Source: an uncultured Nitrospirales bacterium (GTDB lineage Bacteria; Nitrospirota; Nitrospiria; Nitrospirales; UBA8639). From it: a DNA stretch of 64,000 nucleotides. The position numbers were made by a program, and so were the translations under genes. The first letter of the stretch is position 1. Each line of letters opens with the position of its first letter. The notes under the pieces are model-generated. The model made no database searches. It saw only the letters and a list, made by a program, of their open reading frames with translations, and was not told the DNA's origin. Shown here piece after piece: positions 1 through 64,000 of this stretch. The DNA is taken from assembly GCA_958295805.1 (NCBI GenBank), contig OY282373.1, positions 219,001-283,000 of the forward strand, in the 5' to 3' direction.

Positions 1-1994
1 GTTCGGGTCCCCAGGATGACGTCGCTTTGGCCGTTCGTGATTTCGACGCCGATGAGTTTATCCCCGCTTTCCAACGACAGCGCGATGATCCCGCCCTGCC
101 GGGGATTGCCATACGCGGATAACGGCGTCTTCTTGATGTATCCCGTGCGGGTGGCCATCACGACGTAGGACGTATCGGAGAACTCTCGCACCGGCAGGGT
201 CGCGGTTACCCGTTCTTCCGGCCCTAACGCCAGCAGGTTGACCATGGCCTTGCCTTTACTGGTTCGACCGGCTTCCGGGATTTCATGGACTTTGAGCCAA
301 TAGACTTTTCCGGCGTCGGTAAAGAACAGGATGAAGTCGTGCGTGGAGGCGGTTAAGATGGTTTCGACGAAATCTTCGTCCTTCACGCCCATGCCGATCT
401 TGCCTTTCCCGCCCCGGTGTTGCGCCCGGTAGTCGGAGACCGGACCGCGTTTAATGTAACCGACGTGGGAAATGCTGACCGCCATTTCTTCATCGGCGAT
501 CAAGTCTTCCACGTTGATCTCCGCTTCTTGCGGAATGATCCGGGTGCGGCGGTCGTCTTGATAGGCGTCTTTGAGGTGGATCAACTCGTCTTTGATGATG
601 CGTTTGACTAAATCCTCGGACCCGAGAATGGCTTGAAGTGAAGCGATTTTGGCCTGGAGTTCTTCGTACTCTTGAGAAAGTTTATGTTGTTCGAGTTGGG
701 TCAATCGTTGAAGCCGCATGTCCAGGATCGCTTGCGCCTGCACGTCAGACAACGGAAAGCGTTGCGTGAGGTTGGTCTTCGCCTCATCGGGCGAGGCTGC
801 TCGACGGATCAAGGCAATCACGTCGTCCAACTGCTCGATCGCGACTTTGAGGCCTTCTAAAACGTGAGCGCGTTCTTCGGCTTTCCGCAACTCATAGGCG
901 GACCGCCGAATGACCACTTCTCGTCGATGCTCAAGAAAGGCCACCAAGATTTGTTTGAGGTTCAAAATCTCCGGCCGGTTATTTACGAGCGCGAGCATGA
1001 TGACCCCAAACGTATTTTGAAGCGAAGTGTGCTTATACAATTGATTCAGGATGACGGGCGCCATTTCGCCTCTTTTGAGTTCAATCACGACGCGGATGCC
1101 GTCCCGATCCGATTCATCTCGAATGTCGGCAATCCCTTCGACGCGTTTTTCATGAACCAGATCGGCGATCTTCTCAAGCAACTTGGCCTTGTTCACCTGG
1201 TAAGGAATTTCGGTGACGATGATGCTCTCCCGATCTCTTTTTTCATCCACTTCCACGTGGGTTTTGGCGCGGAGCGTCAAGAGGCCTCGCCCCGTTTCAT
1301 AGGCGTCTTTGATCCCTTGGGTTCCGTAAATGAAGCCGGCCGTCGGAAAATCGGGGCCCGGCAGACTCTCCATCAACTGCGCGATGGAGACATCCGGGTC
1401 GTCAAGGACGCGCAGCAACGCCGTGACGACTTCGCTAAGGTTGTGCGTGGGGATATTGGTCGCGTAGCCGACGGCGATGCCGCCGGCCCCGTTGATTAAG
1501 AGGTTGGGAACCTTGGCCGGTAGCACCAACGGCTCGACGTCCGATTCGTCATACGTGGGACCGAAATCAACGGTTTCACGATCGATATCCGCCAGCATTT
1601 CGCCGGCGAGTTTCATCAGCCGGGCTTCGGTATAGCGCATGGCCGCCGGCGGGTCGCCGTCCACTGAGCCATAATTCCCCTGACCGTCCACCAGGAGATA
1701 GCGCAAGTTGAAGTCCTGGGCCATGCGCACCAGCGTGTCATATATGGCGGAATCACCGTGCGGATGATAGTTGCCCATGATTTCGCCCACGATCTTGGCC
1801 GACTTCCGGTAGGCCCGGTTGTGCGCCAGGCCCATCTGGTTCATGCCGTACAAAATGCGCCGGTGCACGGGTTTCAACCCGTCACGCACGTCAGGCAAGG
1901 CGCGACCGACGATCACGCTCATGGCGTAATCCAGATACGACAAGCGCATCTCGTCTTCGATGGCGACTTGGGTTAAGCGGACGGCCTCAGGCAT
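1..1994 (-). CDS. gyrA: DNA gyrase subunit A (3' end outside window)
   Basis: Reading the minus strand from an ATG at 1994 gives an N-terminus beginning [17 protein letters not shown], followed by the GyrA landmarks [28 protein letters not shown], the quinolone-resistance region [14 protein letters not shown] and AMRYTEARL, which carries the catalytic Tyr. The frame stays open to base 1, so about 664 residues are visible and the rest of the C-terminal beta-pinwheel is cut off. GyrA is the breakage-reunion subunit of gyrase, which introduces negative supercoils with GyrB. It lies 43 bp downstream of gyrB on the same strand, so co-transcription in a dnaA-dnaN-gyrB-gyrA block is likely. Confidence 0.97.
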
Positions 1995-2037
1995 CGTGGG
2001 GTTGGACTCGGAGGGTTGGAGATGGGGCGGCGATGGG

Positions 2038-5696
<3,659 letters not shown>

Positions 5697-5713
5697 GGAA
5701 GGGCTCCCTTCTG

Positions 5714-7084
5714 TTAGGCGTTGCCTATTTCATCTCTCAGGCTGTTGATGGTGGTTTGGATGGCATGGTCCTTATCAACGGCTTTTTCGATCTGCCGGCA
5801 CGCATGAATAATCGTGGTGTGATCCTTTCCGCCGAACTCCCGACCGATTTCCGGGAAGGAGGCATCCGTGAGTTCTCGAGAGAGAAACATGGCAATTTGC
5901 CTTGGATAGACTAACGTTTTGGTTCGTCGCTTCGATTTCAACTCGGACACTTTCATCTGAAATCGACGGGCAACCACCTCTTGCACGTCTTCCATCGTGA
6001 TGATTTTTCTTTTTCTCCCCAACAGATCAGGAAGAATGTTTTTCGCCAGTTCAATGCTAATCGTTCGGCCCGTCAGGGTTGCATACGCTCCCAACCGGAT
6101 CAACGCGCCTTCCAATTCTCGAATGTTGTTCTTCAAACTCTCCGCAAGCAGTTGAACCACTTCGTCTCCAATGGCGATCCCTTCTTCTTCTGATTTTTTT
6201 CTGAGGATCGCAATGCGCGTTTCGACGTCAGGTTGTTGCAGATCGGCGGTTAACCCCCACTCAAATCTCGATCTCAACCGCTCTTCCATTGAAGGCATTT
6301 CTTTGGGAAACCGATCACTGGACAGGACAATCTGTTTTTGTGCCTCATACAGCGTATTGAAGGTATGAAAAAATTCTTCCTGGGTCTGTTCTTTTCTTGC
6401 CAGGAACTGAATGTCATCGATCAGAAGCATGTCCGTATTCCGATAGCGCCTTCGGAATTCCTCCATCTTACCATGTCGGATCGAATTGATGACCTCATTT
6501 GTGAATTGCTCCGTCGTCACGTAGGCAATCCGAAGATCGCCTTTTCCCATCACAAAATTGCCAATGGAATGCAGAAGGTGCGTTTTTCCCAATCCCACGC
6601 CACCACAAATAAAGAGTGGGTTATAACGATCAGCCGGCGCTTCAGCAACGGCCAGACTGGCCGCATGTGCAAACTGGTTGCTCGCCCCAACGACAAAATT
6701 CTCAAAGGTATATTTAGGATTTGGTGCCTGTCTTCGGATTCGATTCGGTGAAGACTGGAGCGGGGAGAATTCCTTCTCACTGACGGACGCGGGCCTTGAC
6801 GATTGTTCGCTCACGACAAACTCGACGTCGATTTCTCCTTCTCCAACCGACTGAACTGATTGCAACGCCTCAACAATAACCTGCCGATATTTTGTCTCCA
6901 ACCAATCCCCAAAAAATCTATTCGGCACAATGATCGTTGCCTTCGACCCATTCATTTCCTCCAGCCTGACCGGCTGAAACCACGTTTCTACGTTTTCACT
7001 CCCTATGCTCGACTCGATAAACATAAGGGCCTTTTCCCACGTGTCTGCGGTCTCACCCTCGGCTTTCTTCAAGTTATTCAACAT
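5714..7084 (-). CDS. dnaA: Chromosomal replication initiator protein DnaA
   Basis: The 456-residue protein has the DnaA domain order. A helical N-terminal interaction domain is followed by a linker, then an AAA+ core with Walker A GGVGLGKTHLL (near residue 160) and Walker B LLIDDIQFLARKEQTQ. The C-terminal DNA-binding domain carries the DnaA signature GGKDHTTIIHACRQI. It binds DnaA boxes and opens oriC. It is first in the dnaA-dnaN-gyrB-gyrA block. The region just upstream (7085-7382) contains DnaA-box-like 9-mers, so autoregulation at its own promoter is plausible. Confidence 0.97.
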   Translation of the reverse strand: MLNNLKKAEGETADTWEKALMFIESSIGSENVETWFQPVRLEEMNGSKATIIVPNRFFGDWLETKYRQVIVEALQSVQSVGEGEIDVEFVVSEQSSRPASVSEKEFSPLQSSPNRIRRQAPNPKYTFENFVVGASNQFAHAASLAVAEAPADRYNPLFICGGVGLGKTHLLHSIGNFVMGKGDLRIAYVTTEQFTNEVINSIRHGKMEEFRRRYRNTDMLLIDDIQFLARKEQTQEEFFHTFNTLYEAQKQIVLSSDRFPKEMPSMEERLRSRFEWGLTADLQQPDVETRIAILRKKSEEEGIAIGDEVVQLLAESLKNNIRELEGALIRLGAYATLTGRTISIELAKNILPDLLGRKRKIITMEDVQEVVARRFQMKVSELKSKRRTKTLVYPRQIAMFLSRELTDASFPEIGREFGGKDHTTIIHACRQIEKAVDKDHAIQTTINSLRDEIGNA

Positions 7085-7382
7085 GGAGCTTTGCCATTCA
7101 CAGCTTTATCAACAACTCGCGGGATAACTTCCTCTTTCTCTTCTTTTATTGGTCTCGTCTTCATCACTCACAAAATATTCCAACCCCGCTCACATGTCTT
7201 CACCAGAAGATTCTTCTTCATTTCCACATGTTCTTGGTTACGATCTGCCATAGAAATCATAGAGATAGAGAGAACTTCTACTAATCCACAATCACTACTC
7301 CTATTCCTACGACGACTATTTTTTATCTTAAGTTGATAGGAAGAAGTAGCTGAGTCGCGTCCTGTTTAGAATAAGCGCGGTT
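7085..7382. other. Candidate oriC / dnaA upstream region
   Basis: This is a ~300-bp, AT-rich, gene-free stretch between dnaA and a small conserved gene. It contains DnaA-box-like 9-mers: TTATCAACA at 7106-7114 and TAATCCACA at 7282-7290, each one base from the consensus TTATCCACA, plus a weaker ATTTCCACA at 7220-7228. Genes run away from this general area in both directions (dnaA to gyrA leftward, rpmH to parB rightward), as at a bacterial origin. The origin assignment is inferred. A third exact TTATCAACA at 8080-8088 means it could be bipartite or lie further right. Confidence 0.4.
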
Positions 7383-7643
7383 CTAGGAACAGGAAATAAC
7401 GCTATCCGCCTCAAAAATTTTCTGGAGCACGTCAGAATATTGAATTTTTGGATATGAAATGCTCATCCGTCCGTCGTGGTCTTCGGAATCAAGAACATAA
7501 CAAGGAAAAGGAATTTTTTTATCCGATAGTTGATCTCCCTGAAGCAAGATGCCGCTGACTGAATACTTAGAACAATCATACTGCTCAATGCAGTCCTGAA
7601 CGAACGACGTGGTTGCTGAAATAAGAAAGAGAACGTTTCTCAT
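7383..7643 (-). CDS. Small hypothetical protein, possibly TusB/DsrH-like
   Basis: This is an 86-residue ORF beginning MRNVLFLISATTSFVQDCIEQ and ending in SVISCS. It follows the DsrE-like gene by 4 bp on the same strand, so the two are probably one transcript. The short length, the hydrophobic first strand, the Asp-Cys pair and the C-terminal cysteine resemble TusB/DsrH-type proteins of the sulfur-relay DsrEFH family, but identity to that family is not certain by eye. It could simply be an unclassified small protein. Confidence 0.6.
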   Translation of the reverse strand: MRNVLFLISATTSFVQDCIEQYDCSKYSVSGILLQGDQLSDKKIPFPCYVLDSEDHDGRMSISYPKIQYSDVLQKIFEADSVISCS

Positions 7644-7647
7644 GAAA

Positions 7648-7992
7648 TTAAAACACCAACACGCGGTCGGCTTGGCACAGCAACGAGGTTATTCCAGATT
7701 GAGGGACTTCACGAATGGCAAAATCTTGATCCATGGTCAAGTCGGCTGAACTTCCCTCTGGAACCACGATGGCAAGTTGAAGTTCCTGAATCACGGGGAG
7801 ATGCCGTTCCAAGATTTCTGCATCAACGATGTCGCTTGCTTGATTGGTCAGCAACAATCGGGCTTGTCCTAACAGAACAATGGTTAATGACGTCGCGCTC
7901 GTTGACAAACCGAGTGCGATGCGAAGTCCCTCCGTCGGACGATGCGTGACCAAGGGATTGCTCTGAATCACTACAAGAATAGACGGTGCCAT
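7648..7992 (-). CDS. DsrE/DsrF-like family protein
   Basis: The 114-residue protein starts MAPSILVVIQSNPLVTHRPTEGLRIALGL. It has alternating hydrophobic strands and helices (LTIVLLGQARLLLTN, LQLAIVVPEGS, QADRVLVF) that fit the small alpha/beta fold of DsrE/TusC proteins. No conserved catalytic Cys stands out, so a sulfur-transfer role is not supported by a visible residue. It lies 4 bp upstream of another small ORF that may be a TusB-like partner, and downstream of hisS on the same strand. The family assignment is tentative. Confidence 0.65.
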   Translation of the reverse strand: MAPSILVVIQSNPLVTHRPTEGLRIALGLSTSATSLTIVLLGQARLLLTNQASDIVDAEILERHLPVIQELQLAIVVPEGSSADLTMDQDFAIREVPQSGITSLLCQADRVLVF

Positions 7993-8079
7993 GAAACAGG
8001 ATTCTTGAAGGAAGGTCCACGCGTTATGACGCAGAAACGTTAATCAGTGAGATGAAAAAACCACAATGCCCCAGTGAAG

Positions 8080-8088
8080 TTATCAACA
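8080..8088 (+). promoter_or_regulatory. DnaA-box-like 9-mer
   Basis: TTATCAACA lies in the gap between hisS and the DsrE-like gene. It is identical to the 9-mer at 7106-7114 and one base from the DnaA box consensus. Alone it could be chance. Its value is as a second copy near dnaA. Confidence 0.3.
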
Positions 8089-8140
8089 TCATTACCTATT
8101 GAAATAAAAGAGAAAATCGTATTCCGAACGAAGAAAAAAG

Positions 8141-9418
8141 TCAATCAATGTTTCTACGTGCTGAGGATGCCTGAAGTCTCGTCACTATGGTTGAGAGTGC
8201 GGTGTCAAGGTGATGAATTTCTTGTTCCTTTGTAGCCATGTTTCGCAAGATGACCTGATCATTTTTCACTTCATCATCTCCGATGATCGCAACGTATGGT
8301 GCGCCGAGGCGGTGAGCCGATTTCAGGAGAGTTTTTAACGTGGAGGCCTGGTAGTCCGTGTCGGCTTTCACGTGTTTGAGACGAAGAGCGTGCATGAGGG
8401 AGAAACCGGCTTCTCTCCCTTTCTCCCCAAACGAGGCGATAAAGAGCCAAGGCTTGGGAGGCGGCACCGCTGATTCAGGAAGGGCGAGAATGACTCGTTC
8501 CAGGCCAATGGCGAACCCGACCGCTGGCGTGGAGTCGCCGCCCAAGGTTTCAACCAAGCCGTTATATCGTCCTCCGGCCCCAATGGCATTTTGAGCCCCA
8601 AGCGCAGAGCACGAGACCTCGAACGTCGTCAAGGAATAGTAGTCCAATCCTCTGACAAGCCGGGGATTGATTCTATACTGAATCGCTAATGTCTGGAGCT
8701 GATGTAACACCCCGTCAAAATGCAATTGAGCGGACGGGGAAAGAAAAGCCGTGATGGGTGGGGCATCGTTCGTGGTTTGTAGACATCGTGGAACTTTACA
8801 ATCCAAGGTTCGTAAGGGATTCGTCTCGATGCGTCTCTGACAGTTTTCACAAAGCAGGGTTTGCTTGCTCTGAAGAAAAGTCCCTAATTCCTTGATGTAG
8901 ACGTGGCGATCAGCCGGTTCTCCAAGGGAATTGATCTCCAACACAAGTCCGGGTAATTGCAGTGACGTCAAATAGCTCCAGAGCAGGGCAATCACTTCCA
9001 CGTCCGCGGCGGGGTCAGCCTTGCCAATGGATTCAACCCCAAATTGATGAAATTGACGAAATCGCCCGGCCTGTGGCCGTTCATGGCGAAACATCGGACC
9101 GATGTAGTAGAGCTTTCTGGATGACGGGTGATTGTGCAAACCTTGTTCAATATACGCACGCACGACGCCGGCGGTTCCTTCCGGGCGAAGCGTCAGTGAG
9201 GTCCCGTCCTTATCAGGAAACGTATACATTTCCTTTTCAACAATATCGGTCGCGCCGCCGATACTGCGAACAAAGAGTTCCGTTTTTTCAAACGTTGGAA
9301 TCCGGATTTCATGAAATCCAAAGGCGTGAGCCAAAGAATGAGCAATATGCTCAACGGTGGTCCATTTCGGCATTTGCTCCGGTGTAATATCCTTAACGCC
9401 TTTAATACCTCGAATCAC
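8141..9418 (-). CDS. hisS: Histidyl-tRNA synthetase
   Basis: The 425-residue class II synthetase has motif 1-type sequence near the N-terminus, TLRPEGTAGVVRAYIEQGL, motif 2 MFRHERPQAGRFRQFHQFG, the histidine-specific LVRGLDYYSLTTFEV (HisA motif region) and a glycine-rich motif 3 near VGFAIGLERVI. It ends with an anticodon-binding domain. It charges tRNA-His with histidine. It is transcribed away from rpmH and upstream of the DsrE-like gene. The 165-bp gap to rpmH should hold both divergent promoters. Confidence 0.96.
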   Translation of the reverse strand: MIRGIKGVKDITPEQMPKWTTVEHIAHSLAHAFGFHEIRIPTFEKTELFVRSIGGATDIVEKEMYTFPDKDGTSLTLRPEGTAGVVRAYIEQGLHNHPSSRKLYYIGPMFRHERPQAGRFRQFHQFGVESIGKADPAADVEVIALLWSYLTSLQLPGLVLEINSLGEPADRHVYIKELGTFLQSKQTLLCENCQRRIETNPLRTLDCKVPRCLQTTNDAPPITAFLSPSAQLHFDGVLHQLQTLAIQYRINPRLVRGLDYYSLTTFEVSCSALGAQNAIGAGGRYNGLVETLGGDSTPAVGFAIGLERVILALPESAVPPPKPWLFIASFGEKGREAGFSLMHALRLKHVKADTDYQASTLKTLLKSAHRLGAPYVAIIGDDEVKNDQVILRNMATKEQEIHHLDTALSTIVTRLQASSARRNID

Positions 9419-9584
9419 CGTCAGGTTCCTTCTCTTACACCGTCCCGCGGGCCAAACGCGGGGGACCTATCGGCCATTTGACAGTCACGGCCTGGAAATT
9501 TACAATCTCTGGAAATTTTCAATCATCCTTTGAATGTCCCCATATCAAGGACGGGGTACGGTTTGAGGAAAGAGGTTACTTACC

Positions 9585-9731
9585 ATGTCCATGACGTACA
9601 GACAACCGTCGAATCTGAAAAGAAAGCGCGACCATGGATTTCGCAAGCGAATGAGCACCAAAAACGGCAGAAAAGTGCTTGCTCGCCGTCGCCGAAAAGG
9701 CCGATACCGCCTTTCAGTATCCGATGAGTGA
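9585..9731 (+). CDS. rpmH: 50S ribosomal protein L34
   Basis: A 48-residue, strongly basic ORF begins [26 protein letters not shown] and continues with the L34 core [14 protein letters not shown]. It extends a few residues (LSVSDE) beyond the usual end. An alternative ATG two codons downstream (9591) is possible. Its stop overlaps the rnpA start in an ATGAGTGA arrangement, indicating translational coupling in the conserved rpmH-rnpA-yidD-yidC order. Confidence 0.95.
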
Positions 9732-10104
9732 CGTCCCCCGACCTTCTCCACCGCTCTTCCTGAAAAAATCAGAGGACTTCAAACGAGTCAAGCGGGAAGG
9801 CAAGCGCATCGCTACCAGATTCTTCAACCTTGTCTCATGCACTTCTTCGCTTGGGAACACCCGTATCGGAATCGTGGTGGGACGCCGGTTCGGCAATGCG
9901 GTGGTGAGAAACCGTGGAAAACGGATTTTTCGAGAATTGGTCAGGAACACGTCCAAGCTTCTCGTAAGAGGGCATGATATTGTTATTTTTCCTAAACGCT
10001 CAGCCCTGACGCTTGACCATCGCAACCTCTACGAGGCGTGGATGCAGACCCTCATTCGCCAAGGTCTCATGGCTTCCCCCAAACCCCTCTCATGCGCAAA
10101 ATAG
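9724..10104 (+). CDS. rnpA: Ribonuclease P protein component
   Basis: The start chosen is the ATG at 9724, overlapping the rpmH stop, which gives 126 residues. The frame is open further upstream, but that would run through rpmH. The sequence contains [38 protein letters not shown] and the RNR-type basic motif typical of RnpA. It binds the RNase P RNA and helps mature tRNA 5' ends. It overlaps yidD by 13 bp. Confidence 0.94.
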
Positions 10105-10301
10105 TTTTGTGGCTCATCATGGTGTACCAGCACGTGGTTTCTCCCCATCTTGGGCTGAATTGTCGCTTTGAACCAACCTGTTCATGCTACACCAGTCATG
10201 CGATAACCCGTCACGGGCTGATTCGTGGCGTGTCGTTAGGGGTCTGCCGGCTTCTGAAGTGCCATCCATTTCATCCAGGCGGGGTTGACCCTGTACCTTG
10301 A
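10092..10301 (+). CDS. yidD: Membrane protein insertion efficiency factor YidD
   Basis: The ATG at 10092, inside the end of rnpA, gives a 69-residue protein with the YidD landmarks [36 protein letters not shown] and [18 protein letters not shown]. The longer upstream start would lie wholly within rnpA. YidD is a small amphipathic protein that helps insertion of membrane proteins with YidC, encoded 158 bp downstream. Confidence 0.93.
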
Positions 10302-10458
10302 TCGGATGTCGTAACGTCGTTTGCCCGACCCCGTATCAAGGACGGGGCAGGCACTCGGTTTCACGAGAAGCAGATGTTTCAGATAAGGGGAACGTGGCCC
10401 CCACGTCCCTGACTATCGGACAGTCAACTCTTGCACGGGTCATAGGGTTTTCAGCTTT

Positions 10459-12255
10459 ATGGAAATACGGATCATCCTCTTCCTTCTGATTTCGTTCGGC
10501 ATCATTTTTGGCTCTGATTTTGTCATAAAAGAGTTGGGATTGTTGCCGGAACCTCCACCCATTGAGGAAGGTCAAGAACAGTTTCCCGGCGACGGTCGGG
10601 ATTCCGTTCCGTCAACCGGCACCCTTCGAGGCTCAGGGCAGGCTCAACCGACGGATTCAGCAGACTCCCTTCGAGGCTCAGGGCAGGCTCAGCAGGCTTA
10701 TGAATCGGAATTTTCCGACGTGAGTGAGGGTCCCCTGAGCATCGAAGGGTCGATTGAGACAATAGAAACGCCGCTCTATCGCGCCGAGTTCAACACCCGT
10801 GGCGCCCAGATTCAAAGCTGGAAACTCAAACACTATTTGACTCAAGACGAAGAGGACCCTCAACCCATTGAGTTTGTTTACCCGGAAGGTCGTTTTGCCG
10901 GCCCCATGTCGTTACGGGTCGCAACTCAGGCGGTCAACGACGCGCTAAAACACGGCGTATTTGAAGTGAGCCGGGATTTTGACACGCTGTCTGATCGCAA
11001 TCCTACCGGCCACGTGACGTTTACGTACCGCGACGAAGATGTTCTGGTTGAAAAGGAATTTACCTTTCATCATGACTCCTATCTGGTGGATGTTTCATTT
11101 CGCGTCGACGGCCTTGACGACGTGGTTGAGGTGTTATTGGGCACCAATTTCGGCGTGGTGGAATGGGGTGAAGGTTTTATCGGTGCCCTCGGGTCGGCGT
11201 GGATGATTGACGACGTGCTGGAAAAAGAAACGCCTGAACCGGAAATTCGACGTTCAGGCAACATCGGATGGGCGGCGCTTCAGGATAAATATTTTATCAG
11301 CGTCCTGATTCCGCAAGGCGCCCAAGGAGTGTTTGCCAAGGCAGAAGCGGAACACGTGGTGACGTCGGGCGTGGAGTTCCCCCTTGACGCCGGAGGCAGT
11401 GCAATCCGGTTTCAATTGTATGCGGGGCCCAAACAATTTGACGTGATGCGTTCCCTGGGCCACGGCTTGGAGGATACGATCGATTTTGGATGGTTTATTT
11501 ACGGCAGTTGGGCCATCGTGAAAGCGGTGGCCAAGCCGTTATTTTACGTGCTTCGGTTTCTCTATGACTACACCCAGAACTATGGCGTGGCCATTATTCT
11601 CTTAACGTGCGGCATCAAGTTGTTGTTCGTGCCCCTGCAATACAAGAGCTATAAATCCATGCAGGGAATGCAGAAGATTCAACCGAAAGTCCAGGCCGTG
11701 CAGGCCAAATTCAAAGACGATCGAGAACGCCTCAATCGTGAGCTGATGAAGTTATACAAAGAGCATAAGGTCAATCCCGTCGGCGGGTGTTTGCCCATGT
11801 TGTTACAGATGCCCGTCTTTATCTCGCTGTTTAATATTTTATACATGACCGTGGATCTTCGTCGTGCGCCCTTTCTGTTGTGGATCACGGATTTGTCTAT
11901 CCCGGACCCGTATTACGTGTTTCCCATTTTGATGGGAGCGTCGATGGTGATTCAACAAAAAATCATGCCCACCACCATGGACCCCACGCAAGCGAAAATG
12001 ATGTTGTTATTGCCCGTGTTTCTGACGTTTCTCTTTTTGACCTTTCCGGCCGGCTTGGTTGTCTATTGGTTGACCAACAACGTCTTGACGATTGCCCAAC
12101 AGTTTATTACGGATCGCTTTATTCTCAAAAAACCGCCGGCCCCGCCGGCCTCCGCCGGCCCCGGGTCCGCGCCGGAGTCCACTCCGGAAGGAAATGACGG
12201 CAGCGCCCCAAAGAAAAAGGGAAAAGGAAAAGGGACTCAAAAAAGCCCGTCCTGA
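10459..12255 (+). CDS. yidC: Membrane protein insertase YidC
   Basis: This 598-residue Gram-negative-type YidC has an N-terminal membrane segment (IIFGSDFVIK preceded by ILFLLISFG), a large periplasmic beta-sandwich domain and the C-terminal insertase core (NYGVAIILLTCGIKLLFVPL, KVNPVGGCLPMLLQMPVFISLFN, a final TM near LVVYWLTNNVL), then a Lys/Pro-rich cytosolic tail. Between residues ~55 and ~80 are two copies of LRGSGQAQ, encoded by the dispersed repeat CCTTCGAGGCTCAGGGCAGGCTCA. A mobile repeat therefore appears to have entered the periplasmic linker without breaking the frame. Confidence 0.96.
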   Translation: MEIRIILFLLISFGIIFGSDFVIKELGLLPEPPPIEEGQEQFPGDGRDSVPSTGTLRGSGQAQPTDSADSLRGSGQAQQAYESEFSDVSEGPLSIEGSIETIETPLYRAEFNTRGAQIQSWKLKHYLTQDEEDPQPIEFVYPEGRFAGPMSLRVATQAVNDALKHGVFEVSRDFDTLSDRNPTGHVTFTYRDEDVLVEKEFTFHHDSYLVDVSFRVDGLDDVVEVLLGTNFGVVEWGEGFIGALGSAWMIDDVLEKETPEPEIRRSGNIGWAALQDKYFISVLIPQGAQGVFAKAEAEHVVTSGVEFPLDAGGSAIRFQLYAGPKQFDVMRSLGHGLEDTIDFGWFIYGSWAIVKAVAKPLFYVLRFLYDYTQNYGVAIILLTCGIKLLFVPLQYKSYKSMQGMQKIQPKVQAVQAKFKDDRERLNRELMKLYKEHKVNPVGGCLPMLLQMPVFISLFNILYMTVDLRRAPFLLWITDLSIPDPYYVFPILMGASMVIQQKIMPTTMDPTQAKMMLLLPVFLTFLFLTFPAGLVVYWLTNNVLTIAQQFITDRFILKKPPAPPASAGPGSAPESTPEGNDGSAPKKKGKGKGTQKSPS

Positions 12256-12262
12256 GGTTCTT

Positions 12263-12407
12263 CCCCTGATGTAGCGCGGCATCTTATGCCGCATGGAAAC
12301 TTATGCCGCATGGAAACGAATCGTGGCCAGTGGCTGGTGGTCAGGAAAAGGCGCCGGACACGGAGGGTTCCCCTGATGTAGCGCGGCATCTTATGCCGCA
12401 TGAAAAC
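12263..12407. repeat. Two 38-bp palindromic repeats (REP-like)
   Basis: Copies at 12263-12300 and 12370-12407 are nearly identical, each with the palindromic core GCGGCATCTTATGCCGC. A partial third copy is at 12301-12317. The second copy contains the ATG proposed for mnmE. Related cores occur at about 13943-13965 and, diverged, at about 30408-30430 and 30485-30507. They may form hairpins in the yidC-mnmE transcript. Confidence 0.75.
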
Positions 12408-13904
12408 TTCGTTGACGATACCATCTGTGCGATCGCCACTCCCGTAGGGGAAGGGGGCGTCGGCATCATCCGCGTCAGTGGCTCCCACGCCATTGACGTG
12501 GCCTCTCACGTCATCCGTCCTCGCAATCGCCAATCGCTTCATCAACTGGAAAATCACCGTCTGTACGTGAGCGATATTGTGTGCGCGCAGGAATCTCATC
12601 GTCCGCACGCTCAGTCAATGGAATCGCGCGTTGATGGAGAGGCTCACGCGCTGATTGATGAAGCCCTGGTAGTGGTCATGCGTCAGCCTCGTTCGTATAC
12701 CGGCGAGGACGTCGTGGAAATCCAGACGCATGGCGGCACGTGGATTTTACGCGCCACCTGCAACGCGTTGATTCATCATGGGGCGAAATTGGCCCAACCC
12801 GGAGAATTCACCAAACGCGCATTCTTAAATGGGCGGTTGGACCTGACTCAGGCAGAGGCCGTGCTTGATACGATTCAAGCCACGACGTCCCGAAGTCTTC
12901 AGGCTGCCCAATCCTTATTGCGCGGGTCCCTTTCACGAGAAATTGACACACTCAGGGAACGAGTGCTTCGCGTCTTGGCGCATCTGGAAGCCGGCATGGA
13001 TTTTGTCGAGGAAGACATTGAATTTATTCAGCGTGCCGAGGTGCAACGGGTCTTGGAGGAAACGCAAGGGGCATTGGAGAAGTTGATCGCGTCCTTTGAG
13101 GAGGGACGCATGATTCGGGAAGGCGTGAAGGTGGCCATCGTCGGGCGCCCCAACGTCGGCAAATCGAGCCTCCTCAATGCGCTGTTGAACGTGGAGCGAG
13201 CCATTGTCTCCGATCAACCGGGAACGACACGCGACGTCATTGATGAATCAATTAACGTCAACGGCATTGCGCTGCGCCTGTTGGATACCGCGGGACTTCG
13301 ACGGACGCAGGATGAGGTCGAAGGAGAAGGCATTCGCCGAACCGAGGAAGCGATGTCCGATGCCGACGTGGTGTTATTCGTCATGGATGGGGCTCAGGGG
13401 GTGACGGACGAAGACCGAGCCGTGTTCGAAATGTATGGCTCCCGAAGACCTCTGCTCGTAATGAACAAAATGGATCTCCCCGAATCCCGGTCCTTTGACG
13501 CACGCAAGATGTTTTTCCCTCTCCCTCTGGGAGAGGGCCAGGGTGAGGGAGGGGGAAAGGCCGCGGGTCCGAGCCAGGGTGAGGGGTTAAAGTTTGTGAA
13601 AGTATCGGCCAAAACAGGGGAAGGTCTTGATCAATTGACAGCGGTTATTCAAGGTGTATGCCTCAAAGAAGGACTGGAAGCGACGCCCTCCGTTCTCGTG
13701 ACGCGGCTTCGACACAAGGCAAGCCTGGAGCGAGCGCACCACTCCATTGAAGAGGCCATGCGCTCGCTTGAACGAAAAGAATCCGGTGAATGTGTGGCCT
13801 TGGACATTCGTGTTGCCCTTGAGGCGTTAGGTGAAATCACCGGTGCCGTGAGCACGGAAGATATCCTGGACCGCATTTTCCAAGATTTTTGCATAGGCAA
13901 ATAG
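12393..13904 (+). CDS. mnmE: tRNA modification GTPase MnmE
   Basis: With the ATG at 12393 the product has 503 residues. It has the N-terminal folate-binding domain starting DDTICAIATPVGEGGVGIIRVSG, the helical domain, and an inserted G domain with G1 GRPNVGKSSLLNAL, G3 DTAG, G4 NKMD and G5 SAK. It ends FCIGK, the conserved C-terminal CxGK with the catalytic Cys. MnmE with MnmG modifies U34 of certain tRNAs. The start lies inside a REP copy, and no closer in-frame start was seen. About 25 residues rich in Gly/Glu/Pro (near 374-398) between G4 and G5 are encoded by a repeat. Confidence 0.94.
   Translation: MPHENFVDDTICAIATPVGEGGVGIIRVSGSHAIDVASHVIRPRNRQSLHQLENHRLYVSDIVCAQESHRPHAQSMESRVDGEAHALIDEALVVVMRQPRSYTGEDVVEIQTHGGTWILRATCNALIHHGAKLAQPGEFTKRAFLNGRLDLTQAEAVLDTIQATTSRSLQAAQSLLRGSLSREIDTLRERVLRVLAHLEAGMDFVEEDIEFIQRAEVQRVLEETQGALEKLIASFEEGRMIREGVKVAIVGRPNVGKSSLLNALLNVERAIVSDQPGTTRDVIDESINVNGIALRLLDTAGLRRTQDEVEGEGIRRTEEAMSDADVVLFVMDGAQGVTDEDRAVFEMYGSRRPLLVMNKMDLPESRSFDARKMFFPLPLGEGQGEGGGKAAGPSQGEGLKFVKVSAKTGEGLDQLTAVIQGVCLKEGLEATPSVLVTRLRHKASLERAHHSIEEAMRSLERKESGECVALDIRVALEALGEITGAVSTEDILDRIFQDFCIGK
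13514..13586. repeat. Repeat insertion inside the mnmE G domain
   Basis: The DNA is a CCCTCTCCC / GGGAGAGGG palindrome followed by CAGGGTGAGGG and a second partial GAGCCAGGGTGAGGGG. It matches the intergenic repeats near 19313-19348 and 27311-27353. It keeps the reading frame and encodes low-complexity residues FPLPLGEGQGEGGG between the G4 and G5 motifs. Confidence 0.7.
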
Positions 13905-14083
13905 TTGATTGCTCATAGTGGATTTAGGACTCATGATAGCGTAGGGCGGCATCTCATGCCGCCGAAAGAGAACTTGCGAGCCTTGGCACAACAGCCCGCG
14001 TGAGCGGAGAACGTCCCTTGAAGAGGCCGGAACCGTCCCCGTTGTCATTCCCGCCGGTAGTAAGCGGAAATCCAGAGACCCCC

Positions 14084-14254
14084 ATGAAACAAACCGGCAT
14101 CACCCACGTGTTCGCCGAATGCCACGATTGCCCCTTCACGACCGAAGACCATCGACGAGGCATTGAAGCCGCCAGGCGACACGCCAAGCGCCGGAAGCAC
14201 CGCGTCAAAATCGACGTGGGCAAAATTGAAATCATTGACCACCGAAGCCCGTAA
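14084..14254 (+). CDS. Small hypothetical protein with C-x2-C motif
   Basis: A 56-residue ORF begins at an ATG inside MKQTGITHVFAECHDCPF, continues with a basic helix (RRGIEAARRHAKRRKHRVKI) and ends VGKIEIIDHRSP. The pattern (FAEC-x2-C, then an Ala/His-rich helix and a strand VxIDVGK) resembles small phage- and island-borne proteins of unknown function. I know of no assigned activity. It sits in the accessory insertion between mnmE and mnmG, 97 bp before the ankyrin gene. Confidence 0.6.
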   Translation: MKQTGITHVFAECHDCPFTTEDHRRGIEAARRHAKRRKHRVKIDVGKIEIIDHRSP

Positions 14255-14350
14255 CGGTCATTCCCGCGCCACCCTGTCATTTCCGCAGGTTTCCCCGATA
14301 ACAAATGTCGAGGACAAGGTTAGCGGGAATCCAGAGAAAGGAGAGACCTC

Positions 14351-15838
14351 GTGAAGAAGTTCAGATTCATGATGCTGTTCATCGTGTTGCTCATTCCCAC
14401 CACCGCCACCGGCGGCGAATGGACGGCGTTGCAGGGGGCGGTATTCATAGGCGACATTGAACAAGTCAAGATGCTCTTGGCGGGCGGGGCGGACGTGAAC
14501 GCCAAGGTGTTCGGACAGACGGCGTTGCATAACGCGGCAGGAAGTGGCGCGGTGGATGTTGTGAAGGTGCTCATTGAGGGCGGGGCGGATGTGGAGGCGA
14601 AGGATCAGTACGGACGGACGGCGTTGCAGAATGCGGCAGGCAGGGGCAAGGTTGACGTTGTGAAGGTGCTCATTGAGGGCGGGGCGGATGTGGAGGCGAA
14701 GGATGATAACAGAATGACAGCTTTGCAGGTGGCGGCAGCCAGTGGCCAAGTGGACGTTGTGAAGGTACTCATCAAGGGCGGGGCGGACATGGAGGCGAGA
14801 AGTGGTTACGGAACGACGGCGTTGCAGGTGGCAGAATTCATGAGACATGACCCCATTGTGAAGGTGCTCATTGAGGCCGGGGCCGGAACAAAGCAAGTAG
14901 TGGAAGCCAAGAACGACGGACAGACATCGTTGCATGACGCGGCATCCTTGGGCAAGGTTGCACAAGTCAAAATGCTCTTGGCGGGCGGGGCGGACGTGAA
15001 CGCCAAGGATGAGTACGGACGGACGGCGTTGCAGGGGGCGGCAGCCAGGGGCTATGTGGATGTTGTGAAGGTGCTCATTGAAGGCGGGGCGGACGTGGAC
15101 GCCAAGGATGGGAGAAGGAAGACAGCGTTGCATGAGGCGGCAGCCAGGGGTTATGTGGATGTTGTGAAGGTGCTCATTGAAGGCGGGGCCGGAACAAAGC
15201 AAGTAGTGGAAGCCAAGAACGACAGACTTCCGGGAACGGCGTTGCATCTGGCGGCAGCCATAGGCGCAGTTGAACAAGTCAAGACGCTCTTGGCGGGCGG
15301 GGCGGACGTGAACGCCAAGAATGAGAAGTACTCCGGATTTACGCCGTTGCATTGGGCGGCAGTCGCGGGACATGTTGACATTGTGAAGGTGCTCATTGAG
15401 GCGGGGGCGGACGTGGACGCCAAGGAGAATGAGTCCGGACGGACGGCGTTGCAGGGGGCGGCAGTCGCGGGACATGTTGACATTGTGAAGGTGCTCATTG
15501 AGGCGGGGGCGGACATGGACACCAAGGGGAAGAAGTCCGGACGGACGGCGTTGCAGGGGGCGGCAGACAGGGGCCGGGTGGATGTTGTGAAGGTGCTCAT
15601 CAAGGCCGGGGCGGATGTGGAGGCCAAGGATGAGTACGGACGGACGGCGTTGCATCGGGCGGCAGGCGCGGGCGAGGTTGACGTTGTGAAGGTGCTCATT
15701 GAGGGTGGGGCGGATGTGGAGGCGCAGGAGAAGGACGGACGAACCCCCCGCGACGTTGCCAAGGATGAGGGCATCATCCGACTGCTTGACCAAGCCACAG
15801 GCCACCAGCCACCGGACACGAGAACGGAGACCCCATGA
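14351..15838 (+). CDS. Secreted/periplasmic ankyrin-repeat protein
   Basis: A GTG start preceded by GGAGAG gives 495 residues. A signal peptide of about 22 residues (KKFRFMMLFIVLLIPTTATGG) is followed by about 13 ankyrin repeats of 33-36 residues with the consensus TALxxAAxxGxVDVVKVLIEGGADVxAKD, and a short degenerate cap. Two repeats (the fifth and eighth) carry the same AGTKQVVEAKND variation and are each followed by an LLAGGADVNAK unit, suggesting block duplication. Ankyrin stacks bind proteins; the partner is unknown. The gene interrupts the usual mnmE-mnmG adjacency. A 557-codon antisense frame over it is a shadow of the repeats. Confidence 0.92.
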   Translation: MKKFRFMMLFIVLLIPTTATGGEWTALQGAVFIGDIEQVKMLLAGGADVNAKVFGQTALHNAAGSGAVDVVKVLIEGGADVEAKDQYGRTALQNAAGRGKVDVVKVLIEGGADVEAKDDNRMTALQVAAASGQVDVVKVLIKGGADMEARSGYGTTALQVAEFMRHDPIVKVLIEAGAGTKQVVEAKNDGQTSLHDAASLGKVAQVKMLLAGGADVNAKDEYGRTALQGAAARGYVDVVKVLIEGGADVDAKDGRRKTALHEAAARGYVDVVKVLIEGGAGTKQVVEAKNDRLPGTALHLAAAIGAVEQVKTLLAGGADVNAKNEKYSGFTPLHWAAVAGHVDIVKVLIEAGADVDAKENESGRTALQGAAVAGHVDIVKVLIEAGADMDTKGKKSGRTALQGAADRGRVDVVKVLIKAGADVEAKDEYGRTALHRAAGAGEVDVVKVLIEGGADVEAQEKDGRTPRDVAKDEGIIRLLDQATGHQPPDTRTETP

Positions 15839-16118
15839 CCAACCGCACGTCATCTTTGGCGAAGCCGACAGCCGGAGAGTGTGGGTTGATGAAGTCGAAC
15901 TCACCCCCGAGGAATCATGGACGTATCGCATACATTCCCCGGATGGGTTTCAATGGGGCTACAGCGGGAGCGGGCCGAGCCAATTAGCCTTGGCCATCCT
16001 GCTACGCATGACCGGCGACAAGGACTTCAGCTTGTTGAACTACCAGAGATCCAAGTCCGCGTTCCTGGTCAAGCCGTTGCAGGGCAAAGATTTGTCGGTC
16101 CCGATCAAGTTAGATTGA
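15835..16118 (+). pseudogene. DUF6166-like small protein, probably frameshifted at its start
   Basis: The frame HVIFGEADSRRVWVDEVEL to SVPIKLD, including YSGSGPSQLALAILLRMTGDKDFSLLNYQ, looks like the DUF6166 family of small proteins of unknown function. Its natural ATG (15835, overlapping the ankyrin stop in ATGAcc) is in a different frame. Restoring one base after ATGAC would give M-T-Q-P-H-V-I-F and join the two. Either the gene is broken by a 1-base change, there is an assembly error, or a non-ATG start is used. Function is unknown. Linkage to the ankyrin gene by a stop/start overlap suggests the pair was one operon. Confidence 0.5.
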
Positions 16119-16251
16119 AAAAATCAGCAATATTAGAAATGTCGGAGACCGGCCTCCGATTACGACCATCGGAGACAGGCGTATATTGCTTCTGTGCCGG
16201 TCCTGACGAACGGAGGAGAGTCGGAAGAGGTGGATTTCCTGCTACAAAAAC

Positions 16252-16524
16252 TGGATTCCCGATAACTACTTTCGGGAATGACAGAATCGCTGGATTCCCG
16301 ATAACTACCTTTGGGAATGACAGAATCACGGGATTCCCGATGACTACCTTCGGGAATGACAGGATCACTGGATTCCCGATAACGACCTTCGGGAATGACA
16401 GGATCACTGGATTCCTGATGATTACCTTCGGGAATGACAGAATCACTGGATTCCCGATGGCTACCTTTGGGAATGACAGAATTACTGGATTCCCGATGAC
16501 TACCTTCGGGAATGACGTAATCAT
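16252..16524. repeat. Seven tandem 39-bp hairpin repeats
   Basis: Units begin at 16252, 16291, 16330, 16369, 16408, 16447 and 16486, exactly 39 bp apart. Each contains TTCCCGA, about nine bases, then TCGGGAA or a close variant, so each can form a 7-bp stem. The copies differ at a few positions. The array ends ~30 bp before the mnmG start. Open frames across it on both strands encode only the repeat and are not believed. Confidence 0.9.
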
Positions 16525-16555
16525 TCCTATGCTCAAACATTAGGTAAATATACCC

Positions 16556-18433
16556 ATGTCCATTCAAAAAGATATCATTGTCATCGGAGGGGGGCACGCC
16601 GGGTGTGAGGCGGCGTTGGCGGCGGCTAGAATGGGATGTCGCGTTTTATTGCTGACTATTGAGCGGGATAAGATCGCGCACATGCCGTGTAATCCGGCGG
16701 TGGGAGGAATCGGCAAAGGACATCTGGTGAAAGAAATTGATGCTTTGGGAGGCGAGATTGGACGCAATACTGACCAGGCCGGCATTCAGTTTCGAACGCT
16801 GAACACGAAGAAGGGGCCGGCGGTCAGAGCCACACGGGTCCAATGCGATAAATCCCTGTATCGAAAGGCCATGCAGGAGACCCTCGCAAACCAGCCGTCT
16901 CTTGAAATCGTCTCAGGGACAGCCCGGAACATTTTGACAAAAGGCGGCGCCATTCATGCGGTGGTGACCGATCGCGGCGAAACCATTCAGGCCCACGCGG
17001 TGATTATCACGTCCGGCACGTTCTTAAAAGGGTTGATTCACATCGGCATGAACCACATGCCCGGAGGACGAGCCGGAGAAGCTCCCGCCGAATCTCTTTC
17101 TGATTGTATGCGTGACTTCGGGTTTGAAGTCGGCCGGTTGAAAACCGGAACGCCGCCACGATTGGACCGGGATTCGATTAACTTCAAAGTCATGGGGGTT
17201 CAACCCGGCGATGTGCCACCCCGTCCCTTTTCCTTTCGGACCACCCACGTGACGAACCCCCAAATCTGCTGTCACCTGACGTATACGAATGAACGAACGC
17301 ATGAGATTATCCTGAACAACCTTGACCGATCACCCATGTATATGGGGGTGATTGATTCCGTAGGCCCTCGGTATTGCCCGTCAATCGAAGATAAAGTCGT
17401 CCGATTTCAAGATAAAACCCAACACCAGATCTTTGTGGAACCCGAGGAACTTGATTCTCCCTCGTTTTACCCCAACGGGATTTCCACCAGTCTGCCGGTT
17501 GACGTCCAAGCCGCCATTCTGAAAACCATCCCAGGCTTTGAATGCGCCACCATGCTGAAGCCCGGATATGCGATCGAATACGACTACTTTCCCCCGTATC
17601 AGCTTCATCAGACGCTTGAAACCAAAAAAGTTCAGGGTTTGTATCATGCCGGCCAGATCAACGGAACTTCCGGGTATGAGGAGGCGGCGGCACAAGGAAT
17701 CATCGCCGGGATCAATGCAGCCTTGCGCGTCAAAGGGAAGTCCCCCCTGATTTTGGATCGGTCCCGGGCTTATATAGGGGTGCTCATTGATGATCTCATC
17801 ACCAAAGATGCGAGAGAGCCCTACCGGATGTTTACCTCTCGGGCAGAATACCGATTGTTATTGCGCGAAGATAATGCGGACCAGCGCCTGATGGAAACGG
17901 GATATCGGTTGGGCATCGTGCCGGAAGTCATCCATGAGAAATTTCAACGAAAACAAGATGTTATGCAAAAAGAAATTCATCGCCTGTCACAGACGCGGCC
18001 ACAATGGACGCAGGAAAAGGCACAGCGTTGGAGACAAACCGGGCAGAAGGTCCCTGACCCGGGTGCCACGCTCGCGCAATTACTCAAGCGTCCGGAGTTG
18101 ACCTATGACCAACTCATGGACATGATGGGGGAAGCTGGAACCGCCAACCGTGAAATCGGCGAAGCCGTTGAAATTTCAATAAAATATGATGGATATATTA
18201 AGAGACAACACGAACAGATTGAACGATTTCACAAGCTGGAAAGCAAGGTGATTCCCCCATCCTTTGAGTATGCAAGCGTGACGGGATTTTCCAACGAGGT
18301 CGCGGAAAAACTTTCGAGAGTCAAACCTGCAACCGTCGGGCAAGCTTCAAGAATTTCCGGCGTGACTCCCGCAGCGATTTCGTTGCTGCTCGTGGCGTTG
18401 GAACGATTCCAACGATCTGCCAAGGTCGCCTGA
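16556..18433 (+). CDS. mnmG: tRNA uridine 5-carboxymethylaminomethyl modification enzyme MnmG (GidA)
   Basis: The 625-residue flavoprotein has the N-terminal FAD-binding [18 protein letters not shown], the family signature [30 protein letters not shown]-like [13 protein letters not shown] and YCPSIEDK, plus the C-terminal helical domain that contacts MnmE. With MnmE it installs the 5-substituent on wobble uridines. It is followed by rsmG, parA and parB, the usual order near an origin, but is separated from mnmE by an accessory insertion and the tandem repeat array. Confidence 0.97.
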
Positions 18434-18494
18434 CGTTCAGGATATTTTCCACCGCTCCTATCCCCCGACAACTACTATCGGGGGCAGGCCTGAA

Positions 18495-18510
18495 TGTTCC
18501 ACGTGGAACA
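18495..18510. promoter_or_regulatory. parS centromere site 1
   Basis: TGTTCCACGTGGAACA is a perfect 16-bp palindrome and a recognised variant of the chromosomal parS consensus (TGTTTCACGTGAAACA). It lies between mnmG and rsmG, 1.6 kb from parB, whose product should bind it. Confidence 0.9.
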
Positions 18511-18531
18511 CTTGTCCTGATCCCCGAAGGA

Positions 18532-19269
18532 ATGGAGATGAAAACAGGATCAGATATCCATTCGAATCCATTCGAGTCCCTTCGAGGATTAGGGGAACCC
18601 TTCGCGGATCAGGGCAAGCCTCAGGGGAACATCAGGGCATGTTTTCGTGAGGGGGGCGCCATTCTGGGCTTAGACATCCACCCCGTGGCTTTAGAAAAAC
18701 TATTGCTGTATTACCAAGAACTTATTCGATGGAATGCCAGGATCAACCTTACCGGTCACAAAGATGCAAAGGCGATCGTCGGCAACCTGTTTATTGATTC
18801 ACTTGCCCCCGTATATACGGGGGTATTCACGCCGGAAAAAGCTTCTACGATTCTCGACGTTGGAAGCGGTGCGGGGTTTCCTGGCTTGCCGATAAAGATT
18901 TTCTCCCCTGAACACCACGTCACCCTCCTTGATTCAAATTTGAAAAAGGTGGCCTTTCTTCATCATATGATCGGGCTTCTGCAACTGGAAAACGTGCGCG
19001 TTGAATCAAACAGGGTAGAAAATTTTTCAAATCAACAGGCATGTTATGGAAAATTTGACTGGGTTTTCATAAAAGCATTGCGATTGGGCAAAGGTTTATC
19101 CTATATTAGCCCCTTACTTTCCGAATACGGGAAGGTTGTCTTTCATCGAGCAAAACCCATGATGTCTGACCGGAGATTACAAGGGTTCAATCTGATAGAG
19201 GAAATTCCTTACACATTGCCGTTTGGGTTGGGTGAACGTGTCCTCAGTATTGCTCGGCCCTGTCCATGA
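18532..19269 (+). CDS. rsmG: 16S rRNA (guanine527-N7)-methyltransferase RsmG
   Basis: The recognisable RsmG starts around GLDIHPVALEKLLLYYQELIRWNARINLTG and contains the SAM-binding ILDVGSGAGFPGLPIKI. It methylates N7 of G527 of 16S rRNA. The ORF opens at ATG 18532 and carries about 45 extra N-terminal residues encoded by diverged copies of the dispersed CCTTCGAGG...CAGGG repeat, giving 245 residues against the usual ~210. The ATG at 18538 is an alternative start. Whether the extension is translated is not known. Perfect parS sites flank the gene on both sides. Confidence 0.9.
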   Translation: MEMKTGSDIHSNPFESLRGLGEPFADQGKPQGNIRACFREGGAILGLDIHPVALEKLLLYYQELIRWNARINLTGHKDAKAIVGNLFIDSLAPVYTGVFTPEKASTILDVGSGAGFPGLPIKIFSPEHHVTLLDSNLKKVAFLHHMIGLLQLENVRVESNRVENFSNQQACYGKFDWVFIKALRLGKGLSYISPLLSEYGKVVFHRAKPMMSDRRLQGFNLIEEIPYTLPFGLGERVLSIARPCP

Positions 19270-19283
19270 TTGCTTTGCCGAAA

Positions 19284-19299
19284 TGTTCCACGTGGAACA
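19284..19299. promoter_or_regulatory. parS centromere site 2
   Basis: This is a second perfect copy of TGTTCCACGTGGAACA, 71 bp before the parA start and 789 bp from site 1. Two identical sites around rsmG, next to parAB, make a ParB-loading centre very likely. Confidence 0.9.
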
Positions 19300-19354
19300 T
19301 TCTTTCCTTTAACCCTCTCCCTTGACGGGAGAGGGCTGGGGTGAGGGTGCATGT

Positions 19355-20155
19355 ATGGCGAAAATCGTCGCAGTGGCCAATCAGAAAGGCGGGGTCGGAA
19401 AGACCACAACCGCTGTGAATCTCTCTGCCGCGCTTGCCCTCTCGGGGCAGAAGATTTTACTGGTTGATATTGACCCTCAGGCCAACGCGACCAGCGGTCT
19501 GGGAATCGAAAGTGCTCCCCATACGGTGTATGATTGTTTGTTCAAAGAAATCCCCGTCTCTGATGCGATTGTCACCACGGCAATAGCGAAGTTAGACCTG
19601 TTACCCTCGGATGCGGACCTTGGAGGAGCAGAAGTCGAATTAGCCCAGGTGGATCATCGAGAAGAACGATTGCGTGTTCTGTTGTCAAGCATGACTCAGC
19701 ACTATGATTTCATCATTCTGGATTGTCCGCCGGCTTTAGGCCTTCTGACGGTCAATGCGCTGACGGCCGCGGATTCGGTTTTGGTCCCGGTCCAAGGTGA
19801 ATATTACGCGATGGAGGGTCTGGGCAGGCTGATGGCGAATATCGAGAGGGTGCGTGGCGGACTCAACAAGGACTTGGCACTCGAAGGCATACTCTTGACC
19901 ATGTGCGATACGAGACTCACCCTGTCCAGGCAAGTCTCTGAAGAAGTGAAAAAATTTTTCCCCAATAAAGTGTATCAATCCATCATCCCGAGAAACGTGG
20001 CATTAGCCGAAGCCCCGAGTTACGGACGCCCGGGGTTGCTCTATAATTCGGCCTCCAACGGGGCCAAAGCCTATATCGAGTTTGCAAAGGAGTTCATGGC
20101 GAATGGAAAAGAAAGCCCTGGGCAGGGGACTGGCAACCCTTCTACCCGTGAGTGA
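19355..20155 (+). CDS. parA: Chromosome partitioning ATPase ParA
   Basis: The ATG at 19355 gives MAKIVAVANQKGGVGKTTTAVNLSAAL, the deviant Walker A motif of ParA/Soj, followed by DIDPQANATSGLG and a conserved LDCPPALGLLTVNAL. The protein has 266 residues. The 11 codons upstream of this ATG come from the GAGAGGG...GGGTGAGGG repeat and were excluded. ParA is the ATP-dependent partner of ParB in origin segregation. parB begins within its last 53 bp. Confidence 0.95.
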   Translation: MAKIVAVANQKGGVGKTTTAVNLSAALALSGQKILLVDIDPQANATSGLGIESAPHTVYDCLFKEIPVSDAIVTTAIAKLDLLPSDADLGGAEVELAQVDHREERLRVLLSSMTQHYDFIILDCPPALGLLTVNALTAADSVLVPVQGEYYAMEGLGRLMANIERVRGGLNKDLALEGILLTMCDTRLTLSRQVSEEVKKFFPNKVYQSIIPRNVALAEAPSYGRPGLLYNSASNGAKAYIEFAKEFMANGKESPGQGTGNPSTRE

Positions 20156-20951
20156 CGCAACGGCAATTGGTTCTGCTCAAACGATCCACACGATTCCGCT
20201 GACGCACATTCTGCCGAATCGATTTCAACCCAGACAGACGTTTGACGACCAGGACCTCAAAGGATTAGCAGACTCCATCAAACAACATGGGATTCTGCAA
20301 CCCGTCCTGTTGCGCAGAAAAGGTGACGGTCGCTATGAACTCATTGCCGGAGAACGGCGATTTCGTGCGGCAAAATTGGCAAATTTATCGGCCTTGCCTG
20401 CCGTCATTCGACATTCAAAAGACGAGGAATCTACGCTATTTTCCCTAGTTGAAAATATCCAAAGAGCCGATTTGAACCCGATTGAAGAAGCCAAGGCCTA
20501 TCAACGGCTGAGGGATGAATTCGGTTTGACGCAAGAAGCGGTGGCTGAACGGGTGGGACGTGACCGGGCGTCCGTGGCCAATATTTCCAGAATCCTCTCA
20601 TTGCCGTCTGACGTTCAGGACATGGTGGCGTCCCATCAATTGACATTGGGGCACGCAAAGGTCATTCTAGGCCTGAAAAACGCGGAATCGCAATTGTCCG
20701 TGGCGCGGCGCATTCTGCGGGACCGGCTTTCGGTCAGAGAGGCAGAGCAATTCATCAAGAAAGAGGATCGTGGCTCTCACAAAGCCAAGCCTTCCCGCAA
20801 GACATCCGTCACGGCCGACCTTGAAGACCGGCTCCGCACACGTCTCGGAACGAAGGTCGCGATTCGCTCAAAAAAACAGGGTGGAGAATTGATTCTCCGA
20901 TATTATGCCGATGAAGAGTTAACGCGAATCGTGGACGTGATCTTGTCGTGA
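20103..20951 (+). CDS. parB: Chromosome partitioning protein ParB
   Basis: Starting at ATG 20103 (MEKKALGRGLATLLP, the typical ParB N-terminus), the 282-residue protein has the CTP-binding ParB/Srx motif with ELIAGERRFRAAKLA, the HTH TQEAVAERVGRDRASVANISRIL and a C-terminal dimerisation region (LEDRLRTRLGTKVAIRSKKQGGELILRYY). It binds parS (18495-18510, 19284-19299) and spreads from it. It overlaps the 3' end of parA, implying coupled translation. Confidence 0.95.
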   Translation: MEKKALGRGLATLLPVSDATAIGSAQTIHTIPLTHILPNRFQPRQTFDDQDLKGLADSIKQHGILQPVLLRRKGDGRYELIAGERRFRAAKLANLSALPAVIRHSKDEESTLFSLVENIQRADLNPIEEAKAYQRLRDEFGLTQEAVAERVGRDRASVANISRILSLPSDVQDMVASHQLTLGHAKVILGLKNAESQLSVARRILRDRLSVREAEQFIKKEDRGSHKAKPSRKTSVTADLEDRLRTRLGTKVAIRSKKQGGELILRYYADEELTRIVDVILS

Positions 20952-20980
20952 CCACCTCACACCACACAATCATGTGAATC

Positions 20981-21358
20981 ATGCTCATTGGTAGTTCGTT
21001 CATTAGAAGAGTGACTGGCCTTTCGCCGGCACAAGAACAGCGAGTTCAAGATTTTCTGCAAGGAGCAGTGTATTGTTGGTGCAAAACCAGAGGAAATCAG
21101 TGGTTCTCGTGCAGGAAATTGATCGGAGACGAAAGCGATTGGGAAGGAACGGCTCTGCATGAGTTGTACTTGAAAAATAAAAAACAAGGAAGGTCCAACC
21201 CCTATGGGAAAGCGGCGATAGATGCGGGGTGGTTATTAAAATCCGTGCTCGTCGTTGATAGAAAATGGTTTGACCAGGGAGAAACCAAAAATGGGGTGAA
21301 GCGGTATCGATGGAATGGAAAGATGAGGAGGCATGCGTATGTGGGGCGAAAAAGATAA
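20981..21358 (+). CDS. Conserved hypothetical protein
   Basis: The 125-residue protein begins MLIGSSFIRRVTGLSPAQEQRVQDFLQGAVYCWCKTRG and ends in a basic RYRWNGKMRRHAYVGRKR. Features are a helical N-terminus, a Cys-rich YCWCK and a WFSCRKLIG segment. The pattern occurs in proteins of unknown function in islands and phages. No catalytic motif is seen. Its last 26 bp overlap the bactofilin start in another frame, so the two are probably co-translated. Confidence 0.7.
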   Translation: MLIGSSFIRRVTGLSPAQEQRVQDFLQGAVYCWCKTRGNQWFSCRKLIGDESDWEGTALHELYLKNKKQGRSNPYGKAAIDAGWLLKSVLVVDRKWFDQGETKNGVKRYRWNGKMRRHAYVGRKR

Positions 21359-21797
21359 GACAACACGGGCAACCATTTTTGAGGACGATCAATACACCTT
21401 TATCGGAAAAGACGCATTCTTCAAAGGAAAAGCCAATTTCAAAGGGACGGTCCGAGTCGACGGACAGTTTGAAGGGGAGATTACGACGGCCGATACCCTT
21501 ATCATTGGCGAACATGCGGTCATTCAGGCAACAATTCAGGGGCACACCATTATTTGTGGAGGCAAGGTTGAGGGAAGCATGACGGCCTCTCACAAAATCC
21601 AACTTCTGAAACCGGCCGTGGTGGTCGGCGACGTCCATGCCCCATCGTTTTCTCTGGAAGAAGGCGTCCTGTTCCACGGCATGAGCGACATGGGCGTGAA
21701 TAGCCTGGATACCGTACCGTCCGAATCCGGTGATTTAGAAAACGTCCACGATCTGTCGGCCCACCGCGATCACCGGTTACAATCTCAAGAAGCCTGA
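21333..21797 (+). CDS. Bactofilin (polymer-forming cytoskeletal protein)
   Basis: The 154-residue protein has the bactofilin core from about residue 25 to 115, with repeated short beta-strands GKANFKGTVRVDGQFEGEI, DTLIIGEHAVIQATIQGHTIICGGKVEGSM and VVVGDVHAPSFSLEEGVLFHG, characteristic of the right-handed beta-helix. Bactofilins polymerise at the membrane and help cell shape or polarity. A bactofilin next to parAB is a known arrangement in several bacteria, which links it to chromosome organisation. The charged N-terminus and low-complexity C-terminus are outside the core. Confidence 0.9.
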   Translation: MRMWGEKDKTTRATIFEDDQYTFIGKDAFFKGKANFKGTVRVDGQFEGEITTADTLIIGEHAVIQATIQGHTIICGGKVEGSMTASHKIQLLKPAVVVGDVHAPSFSLEEGVLFHGMSDMGVNSLDTVPSESGDLENVHDLSAHRDHRLQSQEA

Positions 21798-21803
21798 TTC
21801 ACG

Positions 21804-22937
21804 ATGGCCAAACCCACGGTCCTTCTCGGTATGAGCGGAGGCGTGGATAGCTCCGTGGCAGCGTTACTGCTGACTGAACGGGGCTACGACGTCACGGGTG
21901 TGACCCTTCAAGTGTGGGAACACGAAGATGACGCCGCGGTGACGAAGAAATGGGAAGAGCGGGGCTGTTGCAAAGTCGGCTTGGCCCGGCACGTGGCCAA
22001 GCATTTAGGCATTCCACATCACGTCGTCGATACCCGCGAGACGTTTCGCAAGAACGTCGTGGATGATTTTATTTCCGGATATCTGGCCGGGACCACCCCC
22101 AACCCTTGCGTGCGCTGCAATGAACGAGTGAAGTTCGGGATGCTCTACCAACTGGCCAAAGCCGGAGGCGCCGACTTTGTCGCCACAGGGCATTATGCCC
22201 GCGTGTTACCGGTTCAAGTCGGGTGTGGGTTATTCAGAGGCGTTGATAAGAAAAAAGACCAATCCTATTTTTTGTACAGGATCGCCGCGGCTTGGCTTCC
22301 CCATATCCTCTTTCCCGTGGGCCATCTTCACAAAGAAGAAGTATGGCAGCGCGTTGAAGAATTAGGCCTTCCCGCTGATGAAATGAAAGAAAGCCAGGAA
22401 ATCTGTTTCGTCACCCAGGGAGATTATCGGGCTTTTTTAACCGAGCAGGCACCACAAGCCCAACGGCCCGGCCCGTTTCTTGATCCCGAGGGTCGAACAA
22501 TCGGAGAACATCGCGGCATTGCGTTTTATACCCCCGGGCAACGAAAAGGCTTGGGACTGGCAACCGGCGAACGCCTCTACGTGCAGGAAGTGAACCCTGA
22601 GACAAACGCCGTCGTAGTAGGACGATCCGAAAACCTTTTTCGGAAAGCATGCACGATTCACGATCTCAACTGGCTGGCCGCCGACGTGCCTCAGACATTA
22701 GACGCTGTCGAGATCAAATATCGATACGCCTCTCCTGCCGTCACCGGCCAAGTTCATCCGCAGACGGCAGAAAACCTCCTCGTAGAATTCCAAGACCCAC
22801 AAAAAGCCCTGAGCCCCGGGCAATCCCTGGTCCTCTACCACGACGACCGCGTTCTTGGCGGGGGGATAATCGACAAAATCCATCAATGCAATCCGTTGAC
22901 CCTGGTCAACGAACAGATGACTCATGAGATAGTATAA
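21804..22937 (+). CDS. mnmA: tRNA-specific 2-thiouridylase MnmA
   Basis: The 377-residue protein has the PP-loop GMSGGVDSSVAALLL, the first catalytic Cys in NPCVRCNERVKFG, ATGHYARV, and the second Cys in SQEICFVTQGDYRAFL. It adds sulfur to U34 of Lys, Glu and Gln tRNAs. It starts 6 bp after the bactofilin. Transcription probably ends at the strong terminator at 23069-23098. MnmE and MnmG, which modify the same base, are encoded upstream. Confidence 0.96.
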   Translation: MAKPTVLLGMSGGVDSSVAALLLTERGYDVTGVTLQVWEHEDDAAVTKKWEERGCCKVGLARHVAKHLGIPHHVVDTRETFRKNVVDDFISGYLAGTTPNPCVRCNERVKFGMLYQLAKAGGADFVATGHYARVLPVQVGCGLFRGVDKKKDQSYFLYRIAAAWLPHILFPVGHLHKEEVWQRVEELGLPADEMKESQEICFVTQGDYRAFLTEQAPQAQRPGPFLDPEGRTIGEHRGIAFYTPGQRKGLGLATGERLYVQEVNPETNAVVVGRSENLFRKACTIHDLNWLAADVPQTLDAVEIKYRYASPAVTGQVHPQTAENLLVEFQDPQKALSPGQSLVLYHDDRVLGGGIIDKIHQCNPLTLVNEQMTHEIV

Positions 22938-23068
22938 ATGAAAGATGTTCTGACAATAAGTAATAATGGAAATTGGAGCCCGTCTTGGCTGTATTGACGA
23001 GGCTAAAACACACCGGTATTATCCTTTTAACCTATTGGTCTTGCTGCTTGTGAGACTGGGATACCGTT

Positions 23069-23098
23069 GCGGGGGACTTGCGTGTCCCCCGCTTTTTT
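23069..23098 (+). terminator. Rho-independent terminator after mnmA
   Basis: GCGGGGGAC, a six-base loop and GTCCCCCGC form a perfect 9-bp stem followed by TTTTTT. It lies 131 bp past the mnmA stop and overlaps the longest open frame of the ElyC-like gene. This argues that the latter starts downstream. Confidence 0.9.
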
Positions 23099-23137
23099 GT
23101 ATGCCATCGTAGATCCCACGCCACCGGAGAATTCTCC

Positions 23138-23911
23138 ATTCCGCTGCTGCTTGACAAAATTCTCACTCTGCTTTTCCTGCCGCTTGGAATTGTTCTGAGC
23201 GCAGGGCTGCTCGCTCTGGCGGCTTTTGCGTTCAATCGACGCCGCACCGCGGCAGGATTGCTCGCGTTCGCGTTCGTCTGGCTCTGGCTCTGTTCCACGC
23301 CGCTTGTCAGCAAGGCCATAGTCGGTTCACTGCGTGATCAATACCCGCTCCAGCGCGTTGAGGGGCTCCCTGCCGCGGATGCCATCGTGTTGCTCGCCGG
23401 CGGCACACAGCCGATTTCGAAATATCGGGTCTATCCCGGTCTGGAGACCACCTCGGAGCGCGTCTGGCACGCCGCGCGACTCTATCACGCCGGCAAGTCC
23501 CCGCTCATCGTCGCCTCCGGCGGGAATGTCTGGAACAGACCGGACATGCAGTCTGGGGCGGATGCCATGCGCACCCTCCTGGAGGCGCTCGGTGTGCCGA
23601 ACACCGCCATTCTCGTTGAAGAGAGCAGCCGCACGACTCATGAAAACGCCGTGTTCACCGCGAAACTCGCCGCGGAATGGGGAATCAAGCGCGTGTTACT
23701 CGTCACCGACGCTTGGCATATGCCGCGCGCCGAGGCCACGTTCCGGCGTGTGGGCCTGGAAGTGGTCCCGGCCCCGCTCGATTACACGCGCGGGCGCGTC
23801 ATGCCCTGGACTCTCGCGATCCTGCCCCACGTCTCGTCGCTGAAGAGTAGTAGCTTGGCACTCAAGGAATATCTCGGGTTTCTGGTCTACCGCCTTCGCG
23901 GCTGGGCCTGA
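23138..23911 (+). CDS. ElyC/SanA/YdcF-family membrane protein (DUF218)
   Basis: From IPLLLDKILTLLFLPLGIVLSAG the protein has two N-terminal membrane segments, then a DUF218 domain with DAIVLLAGGTQ, SGGNVWN, EESSRTTHENAVF and LLVTDAWHMPRAEATFRR. ElyC-type proteins act at the envelope in peptidoglycan/undecaprenyl-phosphate metabolism; the reaction is not established. The frame is open from a TTG at 23078, but that falls in the terminator stem. A GGAG at 23126-23129 sits 8 bp before an ATT at 23138, so a rare ATT start is proposed. CTG at 23144 is an alternative. The coding region is richer in GC than its neighbours, suggesting transfer. Confidence 0.8.
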   Translation: MPLLLDKILTLLFLPLGIVLSAGLLALAAFAFNRRRTAAGLLAFAFVWLWLCSTPLVSKAIVGSLRDQYPLQRVEGLPAADAIVLLAGGTQPISKYRVYPGLETTSERVWHAARLYHAGKSPLIVASGGNVWNRPDMQSGADAMRTLLEALGVPNTAILVEESSRTTHENAVFTAKLAAEWGIKRVLLVTDAWHMPRAEATFRRVGLEVVPAPLDYTRGRVMPWTLAILPHVSSLKSSSLALKEYLGFLVYRLRGWA

Positions 23912-24132
23912 GCGTGTGAGTTCCAGCGGCATCGGGACGCTCTCGACTACGTCGAGTACGACGTTATACACGTAGGCCTCTCCTCGGCCGGTCTCTTGAA
24001 GTCCCCCTCCTCGCTGCCCTGACACCCCAATGCTGGTCGGTTGACACCCCAATGTCCACGTGATAGCGTGCTTCGTTTTTTGTGTATCCAGCGCGGACAT
24101 TCAGGTTTTACCTTTTTCCTGACAACGGATTC

Positions 24133-24735
24133 ATGACGAAAACGACCATAGCGCGACGGTATGCCCGGGCCCTGTATCGCCTGCTGGACCCGGGGAACGT
24201 TGAAGCCGCTCGGGTGGGATTGCATGCTCTGTGTCAAGCGTTGAAGGACTCCTCCGCGTTTGCACACGTGCTTGCCTCCCCGGCCTTCACCGTATCAGAA
24301 AAAATCGGCCTTCTCACGGCGCTGGGTGAACGGACCGGTTGCCCACCGGTGGTAGGGCGATTCTGTGAGCAACTGTTGAAAAAAAATCGAATGGTCGTGT
24401 TGCCGGACATTACGGAGGCCTTTCAACGATTGATCGATCAGCAAAGCGGCAAGCAACACGTCGCCGTCGTGTCGGCTCACGGCATTGATGACGCGTTGAA
24501 ACACGAGGTGCTTACCCAATTACGCTCCACGTTACGCAGAGAGGTTGACGTGGACTTTCAATCGGACCCGTCCCTGATTGCAGGCGTGCAGATCAAAATC
24601 GGCAGCAAAGTCTATGACAGTTCGATCAAGAGCCGACTCCAGAAGATGCGGGCTCAATTGGTGAAAGAGCCTGCCCTGAGCCTCGAAGGGCCGCCCGAGC
24701 CCCGAAGAGCAGATCCTTCGCTTCGCTCAGGATGA
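24133..24735 (+). CDS. atpH: ATP synthase F1 delta subunit
   Basis: The ATG at 24133 (MTKTTIARRYARALYRLL) gives 200 residues. The N-terminal helical domain (ARRYARALY, SEKIGLLTAL) and the C-terminal beta domain (QSDPSLIAGVQIKIGSKVYDSSIKSRLQKMRAQL) are typical. Delta links F1 to the b-stalk. The last ~22 residues (EPALSLEGPPEPRRADPSLRSG) are encoded by the dispersed CCTGAGCCTCGAAGGG / CTTCGCTCAGGATGAC repeat, so the repeat has supplied a new C-terminus and stop. First gene of the F1 cluster atpHAGDC. Confidence 0.93.
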   Translation: MTKTTIARRYARALYRLLDPGNVEAARVGLHALCQALKDSSAFAHVLASPAFTVSEKIGLLTALGERTGCPPVVGRFCEQLLKKNRMVVLPDITEAFQRLIDQQSGKQHVAVVSAHGIDDALKHEVLTQLRSTLRREVDVDFQSDPSLIAGVQIKIGSKVYDSSIKSRLQKMRAQLVKEPALSLEGPPEPRRADPSLRSG

Positions 24736-24771
24736 CAACGCGGACCCTTCGGGGCGAAGGGTAAGGCCATC

Positions 24772-26292
24772 ATGCAGATCAAGGCAGAAGAAATCAGTTC
24801 CATCATTCAAGACAAGATCAAGGACTTTGACCAACGCGTTGACGTGACCGAAACAGGATACGTCATCCAGGTCGGAGACGGAATTGCCAAAGTCTATGGC
24901 CTCGAAGGGGCGATGGCCGGGGAGTTACTGGAGTTTCCAGGGGATATCTTCGGCGTGGCGCTGAATCTGGAAGAAGACAGCGTGGGCGCGGTGTTGATGG
25001 GCTCCGACGCGGGGATTAAAGAAGGCGATCCGGTCAAGCGAACGGGCCGCATTGCCGAGGTTCCGGTTGGTGACGCTCTTGTCGGGCGCGTCGTGGATGC
25101 CATTGGGCAGCCCATAGATGGAAAAGGTCCGGTGCCATCCACGGAGACCAGGTTGATTGAAGTCCGGGCCCCGGGGGTGGTCGAGCGCCAATCCGTAAGT
25201 GAACCCTTGCAGACCGGGTTGAAAGCGATTGACGCCATGATTCCTATTGGCCGCGGCCAACGCGAACTCATTATCGGCGATCGCCAGACGGGGAAAACCG
25301 CGATTGCCACCGACACCATCATCAATCAGAAAGGGTTGAACGTCTACTGCATTTACGTGGCCGTCGGTCAAAAACGATCCACGGTCGCCCGCGTCGTCAA
25401 AACCTTGGAAGACCACGGGGCCATGGCGTACACCACCGTGGTCTCGGCCACGGCCAGTGACGCGGCTCCCCTTCAGTTTTTTGCGCCGTATGCCGGGGTT
25501 GCGATGGGGGAATACTTCCGGGATAACGGCAAACATGTCTTGATCGTCTATGATGATTTATCCAAACACGCGGTGGCGTATCGACAACTCTCGTTGTTGC
25601 TCCGTCGGCCCCCGGGACGGGAGGCTTTTCCCGGTGACGTGTTCTTTTTGCACTCCCGGTTGTTGGAACGTGCCGCCAAATTGAGTGACGAGAAGGGCGC
25701 CGGGAGTCTGACGGCACTGCCCATTATTGAAACGCAAGCGGGTGACGTCTCGGCCTATATTCCCACCAACGTCATTTCGATTACCGACGGACAAATTTAT
25801 CTGGCGGGCGACTTATTTTATTCAGGCATTCGGCCGGCCATTAACGTGGGATTATCCGTGTCCCGCGTGGGTGGAGCGGCGCAAATTAAAACCATGAAAC
25901 AGGTCGCGGGGACTCTGCGACTCGATTTAGCGCAATATCGGGAAATGGCCGCGTTCGCCCAATTCGGCAGTGAGTTGGACAAGGCCACGCAAGCCCAACT
26001 GGCGCGCGGGGCGCGGATGGTCGAACTGCTTAAACAAGAACAATACAAACCCATGCCGGTGGCCGATCAAGTGTTGTCGATTTTTGCCGGGGTCAATGGG
26101 TTTGTCGATGACGTGCCCGTGAAGAACGTTCGTGAATTTGAGGAAGGGCTTTTGACTTACGTCAAAGACAATCACCCACAACTGCGGGATGACGTGGTTG
26201 CCAAAAAGAAGATTGATGAGGAGTTCGGTGCCCGACTCAAGCAGGTCATTTCCGACTATAAACGGACGCTTGCCCTGAGGCCCGGGGAGTAG
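24772..26292 (+). CDS. atpA: ATP synthase F1 alpha subunit
   Basis: The 506-residue protein has the alpha-subunit Walker [28 protein letters not shown], the conserved [28 protein letters not shown]-type segment and the family signature [17 protein letters not shown]. It is the non-catalytic nucleotide-binding subunit of F1. The start is preceded by a repeat-derived spacer (24736-24771). The gene ends with LALRPGE, where the 3' end merges into another repeat copy. Confidence 0.97.
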
Positions 26293-26400
26293 ATTCTTCG
26301 CTTCGCTCAGAATGACAAGGGTGGACAGAATGACAGGGGCGGACGGGATGACAGGGGCGAAGGGACGTCAGTCTGATTACGAAGGGACGTCAGTTTAATC
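26289..26400. repeat. Dispersed repeat cluster between atpA and atpG
   Basis: The 129-bp gap holds CTTCGCTCAGAATGACA followed by several GGACAGGATGACAGGGG-like units and a duplicated GAAGGGACGTCAGT. These are common intergenic repeats of this genome. They separate otherwise tightly spaced F1 genes. Confidence 0.6.
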
Positions 26401-26421
26401 ACGTTAACGCGATAGCTCTTC

Positions 26422-27303
26422 ATGCCTAGTTTACAAAGTCTGAGACGGAAGATTGCTTCCGTCAAAAACACGCAGAAGATCACTAAAGCGATGAAAATGG
26501 TCGCGGCCGCCAAGCTCAAGCGTGCCCAGAATCGCATTTTCTCGGCCCGACCGTATGCGCATAAACTGCGGGAAGTCGTCGCCAATCTGAGCGAACATAC
26601 CGACCGGATGTCCCATCCGCTTCTTCGGAAACGCCCGGGGAAGAAAACGGAACTGCTTGTGGTGACGAGTGATCGCGGTCTCTGTGGGGCGTTTAACGCC
26701 AACATTCTCAGACGAGCCGTTGAGTTTCTCAATGAACACCAGCAAGCCGGAGAGGAAGCGTCGGTGAGCGTCGTCGGACGAAAAAGCATCGACTTTTTCC
26801 GGCGCCGGCCCTGGACCATTCGGCAAGAATGGCCGGGGGTCTTCGACCGCCTCAGTTTTGAACACGCCTTGGACATTGGGCAGGATATCGTTCACCAGTA
26901 CAACAACGGGACCTTTGATCGACTGTTCGTGGTGTACAACGAATTTAAATCCGTCATGCAGCAACGGGTGGTGGTCGAACAACTTCTGCCTCTTGAGGCT
27001 CTCGACGATGAATCCACTGCCCAAGATGGCCCTGCAAGTTCAAAGGGTGCCTATCTGTATGAACCCGACGAGCATCAACTGTTGGAAACCTTGCTGCCCA
27101 AACACTTTCAAGTGCAGGCGTTTCGCGTGTTATTAGAATCCGCGGCGGCCGAACAAGCCGCTCGGATGACCGCGATGGATGGGGCAACGAGAAATGCAGG
27201 AGAACTCATTCAGAAGGTCACTTTGTTTTACAATAAAACGCGGCAGGCCGCGATTACGAAAGAATTGATGGATATTGTCGGCGGGGCAGAGGCACTGAAA
27301 TGA
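26422..27303 (+). CDS. atpG: ATP synthase F1 gamma subunit
   Basis: The 293-residue protein begins MPSLQSLRRKIASVKNTQKITKAMKMVAAAKLKRAQ and ends DGATRNAGELIQKVTLFYNKTRQAAITKELMDIVGGAEAL, the two conserved helical ends of the rotary shaft. A middle segment contains TSDRGLCGAFNANI. Gamma couples proton flow to catalysis in beta. It lies between atpA and atpD. Confidence 0.97.
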   Translation: MPSLQSLRRKIASVKNTQKITKAMKMVAAAKLKRAQNRIFSARPYAHKLREVVANLSEHTDRMSHPLLRKRPGKKTELLVVTSDRGLCGAFNANILRRAVEFLNEHQQAGEEASVSVVGRKSIDFFRRRPWTIRQEWPGVFDRLSFEHALDIGQDIVHQYNNGTFDRLFVVYNEFKSVMQQRVVVEQLLPLEALDDESTAQDGPASSKGAYLYEPDEHQLLETLLPKHFQVQAFRVLLESAAAEQAARMTAMDGATRNAGELIQKVTLFYNKTRQAAITKELMDIVGGAEALK

Positions 27304-27307
27304 GACC

Positions 27308-28857
<1,550 letters not shown>

Positions 28858-28858
<1 letters not shown>

Positions 28859-29304
28859 TGGCGACAACGAGCAAGTCAGAACAACCGGGAAAACTCCTGT
28901 TGGAAGTGGTCACGCCGGATAAACTGCTCCTCAGTGAACACGTCGATCAGGTCTCGGCCCCCGGAACGGACGGCGACTTTGGCGTGTTGCCGGGCCATTG
29001 TTATTTCCTCACGACCCTTCGGATCGGCGAACTCCACTATCGCAGTGGAGAAACGGAGCAATACATGTCGGTGTTGTGGGGATTCGCCGACGTGACGCCT
29101 CACAAGGTCACCATTCTTGCGGAGGTCGCGGAAAAGGCGGAAGATATTGACGTTGAACGAGCCCAGGCCGCGGTGGCCCAAGCCGAACGACATCTGGAAC
29201 GCGGCGGACTGCCCTCGGACGTGGAAGAGGCCAAGGTGAGCTTGGAAAAAGCGCGGCTTCGCCGGAAGGTGGCCGAACGGCTCCAGAAGCAAGGTCGCGC
29301 CTGA
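28858..29304 (+). CDS. atpC: ATP synthase F1 epsilon subunit
   Basis: The 148-residue protein has an N-terminal beta-barrel (KLLLEVVTPDKLLLSEHVDQVSAPGTDGDFGVLPGH, typical epsilon sequence) and a C-terminal helical hairpin (EDIDVERAQAAVAQAERHLER to KARLRRKVAERLQKQ). Epsilon regulates ATP hydrolysis. Its ATG shares a base with the atpD stop, indicating translational coupling. Confidence 0.95.
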
Positions 29305-29331
29305 CCGACGACAACGTTCCCTGTTGCTTCC

Positions 29332-30486
29332 ATGCCGCAGGCCTGTCCTGCGCTTGTCCTGAGCCTCGAAGAGCCCCGAACGGAAGTGCTCCCAGCCGAA
29401 CAGCATATCCTTCCCTTCGCTCAGGATGACAACGCGGACCCTTCGTCCCGAAGGGTTGAAACGCAGACGGAGATTATCGTTTCACCGGGAGAAAACCCCA
29501 AACGGTTGGACCATTTTTTGGCCAGCCGCGACCCTGATTTCTCTCGAACCGCCCTTCAGCGATTGATCCTTGACGGCCACGTCACCGTTGACGGTCACGT
29601 CACCAAGCCCAGCCATAGAATCAAACCCGGCGACACCATCCGGCTCGTGGCGCGCAGAGCTGAACCGCTGGACATCAAACCGGAACCCATTCCTCTTGAA
29701 ATTCTCTATGAAGATGACGCACTGTTGGTCTTGAACAAGCAAGCCGGCATCGTGGTTCATCCGGCGCCAGGAAACTGGACGGGAACCCTGGTCAATGCCT
29801 TGCTCCACCATTTGCAGGAGTCGGCCCTCTCCAACGTTGGCGGAAAGGAACGGCCCGGCTTGGTTCATCGGTTGGATAAAAACACCACGGGGGTCATGGT
29901 CGTAGCCAAACGGGATCAGGCCCATGCGAGCTTGGCCAACCAGTTCAAGCGGCATACCATCAAGCGAGTCTATGAGGCGGTCATCTGGGGCGTCCCCAAA
30001 AAACGCGAAGGGATGATTGACTTGGCCATTGGGAGAGATACCAAAGCACGAAAAAAGTTTTCCGTGCGAACGGCGAAACCCAAAGCGTCGTCCACGACGT
30101 ACCGGGTCACCGAACGCTTCAACCAACTCGCGGCGCGGGTGGATTTATTCCCCCAAACCGGGCGAACCCATCAACTTCGGGTTCACTTGTCGGCCATTGG
30201 GTGTCCCATCGCAGGCGATCCAACCTATGGCAGAAAAAAAGCGGACGTGATCCACGACGTCGCCGTTCCCCGCGTCATGCTTCATGCCAAGGTGCTTGGA
30301 TTCATTCACCCATCAACCCAGGAGCCCATGGATTTTGAAGCCCCAATGCCCGCGGATATGGCTGACGTTGTGAGACAATTACGAGGAAAGCTTCACTCTC
30401 CCATAGCTGTAGCTGCGCCATCTCATGGCGCCCCGGGAGAGGGCACCGAATCCCCGTTCGGTCACGGTCAAAATCGAGGCCCGTAG
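29332..30486 (+). CDS. Ribosomal large subunit pseudouridine synthase, RluD family
   Basis: The core from about residue 50 has an S4-like RNA-binding region (RLDHFLASRDPDFSRTALQRLILDGHVTVDG) and the catalytic signature GLVHRLDKNTTGVMVVAK with the essential Asp in HRLDK, then QTGRTHQLRVHLSAIGCPIAGDPTYG. It isomerises uridines in 23S rRNA. The first ~45 residues and the last ~25 come from dispersed repeats. No clear start lies between the repeat and the S4 domain, so the ATG at 29332 is kept, with doubt. Confidence 0.9.
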   Translation: MPQACPALVLSLEEPRTEVLPAEQHILPFAQDDNADPSSRRVETQTEIIVSPGENPKRLDHFLASRDPDFSRTALQRLILDGHVTVDGHVTKPSHRIKPGDTIRLVARRAEPLDIKPEPIPLEILYEDDALLVLNKQAGIVVHPAPGNWTGTLVNALLHHLQESALSNVGGKERPGLVHRLDKNTTGVMVVAKRDQAHASLANQFKRHTIKRVYEAVIWGVPKKREGMIDLAIGRDTKARKKFSVRTAKPKASSTTYRVTERFNQLAARVDLFPQTGRTHQLRVHLSAIGCPIAGDPTYGRKKADVIHDVAVPRVMLHAKVLGFIHPSTQEPMDFEAPMPADMADVVRQLRGKLHSPIAVAAPSHGAPGEGTESPFGHGQNRGP

Positions 30487-30525
30487 CGGCGCCATCTCAT
30501 GGCGCCCACGGAGAAGTCCAGAGCC
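30400..30525. repeat. Paired palindromic repeats at the 3' end of the pseudouridine synthase gene
   Basis: Two copies of GCGCCATCTCATGGCGC (near 30416 and 30487), each preceded by GTAG-like sequence, resemble the GCGGCATCTTATGCCGC repeats near mnmE. The first provides the last codons of the synthase. The second follows the stop and could act as a transcript-end hairpin. Confidence 0.6.
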
Positions 30526-30560
30526 TGCCCCGGACGTAATCCGGGAGTGAGGGAGATACT

Positions 30561-31001
30561 ATGACCCCACGAACAGAAATGGAAGCCACCCAAGTGCTGG
30601 ATACCCTCGGTGAATTCATCGCGGCATTAGCAGCTTTGGCGGCGAAGGTGCCGGCGAAGTCGTTCATGTCGATTCCCGGAGGGATACGCCCCACGGAAGA
30701 AGACGTTGAAAAATATGAAACCATTGTCTGCCGGTTTCGAGATCGAGCTGGATCAACCTATCGAGTCCTCAATCAATTGTTCATGGATTCCCTGGAGGCC
30801 TTTGAAGCCGGCAAAATCTTTGATGCCGTCCCTCCTCTGCTTCAAGCTATAGAGCAGTTGGTCGAACTTCACAAAGAAGGAAAGATTTGTTTTCGTCCCA
30901 CAGAGCAAGATCGCATTCGGGAATTTCAACAACGCCTGGAAAAACTTCTTCCCGAAGCGAGCCAGCCGGAAGTGGACCTCCCCACACCCGAGACCTATTA
31001 A
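30561..31001 (+). CDS. Hypothetical helical protein
   Basis: The 146-residue, acidic, mainly helical protein begins MTPRTEMEATQVLDTLGEFIAALAALAAKVPAKSFMS. It has no signal peptide or catalytic motif that I can see. Segments such as IFDAVPPLLQAIEQLVELHKEGKI suggest helical bundles. It stands alone between repeats, with GGGAG upstream of the ATG. Function unknown. Confidence 0.75.
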   Translation: MTPRTEMEATQVLDTLGEFIAALAALAAKVPAKSFMSIPGGIRPTEEDVEKYETIVCRFRDRAGSTYRVLNQLFMDSLEAFEAGKIFDAVPPLLQAIEQLVELHKEGKICFRPTEQDRIREFQQRLEKLLPEASQPEVDLPTPETY

Positions 31002-31140
31002 CCCGCTTCATAATTTGTCATTCTGAACGAAGTGAAGAATCTCTCCCTCAATAACCGACCCCCTCAACCATGAGGAGACCGTCACTCAGGTTAGCGTCGC
31101 GTAATCCGACGGCGAGGCTGGAAACCGAAACGTCTTATTT

Positions 31141-32055
31141 TCATTCCTCGGTGTCCAGGCTGCAAACCTGTATGAGGGCTTCCCGTGACGGCGCAAACCA
31201 GTATGAACTCGTGACCGGTTTGGAATAGCGGATGAGCTTGTCGGACACCCCGTCTCCCGACGCGCCGAACATCCGTTCCAGCAAGACCTGAAATCGGCGA
31301 AGTTCACAGGAAAAGGCGAGGAAGTACAAGCCGTGCTCCTTGACCGTTCCGTAAGGCGCGCTCCGTCGGAAAATCTTCAACGCTTTCCCGTTTTCTTGAT
31401 AATCGGTCCGGCTCACGTGTGCAGTCGGCGGCATGGCCTCGCCTTCGAATTCAATGCTGTCGGGCTTGGTCCGGCCCACGACTCGTTCCTGTTCGGACTG
31501 AGAAAGGGCATGGAAGGCGGGAAGGTTATGCACCCACTGCTGAGACAACACAAACGCGCCTCCCGCCCCAGGCTTCCCTTCAGGGATCAGCGCGGCCTCA
31601 CGAGCTTTATCCTCTTTGGGGTTCGCGGTTCCATCAATGAATCCGATCAGGTCCCGTGAATCCAGGTACTGAAACCCGGCCAAATCAAGCTGGAGTGTTC
31701 CCACCGCGTGCATGAACGAATGGATGGCCAACACCACCTGCATCGTGACGTCCCGGCGACCGCTCTGAATCCAGAACAGCACGTCCCGTTGCGTTGAAGG
31801 AACGGAAGCGCCGTCAACCCCTGCAAGAGCCGAAAAAGCTTGGAACCCCTCAGGGTGCCACGTGGGATTCAACCGATCCCAGGCTTTGTTGCCAAACGCC
31901 ACGACGGTCTCGGATGCTTTCTCTCCTTTGACAGCCAATGCCGACCGGAGAGCTTGTCGCACGTCTTGCGTCGCAGCCTCAGGGTGAAGCTGATACTCCA
32001 CATAATAAAAATGTGTACGGCCTTCAGTAAAAATTCCTGCCTGTGGTAACGACAT
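31141..32055 (-). CDS. Dyp-type peroxidase
   Basis: The ATG at 32055 has AAAGGAACC upstream and gives 304 residues; the longer frame (to 32121) lacks an equal site. The family GxxDG motif is present as GFIDGTANP (catalytic Asp), with a later TAHVSRTDY containing the proximal-haem His region and LYFLAFSCELRRFQVLLERMFG. It has no Tat signal, so it is of the cytoplasmic class. Dyp peroxidases oxidise dyes and phenolics with H2O2; the physiological substrate is unknown. Confidence 0.92.
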   Translation of the reverse strand: MSLPQAGIFTEGRTHFYYVEYQLHPEAATQDVRQALRSALAVKGEKASETVVAFGNKAWDRLNPTWHPEGFQAFSALAGVDGASVPSTQRDVLFWIQSGRRDVTMQVVLAIHSFMHAVGTLQLDLAGFQYLDSRDLIGFIDGTANPKEDKAREAALIPEGKPGAGGAFVLSQQWVHNLPAFHALSQSEQERVVGRTKPDSIEFEGEAMPPTAHVSRTDYQENGKALKIFRRSAPYGTVKEHGLYFLAFSCELRRFQVLLERMFGASGDGVSDKLIRYSKPVTSSYWFAPSREALIQVCSLDTEE

Positions 32056-32132
32056 CAGATTCGGTTCCTTTCTCTCATCATCAAGCAACTGCCCCTCACG
32101 TACGGAATTTCTGACACTCACTGACAGACTTG

Positions 32133-32432
32133 TTATATTTCCTCTCTTTCAATCCAGTAATCAGGCTTTCGATGTAAATGGGCAACCGCAATGACATGAA
32201 TATGATCTTGCTCAATCGAGTACAAAAGCTTGTAAGGGAACCTCGGTAATAGGCATTTCCTGATTTCACCTCGCTCAACCGTCCACACTTTCGGGTATTC
32301 GGAAATTCTGAGCGCGGCTTTCTTGACCTCTGCGAGAAATTGTTTTCCAAGACCCTCAAATTCCATTTCGTAAAAGTTCGCCGCATCCTCAAGTTCTCTT
32401 TTTGCCAAGTTGGAGAACACCACTTTCATCAT
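32133..32432 (-). CDS. ParE/RelE-family toxin
   Basis: The 99-residue protein begins MMKVVFSNLAKRELEDAANFYE and contains LGKQFLAEVKKAALRI, RKCLLPRFPYKLLYSIEQDHIHVIAVAHLHRKPDYW, the ParE/RelE fold pattern with the C-terminal R-x-PxYW end. Such toxins act on gyrase or ribosome-bound mRNA; which applies here cannot be told. Its start overlaps the upstream antitoxin stop by 4 bp. Confidence 0.9.
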   Translation of the reverse strand: MMKVVFSNLAKRELEDAANFYEMEFEGLGKQFLAEVKKAALRISEYPKVWTVERGEIRKCLLPRFPYKLLYSIEQDHIHVIAVAHLHRKPDYWIEREEI

Positions 32433-32635
32433 TTTTCCTTGAATACGTCCTTCATTGGTATCGCTTCAAGATGACCTGCTCGATACGCACGTAGCCGCTT
32501 TTCCGCTTCCTCGGCCCATATTGCGTCAAGCGACGTATCCGGTTCGTCAAGACTTCTCAAAATACCTTCGACGACTGAAAACCTTTCATCCGGCCTGAGA
32601 GCCAAGGCTTGTTCGAGTACTTCTTTGCTATCCAT
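32429..32635 (-). CDS. Addiction-module antitoxin (TIGR02574-like)
   Basis: The 68-residue acidic protein MDSKEVLEQALALRPDERFSVVEGILRSLDEPD..WAEEAEKRLRAYRAG matches the small antitoxins that precede ParE/RelE toxins (putative addiction-module component family). It should neutralise the toxin and bind its own promoter. It overlaps the toxin gene by 4 bp. Confidence 0.9.
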   Translation of the reverse strand: MDSKEVLEQALALRPDERFSVVEGILRSLDEPDTSLDAIWAEEAEKRLRAYRAGHLEAIPMKDVFKEK

Positions 32636-32880
32636 CGAATGTCCCTCCAGTTTTCCGAAACATCATGGATCAAGGATGTAGCTGATATCGATAACGTGTG
32701 CTGGTCCAGTAGAGATGAGAAATCAGATGGCCCGGGGTTGGCAAAATACGGCATGGGAGTCATGAGTTGCAACACCCGGACGTTTTCAACCGTCTCTCGT
32801 CAGGTTTTCTGCCATCGTGTCCCCGTAGGAACGTCACGAGTTGACAGAGCATCAAAAATAGTCGAAAAAGACGGTCGGAA

Positions 32881-32956
32881 GCGCCCGTAGCTCAATGGAT
32901 AGAGCATCAGACTTCGGATCTGAGGGTTGGGGGTTCGACTCCCTCCGGGCGCGCCA
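32881..32956 (+). tRNA. tRNA-Arg (anticodon TCG)
   Basis: A full cloverleaf can be folded: acceptor GCGCCCG/CGGGCGC, D-arm GCTCAATGGATAGAGC, anticodon stem-loop TCAGA-CTTCGGA-TCTGA with anticodon TCG, T-arm GGGGGTTCGACTCCC, discriminator G and an encoded CCA. It reads CGA codons. It lies at the edge of an accessory region with decayed genes and TA modules, a common integration position. Confidence 0.95.
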
Positions 32957-33016
32957 TCGTGTTAGGAGATGGTAACATGCCAAGATGACCGTTCACGACT
33001 CAATGCGTCGCGACAG

Positions 33017-33306
33017 TCACTGCGTCGGCTGGCTGATTTTGGAAAGTAACCCGGCTTTGAATGGAAATCGCTCTGGACGCTCAATGATTTCTTGCGATAA
33101 GTCAACGTCAAGGTCGGGCCAATAGAATGCCCAGGTGAGTGTTCTTCAACGTTGACAAGCGACTTCACCGCTTGCTCTTGAAACCACGGAAAATCTTCAC
33201 AAGACAGATATATCTCTTTGTCGTGCGCCAAAAACCACAAGCCTTGGGCTGAGACGTTGATCACACCAACCGCCGAAGTGTGTTTGCCATGCGCTGCTAC
33301 GCTCAT
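33017..33306 (-). pseudogene. DUF2442 protein, frameshifted
   Basis: The minus-strand frame starts MSVAAHGKHTSAVGVINVSAQGLWFLAHDKEIYLSCEDFPWF and runs to VNVEEHSPGH, a DUF2442 pattern (YLSFEEFPWF, EEPSPGHLYWPDLDVDL in relatives). After GH, near 33130, one base appears missing. The next frame reads YWPDLDVDLSQEIIERPERFPFKAG and stops at 33017. The family is a partner of DUF4160 in TA-like pairs; no intact DUF4160 gene is seen. The gene is probably dead. Confidence 0.65.
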
Positions 33307-33485
33307 CGTAGTGCCTCTCTATGAGTGACTCAATATCGTGAATTTGCCTTCGCAGTATAGCGAAAGTTTTTGGCCAATTAGTAGCACAATATTGCTTAGT
33401 CATTTCGTGTACTTACAATAAAACCATTTCATTATCCGAGAAGAGAGAGCTTTTATATTTATTTTTATGCCCATGAACCCTAGTT

Positions 33486-33761
33486 TCATCTCCAATATTT
33501 CTTCCTGATTTCGCACAGATGCTTTGCAATGGTTGAGCTATATGGTGATGTCGAAAATTGCGAATATAACGGACAGTCCAAATAGTGAAGCGGTGAAACG
33601 GAAGCCCAACACCATCTCCAATCGTTGGGAAATGCTTCTTGCTCAAGCCTCGTGTGAGCCATCTGTTTATCAATTTCATCGGTGTATCGGTACAGATGAT
33701 TTGCAAACAATCCAAAGAAATCAAATGACACTTCCGGGTAAAAGTTCCTGAATCCCCACAC
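33486..33761 (-). CDS. Hypothetical ORF, possibly a gene remnant
   Basis: The 91-residue frame MWGFRNFYPEVSFDFFGLFANHLYRYTDEIDKQMAHTR has protein-like composition in its first half. The second half (from about VSPLHYLDCPLYSQF) is less convincing, and an overlapping frame (33413-33841) competes. No family recognised. It may be a fragment of a larger, decayed gene. Confidence 0.3.
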   Translation of the reverse strand: MWGFRNFYPEVSFDFFGLFANHLYRYTDEIDKQMAHTRLEQEAFPNDWRWCWASVSPLHYLDCPLYSQFSTSPYSSTIAKHLCEIRKKYWR

Positions 33762-33841
33762 GTCTTTCTCGTTACCTCATACGCTTGTCTCGTGCTCTGC
33801 AATAACAGGAACGACATGACTTCCCGCCCATAATGTATCAA

Positions 33842-34914
33842 GTTCTTGAATTTTTCCGGCGAGATCTACGTGATCATGCCCTTTTGGTCAAGCAGACAAA
33901 GACTGTGATAATACCTTAGACACACTTATGAACGTTAGCGTACGGGCAACGTGGCGAAACTCCAGCCGCTCTACTTAACCCCGTATACCAATCCAAATCT
34001 AGGTTGATGTCTGCCACCTTTCAAACCTTCCGTTTGGAGAATTTAACTCTAGTCTCAAAAACACCTTTGTCTACTCTATAAACTGGACGCGACGGTCAAA
34101 TAAAATAGAGAATCTTCACTCACCCCTGTTTTTGAGTGAGGAGAAAAGTCTCTAGTCAAGATTCAATTGAGTTTCTACTACGTCTCATGAAAGCCAAGTT
34201 ATGATAAGGCTTATGATAAGCATAAAGATGAGATCGCCGAGGTTTGTGCCGATATAGTCCCCCAACAATTAGGGAGTAGGAAAAACAAAATCACTACTGT
34301 GGTGGCCAAACTGTTTCAAGTCTCTTCCGTAATACGGTTTCTACTCGTTTAGACAACAGATAAAGAGAGGAGGAGAATAAATCGGCATTTGATGGGATCG
34401 TCCAGCCCCTTGGCTGCATCCAAAGATCAGTATTCTCTGGGTAAAAAGTGAGTTGACGTAGAATTGTCTAGGAAAAGTTTTATAATCTGTCGGTCCCGAT
34501 TCATAGAATCGCTCCCGATATTCATGATAGGGCGGGTCGTGCGGCGACCAACTTCATGGAGAAGACGGTATGTTCTATAAGTTCTACAATTGCCCCTGAT
34601 TCAACTGTCCTTGAAGGTTAATTTTCTAAAAGAAGAACCTGACTTGCTGTTACATAGGAAATCACCTCATAGCGAGTTTGCTGGCCAAGTTCTTTGGGAA
34701 TTCTTAGTATTCAAAGGATCCTTCCCCGAAATCGGCATTGATAGTAAAGCCTTTCCAAAAGGTTCAAAACAGTGCAAAGCCAAAGCCACCACCCATTTAG
34801 AAAATTCCAAGGCTTTTGTTTTTACTTGAAATTCCCTATCAGTCTCTTCTGATGACATGAAAAAATCGTTTGGATATTCCATTTAGCTTCATCTAGAAAA
34901 TCAGAGAAATTCTC
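33842..34914. other. About 1.1 kb with no supported gene
   Basis: The stretch is more AT-rich than the rest of the window and holds only short, unconvincing frames (for example 34590-34829 and its antisense 34667-34882). A frame YDKHKDEIAEVCADIVPQQL near 34213 looks protein-like for about 40 codons without a start, possibly a gene remnant. I see no tRNA, transposase or clear terminator. Confidence 0.5.
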
Positions 34915-35256
34915 CTACGTGAGTTTTAATAACAGTTGAATCTTTGCACGAACTCTGTTCACAACGTCATGACTTACCTCGCCTTTTTTCCGTGCATGAC
35001 GCACGCTCCAATCAAGGCTCTTGACTTGGTCGGCCAACACAACCCCTTGTATGGTTTTATGCTGAAGTTCAACTTCAAAGGGAAAGCCTTTGGCGCGACT
35101 GGTGAGAGGAACACAGACCAAAAGCTTGGTTTTGCGATTATAAAGTTTTGGTGACAATACCAGGGCCGGTCGATGCCCAGCTTGCTCATGTCCCGCTGAT
35201 GGATCAAAATCTAACCAGATGATATCGCCGATGTCCGGTACATACGGTGATGCCAT
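34915..35256 (-). CDS. MazF/PemK-family mRNA interferase toxin
   Basis: The 113-residue protein begins MASPYVPDIGDIIWLDFDPSAGHEQAGHRPALVLSP, the MazF signature with the conserved GHEQAGHRPALVLS and the later VPLTSRAKGFPFEVEL and VLADQVKSLDW. MazF-family toxins cleave single-stranded mRNA at short motifs. Its start shares the last base of the mazE stop region (35256), so the pair is one operon. Confidence 0.93.
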   Translation of the reverse strand: MASPYVPDIGDIIWLDFDPSAGHEQAGHRPALVLSPKLYNRKTKLLVCVPLTSRAKGFPFEVELQHKTIQGVVLADQVKSLDWSVRHARKKGEVSHDVVNRVRAKIQLLLKLT

Positions 35257-35495
35257 TACAGTAATTCTTTCCCTACGGGCGAACCAAAATCTATTTCGTG
35301 GTGGACATTTTCCGGTGTGATTTTCTCCAGTAGTCCATCAAGGTCATCCTCTTCAATAGCAGGATCAAGCACAATTTTACGGCCTTCTACGCGAATCTTG
35401 ACACGCTGTTCAATGCCGACTTGGGCCGCATTCACGACTTTGGCGGGAAGACGGACAGCCGCGCTGTTTCCCCATTTTTTTACAGTAATTTGCAT
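35256..35495 (-). CDS. MazE-family antitoxin
   Basis: The 79-residue AbrB-fold protein MQITVKKWGNSAAVRLPAKVVNAAQVGIEQRVKIRVEGRKIVL is typical MazE: an N-terminal swapped-hairpin DNA-binding domain, then an acidic tail (EEDDLDGLLEKITPENVHHE) that would wrap MazF. It should repress its own promoter. It overlaps the toxin gene by one base. Confidence 0.93.
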   Translation of the reverse strand: MQITVKKWGNSAAVRLPAKVVNAAQVGIEQRVKIRVEGRKIVLDPAIEEDDLDGLLEKITPENVHHEIDFGSPVGKELL

Positions 35496-35669
35496 GACAA
35501 CCCTTCCTGTTAATGTATGAACGTAAATAGATACACTGTTTTAACGGTCAATCCAAGCATGTTGTAAAATCCGATGAATCACAGTGCTACGGACGCACCC
35601 GCAGACTACGGGATACCGTTTGGATTTTTGTAGATTGTTTTGCAGAAGCTTAAACTCTTATCGGGAAAA

Positions 35670-35993
35670 TCATCTGCCGCCTAGCCTCGTTGTAGGGACG
35701 TAAGACGTCACCTTGATCTTTCGTGCTTGCCGTCGCATTTCGTTGGCATCGTGCCACGCCTGCATTCTCAAGAGCATATCCATATTCAAATTGAAGGCCT
35801 TTTCCATCCGTAAGGCCATTTCGGGTGAGAGCGCGGCTTTTTCATTCAACAAATCGGAAAGGGTCGCTCGCCGCACGCCCAACACGTCAGCGGCTTCCGT
35901 AACGCTTAAGCCTAGTTCGTCGATGATTTCCGTTCTGATAAACGCGCCCGGATGGGACGGTTTCATGCCGATCTTGATGGGGTTTTTCTTCAT
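35670..35993 (-). CDS. HigA-family antitoxin (HTH/Xre)
   Basis: The ATG at 35993 gives 107 residues: MKKNPIKIGMKPSHPGAFIRTEIIDELGLSVTEAADVLGVRRATLSDLLNEKAALSPEMALRMEKAFN, the VapI/HigA pattern with its HTH (VTEAADVLGVRRATLSDLL). Its usual HigB toxin partner would lie just upstream, but only about 65 bp separate it from hpt. In another frame these bases read DLAVALGMDIDLLDLKDDH, perhaps a HigB C-terminal remnant. It is therefore a solitary antitoxin. Confidence 0.85.
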   Translation of the reverse strand: MKKNPIKIGMKPSHPGAFIRTEIIDELGLSVTEAADVLGVRRATLSDLLNEKAALSPEMALRMEKAFNLNMDMLLRMQAWHDANEMRRQARKIKVTSYVPTTRLGGR

Positions 35994-36057
35994 CAGTGAT
36001 CGTCCTTCAAATCCAGTAAGTCTATATCCATTCCTAGTGCCACTGCCAAGTCGAGGG

Positions 36058-36591
36058 TTATGTGGGTTCGTCAACAGCATCAATCAATTTGTGGATGTCG
36101 CGGAGGTTGCGATATGCGCCGTTGTAGTCGAGGCCGTAGCCAACGACGAACGTATCAGGGACGTTGAACCCGGTATAGGTGACGGTCACGTCTTCGACTC
36201 GTCGCGAGGGTTTATTGAGCAACGCGCAGACTTTCACGGATGCTGCACCAAGCTTGGTCAGTGCCTTGATGAGCGCCGAGACCGTCGCACCAGTATCGAC
36301 CATGTCTTCCACGATCAACAACGGCTTCCCCTCAACACGCTCACGAGAAGGCAGCCACGCGATGTTCAATGCCGTCGCTTCGGTCCCGTTGTAGCTTGAA
36401 GCGCGCACCGTGGTGACATTAATTGATCCAGGCAGCGCGCGGATCAAGTCGGCGAGAAAGCACACGGCGCCGTCCATGACGCCGACGAGGAGGAGATCAG
36501 AGAGATCGTGATCCTTGGCGATCTTTGTTGCGATCTTCTGAACCGCGTGTGCGATCTCACTCTCCGATATCAGGATGTCTCCAGGTCTCAT
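36058..36591 (-). CDS. hpt: Hypoxanthine phosphoribosyltransferase
   Basis: The ATG at 36591 (MRPGDILISESEIAHAVQKIA) gives 177 residues; six upstream codons were excluded. The PRPP motif LLIVEDMVDTGATV and the family LLLVGVMDGAVCFLADLI and VVGYGLDYNGAYRNL are clear. It salvages hypoxanthine/guanine to IMP/GMP. It is divergent from the symporter gene. Confidence 0.93.
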   Translation of the reverse strand: MRPGDILISESEIAHAVQKIATKIAKDHDLSDLLLVGVMDGAVCFLADLIRALPGSINVTTVRASSYNGTEATALNIAWLPSRERVEGKPLLIVEDMVDTGATVSALIKALTKLGAASVKVCALLNKPSRRVEDVTVTYTGFNVPDTFVVGYGLDYNGAYRNLRDIHKLIDAVDEPT

Positions 36592-36782
36592 CAAGACTCC
36601 CCTGCCCACCGTGTTCCCGAATCCCTAGTTTTGCTGCAAAAGACTTCCTACGGCCACGGCTGACAACCAGACACGTTCCCCGACCGTCCAAATGCTATCA
36701 TCATTTATTCTTTGAGCGAAACAGCCACAGACATCTACACTTTGAGCATCTTCCTCCAGTCGTCGAGAAAGGAATCAGCACC

Positions 36783-38339
36783 GTGATCGACGCCATCATT
36801 ATCGCGAGCTATTTCCTCATCATTCTGCTCATTGGCCTTCGGTCACGGCGCAAGGCCAAAGGCGTTTCCGTGAACGAGTATTTCTTAAGTTCGCGTAGCC
36901 TGCGGTGGCCCACCATAGCCATGTCCACGATCGGCACGAACATTCACGCCGGCCATTTTCTGGGGATGATGGGTTCGGCGTACCTGTACGGTCTGGCCCA
37001 GGCCAATTTCGAGATCAATGCGATTTTCGGCATTCTCGTGGCCGCGTTTGTCTTCGTCCCCTTCTATCTGAAACACAGAGTCATGACCATCTCGCAGTTT
37101 TTTGAAGAAAAATTCGGCCCCCGCGTGGCGCTGACCTACTCCCTGTTGAGCATCGCCCTGTTTGCCACGGTGTACGTCGGCGCGGCCCTGTTTTGGGGAG
37201 CCTATGCCGTCAACGCCGTGTTTGGCGATCACCTGCACTTCATCAGTGACCATGCGGTGATGAGGGTGGCCGTGATCCTCGTCCTGTTAGGGGCGTTTTC
37301 AGCGACCTACACGCTCTTGGGTGGGCTCACGGCCGTTGTGCGGACGGACGTCGTGCAATGTCTCCTGTTGATGCTGGGCGGGGTCATGCTCTTGTATCTT
37401 TCCCTGACGGAAGTGGGAGGCTGGGGGCAGTTGTACGAGAAGACGCCTCAATTGATGCACCTCCACCTTCCGGCGGATCATCCGACGTTACCGTGGACGG
37501 CCATCTTCGGCATGTTGCTGCTCAACCTCAACTACTGGGGGTGCAATCAGGTCATCCTCCAGCGAGCCTTGGCTGCAAAGAATTTACGAGAAGCCCAGAT
37601 CGGGCTGTTGGTAGGGGGCGTACTCAAATACCTCATGGCCGCGATGATTATTCTCCCTGGCGTAGCCCTTGCCGGCCTGTTACTCGACCGTCCGCTTCAA
37701 GACCCCGACCAGAGTTATATCGTCTTGATTGACAGGCTCCTCCCCACGGGTTTAAGGGGACTCATCCTTGTGGGGCTGTTTGCCTCGTTGATGAGTTCGG
37801 TGGATTCCATGTTTCACTCCTTATCGACGTTGTGGTCCATCGACGTCTACAAACGATATCTCAATCCGACGGCCAGCGATCAACGGGTCGTCAGAGTCGG
37901 CCAATGGACCATCGTGGTGTGCCTGATGACCGGAATCCTGTTCGGCTTCCTGCAACTGTACGTCAAATATCAGGACCAGGGCTTTGCCTTGACTCATTGG
38001 TTTAACGACGTGTCGTACTATATTAAGAATGGCTTTGTAGTTTTGATTAGTGCGGCGGTGTTTTTGGTCAAGCCGTCTCCGAAGCTCGTGTTCTATGCGC
38101 TCTTCTTGAGTATCGCGGTATCCCTGGGTCTGAAATGGATCGTTCCCGATCTGGCGTACTTTAACCGCGCCCTGTTGACCATCGTGTTGACCTTTGCGGT
38201 GGTGGCGATTCCCACGGTGATAAAAAACGGGTGGCGCATCAATGTGCGCAACCTTGTGCAAATTGCCAGCCCGAACGTCGGATACTGTGCCCTCGGCCTG
38301 GGCGTTTCCTTAATTGCCGTACACGTGTTTTTTCACTGA
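36783..38339 (+). CDS. Sodium:solute symporter (SSS family)
   Basis: A GTG start at 36783, preceded by GAAAGGAA, gives 518 residues with about 13-14 membrane segments. The frame is open upstream across hpt, but those codons are antisense and were excluded. Typical SSS features are the first segment VIDAIIIASYFLIILLIGL, EYFLSSRSLRWPTIAMSTIGTNIHAGHFLGMMGSAYLYG, and FASLMSSVDSMFHSLSTLWSIDVYKR, which contains the sodium-site-like SSVDS. The solute (sugar or similar) cannot be told. Confidence 0.9.
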   Translation: MIDAIIIASYFLIILLIGLRSRRKAKGVSVNEYFLSSRSLRWPTIAMSTIGTNIHAGHFLGMMGSAYLYGLAQANFEINAIFGILVAAFVFVPFYLKHRVMTISQFFEEKFGPRVALTYSLLSIALFATVYVGAALFWGAYAVNAVFGDHLHFISDHAVMRVAVILVLLGAFSATYTLLGGLTAVVRTDVVQCLLLMLGGVMLLYLSLTEVGGWGQLYEKTPQLMHLHLPADHPTLPWTAIFGMLLLNLNYWGCNQVILQRALAAKNLREAQIGLLVGGVLKYLMAAMIILPGVALAGLLLDRPLQDPDQSYIVLIDRLLPTGLRGLILVGLFASLMSSVDSMFHSLSTLWSIDVYKRYLNPTASDQRVVRVGQWTIVVCLMTGILFGFLQLYVKYQDQGFALTHWFNDVSYYIKNGFVVLISAAVFLVKPSPKLVFYALFLSIAVSLGLKWIVPDLAYFNRALLTIVLTFAVVAIPTVIKNGWRINVRNLVQIASPNVGYCALGLGVSLIAVHVFFH

Positions 38340-38470
38340 GGTGTCGTCCCGTCCCCTTGTCGTCCCGTCCCCCTGTCATCCCGTCCTCTGTCATCCTGAG
38401 CGAAGCGAAGGATCTGCATTTTCAGTCAGAGATTCTTTCCCTCGAGCTATGCCCAGAATGACGAGTCGGT
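38340..38470. repeat. Dispersed repeat cluster after the symporter
   Basis: Four units related to GTCATCCCGTCCCC are followed by TCATCCTGAGCGAAGCGAAGGATCT, the CTTCGCTCAGGATGA family inverted. They occupy most of the ~300-bp gap before the hydrolase gene. Confidence 0.6.
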
Positions 38471-38645
38471 GTAACGTTCATACTGACCCGTCCCCCTGCC
38501 GCCCTCTTCATCAATACCCATCATGGCAGTCTCTCCATTGTGAGACAGACCGTTTTTCGGTATAACGCCCTTCAGACGTGCCGGCGTGTCAACGTTGATT
38601 GGCATTCATTCCGATAATGCCACTCCCATGATGAAAGGAGCCACA

Positions 38646-39431
38646 ATGCGACAGTGTCTCGGATGGTTCATCCTGTTTCTCCTTTTCCCTTCCCCGGGCC
38701 TTGCCGAGGTTCAAACCAAGACGATTGCCTATCAACATGGAGACGTGCCACTCGAAGGCACGTTGGCCTGGGATGATGCACGGGCAGAACAACAACCCGG
38801 CGTCTTAGTGGTTCACGAATGGTGGGGATTGAATGACTATGCCCGTGACCGAGCCCGGCAACTTGCGGAACTCGGATATGTCGCCTTTGCCGTGGACATG
38901 TACGGAAACGGCCACGTCACCACGCATCCGGACCAGGCAAGCACCTGGGCCAAGCAGGTCCAAGCCGACGCAAATCAGTGGCAAGCCCGGGCGCTCAAAG
39001 GATTGGCCGTGCTTCGGAACCAGGATATGGTCGATCCGCAACGGTTGGCGGCGATTGGCTATTGCTTTGGCGGTTCCACGGTGCTTCAACTTGCCTACAG
39101 TGGGGCGGACGTGAAGGGGGTGGTCAGCTTTCACGGTGCGCTGCCGCTGCCGACGGACACACAAACCCAACGCACGAGAGCGAAATTACTGATTGCACAC
39201 GGCAATGCCGATCCATTTCTCAACGAGGAACACGTTCGCAAATTCCGCCGCGCGATGGATCGAGCGAACCTCGACTGGCACATGGTCCTGTACGCCGGCG
39301 CGCGGCACAGCTTCACCAATCCCGGTGCCGACGTGTATGGGATAGACGGCGTGCAGTACAACCAACCGGCCGATGAGCGGTCGTGGAAACACATGCAGCT
39401 ATTTTTCGATGAAATCTTTCACGGCCCCTGA
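38646..39431 (+). CDS. Dienelactone hydrolase-family protein, secreted
   Basis: The ATG at 38646 (after GAAAGGAGCC) gives 261 residues with a signal peptide MRQCLGWFILFLLFPSPGLA. The alpha/beta-hydrolase core has VLVVHEWWGLNDYARDRARQLAELGYVAFAVDMYG, the nucleophile elbow IGYCFGGSTV with a Cys, and a C-terminal His in GARHSFTNPGAD, giving a Cys-Asp-His triad. The natural substrate is unknown. Upstream ATGs (38586, 38628) have weaker sites. Confidence 0.92.
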   Translation: MRQCLGWFILFLLFPSPGLAEVQTKTIAYQHGDVPLEGTLAWDDARAEQQPGVLVVHEWWGLNDYARDRARQLAELGYVAFAVDMYGNGHVTTHPDQASTWAKQVQADANQWQARALKGLAVLRNQDMVDPQRLAAIGYCFGGSTVLQLAYSGADVKGVVSFHGALPLPTDTQTQRTRAKLLIAHGNADPFLNEEHVRKFRRAMDRANLDWHMVLYAGARHSFTNPGADVYGIDGVQYNQPADERSWKHMQLFFDEIFHGP

Positions 39432-39495
39432 CGGGCCGACTCGACGGGCCGTTATCCACTAATCACGTCAACCGGCAAACCTCTCGCCCTTGCCC

Positions 39496-40731
39496 ATGGA
39501 TTTATTTGACATCCTCGCCATTGTGCTCAGCCTGACCGCGGGATTCTCGTATCTCAACTATCGGTTCGTGGGATTACCCGTCACCATCGGCGTGATGGTG
39601 ATGGCCTTAGTGATTTCCCTGCTGCTGCAAGGGATCGATCTCCTGGGATTCCACCTGGAAGACCAAGCCGCCGGCTGGCTTCAATCCATCGACTTTAACA
39701 AGACGCTGCTTCACGGCATGTTGAGTTTTTTGCTCTTTGCAGGAGCCTTGCACGTCAATCTCAACGATCTCTTCAACCAGAAATGGGTCATCGGTTCGCT
39801 AGCCACCGTCGGAATCCTGCTCTCCACCGTGCTGGTCGGCACGTTCACGTATGGCGTGTTGACCATGATCGGCATTCCGCTTGACTATCTCTCCTGCCTC
39901 GTCTTTGGCGCGTTGATTTCCCCCACCGATCCCATTGCGGTGCTGAGCATCTTGAAAAATGCCAAAGCCCCGAAAAGTTTAGCCGTGAAGATTACCGGAG
40001 AATCGCTCTTTAACGATGGCGTCGGCGTCGTGGTTTTTCTCGTCCTCGTCGAATTGGCGGCCGGAACGCACGAACCCACCGTGACCCACGTCGTCGGCCT
40101 GTTCGCCCAAGAAGCCGTGGGCGGCATCGTCTTTGGATTCGGATTGGGCTATCTGACCTACCGGCTGCTCAAAAGCATCAACAACTATCAAGTCGAAGTG
40201 ATGCTCACCCTCGCCGCGGTGACCGGCGGTTATGCGCTGGCCAGTGCGCTCCACCTGTCCGGCCCCCTGGCCGTTGTCGTGGCCGGGTTGCTGGTGGGGA
40301 ATCACGGTCGGGTGTTGGGGATGTCGGACAAAACCCGGGAGCATCTGGATACGTTTTGGGAATTGGTTGATGAAATCTTGAACGCGGTCCTCTTTGTCCT
40401 GATCGGCCTGGAAGTGCTGGTTCTCACGTTCACCCAGCACGACCTCCTCGCCAGCGTGTTGATGATACCCCTCATTCTCCTGTCGCGGGCCGTGGCGATC
40501 GGACTGCCCATCGCGCTTCTGAGGCGCGTGCGATCATTCACCCCCGGAGCAACGTGGTTAATGACGTGGGGCGGCTTGCGCGGCGGAATCAGCGTAGCCC
40601 TGGCCCTGTCATTACCCCCTGGCCCAGACCGCGACATCATCCTGGCAATGACCTACGTCGCAGTCGTATTCTCCATCGTCGTCCAAGGCCTGACCATTGA
40701 AAAGCTGGTAAAATCCATGATCCCGCGGTGA
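39496..40731 (+). CDS. Na+/H+ antiporter, CPA1/NhaP type
   Basis: The ATG at 39496 (MDLFDILAIVLSLTAGFSYLNYRFVGLP) gives 411 residues; a TTG two codons earlier is an alternative. There are about 12 membrane segments, with ALISPTDPIAVLSILKNAKAPKSLAVKITGESLFNDGVGVVVFL-type sequence containing the ND pair of CPA1 antiporters, and TWGGLRGGISVALALSLP near the C-terminus. It exchanges Na+ (or K+) for H+ across the inner membrane. Its last 46 bp recur, imperfectly, at 41466-41511. Confidence 0.94.
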   Translation: MDLFDILAIVLSLTAGFSYLNYRFVGLPVTIGVMVMALVISLLLQGIDLLGFHLEDQAAGWLQSIDFNKTLLHGMLSFLLFAGALHVNLNDLFNQKWVIGSLATVGILLSTVLVGTFTYGVLTMIGIPLDYLSCLVFGALISPTDPIAVLSILKNAKAPKSLAVKITGESLFNDGVGVVVFLVLVELAAGTHEPTVTHVVGLFAQEAVGGIVFGFGLGYLTYRLLKSINNYQVEVMLTLAAVTGGYALASALHLSGPLAVVVAGLLVGNHGRVLGMSDKTREHLDTFWELVDEILNAVLFVLIGLEVLVLTFTQHDLLASVLMIPLILLSRAVAIGLPIALLRRVRSFTPGATWLMTWGGLRGGISVALALSLPPGPDRDIILAMTYVAVVFSIVVQGLTIEKLVKSMIPR

Positions 40732-40741
40732 GTGAAAGGGG
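40696..40741 (+). repeat. Direct repeat, copy 1 (3' end of the antiporter gene)
   Basis: 46 bp, from ATTGAAAAGCTGGTAAAAT to AGTGAAAGGGG, are repeated at 41466-41511 with four mismatches, offset by exactly 770 bp. The two copies bracket a DNA-binding-protein fragment. They look like attachment-site-like repeats or a local duplication. Confidence 0.75.
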
Positions 40742-40876
40742 AAAATCTTAAACAAGAATCAATTCTCATGCCAATGCGGATGACAGCCACAACACAAATC
40801 CAGCTACCGTGGCGAAATTGCTGAGCAAGCAACTCGGGATGCTGTTCGAGGCTACAACGAAACCCTTGCAAAATGT

Positions 40877-41035
40877 CATTCTGAGGTTCCCCTGAGCCTC
40901 GAAGGGCGAAGCGAAGAATCTGAGACTCTGTCGTGGGACGGGAGATTCTTCCTTTCGAGTCCCTTCGAGACTCAAGGGAACCTCAGTCCCAGCGTCGCAA
41001 CATGTCCTGAGCCTGCCGAAGGATGACAGAAAATG
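40877..41035. repeat. Dispersed repeat cluster
   Basis: The stretch holds CATTCTGAGG, CCTGAGCCTCGAAGGG, CGAGTCCCTTCGAGACTCAAGGGAACCTCAG and CCTGAGCCTGCCGAAGGATGACA units. These are the same families that appear inside yidC, rsmG, atpH and rluD. Confidence 0.65.
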
Positions 41036-41128
41036 GATTTTTGCAAAGGTCTCGCAACAGGGAAACAAGATATTTGATGTCGTTGTGTTTGACAGGCAGA
41101 TCGTGACCCGGATATAGCACCGCTCCCA

Positions 41129-41404
41129 GTGATCACAAAATGTGATCACCTCCAGAATCTCAAGTTCTTCAAAGCCCTGCCCCATGCCTTTACCGAACAC
41201 GGTGCGCTGATGGCCGCCAACGTGCTCAACAGCCCCGCCGCCGTCAGAATGAGCGTGTTTGTTATTCGAGCCTTCGTCAAACAACGGGAAACGCTGGCGA
41301 TCAACCAAGCTGTTCTGAGATGCCTAGCCGAAATGGATAAAAAGCTTCTCCTCCACGATTCCGCCCTGAGCGACATCTACAAAAAACTGCTCCCCCTGCT
41401 GTAA
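41129..41404 (+). pseudogene. ORF6N-type DNA-binding protein, C-terminal fragment
   Basis: The 91 codons NLKFFKALPHAFTEHGALMAANVLNSPAAVRMSVFVIRAFVKQRE..DKKLLLHDSALSDIYKKLLPLL match the C-terminal half of ORF6N-family proteins (phage-related DNA-binding proteins), which carry LPYAFTEHG and VRAFVKLRE. The N-terminal ORF6N domain is missing. It lies between the two copies of the antiporter-end repeat. Confidence 0.65.
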
Positions 41405-41465
41405 CCGCCGCCGAGCAAATCTCGGTGCATCATCGGATTTAGCCATCACCAAGACGAACCAGCAA

Positions 41466-41511
41466 ATTGAAAAGCTGGTAAAATTCTTGATCCCGCCTTG
41501 AGTGAAAGGGG
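41466..41511 (+). repeat. Direct repeat, copy 2
   Basis: Second copy of the 46-bp antiporter-end repeat (42 of 46 bases as at 40696-40741). It marks the left edge of the segment leading into the cas operon. Confidence 0.75.
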
Positions 41512-41549
41512 ATGTCTCCTACAAGACGAGCAACGACTCTCGGGCTTAC

Positions 41550-41659
41550 CAAGCAATGAGGCCGGGCCTTGCGGCCCGGATAGATACGCCAAAAAGGTCG
41601 CGTAAAAAACTGAGTACTTCAGCACTTCAATGAGATTTCCGGCCAAGGGGTTGACAGGA
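41550..41659 (-). ncRNA. Candidate CreR/CreA-like crRNA-like regulator
   Basis: Read on the minus strand, a pseudo-repeat ends at 41624. Its CTCATTGAAG (41634-41625) equals CRISPR repeat bases 26-35. A 38-nt spacer follows (41623-41586). A second pseudo-repeat (41585-41550) has a hairpin CCGGGCC-GCAA-GGCCCGG and CGGCCTCATTG (41564-41554), which equals repeat bases 22-32. The spacing between the two conserved blocks implies a 38-nt spacer, within the array's 36-38 nt range. The spacer begins GCTGAAGTACTCAG and matches 14 of 15 bases at 41687-41701 beside a TTT PAM. The first pseudo-repeat lacks a convincing hairpin and no clear minus-strand promoter is seen, so transcription is inferred. Confidence 0.72.
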
Positions 41660-41711
41660 GGATTATGGATGGTTACCTTTCTGTTTGCTGAAGTACTTAG
41701 TATGATATAAA
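41651..41711 (+). promoter_or_regulatory. Putative cas operon promoter with CreR-like target
   Basis: A perfect -35 TTGACA (41651-41656) has a weak -10 TACCTT 17 bp on. Alternatively TATGAT (41701-41706) or TATAAA (41706-41711) could serve as -10. The candidate target GCTGAAGTACTTAG starts at 41687 with TTT immediately 5' (41684-41686), the TTN PAM reported for type I-G systems. Cascade bound here would cover either promoter and the first codons of the operon. Confidence 0.6.
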
Positions 41712-41712
41712 C

Positions 41713-41931
41713 ATGAAGAAAAGAGGTCAACTTATGACAAAAAAACGCAAATCAAGCCTAACAGTTAGCCTTAAAGCAAAATATGTTCTGAACGAAATTA
41801 CGGATGATGAACCGACCAACAACACCTACGGTTACCAACAATGCCAATCCGTCGAAGCAGAATTACCCAACTTTTCTCAATTCGTCCACACAAAGCACAT
41901 TCAAAGAAAAGAGGTAAAAAATGGCGATTGA
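41713..41931 (+). CDS. Small Lys-rich ORF heading the cas operon
   Basis: The 72-residue frame MKKRGQLMTKKRKSSLTVSLKAKYVLNEITDDEPTNN..KEVKNGD has a basic N-terminus and acidic centre. It ends 10 bp inside csb1, so its translation could couple to that of csb1. The csb1 ribosome site (AAAGAGGT) is within it. No family recognised. It may be a novel small Cas-linked protein, a leader peptide, or a non-coding leader. Its position directly after the candidate CreR target makes it a possible regulated product. Confidence 0.45.
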   Translation: MKKRGQLMTKKRKSSLTVSLKAKYVLNEITDDEPTNNTYGYQQCQSVEAELPNFSQFVHTKHIQRKEVKNGD

Positions 41932-43102
41932 TCTGGATACCTTGCAAAAATCTGTGAAACAGGATACTGCCATCCGCCGTGTACAGCGTCTCCAACCTGT
42001 CGGTGGGCAGGGCGATAAAGTGTTCCCTCCAACGTATCCCGGGGCTAGTCAGAAAGAGCCGGCAAGACATGTATTCGAAACACGTCGAATCAATAGGGAT
42101 GATGTCCGATGTGTCCTGCTTGATAGCGTTCAGAGCCAAGCTAATCGACTCGAAGAAGCGTTGTTGACGGCTATACGGGCGGGAACAATGTCTATGCCTT
42201 ATGTAGTTGTTGATTTCGATGGGCAGAGGTCAACAAACTATGATTTAAGCGATCTTGGGGAAATTACCTCACTTGACGCACCACACCGCGTATTTGACGC
42301 AATCATCCGTGACAGCAACCTAGGTGACAAAAGGTTCACGGAGACGAATCATTACAAGGAACTACAGCTTGCAAAACCGACGAATGCAACGTCAGTCTTC
42401 AAGCTAAACCCAACTTCACTTTTATTTGGTGCATGGAATTCGACAGGAGAGGGCGGGGGGCTAGGCGCAAAATTCGCCCGATGTATCGTATCGGAAGTTG
42501 TTGGAGTAGGAGTGCAAGAAGGTCAGAAGCGTGCTGTTAGAATTGATCCGCTGGGCATACGTGCCGAAATTAAGGTTGTTGGCGGACCGATCGACTGGAC
42601 TGTAGGAGAGAGAGGAAAGGGAAGCAAAAAACCGTCCGAAATCAGCCATTCGAATATAATATCGAATCTTGTGCCCGGTGGCGTCACTATTGATTACGCT
42701 CTCCATACGGCGGTTATTTCCTTTGCTGGGTTAAGACGGCTCAGATTTCCTGAAACGCAAGACGAGAACGCGGGACTCACTGTTCTTGCGGCACTCGCCC
42801 TTGTTGCCCTGACCCAGCAGGACTCCAACGGCTATGCGTTACGCTCCCGTTGTGACCTCGTGTGTGATGGCAAAGCCGCATTTGAGATAGTACACCAAGA
42901 TGGATCAACGAAAGAGATGGAGATCAGTTCTGATGATGCTGTCAAGGTGTTCAAAGAGTCTGTATCTGTTGCAAAGAATGCAGGGTTTCTGTGGAACGAA
43001 GAACCGATCCGGCTCCAACCTCAAGAACGACTTGTTGAACTCGTCGCTCTATCCCGGGCGAAAGCGCTTTCAGGAGAAGCCGAAAGCGATAACCAACAAT
43101 GA
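41921..43102 (+). CDS. csb1: Type I-G (I-U) Cascade subunit Cas7 (Csb1)
   Basis: The 393-residue protein, starting MAIDLDTLQKSVKQDTAIRRVQRLQPVGG, matches the GSU0053/Csb1 family. Features include RHVFETRRINRDDVRCVLLDSVQSQANRLEEALL, SLDAPHRVFDAIIRDS, and NPTSLLFGAWNSTGEGGGLGAKFARCIVSEVVGVGV. Csb1 is the Cas7-type backbone that coats the crRNA spacer. It is the first large gene of the interference operon and is followed 13 bp later by csb2. Confidence 0.93.
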   Translation: MAIDLDTLQKSVKQDTAIRRVQRLQPVGGQGDKVFPPTYPGASQKEPARHVFETRRINRDDVRCVLLDSVQSQANRLEEALLTAIRAGTMSMPYVVVDFDGQRSTNYDLSDLGEITSLDAPHRVFDAIIRDSNLGDKRFTETNHYKELQLAKPTNATSVFKLNPTSLLFGAWNSTGEGGGLGAKFARCIVSEVVGVGVQEGQKRAVRIDPLGIRAEIKVVGGPIDWTVGERGKGSKKPSEISHSNIISNLVPGGVTIDYALHTAVISFAGLRRLRFPETQDENAGLTVLAALALVALTQQDSNGYALRSRCDLVCDGKAAFEIVHQDGSTKEMEISSDDAVKVFKESVSVAKNAGFLWNEEPIRLQPQERLVELVALSRAKALSGEAESDNQQ

Positions 43103-43115
43103 TTGAGGATTCGTC

Positions 43116-44642
43116 ATGCTTGCGATAGAAGTCGAATTTTTGACTGGAGTGTCGGTAGCGGCATCGCCCTACCGACGCGAGGAACCAGAATGGCCACCCC
43201 ACCCCGACAGGCTGTTCCAGTCCCTTGTCGCGGCCTGGGGCAGGAACAATCCGCCAAACGAGGAAGAAAAACTGGCGCTTAAATGGCTCGAAGCACTCGA
43301 CAGAAACAGTCTTGAGGTTTACGCACCGGCGGCACGTCCGCGCACCGTGGCTACAGTCTTTGTGCCGCCGAACGATGCACGTACCGCAGGCAGGGCCGGT
43401 AGTAAGCCGCCCAAGGAGGTAGGTGAAGCGATACATGTAGTGCCGGAGTTACGCAAGAACCGTCAACCACGCGTCTTTCCGGCTGTCGTCGTAGATCCGG
43501 TCTCCGACACAAGTCCCGCGACAACAGGGAATGGCAAGGCCTCTGTCCATTACATCTGGCGCAACCCGCATGGTCTTGAATCGCATCGGGATACGCTTGA
43601 ACGGCTCGTCAGGGAAGTCACCTATCTAGGTCATTCGCACACTTTGGTCAGGGTGGCGCTCGTTGACGAAGTAGCCGCAGCCGTAACGGACAGCTTAAGA
43701 TGGGTCGACTCGAAAGGTACAGCTTTGCGATGTCCTCACGAAGGACGACTCAAACATCTGGAGAGCCAGTACAAGAGGTCGATGAAAAGCACCGTGGCTG
43801 TGCGACCCAGCCCATCTCTTGTCGCAAAGGAATTTCATCTACCTCATGAAGCTGCGTCCACTAGGCTGTTCGACGATAAGAACTTTATCACGTTCGAGGA
43901 CGCTGGCGGTTTTTGCCCTTCGCTGTCCGCTTTCCCCCTCATTGCTAAGCGGCTGCGCGACGCGCTGCTTAAAATCGCTGATGACGAGGGGATATCAATC
44001 CCCACGCTCCTCTCGGGACACAACAGTGACAAACGCCCAACTACAGACGCTCATCTTTCGATGGTTCCACTCGCCGATGTCGGAGGGGAGTACTCTCAAG
44101 GACGCCTCATGGGCTTGACTATCGTGTGGCCACGTTCGGCAGATGACGAGGATAGACGTAACGTTCTGAAGATACTGGCAAAATTTTTCATGGATAGGGA
44201 AGAACACACAGGATTGCTTCACTTCGGCCACAACGGTTCGTGGCAACTACGGCTGTCACCGGAACCAGTCCGGCAATCTTTGAAGTTTGAACGTTATGTG
44301 AAACCAGCGAAACGTTGGGGCACGGTTCTTCCAGTTGTTCTCGACCGCCATCCAAAGAACAAGCCGAATCAGGATGTTTCAGCGATTGTTGTCAATACCT
44401 GTCTGAACGCCGGTTTGGAATTTGAAGCAGTTAAAGACTTGAAGATGGAAGTCCATCAGTATGCGGCAGTCCGGGGCGCACCATCTGCTCAGGAAATTGC
44501 CAGGACATTGCCAAAAGACAGCCCCTATCGCAGCCGGCCTCTCGTACATCTTGTCCTGGATTTCCCGCGTCCGGTTCATGGCCCTTTGATCCTTGGGGCT
44601 GGAAGATTTCGGGGACTTGGCTTGTGTCTCCCTCTTAAATAG
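43116..44642 (+). CDS. csb2: Type I-G Cas5-Cas6 fusion (Csb2)
   Basis: The 508-residue protein begins MLAIEVEFLTGVSVAASPYRREEPEWPPHPDRLFQSLVAAWG, the Csb2/GSU0054 N-terminus (Cas5-like RAMP). It ends in a Gly-rich Cas6-like loop LILGAGRFRGLGLCLPLK. A His-containing PTTDAHLSMVPLADVGGEYSQGRLMGLTIVWP segment is conserved in the family. It caps the crRNA 5' handle and is thought to process pre-crRNA, whose repeats carry a hairpin. It stops 10 bp before the cas3 start. Confidence 0.92.
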   Translation: MLAIEVEFLTGVSVAASPYRREEPEWPPHPDRLFQSLVAAWGRNNPPNEEEKLALKWLEALDRNSLEVYAPAARPRTVATVFVPPNDARTAGRAGSKPPKEVGEAIHVVPELRKNRQPRVFPAVVVDPVSDTSPATTGNGKASVHYIWRNPHGLESHRDTLERLVREVTYLGHSHTLVRVALVDEVAAAVTDSLRWVDSKGTALRCPHEGRLKHLESQYKRSMKSTVAVRPSPSLVAKEFHLPHEAASTRLFDDKNFITFEDAGGFCPSLSAFPLIAKRLRDALLKIADDEGISIPTLLSGHNSDKRPTTDAHLSMVPLADVGGEYSQGRLMGLTIVWPRSADDEDRRNVLKILAKFFMDREEHTGLLHFGHNGSWQLRLSPEPVRQSLKFERYVKPAKRWGTVLPVVLDRHPKNKPNQDVSAIVVNTCLNAGLEFEAVKDLKMEVHQYAAVRGAPSAQEIARTLPKDSPYRSRPLVHLVLDFPRPVHGPLILGAGRFRGLGLCLPLK

Positions 44643-44652
44643 GAGCGTAATC

Positions 44653-47600
44653 GTGGTGGAATTATCTGCCGATGATTTCTCTGAATTCTTCAACGCAGTT
44701 CACGGTGTGAATCCGTTTCCCTGGCAATCAAGGTTGGCGCGGCAAGTTATTGAAAAAGGGGAGTGGCCGTCGCTTCTTGACCTACCGACCGGTACCGGTA
44801 AGACCGCTACAATCGACATTGCCGTCTTTCATCTCGCATGTGAGGCCGAGCGTGGACCGAAACGCAAAGCTCCACTACGAATTTTGTTCGTCATCGACCG
44901 CCGTATTGTCGTTGATGCGGCTTTTCAACGAGCACGGAAAATCGCTGATGCTATCAAAATCGCTGATGGTGGCATTCTGGAGAACGTTGCAAACCGCTTA
45001 CAGTCCTTCGCCGGGGATAATGCCCCAGTTCTTCAGGTAACCAGACTCCGAGGCGGCATGCCACAAGAACGGGATTGGGCACGTTCTCCCGCACAGCCTC
45101 TTGTAGGAGTCTCAACGGTTGATCAAGTAGGTTCACGACTTTTCTTCCGCGGCTATGGTGTTTCGCAGCGGATGTGGCCAGTACATGCTGGTCTGGTCGG
45201 GTCTGATGCGTTGTGGCTGCTTGACGAGGTGCATCTCTCGACACCGCTTGATGAGACGCTTGACGCCATAGTTACTGGACACCCGAAGCAGAGAGGAGGC
45301 GTCATTGCGGAAATGCCACGGTTGGCGCCGTTCACAGTGGTCAGGCTTTCGGCAACGCCGGGAGAGAGTACCGAAAAACCGTTCCGCCTGTCCGATGAGG
45401 ACCGAACGCACGCGAGTCTCAGTCGCCGACTTGAATCGCGTAAGTTGGCAAAGATCGAAACTTGGAGTGACGGCAAAGCAGTCGAAGAGTTCTCCAAGGC
45501 GGCCATGCAACTTACTGATTTGATTACTGAATCGTCGGAGACTAAGACAGAGCGAAGAAAAAGGAAACAACCGACCGCCATCCATCTTCCTGTTCGTCGT
45601 TTAGCTGTAGTCGTTAACCATGTCGGTCGGGCTCGTAAAGTCTTCGAGGAACTCAAAGAAAAAGTGGGGGAGAGAGCAAAGGTTGTGTTGCTTACCGGCC
45701 GTATCCGACCACTTGACCGCGATCGGATCATGGAGGATAAGGCTATCGCATCGCTTCTTGCTACGCCAAATCGCAATCTTCCGGAACGGCCGATCATCCT
45801 GGTTGCCACTCAAACTATAGAGGCAGGTGCTGACTTTGACGTTGACGCGCTCGTGACCGAAATTGCACCTCTCGATTCCCTGCGCCAACGTTTCGGGCGA
45901 TTGGACAGATTAGGTGAACGGGGCGAGAGCCGTGCCGTAATCTTGTGTCCTTCTAGCAAAAAGCCCAAAGATGGCGAAGACAACGACTGGACGCCGATCT
46001 TTCGACTTTACGATGACTCGGCATACGAAACTGGAAAATGGCTCGGAAAACCTGGTTCGGAGGTCGATTTCGGCATTGACGTTTTTGCACTCAAGATTGA
46101 AGAAGCAACTAAGAACCACACTATTAAAAAATTGATTGCGCCGCGCTGTCATGCTCCGGTGTTGTTCCCTCCATATGCCGAATTGTGGGCAGCCACGTCA
46201 CCGCCACCACTTGCGACTCCTGAGCCAGCCCTGTTTCTCCACGGGCCGAAAAAGCGGGCGGATGTTCAGGTCGTATGGCGAGCCGATGTTGATCTGGAAG
46301 ACAAAGACGCATCAAACCGGTCGCTACGATGTTGTCCGCCGTCGTCCCTCGAAGCGATATCCGTTCCCATATGGGCAGTGCGTGCATGGTTGCGCGCTAT
46401 CAAAATTGCCGAAGGTGTTGCAGACGTACCGGAAACCGAACTCTCGGAAAGAGGAGGCACTCAAGGACAGTCTTGTCTTAGATATCCTAGACGTGACGAT
46501 TCACTCTGGCGGAAGGTGTTCGCCCACGAGTTGAAGCCGGGCGATACCATTGTTGTGCCATGCTCCTATGGCGGTTGCGACCGATGGGGTTGGAACCCTG
46601 ATGGAGACATCAAGCCGGTGGTTGACCTCGGCACACAGGCTCACTACTACCAACGGTTGAAAGGCGCCTTGCGTGTAACCCGTGAGACTCTGACCAATGC
46701 CTTGGACCAGGAAGCTAACGGCGATAGCGCGGGCAGTTTCGACGAAATTTGGCACAATATTCAGCGATTGATCCAAGAAGACGGGGGCGACCTTAAGGCC
46801 GAGACCATACGTGCGGGTCTTGCAGAAATCGATGCTCTACCAGAGACCTGGCGGCAATTGCTGAAGGCGATGGAGGGAGAGAAACGGGGCATAGAAATCG
46901 AATTCTGTAAGGATACCGATCATGAGCCGTGGTTCGTACTCTACGTAAAAAACCGTCTGAAAAGCGGCGTATTGCCAGAATTATGCAAGACTGAACTCGA
47001 TGACGAATCCAGCAACGATGCTGTCACTGAACGAGATGATTCTTGGGCGACAGGCGTGCGTGTTGAACTCCTTGATCATCTTGATCACGTCGAAGCTAAA
47101 TCGCGTGACTTGGCCCAACGATCTGGCCTTGACGAAAAAATGACGAAACTCCTTGCTCTCGCGGGAAGAATGCACGACCTGGGTAAAGCCGACCATCGCT
47201 TTCAGACTGACCTCTATGGGGTCAGCACACTGACACGATTGAGCCTTAATGACATCTTTTTCCATCCTTTGCTCGCAAAAAATACTCAAAAAGATAGACC
47301 GAGGAGCCACAACCGTGCTGTCTCTAAAAATTTCCGTCACGAGGCCTTGTCGATAGCACTCGCACAGGAACACCATACCGTGAAGCAACTGAATGAAGAA
47401 GAGAGCGACTTAGTTCTCTGGCTCGTAGGTACGCATCACGGACACGGCCGCCCTTTTTTCCCGCCGTGTGAGGATTGTATGGACGGTCCAACAAAGGGAA
47501 CGACCGTTAGCATGGAAATAGACGGACAAAAGTTGGTGGCGAATACTGTCGACGCGCCGATCCGGATGGATCAGGGATGGTTTGAGCGTGGGGCACGTCT

Positions 47601-47709
47601 TTTGCGGCGTTTTGGTCCATGGGAACTGGCTCGGCTTGAAGCAATTCTTCGGCTCGCCGATCATGCAGCCTCGGCTGATGAGCAGATGTCGGGGAACTTC
47701 CAAGATTGA
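44653..47709 (+). CDS. cas3: Cas3 helicase-nuclease (C-terminal HD)
   Basis: The GTG at 44653, 7 bp after AGGAG, gives 1018 residues. The SF2 helicase comes first: Walker A LPTGTGKTATID (near residue 45), DEVH box LLDEVHLSTPLDE, SATPGE, and motif VI QRFGRLDRLGERGESR. The HD nuclease is C-terminal, with GRMHDLGKADHRFQ (about residue 840) and later His/Asp-bearing segments LAQEHHTV and GTHHGHGRPF. Helicase-HD order is the reverse of Escherichia coli Cas3 and is usual in I-G. It is recruited to Cascade-bound DNA and degrades it. Confidence 0.94.
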   Translation: MVELSADDFSEFFNAVHGVNPFPWQSRLARQVIEKGEWPSLLDLPTGTGKTATIDIAVFHLACEAERGPKRKAPLRILFVIDRRIVVDAAFQRARKIADAIKIADGGILENVANRLQSFAGDNAPVLQVTRLRGGMPQERDWARSPAQPLVGVSTVDQVGSRLFFRGYGVSQRMWPVHAGLVGSDALWLLDEVHLSTPLDETLDAIVTGHPKQRGGVIAEMPRLAPFTVVRLSATPGESTEKPFRLSDEDRTHASLSRRLESRKLAKIETWSDGKAVEEFSKAAMQLTDLITESSETKTERRKRKQPTAIHLPVRRLAVVVNHVGRARKVFEELKEKVGERAKVVLLTGRIRPLDRDRIMEDKAIASLLATPNRNLPERPIILVATQTIEAGADFDVDALVTEIAPLDSLRQRFGRLDRLGERGESRAVILCPSSKKPKDGEDNDWTPIFRLYDDSAYETGKWLGKPGSEVDFGIDVFALKIEEATKNHTIKKLIAPRCHAPVLFPPYAELWAATSPPPLATPEPALFLHGPKKRADVQVVWRADVDLEDKDASNRSLRCCPPSSLEAISVPIWAVRAWLRAIKIAEGVADVPETELSERGGTQGQSCLRYPRRDDSLWRKVFAHELKPGDTIVVPCSYGGCDRWGWNPDGDIKPVVDLGTQAHYYQRLKGALRVTRETLTNALDQEANGDSAGSFDEIWHNIQRLIQEDGGDLKAETIRAGLAEIDALPETWRQLLKAMEGEKRGIEIEFCKDTDHEPWFVLYVKNRLKSGVLPELCKTELDDESSNDAVTERDDSWATGVRVELLDHLDHVEAKSRDLAQRSGLDEKMTKLLALAGRMHDLGKADHRFQTDLYGVSTLTRLSLNDIFFHPLLAKNTQKDRPRSHNRAVSKNFRHEALSIALAQEHHTVKQLNEEESDLVLWLVGTHHGHGRPFFPPCEDCMDGPTKGTTVSMEIDGQKLVANTVDAPIRMDQGWFERGARLLRRFGPWELARLEAILRLADHAASADEQMSGNFQD

Positions 47710-47722
47710 TGAAGGAATCAAC

Positions 47723-48634
47723 GTGGCAGGGACAACCGAACATGAACTGAGTAGTCTTGAACCGGACAATCTTCTCGCGTTTCTTGCCCTGCTCGGTTTG
47801 TTGCGATCCCTTGAAACCGCCAAACCCGACTGGCATCCGCGGGTTAAATGGCGAGGCTTGCCGCTTTCGGCAACCTTGGTAATTGATCGTGAAATAACAA
47901 GCGACCAACTCGCATTTGAGATCGATGTTGGCGTGAAACAGATCGGACAATCGTATGCTGTTCTTGACGGTCATGATAACATCAAATTTACGGCGGAAGA
48001 ATTCAGAACTCTTTTTCAGAAAACGCGGACCGACCGTATCCAATCACAAATAGTGTGTGTGCTTGCATCAGACGGCGCCATCAAGAAAAATGGCAAGGAA
48101 ATTGCGCCCACGGCTTTTTGTGCAATGTTCGGTTCCGGGCACCAGCATTTTCTCACGAGGCTTCGATCCGTCCCGTGTGACGGCACTGCGGACGATATAC
48201 ACTCGGCTTTGTTCGAACCATGGCAATACTCGGACGACACTTCGAGTTTTAGATGGGACCCGATTGAGGACCGGCGTTACGCGCTTCAATTTGGTGATCC
48301 AAGCAAGTCAGAGAACAAAGTCGGAACCGTGACCGGAGCAAACCGTCTTGCCGCCATCGGGTTCGGAACGCTTGTCAGTGTGCCGACTGCACAAGGACTT
48401 GCAACACTCGGCATTGTAGACAAGGACAAACAAAAATACGCATGTTGGCCGATACCCACCGTTCCAACAAGCCTCACCGTATATTTAGCTCTTCTAGCCC
48501 ATCCAGCCCTAGCGAACCCAAAAGAGTCCTCTCAGTTGGTTGCTTACGGTATTTCGGCAATAGCACAAGCAGAACGCTTTCAAGTTGACAGATACTTCAA
48601 TTTTGCCCGAGCCCGGATGCAGTTCTTATCTTGA
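47723..48634 (+). CDS. Small Cas8-like subunit (Csb3/GSU0052-type)
   Basis: A GTG at 47723 after AAGGAA gives 303 residues, beginning AGTTEHELSSLEPDNLLAFLALLGLLRSLETAKPDWHPRVKWRG. The EPDNLLAFLALLGLLRALE-type opening recurs in type I-U/I-G Cas8-like proteins (Csb3 and Csx17). At ~300 residues it is closer to Csb3 than to Csx17 (~700). It probably fills the large-subunit role in PAM recognition. The exact family name is uncertain. The alternative ATG at 47582 would lie inside cas3 and is rejected. Confidence 0.75.
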   Translation: MAGTTEHELSSLEPDNLLAFLALLGLLRSLETAKPDWHPRVKWRGLPLSATLVIDREITSDQLAFEIDVGVKQIGQSYAVLDGHDNIKFTAEEFRTLFQKTRTDRIQSQIVCVLASDGAIKKNGKEIAPTAFCAMFGSGHQHFLTRLRSVPCDGTADDIHSALFEPWQYSDDTSSFRWDPIEDRRYALQFGDPSKSENKVGTVTGANRLAAIGFGTLVSVPTAQGLATLGIVDKDKQKYACWPIPTVPTSLTVYLALLAHPALANPKESSQLVAYGISAIAQAERFQVDRYFNFARARMQFLS

Positions 48635-48798
48635 CCCTGAATTCCGTTTGCACTCTACTGCGAAGTCTAGTATTCAGATACCACCTGCCGCCAGCGGCCA
48701 CATGTGATATACTGGTCAGCCTGACAGACAACTCGGGAACATCCCAGATACTCTCACCGAGGGGATGACTTGGACATGTCTCCATACTCGCCCCGGAC

Positions 48799-49163
48799 AT
48801 GACCAACAGGCTTGAACAGGCTCTCTTCTTTGTATATTTTGACCAAACCGGTCATGAAGAAGGAGAGTCTTATGGGAAGGCTCGTCGATCCACACTGATT
48901 GGGACGCTGGCGCTTGCCGGCTGGAAGCTGGGAGAGACCAAAGCGAAGTTCGGCGATGTCGTTCGCCTTGCAGCCTCGGGGCAGCCTCATCGTGTCACGG
49001 TTCACGGCAAGGACGCGGTCGTCATTTCGGCGTCCGAATTTGAACGCCTTCGGGCGTTGGGTGCAGCGACAAGGTTCACGATCTCTTCTCTCAACCTCCC
49101 TTGAACCGCTTGGAATTCGACAATGAGGGTGTGCGGAGTCCGGTCCGCGCGGTCGAGTTGTGA
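48799..49163 (+). pseudogene. Phd/YefM-type antitoxin, frameshifted
   Basis: The frame WKLGETKAKFGDVVRLAASGQPHRVTVHGKDAVVISASEFERLRAL is a clear Phd/YefM antitoxin. After LRAL the sequence shifts frame near 49065. The next frame gives DKVHDLFSQPPLNRLEFDNEGVRSPVRAVEL and a TGA at 49161, exactly abutting the toxin ATG. The N-terminus is also unclear: the ATG at 48799 adds an odd ~40-residue extension. The gene is probably inactive. Confidence 0.7.
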
Positions 49164-49585
49164 ATGGATGGCTTGCTCAACACCAACATCGTATCCGAGT
49201 TACGGAAGACCCGACCAGACCGCCGTGTGAAGGCATGGTCGGATGCACAAGCAGCGGATAGTTTTTTCTCAACAGCGTGACGCTTACCGAGATCCGTTTC
49301 GGGATTGAGTACCAAGCAAACTCCGTACTTCGGGGGGAATTCGAAATTTGGCTTGCCCACCAACTGAGACCTTGGTTTGCGGAACGTATCTTGCCCTTGG
49401 ACGAAGAGGCGATCTTGGAATAGCGCCGAATGGTCGAGCGGGGGAGAGCACGGAAGATCGTGTTCAGCCAGCCTGACCTCTTTATCGCCGCCACTGCCCA
49501 GGTCCATGTCCTGACGGTCTGTACCCGCAACGAGAGAGACTTTCGCGGGACGGATGTTCATGTGTTCAATCCATGGTCGGAGTGA
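49164..49585 (+). pseudogene. VapC/FitB-type PIN toxin, broken
   Basis: ATG 49164 starts MDGLLNTNIVSELRKTRPDRRVKAWSDAQAADSFF, the PIN-domain opening (LLDTNIVSE). The frame then breaks near 49265. Restored frames continue SVTLTEIRFGIEYQAN, PWFAERILPLDEEAILE, an in-frame TAG (49421-49423) where relatives have Trp, then RRMVERGRARK, TVCTRNERDF and FNPWSE with stop at 49585. At least one frameshift and one nonsense change make it a pseudogene. It sits between the interference and adaptation cas genes. Confidence 0.75.
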
Positions 49586-49698
49586 TTGCCGGCACGTTCA
49601 CGGGTTCTGCCTCACGCCCTCTGATGGCGACAAGGTTGCTATCCCTCGCCTAACGTGTCATTGGTCATGGGCGACACCGTTCTCGTCGCACCGTTCCT

Positions 49699-51411
49699 AT
49701 GAATCGAAACGACCAACTCTCTCTTGCCTTGCCCCCTCCGCCGGCTGACGCCGACACGCCGCTTATCCCGGCGCGCATGGTCAATGAGTGGGTCTATTGT
49801 CCGCGGTTGGCTTATCTGGAGTGGGTCGAGGGTGAATGGGCGGAGAGCGGCGATACGGCAGAAGGTGCGCGAACCCATGCCCGAGTCGACGAGGGTGGGG
49901 GGCACTTGCCTGCCCCAGAAAATCTCAGCGAGGAGATGTCCCGAGCTAGGGCCGTCACCCTTTCCTCTGAGCGTCTGGGTATTATTGCCAAGATGGACGT
50001 GGTGGAGGCGGACGGCGGAACGGCCACGCCCGTGGACTTCAAGAAGAGCAAGCGGCCCCACGTCGCCGCTGGTGCTTACGAACCTGAGCGGGTCCAGGTC
50101 TGCGCCCAAGCCATGATCCTGGAGGACAATGGATATACGGTCGCTCAAGGTGCCCTCTGGTACGCCGGCTCGCGTGAGAAAGTGCCGGTCGTCCTGGACG
50201 ATGAACTCCGTGCCCAAACGTTGGAGGCGATCTCGAGCCTTCGCATGGCCGCGGACTCTGGTCGTCGCCCTCCGCCACTCGAAAACAGTCCCAAATGCCC
50301 GCGCTGCTCGCTGGCGGGTATTTGTCTGCCGGATGAGACCAACTTGTTTCGAAAGGGATATCCGCCTCGGTCACTTAACCCGTCCGACGATCCGGCGCTT
50401 CCTCTCTACGTCCAGACGCCGGGCGCACGATTGCGCAAGAGTGAAGAGCGGTTGGTCGTTGAGATTGAAGAAGAAAAAGTGGAACTGCCGCTGATCGACG
50501 TGTCCCAGGTCGCGCTGTTTGGCCCGGTCTCGGTGACGACGCCGGCGCTGCACGCCCTGATGCGCGCTGAGATTCCGGTTTCTTGGTTCTCCACCGGAGG
50601 CTGGTTTCTTGGCCATACGGTCGGGACCGGCAACGGCAACGTGGCGGTGCGCGAGGCACAATACCGGCTGGCATTTGATGAACGTCGTTGCCTCTCGTTC
50701 TCGCGTGATCTCGTAGAAGCAAAAATACGAAACGCTCGCACCTTGCTCCGCCGCAATTGGCGCGCAGAACGGAACGTAGACGCCAGAGAAGAGACGCTGA
50801 CCAAGCTGAAGCGCGTGGCCCAGCATGCGCCTCATGCCAGCAACGCTCAGCAGTTATTGGGTGTCGAGGGCGAGGCGGCCGCGATCTATTTTGCGTGTTT
50901 CGAGAACATGTTGACCATGGACGCAGACGAAGGCCTCGCCGCGTTTTCCTTCTCGACGCGCAATCGGCGTCCACCCACGGACCCTGTAAACGCAATGCTG
51001 TCGTTGGCGTATGCCCTGCTGACGCGGGCCTTTGCCACGACGATCTCGGCGACGGGACTGGACCCTTACATGGGCTTGTACCACCGCCCTCGCCATGGCC
51101 GCCCGGCATTGGCCCTTGATTTGATGGAACCGTTCCGTCCTATCGTGGCCGATTCCTGCGTGATCCAAGCCGTCAACAACGGCGAAGTGAAGCCGGGCGA
51201 TTTCGTATTCAACGGGCCGGCGTGTGCGTTGAAGCCCGGTGGCCGGAAGGCACTCATCGCTGCGTTTGAACGCCGTATGGAACAAGAGACGACTCATCCA
51301 CTGTTCGGATATCGCGTCTCCATGCGCCGGTTGATTGACGTGCAGGCGCGACTGCTTGCCCGACACGTGCAGGGAGAGATTCCGACCTATCCACATTATC
51401 TCCCCCGGTAG
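49699..51411 (+). CDS. cas4-cas1: Cas4-Cas1 fusion, adaptation integrase
   Basis: The 570-residue protein has an N-terminal Cas4: YCPRLAYLEW, RecB-type AKMDVVEADGG..PVDFKKSK, and KCPRCSLAGICLPDE with the Fe-S cysteines. A Cas1 from about residue 235 has the metal ligands in LGVEGEAAAIYF (Glu), YHRPRHGRPALALDLMEPFRP (His and Asp). Cas1 integrates spacers with Cas2. Fused Cas4 selects PAM-bearing prespacers (TTN in the Geobacter I-G system). cas2 follows 5 bp downstream. The promoter should lie in the ~110-bp gap after the PIN pseudogene. Confidence 0.95.
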   Translation: MNRNDQLSLALPPPPADADTPLIPARMVNEWVYCPRLAYLEWVEGEWAESGDTAEGARTHARVDEGGGHLPAPENLSEEMSRARAVTLSSERLGIIAKMDVVEADGGTATPVDFKKSKRPHVAAGAYEPERVQVCAQAMILEDNGYTVAQGALWYAGSREKVPVVLDDELRAQTLEAISSLRMAADSGRRPPPLENSPKCPRCSLAGICLPDETNLFRKGYPPRSLNPSDDPALPLYVQTPGARLRKSEERLVVEIEEEKVELPLIDVSQVALFGPVSVTTPALHALMRAEIPVSWFSTGGWFLGHTVGTGNGNVAVREAQYRLAFDERRCLSFSRDLVEAKIRNARTLLRRNWRAERNVDAREETLTKLKRVAQHAPHASNAQQLLGVEGEAAAIYFACFENMLTMDADEGLAAFSFSTRNRRPPTDPVNAMLSLAYALLTRAFATTISATGLDPYMGLYHRPRHGRPALALDLMEPFRPIVADSCVIQAVNNGEVKPGDFVFNGPACALKPGGRKALIAAFERRMEQETTHPLFGYRVSMRRLIDVQARLLARHVQGEIPTYPHYLPR

Positions 51412-51416
51412 CCGTC

Positions 51417-51710
51417 ATGGCTAACGAGCGTCTCTACGTCGTCACCTACGACATCGCCGAGCCGAAACGGTGGCGACGGGTCTTTAAGACAATGAAAGGC
51501 TACGGCCACTGGCTGCAATTGTCGGTCTTTCAGTGTCGGTTGACGGCTAGGCGACGTGCCGAAATGATCGGGCGTTTGGAAAAACTGATCCGGCTTGCGG
51601 AAGATCACGTCCTGATCATTGACCTGGGTCCTGCAGACCGCGTTGATCTTCACGTCGAGAGCTTGGGCAAGGGCTACGAAATCCCAACCCGACAAGCTAT
51701 AATTGTCTAA
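51417..51710 (+). CDS. cas2: CRISPR adaptation protein Cas2
   Basis: The 97-residue protein MANERLYVVTYDIAEPKRWRRVFKTMKGYGHWLQLSVFQCRLT has the conserved beta1 Asp (YDI) and the WLQxSVFxC Cas2 motif, with a C-terminal VDLHVESLGKGYEIP. It dimerises and bridges Cas1 dimers during spacer integration. It lies 5 bp after cas4-cas1 and is followed by the leader and array. Confidence 0.95.
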   Translation: MANERLYVVTYDIAEPKRWRRVFKTMKGYGHWLQLSVFQCRLTARRRAEMIGRLEKLIRLAEDHVLIIDLGPADRVDLHVESLGKGYEIPTRQAIIV

Positions 51711-51918
51711 GCCCTGATGTGCCGAATTGTTTGCGAGTGCTTTGGTACACACGAAATGATGGGCAGTGCTCGCATCGCGGTTTGTCTTATAAAATAAGGA
51801 GATGCCGAACCCTATGTGGGTCTTCCAAGAGCATTTTCAGTCTCCTTGGAGACAACAAAGTCCAGTGCTCGCAACACTTCGAAATAAGCCAAATCACACA
51901 AAGAGATGGAAGGCAACT
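51711..51918 (+). promoter_or_regulatory. CRISPR leader
   Basis: 208 bp between the cas2 stop and the first repeat, without a supported gene. TATAAAAT at 51785-51792 with TTGTCT a short distance upstream is a possible array promoter. Leader polarity is supported by a degenerate repeat at the far end of the array. Confidence 0.7.
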
Positions 51919-53120
51919 ATTTCCGAGGCAAGCTTGCCTCGGCCTCATTGAAGCACGGTACGCATGAAAATGTCGGTATTATATTTTCCGGATTTCCGAG
52001 GCAAGCTTGCCTCGGCCTCATTGAAGCAAGTTTTGCGAGCAGAGCGGAACACCGTACTTTCTCTAATTTCCGAGGCAAGCTTGCCTCGGCCTCATTGAAG
52101 CTGCCGAAACAATAGCATGACCTTTTCCAAAATAGTAATTTCCGAGGCAAGCTTGCCTCGGCCTCATTGAAGCTGGTGGTGGTATTACACCAAAAGATCG
52201 CAATCGATTATTTCCGAGGCAAGCTTGCCTCGGCCTCATTGAAGCGTGGTGATCCTCGTCTGTGGCAAAATGAACCACCACACATTTCCGAGGCAAGCTT
52301 GCCTCGGCCTCATTGAAGCGTTTGACAGATGCTGGTGATATGCAAAAGGATGCTCATATTTCCGAGGCAAGCTTGCCTCGGCCTCATTGAAGCTTCGTAA
52401 AACGAACACTACCCTGAAAGTCAATCCGAATTTCCGAGGCAAGCTTGCCTCGGCCTCATTGAAGCGCCAAAGACGAGGGTCGCCACTGAATTCCTTATAG
52501 TCATTTCCGAGGCAAGCTTGCCTCGGCCTCATTGAAGCGGTGCGATACGACCGGTTGGCATACGGAACGGGCGAATTTCCGAGGCAAGCTTGCCTCGGCC
52601 TCATTGAAGCACCAATCTGAGTATGCGGATCGCACGTTCCGCGACGCGATTTCCGAGGCAAGCTTGCCTCGGCCTCATTGAAGCCCGCCCGCGTCCGCGT
52701 TCGCCGACGAATAACGCCGGCATTTCCGAGGCAAGCTTGCCTCGGCCTCATTGAAGCTATTTCACCGGAAGTTAGTATCTCATTAACCAATTCATTTCCG
52801 AGGCAAGCTTGCCTCGGCCTCATTGAAGCCAGTATTGGTTTTATTACAAATGCGTTCATGCTCGTCATTTCCGAGGCAAGCTTGCCTCGGCCTCATTGAA
52901 GCCAGTATTGGTTTTATTACAAATGCGTTCATGCTCGTCATTTCCGAGGCAAGCTTGCCTCGGCCTCATTGAAGCACTTGGTCGCAGTTTCAGGACCTTT
53001 TGCGCGACCGTTATTTCCGAGGCAAGCTTGCCTCGGCCTCATTGAAGCGTATAGTGGATGTTCGGATTTCCATCCGAGATTTTGATTTCCGAGACAAGCT
53101 TGCCGCGGCCTCATTGAGGC
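51919..53120 (+). CRISPR. CRISPR array, 17 repeats of 36 bp, 16 spacers
   Basis: Repeats begin at 51919 and recur with spacers of 36-38 bp. The first 16 are identical: ATTT, the perfect palindrome CCGAGGCAAGCTTGCCTCGG, then CCTCATTGAAGC. ATTGAAGC fits the conserved type I 5' handle, so transcription runs from the cas2 side. The seventeenth repeat (53085-53120) has three substitutions, marking the old end. Spacers 13 (52830-52866) and 14 (52903-52939) are identical. No spacer visibly matches elsewhere in this window. Antisense frames reading ASMRPRQACLGN are artefacts of the repeat. Confidence 0.98.
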
Positions 53121-53500
53121 TAGGGTTTGATCAGTCGGCTTTTCACGCTGGAGTAGCCATTTCTGCCGCCTTCCCTTTCACCCTCACTTCCTGCCGTCCG
53201 TGGGGGCAGGGTTTCTCCTCTCCCATCAAGAAACTTTTGTAAAAATCGTCATTCCTGTATATGGTCGCCGGTTGTTGACAGAAAAAGGGGAGGGGGCCGT
53301 TCCTAGTGCCAGGTGAAGCGAGCTGCCCGCCCTCCTTCGGCGCGGGCAACGGGACCATTCCTGCTCAACGGCTGGCTCTCCGAGTGCCAAAGGTCTATAC
53401 ATGGACGGGCTTGTGACAGGATTTCATGGTATGGTAAATCTTCAGGATCAATGAAAACAGAGGAAGAGAACACAGAGTCATCATTGCGACAAGGGTGGCC
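53121..53500. other. Gap between array and glycosyltransferase
   Basis: 380 bp with no supported gene. Possible short frames on both strands lack family features. An AT-rich segment around 53420-53450 may hold the promoter for the next gene. Confidence 0.4.
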
Positions 53501-54664
53501 ATGGACACTCACTCTATACAGTTAAGTCTTGCGATTCTGGCGGCGGGGTTTTGGGGACCCGTGGGCCTATGGCTCATGCTCAAACGTCATGCGTTAACGG
53601 TGTTGGCAACCGTGCCGGTGGAAACTCATCAACAACTGCCGAGGCTTTCGGTCATAATCCCCGCTCGTAATGAAGAACGAAATCTGGAACAGGCGCTCCA
53701 GTCGGTCTTGAAGCAGGATTATCCGGATCTGGAGATTGTGGTGGTGAACGACCGGTCGACGGACAGGACGGGGGCAATTCTTGAAACGTGGGCGAAACGG
53801 GATCCGCGCCTCACCGTTCTGACCATAGAAACATTGCCGGACGGCTGGTTCGGACAGACGCATGCGCTCCACGTGGGCGCGCAGCAGGCGCACGGCGACG
53901 TCTTTCTGTTCACCGATGCGGATGTCGTGTTTCATCCGTCGGCGCTCAGGAAAGCCGTGCATTACATGCAGACGAACCGGTTCGATCACCTGACCGCGGC
54001 ATTTGAAAACATCATGCCCGGGGTCCTCCTCAACGTTCTCTCCGCTACCTTTGGTCTCTTCATGCTCATCGTGTTTGCCCCCTGGAATGCACGCAATCCC
54101 AAAAGTCGAAGGTACATGGGCATTGGCGCTTTCAATCTGGTTCGACGGTCCGTGTATCGGGCGATCGGGGGACATACAACCATCGCTCTTCTCCCGAATA
54201 ACGACCTGAAATTCGGAAAGCTGGTGAAAGAGCGCGGCTATAGACAGGATGTATTGAACGGATACGGCATGGTGGCGATAGAGTGGTACTCATCGCTCCC
54301 GGGGTTTATTGACGGTCTCGTAAAGAACATCTTCGCCGGCATTGAGTACCGCGTGTCTCTGGTGCTGCTCATGGCCGTCACGTCACTGTTGGTTCACATC
54401 TGGCCGTGGGTCGGGGTCTGGCTGACCACGGGAGTTCCCCAAGCCTTGTTGGCCGGGACCGTGGTGATGATGGTCGTCAGCTTTGGCGTCGTCATGGCCC
54501 CGTTCGGGGTGAAACCGTGGCATGGGCTGTTGCTGCCGGTGACGATCAGCTTGTTGGTTTATATCCAGTGCCGCGCGATGGTTTTGATACTTCTTCGGGG
54601 CGGCATCCATTGGGGCGGGAGGTTCTATTCGTTACGTGAACTGAAGGCGAAGAAAGGCGAATAA
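53501..54664 (+). CDS. Membrane glycosyltransferase family 2 protein
   Basis: The 387-residue protein has an N-terminal membrane helix, then a GT-A core with LSVIIPARNEERNLEQALQSVLKQDYPDLEIVVVNDRSTDRT (nucleotide-sugar site, DRS), FLFTDADVVFHP (metal-binding DxD) and an acceptor-side NNDLKFGKLVKERGYR, and two to four C-terminal membrane helices. The layout resembles HpnB/CrtQ-type hopanoid or carotenoid glycosyltransferases, but the acceptor cannot be told. An in-frame GTG lies two codons upstream. An FAD oxidoreductase follows 91 bp later. Confidence 0.88.
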   Translation: MDTHSIQLSLAILAAGFWGPVGLWLMLKRHALTVLATVPVETHQQLPRLSVIIPARNEERNLEQALQSVLKQDYPDLEIVVVNDRSTDRTGAILETWAKRDPRLTVLTIETLPDGWFGQTHALHVGAQQAHGDVFLFTDADVVFHPSALRKAVHYMQTNRFDHLTAAFENIMPGVLLNVLSATFGLFMLIVFAPWNARNPKSRRYMGIGAFNLVRRSVYRAIGGHTTIALLPNNDLKFGKLVKERGYRQDVLNGYGMVAIEWYSSLPGFIDGLVKNIFAGIEYRVSLVLLMAVTSLLVHIWPWVGVWLTTGVPQALLAGTVVMMVVSFGVVMAPFGVKPWHGLLLPVTISLLVYIQCRAMVLILLRGGIHWGGRFYSLRELKAKKGE

Positions 54665-54755
54665 GGACCTTAAAAGGTCAAGAAGCACCCCGGGGGATAA
54701 GAAATCGATTCGCCAACTGCTGGCCAGCGGGAACGGCTGAAAAACCAAAAAGCGA

Positions 54756-56111
54756 ATGGCGATTGTGACGGACGTGAAGAAGGTCATCGTCATTGGCGGA
54801 GGAGCCGCGGGGCTGGCCGCCGCCTGGACGCTTCGCCGGCGCGGGATTGACGTGGCCCTGTTGGAGGCGGCGGACCATGCTGGCGGCCGCATGGCCGGGG
54901 AAGTGGTAGACGGTTGTTTCCACGTAGACGTGGGCGCTCAAATTTTCAGCACGACCCACCTGATTACGCTGCGGATGTGCCGGGAGCTGGGCGTCGAGTT
55001 GCCTGACTCCACCGCGAGAGCAGCCGTGAGCATCTACCGCAAAGGCCGGCTGCACGAAGTGAATCTCAGGAACGTGCTTTCCTGCAAAGTGGCTTCTCCC
55101 AAAGCCCTCTGGCAGGCATTCAAACTTGCCCGAATGCTCCGGCGGCGCAGAGAGGATTTCCTGGCCGATGACTATGCCCGGTTGCTGGACCTGGATACCA
55201 GGGAAAGCCTTGACGACTATGGACGGACGCACGACGCCGGGGAACTTCTGAAAGATTTGGGAGAAATCCTTACGATCAGCCTGACGCTGAGTCCGCCGGA
55301 GCGAATCGGCGCTCTCTATGGAGTGCTGATTCTCTGGAAAAGCCTTTTCACCGGCTCTGCCAATCGGCCGCTCGCGCCACAACGGGGCGTCGGGGCCTTT
55401 GCCCGGGCGTTGGCCGGAGCGTGCGCGGACGATACCCGGCTCGCCACGCCGGTGGAGCGCGTGGTGGTCGAAGACGGAGTAACGAAAGGGGTGGTTGCCA
55501 AAGATGGATTTCTGGAAGCCGATGCGGTCATATGCGCGACCACGGCTCCCGATGCTTTGCGGATCATCCCCGACCTTCCCGACGCTATCAGGCACTCCCT
55601 GGGGAAGATCACCTACTCCAGGTGCTGCCACGTGGTTTTCGGCGTTGACGGCCACCCTCTCCCTCGCCGTCACTCTATCGTCATGTTTCCCAGAATCCCC
55701 GGTTATTCCCTGGCCGTCTACTGTGACAGCACCGTGATGGCGCCCTTGTCCGCTCCACCGGGCAAAGGCCTTATTCATGCCTTCGGCGTTGATGATGACA
55801 GCGATGAACTGTTTGCACTGAGTGATGATGAACTTGAACGCCGGGTCATCGCAGAAATTAGAACGTTCGCCCCCGCCATGCCGGAAGAAACCCTCTTTAG
55901 ACGCATTTACCGTTGGAAAGAGGCGGTGGCGCTGGCTCCCGGAGGCACGATGACCGAGATGTATGAATTGCGGCGGCAACGCTACCCGGGGGTCAGGGGA
56001 TTGTTCTTGGCAGGCGGGTACATGGACGTGCCGGGGGTGAACGGCGCCCTGTCCAGTGGAATCAACGCCGCCGGGGATGCTGAGCGTTTCTTGACCGAAG
56101 GCGGGGGGTGA
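54756..56111 (+). CDS. FAD-dependent amine oxidase/desaturase-like oxidoreductase
   Basis: The 451-residue protein begins with the dinucleotide-binding VIVIGGGAAGLAAAWTLRRRGIDVALLEAADHAGGRMA (GxGxxG...E...GGR). It ends with GLFLAGGYMDVPGVNGALSSGINAAGDAERFL, the second FAD-contact motif of the flavin amine oxidase / protoporphyrinogen oxidase / phytoene desaturase superfamily. The substrate cannot be assigned. Linkage to a lipid-type glycosyltransferase makes a membrane-isoprenoid pathway conceivable, but this is inference. Confidence 0.88.
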   Translation: MAIVTDVKKVIVIGGGAAGLAAAWTLRRRGIDVALLEAADHAGGRMAGEVVDGCFHVDVGAQIFSTTHLITLRMCRELGVELPDSTARAAVSIYRKGRLHEVNLRNVLSCKVASPKALWQAFKLARMLRRRREDFLADDYARLLDLDTRESLDDYGRTHDAGELLKDLGEILTISLTLSPPERIGALYGVLILWKSLFTGSANRPLAPQRGVGAFARALAGACADDTRLATPVERVVVEDGVTKGVVAKDGFLEADAVICATTAPDALRIIPDLPDAIRHSLGKITYSRCCHVVFGVDGHPLPRRHSIVMFPRIPGYSLAVYCDSTVMAPLSAPPGKGLIHAFGVDDDSDELFALSDDELERRVIAEIRTFAPAMPEETLFRRIYRWKEAVALAPGGTMTEMYELRRQRYPGVRGLFLAGGYMDVPGVNGALSSGINAAGDAERFLTEGGG

Positions 56112-56385
56112 CCTGAAAGCGTTCCAGCGGGCTCTATGCCGTCTCGGTTCCCGTCATCCTTTATCTTGGACCAGGACGCACGCTGATTGCAGCCTTCCCC
56201 CATCCTGATCTCAGACGCCTTTGTGCTTTGTCGCCTTCCGTCACGTTTTTCTTTTTTCGAATTGAGACTTGGTGGAGGTTTGGTTTCCTCTTGAAGAAAG
56301 GGTGTATAGTGTCAGGAGGGAAAAGGGGGCTTGTGAAAATCCTCGGCACTTGACACGTGTCCCCATCAAAAAAAACGGTGATGCC

Positions 56386-56754
56386 ATGAATAGACAAAAA
56401 TTTTGCACGTTGATGGGATTGTCGCTCCTGCTCACCTCATGGAGTGTCGCCTCTTTGACACCCGTGAAGATTCAGATGGAATCATGGTCTCCGTATTATA
56501 TCCCGGCCGCGGCAACGGTGATGGCTCAACACCCTATTCTTTGGGAAAATCCCACGGCCACCCACCACACGGTGACGCACGACGGTTGTCAGGAAGAGGG
56601 TCCTTGTCTTTTTGATTCTGGATCGATACCGCCTGCCGGGGTGTATGAGATACCAGGATTACCTCCTGGACAGTATCCCTACCACTGTACCGTCCATCCC
56701 GTCATGCGAGGCACCATCGTCGTCACAAGCGCGGACCATCCCTCCGAGATTTGA
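56386..56754 (+). CDS. Cupredoxin-domain protein, exported
   Basis: The ATG at 56386 (an upstream in-frame start at 56269 adds 39 non-family residues) gives 122 residues with a signal peptide NRQKFCTLMGLSLLLTSWSVAS. Type 1 copper ligands appear as a His in ATHHTVTHD and Cys-His-Met in YHCTVHPVMRG. It is a plastocyanin-like electron carrier of the periplasm. Partners are unknown; an internal Cys pair (CQEEGPC) may form a disulfide. Confidence 0.92.
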   Translation: MNRQKFCTLMGLSLLLTSWSVASLTPVKIQMESWSPYYIPAAATVMAQHPILWENPTATHHTVTHDGCQEEGPCLFDSGSIPPAGVYEIPGLPPGQYPYHCTVHPVMRGTIVVTSADHPSEI

Positions 56755-56940
56755 TCCGACGTCCTGGACGGAAGCGTGTTGTTTTCTGAAAAGACAAAAA
56801 TTTTGCGAGCAACCCTTGACTCTCGCCGACGTTTTTTTATTTTATGAGACGGAACAGGGAAGCACCTTCTAGCGAGCGTCGATTGGCCGATCGTTCTTTT
56901 CTCAGAATCTCACGATTGAAACGATTGAAGAGGGAGAGCC

Positions 56941-57894
56941 GTGGGCTCAATGGTTGAAATACGGCAACTTCGGAAAACCTTCGGGCCGATTGTTGCGGTG
57001 GATCACGTATCATTTACCGTGAGCCGGGGGGACGTTCTGGGGTTTTTAGGGCCGAACGGCGCCGGGAAATCGACGACGATGAAGATGATCACGGGGTTCC
57101 TGACCCCAACAAAGGGAACCGTCACAGTCAATGGATTCGATATTCAGCAGCAACCCCTTGACGCAAAAAAGAATCTGGGATATCTCCCTGAAGGTGCCCC
57201 TGCCTATGGGGACATGACGCCGCTGAGTTTTCTGTTGTTCATTGGCGCGATGCGAGGGTTTCGGGGTGATGACCTTCGTCGGCGCGTGAGGGAGACGGTC
57301 AAGAAGGTGAATCTTGACGGCGTGCTTCACCAGCCCGTTGAAACTTTATCGAAAGGCTTTAAGCGACGAGTGGGATTGGCCCAAGCCATTCTTCACGATC
57401 CGTCCGTGCTGATTTTAGATGAGCCCACCGACGGTCTGGACCCCAATCAAAAGCACGAAGTTCGATCCCTCATTCGAGACATGGCGAAACAGAAGGCCAT
57501 TATTCTCTCCACGCATGTCTTGGAGGAAGTGCAGGCGGTGTGTACGCGGGCCATGATTATTGCCAAGGGCAAGGTCATTACGGACGGCACCCCGGCCGAG
57601 CTTGAAGCACAGTCTCGATATTACAACTCAATCATCTTACGCCTGAAAGGTGAGGCCGCGGGCGTTCAAGCCATGCTTCAACGTCTGCCGGGCGTTAAGA
57701 CCGTTGACGTCCTGGAAGGGCCATCCGGCACACGGGGTTTTCGAGTCATTCCGGAACGTGGGCAGACGATCATCGGTGCCGTGAGTCAGGGCGTCCACGA
57801 TCACCCTTGGGACGTGATTGAGTTGTCCGTCGACCGCGGGCACTTGGATGAAGTGTTCCGGTCGTTGACGATGCCCGCCCAGGCCCTGACCTAG
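56941..57894 (+). CDS. ABC transporter ATP-binding protein (GldA-like)
   Basis: The 317-residue ATPase has Walker A GPNGAGKSTTMK, signature LSKGFKRRVGLAQAIL, Walker B LILDEPTDGLD and the switch His in ILSTHVLEEVQAV, plus a C-terminal regulatory domain. The GTG at 56941 follows GAGGGAGAGCC closely; ATG 56950 is an alternative. It energises the adjacent permease. The four-gene order ATPase, permease, GldG-like, DUF4340 recurs in gliding/secretion-type ABC clusters of unknown cargo. Confidence 0.93.
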   Translation: MGSMVEIRQLRKTFGPIVAVDHVSFTVSRGDVLGFLGPNGAGKSTTMKMITGFLTPTKGTVTVNGFDIQQQPLDAKKNLGYLPEGAPAYGDMTPLSFLLFIGAMRGFRGDDLRRRVRETVKKVNLDGVLHQPVETLSKGFKRRVGLAQAILHDPSVLILDEPTDGLDPNQKHEVRSLIRDMAKQKAIILSTHVLEEVQAVCTRAMIIAKGKVITDGTPAELEAQSRYYNSIILRLKGEAAGVQAMLQRLPGVKTVDVLEGPSGTRGFRVIPERGQTIIGAVSQGVHDHPWDVIELSVDRGHLDEVFRSLTMPAQALT

Positions 57895-57929
57895 AACAAC
57901 CAAGAAACGCATCGGACCAAAGGCACTCC

Positions 57930-58664
57930 ATGAGCAGAATCGGCGTCATCTTCAAACGGGAATTGATCGGGTACTTTGCCACGCCGATTGCCGCGGTGTT
58001 CATCGTCATTTTCTTGATGCTCGCCGGGGCCTTTACCTTTTACCTGGGAGACTTCTTTGCCCGAGGGCAGGCCGACCTCCTGCCTTTTTTCAATTTTCAT
58101 CCTTGGCTCTATCTGGTCTTGATCCCAGCCTTGGCCATGCGGCTCTGGGCGGAAGAGCGGCGAGGCGGGACCATCGAATTGTTGTTCACGCTGCCCGTGA
58201 CCTTGTGGGAGGCGGTGGTCGGGAAGTTTTTAGCGGCGTGGTGTTTTACGGGCATTGCCCTGGCCTTGACCTTTCCCCTGTGGGTCACCGTCAATGTGTT
58301 GGGTGAACCCGATAACGGCGTGATTCTCGCGGGATACATCGGCAGTTTCCTGATGGCTGGCGGATTTATGGCGATTGGCTCATGCGTGTCGGCCATGACC
58401 AAAAACCAGGTGATTGCGTTTGTCGTCAGCGTCGTCGTGGGTTTGGGGTTTGTGTTGAGCGGCTTTCCGCTCGTGTTGGATTTTTTCAGTGGATGGACGC
58501 CTCAATTTTTTCTGGACCTCATCAGTTCCTTCAGTTTCCTGACGCATTTTCATGACGTGAGTCGCGGGGTGATTGATCTACGCGACGTGGTGTATTTTCT
58601 GTCCCTGATCGTGTTCTGGTTGTTTGCCACCGCCCTGATTCTTGAATGGAAAAAAGCGGAATAG
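57930..58664 (+). CDS. ABC-2 type permease (GldF-like)
   Basis: The 244-residue membrane protein begins MSRIGVIFKRELIGYFATPIAAVFIVIFLMLAGAFTFYLG and has six hydrophobic segments. The conserved LWAEERRGGTIELLFTLPVTLWEAVVGKFLAAW is typical of GldF-family ABC-2 permeases. It lies 35 bp after its ATPase. Its end overlaps no coding part of the next gene, whose start is 13 bp on. Confidence 0.92.
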   Translation: MSRIGVIFKRELIGYFATPIAAVFIVIFLMLAGAFTFYLGDFFARGQADLLPFFNFHPWLYLVLIPALAMRLWAEERRGGTIELLFTLPVTLWEAVVGKFLAAWCFTGIALALTFPLWVTVNVLGEPDNGVILAGYIGSFLMAGGFMAIGSCVSAMTKNQVIAFVVSVVVGLGFVLSGFPLVLDFFSGWTPQFFLDLISSFSFLTHFHDVSRGVIDLRDVVYFLSLIVFWLFATALILEWKKAE

Positions 58665-58677
58665 AGACGCAAAGCTC

Positions 58678-60609
58678 ATGAATGCCAGACTTCTCACGGG
58701 AAGCGGATTGGCGATTGCCGTGGTGCTCTTTTTCGCCGTGAACGTGGTCAGTACCGTGGCCTTTCGATCGGCTCGGTTTGATCTGACGGAACATCAGATC
58801 TACACGTTGTCCGACGGCACGAGAAATATTCTGGAGAGCATTGACGAACCGGTGACGTTGCGGTTGTACCTGTCGAAGAAGTTGGCGACTGGATTGCCCG
58901 GGATCAAGAGTTACGCCAACCGCGTGACGGAGTTGTTACAAGAATATGAGCAGGCTGCCGGGGGCAACCTGCACCTGCACGTCATCGACCCCGAACCCTT
59001 TTCGGAAGAAGAGGATCGAGCCGTGGGATATGGACTCCAAGGCGTGCCGTTGGATAATGGAAACATGCACTTTTACTTTGGCCTGGTGGGTGCCAATGCC
59101 ACGGATGAACGTGAACTCATTCCATTCTTTCAACCGGACCGGGAAGAGTTTCTGGAATACGATCTCACCAAATTGATTTATCGGTTAGCCAACCCCAAAC
59201 AACAGGTCGTTGGACTTCTGAGCACTCTTCCTTTGGAAGGAGGGCCCCCTATGGCGTTCATGGGAGGGCAAGGCGGAACGCCTCCGTGGATGATTATGGA
59301 GAGCATCCGTGACGTGATGCAGATCACGCCTCTCGACAAAGACGTCACGGACATCCCCGAAGAGGTGGCGGTGCTCATGGTGGTGCATCCCAAGGGATTA
59401 GGGGAGCCGACGTTGTATGCCATTGATCAGTTTGTGTTACGAGGGGGACGGGCCCTGGTCTTCGTGGACCCGCACAGTGAGGCGGATCGTCTCCCGCCCA
59501 ATCCTCAAAACCCGATGGGCATGCAAGGCCCTCGTAATTCTGATCTGGGGAAGATCTTTGAGTCCTGGGGCATTGAGTTGGTGAAGGGCAAGGTGGCCGG
59601 TGACTTGCCGCTCGCCAAAAAGGTGAACTTTCAAACGCAGTCCCGCACGTTTGTTGCCGATTATCCCATCTGGATTGACCTTCCTCCGCAATCCTTAAAT
59701 TCGGAGGATATTGTGACCGCCAAGCTTCCGAGTCTGACCATGGCGTCTGCCGGCATTTTGAAAAAAAGGGAGGGAAGTGACGTACAGGTCATCCCACTGG
59801 TAGAAACCGATGATCGCGCCATGCAGATCGACGCCTCGCGTCTGATGTTCATGCCGGATGTTCAAGGTCTGTTGCAGACGTATCGACCGGAAGGCGAGAA
59901 GCTCACGTTAGCCGCACGACTGAACGGCAAGGTGAACACCGCCTTTCCTGAGGGGAGGCCGGCAGTCGAGAAGTCAGAACAGTCAGGCAAACCGGACGTC
60001 GAGAAAGAATCACGCGAGCAACCGCATCTTGCCGAATCGACGGAACCGATCAACGTTATCGTGGTTGCCGACACCGACATGCTGCAAGACCGGTTCTGGG
60101 TGCAAACGCAACAGTTCCTGGGCCAGCGGATCGCCATTCCTCTGTCTGCAAACAACAGTTTCGTGACCAATGCGTTGGACAATTTGACGGGGAGTCATGA
60201 CCTGATCAGCGTCAGGAATCGAGGGAGCTATTCGCGTCCGTTTACGCTGGTTCGAGCGATCCAACAGGAAGCCGAGCAGCGATTCCGGCAGAAAGAGCAA
60301 GCTCTGCAACAACGCCTGAAGGACACCGAACGGAAGATTCAGGAGTTGCAGAACAAGAAAGAAGATCAAACCACCGTCATTTTGAGCGCCGAACAGCAGG
60401 CCGCGCTTGATGGGTTCCGGCAAGAGTTAGTCGCGACCCGCAAAGAACTGCGGAGCGTGCAACATGAACTTCAGAAAAACATTGAAAGCCTTGAAGGCAT
60501 CGTGAAGTTTCTCAACGTCGGGTTCATGCCGTTGGTCGTGGTAGGAGGAGGCTTGCTTATCAGTGCGTATAACGTTCGCCGACGGCAACGCGCCACCGCA
60601 ACGCCATGA
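58678..60609 (+). CDS. GldG-family ABC transporter auxiliary protein
   Basis: The ATG at 58678 gives 643 residues. An N-terminal membrane helix (LAIAVVLFFAVNVVSTVAF) is followed by RFDLTEHQIYTLSDGTRNILESIDEPVTLRLYLSKKL, the GldG/ABC_transp_aux opening, a large extracytoplasmic domain, a long coiled coil (QEAEQRFRQKEQALQQRLKDTERKIQELQNKKED) and a C-terminal helix with RRRQR. The role is in assembly of an exporter or gliding-type complex with the ABC proteins upstream. It overlaps the next gene by 4 bp. Confidence 0.92.
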   Translation: MNARLLTGSGLAIAVVLFFAVNVVSTVAFRSARFDLTEHQIYTLSDGTRNILESIDEPVTLRLYLSKKLATGLPGIKSYANRVTELLQEYEQAAGGNLHLHVIDPEPFSEEEDRAVGYGLQGVPLDNGNMHFYFGLVGANATDERELIPFFQPDREEFLEYDLTKLIYRLANPKQQVVGLLSTLPLEGGPPMAFMGGQGGTPPWMIMESIRDVMQITPLDKDVTDIPEEVAVLMVVHPKGLGEPTLYAIDQFVLRGGRALVFVDPHSEADRLPPNPQNPMGMQGPRNSDLGKIFESWGIELVKGKVAGDLPLAKKVNFQTQSRTFVADYPIWIDLPPQSLNSEDIVTAKLPSLTMASAGILKKREGSDVQVIPLVETDDRAMQIDASRLMFMPDVQGLLQTYRPEGEKLTLAARLNGKVNTAFPEGRPAVEKSEQSGKPDVEKESREQPHLAESTEPINVIVVADTDMLQDRFWVQTQQFLGQRIAIPLSANNSFVTNALDNLTGSHDLISVRNRGSYSRPFTLVRAIQQEAEQRFRQKEQALQQRLKDTERKIQELQNKKEDQTTVILSAEQQAALDGFRQELVATRKELRSVQHELQKNIESLEGIVKFLNVGFMPLVVVGGGLLISAYNVRRRQRATATP

Positions 60610-61763
60610 ATACCAGAACCTTTGCCATAATGGGTGCCGTCACCCTCATCCTGGTCGGTGCGGCATTGTGGGTGTCCCAACACAAGGACCCCGTTCCTCC
60701 TCAGACCGGACAACGGGTCTTCCCGGACTTCATGGCGAAAATCAATGAGGTGGCTGCCATACGCGTTTCGGCTGCCGGTAGAACCTTCACGATTGTCCGG
60801 GAAGGCGAATCCTGGAACGTCAAAGAGAAACACCAGTATCCGGCCCACGTGGGAAAAATTCGAGAAACGCTCATTGGCTTGGGAGAATTAACCATTCTCG
60901 AACCCAAAACCAGGAAGCCTGAATTCTATGAAAAGCTGGGAGTGCAGGACGTGGAAGCGGAGGGGGCCTCATCTACGGAAGTGGCGCTGACGGATTCTGC
61001 GGGAACCACGCTGGCCAAGCTGATTGTGGGCAATCAACGCTCCGCCAAAGGAGACTCCGGTCAGGATGAAGTGTACGTTCGCAAATCCGGGGATCCACAG
61101 ACTTGGCTGGCCATTGGAAGCCTCTCCGTCGCGACAATGGCCGATGAATGGTTGGACAAGGATTTCCTGGAAGTTGAGCCGAAGCGAGTCCGGTCTCTCC
61201 ATATCAGCCACCCTGACGCGACCACCTTGAGCGTGGCGAAAGAAAAGCCCGATGAACACGATTTCACCGTGGTCAATCTTCCCGCGGGAACAGAAGTTGA
61301 ATCACAATTTGCGGTGAACACTATTGTGTCCACGATCACGTCCCTGTCGTTCGATGACGTCAAACCCAAGAGCGAGATCACATTCGACGATCAATCCGTC
61401 GTGACGGCTGTGTTTGAGACCTTTGACGGCCTCGAAGTGACGGTGACGTTGCTTCCAAAAGACGAGAAGCATTACGTGAAGGTCTCGTCTGCCTTCAATA
61501 ACGATTTGATCTGGAAGCCCGAATCCGAAGAAGGTGCGAACACGGAAAAACAAGTTGAAGAGACTCGGGAAGCGGAGCAAACAGAGAACGAAGAGACCGC
61601 CGCGCTGGAACCTGAGAAACCCACGATTAAACCAGAAGCAGAAGTCAAAGCTGAAATCGAAGCCCTCAACAAACGAGTCGCGGAATGGGTGTACGTCATT
61701 CCCAAATTCCGCGCCGAGACCATCCTCAAAAAACCTGAAGACCTGATAAAAACATCCATCTGA
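60606..61763 (+). CDS. DUF4340 domain protein
   Basis: The 385-residue protein starts MNTRTFAIMGAVTLILVGAALWVSQ, a signal anchor. The DUF4340 repeats follow, with EVAAIRVSAAGRTFTIVREGESWNVKEKHQYPA and WLDKDFLEVEPKRVRSLHISHPDATTLSV. A Glu/Lys-rich stretch (~300-345) precedes a conserved C-terminal KRVAEWVYVIPKFRAETILKKPEDL. DUF4340 proteins usually follow GldG-like genes and act with them at the envelope. The mechanism is unknown. Start and upstream stop overlap (ATGA). Confidence 0.9.
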   Translation: MNTRTFAIMGAVTLILVGAALWVSQHKDPVPPQTGQRVFPDFMAKINEVAAIRVSAAGRTFTIVREGESWNVKEKHQYPAHVGKIRETLIGLGELTILEPKTRKPEFYEKLGVQDVEAEGASSTEVALTDSAGTTLAKLIVGNQRSAKGDSGQDEVYVRKSGDPQTWLAIGSLSVATMADEWLDKDFLEVEPKRVRSLHISHPDATTLSVAKEKPDEHDFTVVNLPAGTEVESQFAVNTIVSTITSLSFDDVKPKSEITFDDQSVVTAVFETFDGLEVTVTLLPKDEKHYVKVSSAFNNDLIWKPESEEGANTEKQVEETREAEQTENEETAALEPEKPTIKPEAEVKAEIEALNKRVAEWVYVIPKFRAETILKKPEDLIKTSI

Positions 61764-61783
61764 GCGTATCCTCTGAAAAACGG

Positions 61784-63334
61784 TTAGAAGTTAATCCAGA
61801 GTTGGGTATAGCCCCAGGTTTGGGTCACGGCATCCCCGCTGACGACGGCGTGTTTATCGACGAACTCGCCCGGGAAGAAGGCCCCGCCGCCGATTTGCCA
61901 AGCCACGTGATTCCCTGGCGTGAAGAAATGGGTATACACCACGTCGATTTCACTCCCCAAATCGTCGGTCTCGTTGCCGTGTAATGTATCTTGAAAGGCA
62001 GCGTACCCCTGGTTGGCAAAATACCAGTGGTCTGTTTTCTCGTTGAGATAAAACTTGTGTCCGGTCACCTCAACGTGGCTGGCCTTGGTGGGACGCAGTT
62101 GGAGGCTAAAAGAGAAATGCTTCATATTTTTCCAGGACATGAGGTCCATGTACCCAAAGTGAATGTGATTGGTGGGGTACAATTGATCAAACCCTCTCCA
62201 TTCCCCTCCACATTGAGCTGCATCACCACCCACTCGGCACTGGTTTGAATTTTTCTGCCCGGATGCGACGTTGAATTCGCCGCCCAGCCGGGGCTGCATG
62301 GGGACCGGAAGAGTCACCCCCGCATCGAAGTGCAGGGCATAGGCCCGGATATCCAAGTGCCTGCCTCTGGGGTCATTGTGCGCTCCTATCTTTCCAAATT
62401 GGTAGTAACCTTCAAGCGTGGCGTCTAAGCGGGCGTTGCCGATGCCCACCTTCTTGACGGCTCGCCCCCCGACCGTATGCCGGGATTGATTGGCTGGACG
62501 AGGGTCTTCGATTCTTTTTCCTTCACCCGTTCCGCCGCTGTGCCAGATGTAGGTGGGCTCCAGGGTCAGACCCATGACGTTCATGGGCGCGCGGACGTAG
62601 ATCACCTCGGCATCCGATGTCGCCTTGTTGTCACCACCGGAACATCCGCCTGATGTCGCGGCCCCACAATTGGACTCAGCCGTCCGCACCCAGCCGACTT
62701 CCAGGGAGGCGGTTTTGCCGAGCGTATAGTTCGCGGTCAATCCGTCGTGTGACCATCCCACGTTGTTCCAGTCAAAATGCCCGAACATCCGATGGTTGCC
62801 CCAGACCACTAATTGCCGCCCGGCTTTCACGGTGAGGTTCGGCACCATAAAATTGCGCACCAGCATGAAAGCCTGACGGGCAAAGAGTGTGCCGCCAGTG
62901 CCATTGGCATCGGTCCCCACGGTGTTGACCCCCCAGTTCTTGGAATATTGGGGCTGGAAGAAGAAGGTCACGTCCGGGGAAACGGCGTAATTGAAGCCCA
63001 ACCGCACCCATTGCTGCACAAAAAACGTGTTACTTTTCTCATTGACTTGTTGACCGTCAAGGTAATAGGGCTTCCCGAATTTCCAGTTCGTTCGGAATTC
63101 CGGCCGGACGCGCAGGTCGCCTGAAATGGTCAGCTTGTTGATGTCAAACAGGTTGCTTTTGGGCGGATCGAATTTGTGATACGGAATCAGATCCGGAATC
63201 GCGCGCGGCACTGCGGGCACGGCCGAGTTCATATCCGTGGCCGGCGTGTTTTTCTCGGCCAAAGCTGGAAGGGCCATGATGACCAGAGGCAGGAATGCCG
63301 TCGTCCATGTGAAAACGTCCCTCAATGCTTTCAT
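61784..63334 (-). CDS. Alginate-export-type outer-membrane porin
   Basis: The ATG at 63334, after GGAGGAG, gives 516 residues with a signal peptide MKALRDVFTWTTAFLPLVIMALPALA. The body has alternating beta-strands from about residue 55 (LTISGDLRVRPEFRTNWKFG) through GRQLVVWGNHRMFGHFDWNNVGWSHDGL to a C-terminal aromatic QTWGYTQLWINF. This matches the alginate_exp (AlgE-like) beta-barrel family. The name covers many substrates, and the one here is unknown. The upstream M at 63376 has no good site. Confidence 0.92.
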   Translation of the reverse strand: MKALRDVFTWTTAFLPLVIMALPALAEKNTPATDMNSAVPAVPRAIPDLIPYHKFDPPKSNLFDINKLTISGDLRVRPEFRTNWKFGKPYYLDGQQVNEKSNTFFVQQWVRLGFNYAVSPDVTFFFQPQYSKNWGVNTVGTDANGTGGTLFARQAFMLVRNFMVPNLTVKAGRQLVVWGNHRMFGHFDWNNVGWSHDGLTANYTLGKTASLEVGWVRTAESNCGAATSGGCSGGDNKATSDAEVIYVRAPMNVMGLTLEPTYIWHSGGTGEGKRIEDPRPANQSRHTVGGRAVKKVGIGNARLDATLEGYYQFGKIGAHNDPRGRHLDIRAYALHFDAGVTLPVPMQPRLGGEFNVASGQKNSNQCRVGGDAAQCGGEWRGFDQLYPTNHIHFGYMDLMSWKNMKHFSFSLQLRPTKASHVEVTGHKFYLNEKTDHWYFANQGYAAFQDTLHGNETDDLGSEIDVVYTHFFTPGNHVAWQIGGGAFFPGEFVDKHAVVSGDAVTQTWGYTQLWINF

Positions 63335-63399
63335 TTGTACTCCTCCATTTGTGTGCCTTTCCTTCAACTTGGACACGTGTTGCCACGGCGTGAGAAAAC

Positions 63400-64000
63400 T
63401 CAGGAGGGCCGACTCGTATGGAGCAACACGTGTTGGAGTTCTTGGTAGACCTGCATCAATCGGGAGTCTTCGAGGCGATAGGCCAGGGAAACCATCATCA
63501 ATCCGAAGAGCAGGACCAGGACGCCGAATCCGGTGACGCCTAACGCGACGAGCAGCCCACCGGCCGAATAAAATCCACCGTCAATCGCAAACGTGATCAG
63601 AAACGCGACGGTTCCAAGTGACACCACGCCTAACCAGGCTATCGTGATCAGACTCGAAGACCAAGGCATCCGCTTGGTCAGCCGCAATTCCACGCCGGCA
63701 TTCGTGTCATGCAGTTCGATGATGCCTTTCAACGGCCATGCCGTGCGAAACCGCATGGAAAATAATTGGTAAGACGGACGTAGCACGACCACCGCTTGCT
63801 CATCAAACCAACGGGCGACGCCGTGCGGCAGTTCGATGGTCCCGTGTTTGCCGAATCGTTGGAGAAGGGAGTGAAGGGACAGGTGGTCCAGTCGGTCTTT
63901 CCGCCGAGCCACCGTGAACCCGTATTGTGCGGACAAGGGTTGCAGATTGCCGAACTGATACCAATCTCCAATGAGGAGGACGAGAAAAAGAATGCTGCCA
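63400..64000 (-). CDS. Membrane protein, 5' end outside window
   Basis: The frame is open from 63400 to base 64000. It has a first hydrophobic segment (SILFLVLLIGDWYQFG) at the edge, and then AQYGFTVARRKDRLDHLSLHSLLQRFGKHGTIELPHGVARWF. Two more hydrophobic segments follow (SLITIAWLGVVSLGTVAFLITFA, LLVALGVTGFGVLVLLFGLMMVSLA). A start at TTG 63936 is possible, but the sequence before it continues protein-like, so a truncated gene is preferred. No family recognised. Confidence 0.6.
   Translation of the reverse strand, partial: GSILFLVLLIGDWYQFGNLQPLSAQYGFTVARRKDRLDHLSLHSLLQRFGKHGTIELPHGVARWFDEQAVVVLRPSYQLFSMRFRTAWPLKGIIELHDTNAGVELRLTKRMPWSSSLITIAWLGVVSLGTVAFLITFAIDGGFYSAGGLLVALGVTGFGVLVLLFGLMMVSLAYRLEDSRLMQVYQELQHVLLHTSRPS

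Follow-up and report, generated by a model that had tools for sequence, protein, structure and literature searches.

A CreR-like mini-CRISPR adjoining a type I-G cas operon points to RNA-guided Cascade autorepression

Introduction

The survey by Shmakov et al. (2023; NAR 51:8150) reportedly describes crRNA-like mini-arrays and standalone repeats aimed at cas promoters, mostly in type I systems. CreR guides (Liu et al. 2023, Cell Host Microbe) are described for subtypes I-B, I-E and V-A (PMC13131331; also PMC12737573). The related CreA RNA pairs with its target at positions 1-5 and 7-11, and a one-repeat CreA form occurs in Haloarcula hispanica (PMC8501985). In subtype I-G, crRNAs carry an 8-nt handle, Csb2 cuts 4 nt beyond the repeat hairpin, the PAM is TTN, and Cascade, which has a 5+1 structure, flips out every sixth base (PMC9638904).

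Here we analyse a 64-kb stretch of DNA (the window) from an uncultured Nitrospirales bacterium, in which a similar element was first noticed from the sequence alone. That sequence-only reading knew of no I-G example, and none was found in our literature search, the scope of which did not include the primary surveys of Shmakov et al. (2023) and Liu et al. (2023).

Results

The type I-G locus

The I-G gene set of the window is complete and lies on the plus strand. It comprises csb1/cas7g (41921..43102; TIGR02570, PADLOC Cas7g), csb2, a Cas5-Cas6 fusion involved in crRNA processing (43116..44642; TIGR02165), cas3g (44593..47709; TIGR02621), cas8g, which matches a Cas3-extension family (47582..48634; NF049934, PADLOC Cas8g), a cas4-cas1 fusion (49699..51411; NF049935), cas2 (51417..51710; PF09827) and a CRISPR array (51919..53120). 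The true starts of cas3g and cas8g are probably located further in. The array, 10 kb away from the element described below, consists of 16 intact repeats (ATTTCCGAGGCAAGCTTGCCTCGGCCTC|ATTGAAGC) and a degenerate final repeat (53083-53125), separated by spacers of 36-38 nt, two of which are neighbours (52792-52937) and identical. An ORF resembling Phd/YefM antitoxins is found inside the operon, between cas8g and cas4-1 (48799-49104; PF02604, E 7.2e-06, just under the cut-off), and has no obvious toxin partner. The first ORF of the operon is small (41734..41931, plus strand; 65 aa, or 72 aa if read from 41713), overlaps the csb1 start, and belongs to no family in Pfam or NCBIfam.

Anatomy of the mini-CRISPR

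The minus strand beside the operon reads, from 41634 to 41554, CTC|ATTGAAGT, GCTGAAGTACTCAGTTTTTTACGCGACCTTTTTGGCGTAT and CTAT-CCGGGCC-GCAA-GGCCCGG-CCTC|ATTG, which matches the pseudo-repeat, gap and hairpin-bearing second pseudo-repeat of the sequence-only reading. The first pseudo-repeat, psiR1 (41624..41659), keeps the CTC cut context and the conserved 8-nt handle ATTGAAGT (41631-41624; handle rule from PMC9638904), in which 7 of 8 bases are retained and the last is T, not C. Its hairpin part is degenerate, and the lack of a clear hairpin counts against the interpretation favoured below, as it bears on how the 5' end of the guide would form. The second, psiR2 (41550..41583), preserves exactly both the hairpin, with a 7-bp stem (41579-41562), and the cut context CCTC|ATT, which places the predicted Csb2 cut at 41558/41557. 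Thus, degenerate ectopic repeats that retain the handle and a Cas6-type cut context adjoin the cas operon, as is typical of CreR.

The pseudo-spacer (41586..41623) starts with GCTGAAGTACTCAGT. Its length had been given as exactly 38 nt, a figure that holds for the handle-to-handle period, which is 74 nt (36 + 38) as in the array. Counted up to the 5' edge of psiR2 the spacer measures 40 nt, because psiR2 has a hairpin loop shorter by 2 nt. The two cut contexts delimit a predicted mature guide RNA of ~74 nt (41558..41631, minus strand).

Apart from its array copies, CTCATTGAAG is confined in the 64-kb window to this site and to two copies in a coding tandem repeat at 15.1 kb. The latter copies belong to ankyrin-type coding tandem repeats (14540-15730; VKVLIEGGADVEAKD), two of which contain the motif by chance. 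The handle alone is unspecific, as CNCATTGAAG is found 64 times in the genome, array copies included.

Two copies of a 47-bp direct repeat (91%), derived from the end of a Na+/H+ antiporter gene, are located at 40696-40742 and 41466-41512, and probably are the trace of an insertion or duplication. They flank ~720 bp containing an ORF6N-like fragment (41129-41404; PF10543, E 0.0028, under the cut-off). We considered this fragment as a CreP-like toxin and discarded it, as it is fragmentary and lies upstream of the element.

The target precedes the first cas ORF

The target (41684..41703, plus strand) consists of a TTT PAM (41684-41686) and a matched protospacer (41687-41703). The first 17 bases of the pseudo-spacer (41623-41607) match it at 15 positions, with mismatches at 12 and 16. 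The 14/15 match, the mismatch at position 12 and the TTT directly 5' had all been noted beforehand, and the match is now seen to reach 17 nt. The PAM-plus-seed pattern has one exact match in the 2.9-Mb genome. An R-loop covering the full 38 bp would extend to 41724.

The match had been placed in a putative promoter. It does lie just 5' of the first ORF of the complete I-G operon, while the promoter itself is a weak consensus match. A candidate cas promoter maps to 41651..41679 (plus strand; TTGACA-17 nt-TACCTT, 9/12, weak -10), and an alternative -10 box, TATGAT (41701-41706, plus strand), lies inside the protospacer. Both were identified by consensus match only, and neither is strong, which counts against the favoured interpretation. 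A candidate promoter for the guide RNA, also found by consensus match only (41702..41730, minus strand; TTGACC-17 nt-TATCAT), overlaps the protospacer, and the guide may therefore also limit itself. Partial, seed-centred complementarity flanked by the PAM of the subtype is hence found at the cas promoter region, as in CreR, with the promoter in the window being a weak consensus match.

The element recurs in I-G loci of other genomes

One genome per species was scanned, yielding 80 further I-G loci in other genomes. These were searched for an ectopic ATTGAAG followed by a seed with a TTN-flanked match of at least 9/10 within 600 bp. The criterion is satisfied by 17 of 131 ectopic ATTGAAG sites, compared with 4 of 750 sites for 20 shuffled handles and 1 of 131 for reversed seeds; on these controls, a chance origin was rejected. 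If the PAM is not demanded, TTN still flanks 15 of 16 strong matches, and control handles give zero TTN matches. If the handle is not demanded, TTN-flanked pairs fall into two groups, a background in which few handle letters are retained and a distinct peak of 18 pairs that keep 8-9 of the 9.

Widening the set with weaker handles and hairpin inspection gave 25 pairs, made up of 23 of the 80 loci, the window and the congener G012 (locus L020). Loci L104 and L083 were kept despite weaker handles because a proper second-repeat hairpin follows, and L069 and a second pair in L078 were judged spurious. The same plan is thus present in 23 of the 80 loci, in G012 and in three plasmid systems, two from Thermus and one from Methylomagnum. 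Stems of the psiR2 type are found in 20 of the 25 pairs, the period is 69-74 nt in nearly all of these 20, and sigma-70-like promoters lie beside the target at 10 loci, against 2.2 expected. The sequence-only reading had proposed a search for a conserved pseudo-repeat/spacer/pseudo-repeat with a co-varying target next to csb1, and would have been refuted by a lack of handle and seed conservation; the arrangement does recur in other I-G loci, with handle and seed conserved.

In G012, the homologous element precedes csb1, and features the handle ATTGAAGG, the pseudo-spacer GATGAAATTATCAGTTT and a second repeat with the hairpin CCGGGCT-GCA-AGCCCGG followed by CCTC|ATT. Its target is flanked by TTA and matched at 14 of 17 positions. 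In the plasmid systems of Thermus thermophilus (e.g. NZ_AP025605.1 and NZ_AP024306.1), CGTTGCAGG serves both as the diverged handle of the array and as the ectopic handle before cas7. The pseudo-spacer pairs with the target at positions 1-5, 7-11 and 13-16, the target abuts TTGACA-17-TATGCT, and a terminator-like GGCCCGGGCCCTTTTTT replaces the second repeat. The element is also present in Methylomagnum ishizawai.

About two thirds of the examined I-G loci are devoid of such an element, which therefore is not required for I-G function. No convincing element was found in other csb1-bearing genomes of the same phylum, and none in the plasmid I-G loci of Rhodothermus marinus, Azotobacter and Streptomyces. 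Viral contigs scanned with Csb1 yielded nothing.

Guide and target pair in a I-G pattern and change together

In the 25 pairs, matching is near 100% at positions 1-5, 7-8 and 10-11, and drops to 32% at 6 and 20% at 12, the bases flipped out by I-G Cascade. It ranges from 68 to 88% at positions 13-17, and is at chance level from 18 on. Positions 6 and 12 were outside the main criteria used to select pairs, and the profile agrees with what the published 5+1 architecture of I-G Cascade predicts (PMC9638904). Position 9 is matched in 60% of pairs; besides 6 and 12, it is broken in ~40%, in several lineages (for instance L040, L047, L068, L072, L076, L090, L110 and L020).

Guide and target are kept as a pair across relatives, as in CreR. 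Between the window and G012, seed and target change jointly at positions 2, 7 and 10, and between L047 and L068 at positions 2, 4, 10, 13 and 15; no change is uncompensated in either comparison.

The same data bear on an objection raised by the sequence-only reading itself, namely that the inverted GAGTACTTCAGC and GCTGAAGTACT are a plain operator, with two sites for a DNA-binding repressor. The two sites do face in opposite directions, and AGTACT forms a palindromic core in each. However, an operator needs no handle, hairpin, PAM or breaks at positions 6 and 12, all of which recur across relatives, and the seeds of relatives differ, are mostly non-palindromic, and occur as direct copies in L045, L081, L105 and L111. 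The operator is so improbable that, given the pairing periodicity, the PAM, the handle and the variety of seeds, we regard it as excluded.

Small ORFs and toxin genes near the target

Targets in relatives mostly lie in the region 5' of the cas operon, and some of them are followed by a small ORF of ~63-72 aa. Such an ORF, of no known family, runs up to the csb1 start, frequently with an overlap of the ATGA type, in the window, in L020 (9038-9244) and, just before csb1, in L047, L068, L072, L076, L078 and L093. Six of these sequences align recognisably, and those of the window and G012 align weakly. An HMM built from the six relatives' ORFs found no further members. In L093, a HicA-like sequence lies directly 5' of csb1, with no recognised guide.

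The element might thus be an addiction module akin to CreTA or CrePA, in which the guide would mainly silence a toxin, either the small ORF at 41734-41931 or an RNA from the target-to-csb1 interval, such that loss of Cascade would harm the cell. An ORF between target and csb1 is shared by the window and several relatives, and guard-like forms do exist in I-G. For instance, the L090 guide faces a HicA gene (PF07927, E 1.4e-13) ~1.2-1.4 kb before csb1, and the L111 guide faces a DUF3368/PIN-like gene just before csb1; CreR-like and guard-like forms thus seem to coexist in I-G. In the window, however, the small ORF falls in no toxin family, it overlaps the start of csb1 and would be expressed along with the cas genes, a strange arrangement for a toxin that has to be kept off, and several relatives lack a comparable ORF between target and csb1. 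We consider an addiction module unlikely at this locus. Of the two alternatives offered by the sequence-only reading, Cascade autorepression fits the window locus best, ahead of a guarded toxin.

Evolution of the element

On the Csb1 tree, presence of the element needs at least 18 changes, 14 of which are forced by well-supported branches, against 22 for shuffled labels. As read from this tree, the element is repeatedly gained or lost, the 18 changes being slightly under the shuffled value.

Comparison of the window with G012 gives 87-89% identity for cas4-1 and cas2, and 73% DNA identity over 106 bp for the guide region. In contrast, the effectors csb1, csb2, cas3 and cas8g (41921-48634 in the window, 9241-16720 in L020) are 29-39% identical at the protein level. 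The guide on one side and the adaptation module on the other are conserved, and the effector genes between them look as though they had been swapped within the genus. The genome G010 has G012-like effectors (Csb1 77% identical), yet no element.

Could the element be a decayed remnant, either an old array fragment or a decaying self-targeting spacer now out of use? In favour of this, each of the two pseudo-repeats is degenerate, and the element is missing from related systems, G010 among them. Still, the PAM and the 15/17 match are intact, the differences from the congener are paired changes of seed and target, and the element stays alignable (73% DNA identity, 106 bp) though the adjoining effectors are only 29-39% identical as proteins. 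Moreover, working CreA genes usually have degenerate repeats (PMC9458426, PMC8501985). A remnant is very unlikely.

The identity contrast between the window and G012, together with position-9 breaks in several lineages, leads us to a further, tentative idea, which may well prove wrong. The I-G guide could be part of a conserved locus frame (guide, cas4-1, cas2 and array) that outlives effector exchange and is re-tuned by paired changes to the promoter newly acquired, and pairing over 17 nt, interrupted at 6, 9 and 12, could be a subtype-specific code for binding rather than cutting.

Discussion

From the observed anatomy, PAM, pairing periodicity, covariation and recurrence in relatives, we infer with high confidence that the element is a CreR-like autoregulatory guide, by which I-G Cascade would repress its own operon. 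Transcription of the minus strand would yield an RNA spanning 41631-41558, which Csb2 would cut at psiR2, and probably also at or near psiR1, to give a crRNA-like RNA of ~74 nt. Loaded with this guide, I-G Cascade would bind the TTN-flanked site before the first cas ORF through the 17-nt partial match, enough for binding and a transcription block. By analogy with CreA, which pairs over 1-5 and 7-11, such a match would be too short to license Cas3 cleavage. Cascade would thus keep Cas levels low, and these would rise once Cascade is diverted by array crRNAs or an anti-CRISPR.

If so, RNA-guided Cascade autorepression extends to I-G, a structurally divergent type I effector. The design recurs in Thermus, Alicyclobacillus, Acidobacteriota, Planctomycetota, Verrucomicrobiota and Proteobacteria, which suggests that, across many phyla, I-G systems restrain themselves through their own targeting complex; to judge from the HicA- and PIN-type-facing relatives, toxins may be guarded by this design in I-G as well. 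The 25 natural pairs constitute an evolutionary read-out of I-G Cascade-DNA pairing, covering the seed, the flipped bases, the 17-nt limit and the TTN PAM. Two predictions follow: that I-G interference is restrained by its own Cascade, which is relevant to editing with endogenous I-G systems, and that Cas levels would go up in the presence of anti-CRISPRs acting on I-G. Thermus thermophilus is a tractable host for testing them.

Among known systems, Racr likewise involves an ectopic repeat that yields a crRNA-like RNA, but Racrs are encoded by viruses as single repeats and sequester Cas proteins (PMC10651486), whereas the element adjoins cas genes and combines a guide with a target. In CrePA (Shu et al. 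2025, as cited in PMC12737573), a crRNA-like RNA silences a protein toxin, and L090 and L111 are similar in this respect. CreP typically features KilA-N. The window has no KilA-N-type toxin under the targeted promoter, and its ORF6N fragment lies upstream, not between target and csb1. CreTA, known from I-B systems of Haloarcula and Halobacterium and from I-F systems of Acinetobacter, shares with the element two degenerate repeats that retain the processing nucleotides, pairing at positions 1-5 and 7-11, and a PAM. Some CreTA consist of one repeat and a terminator, like the Thermus I-G copy. CreA, however, silences an RNA toxin, while the target in the window precedes a cas operon and no toxin is recognised. 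The closest resemblance in plan is to CreR, which, as cited in PMC12737573 and PMC13131331, is also a mini-CRISPR with degenerate repeats that adjoins the cas operon, with a PAM-flanked partial match at the cas promoter region and, by prediction for the element, Cascade autorepression. CreR is described for I-B, I-E and V-A (PMC13131331), whereas the element belongs to I-G, where Cascade contains the Csb2 fusion and no Cas5 sits at the handle; unlike that of CreR as described there, I-G pairing reaches position 17 and breaks at 6, often 9, and 12.
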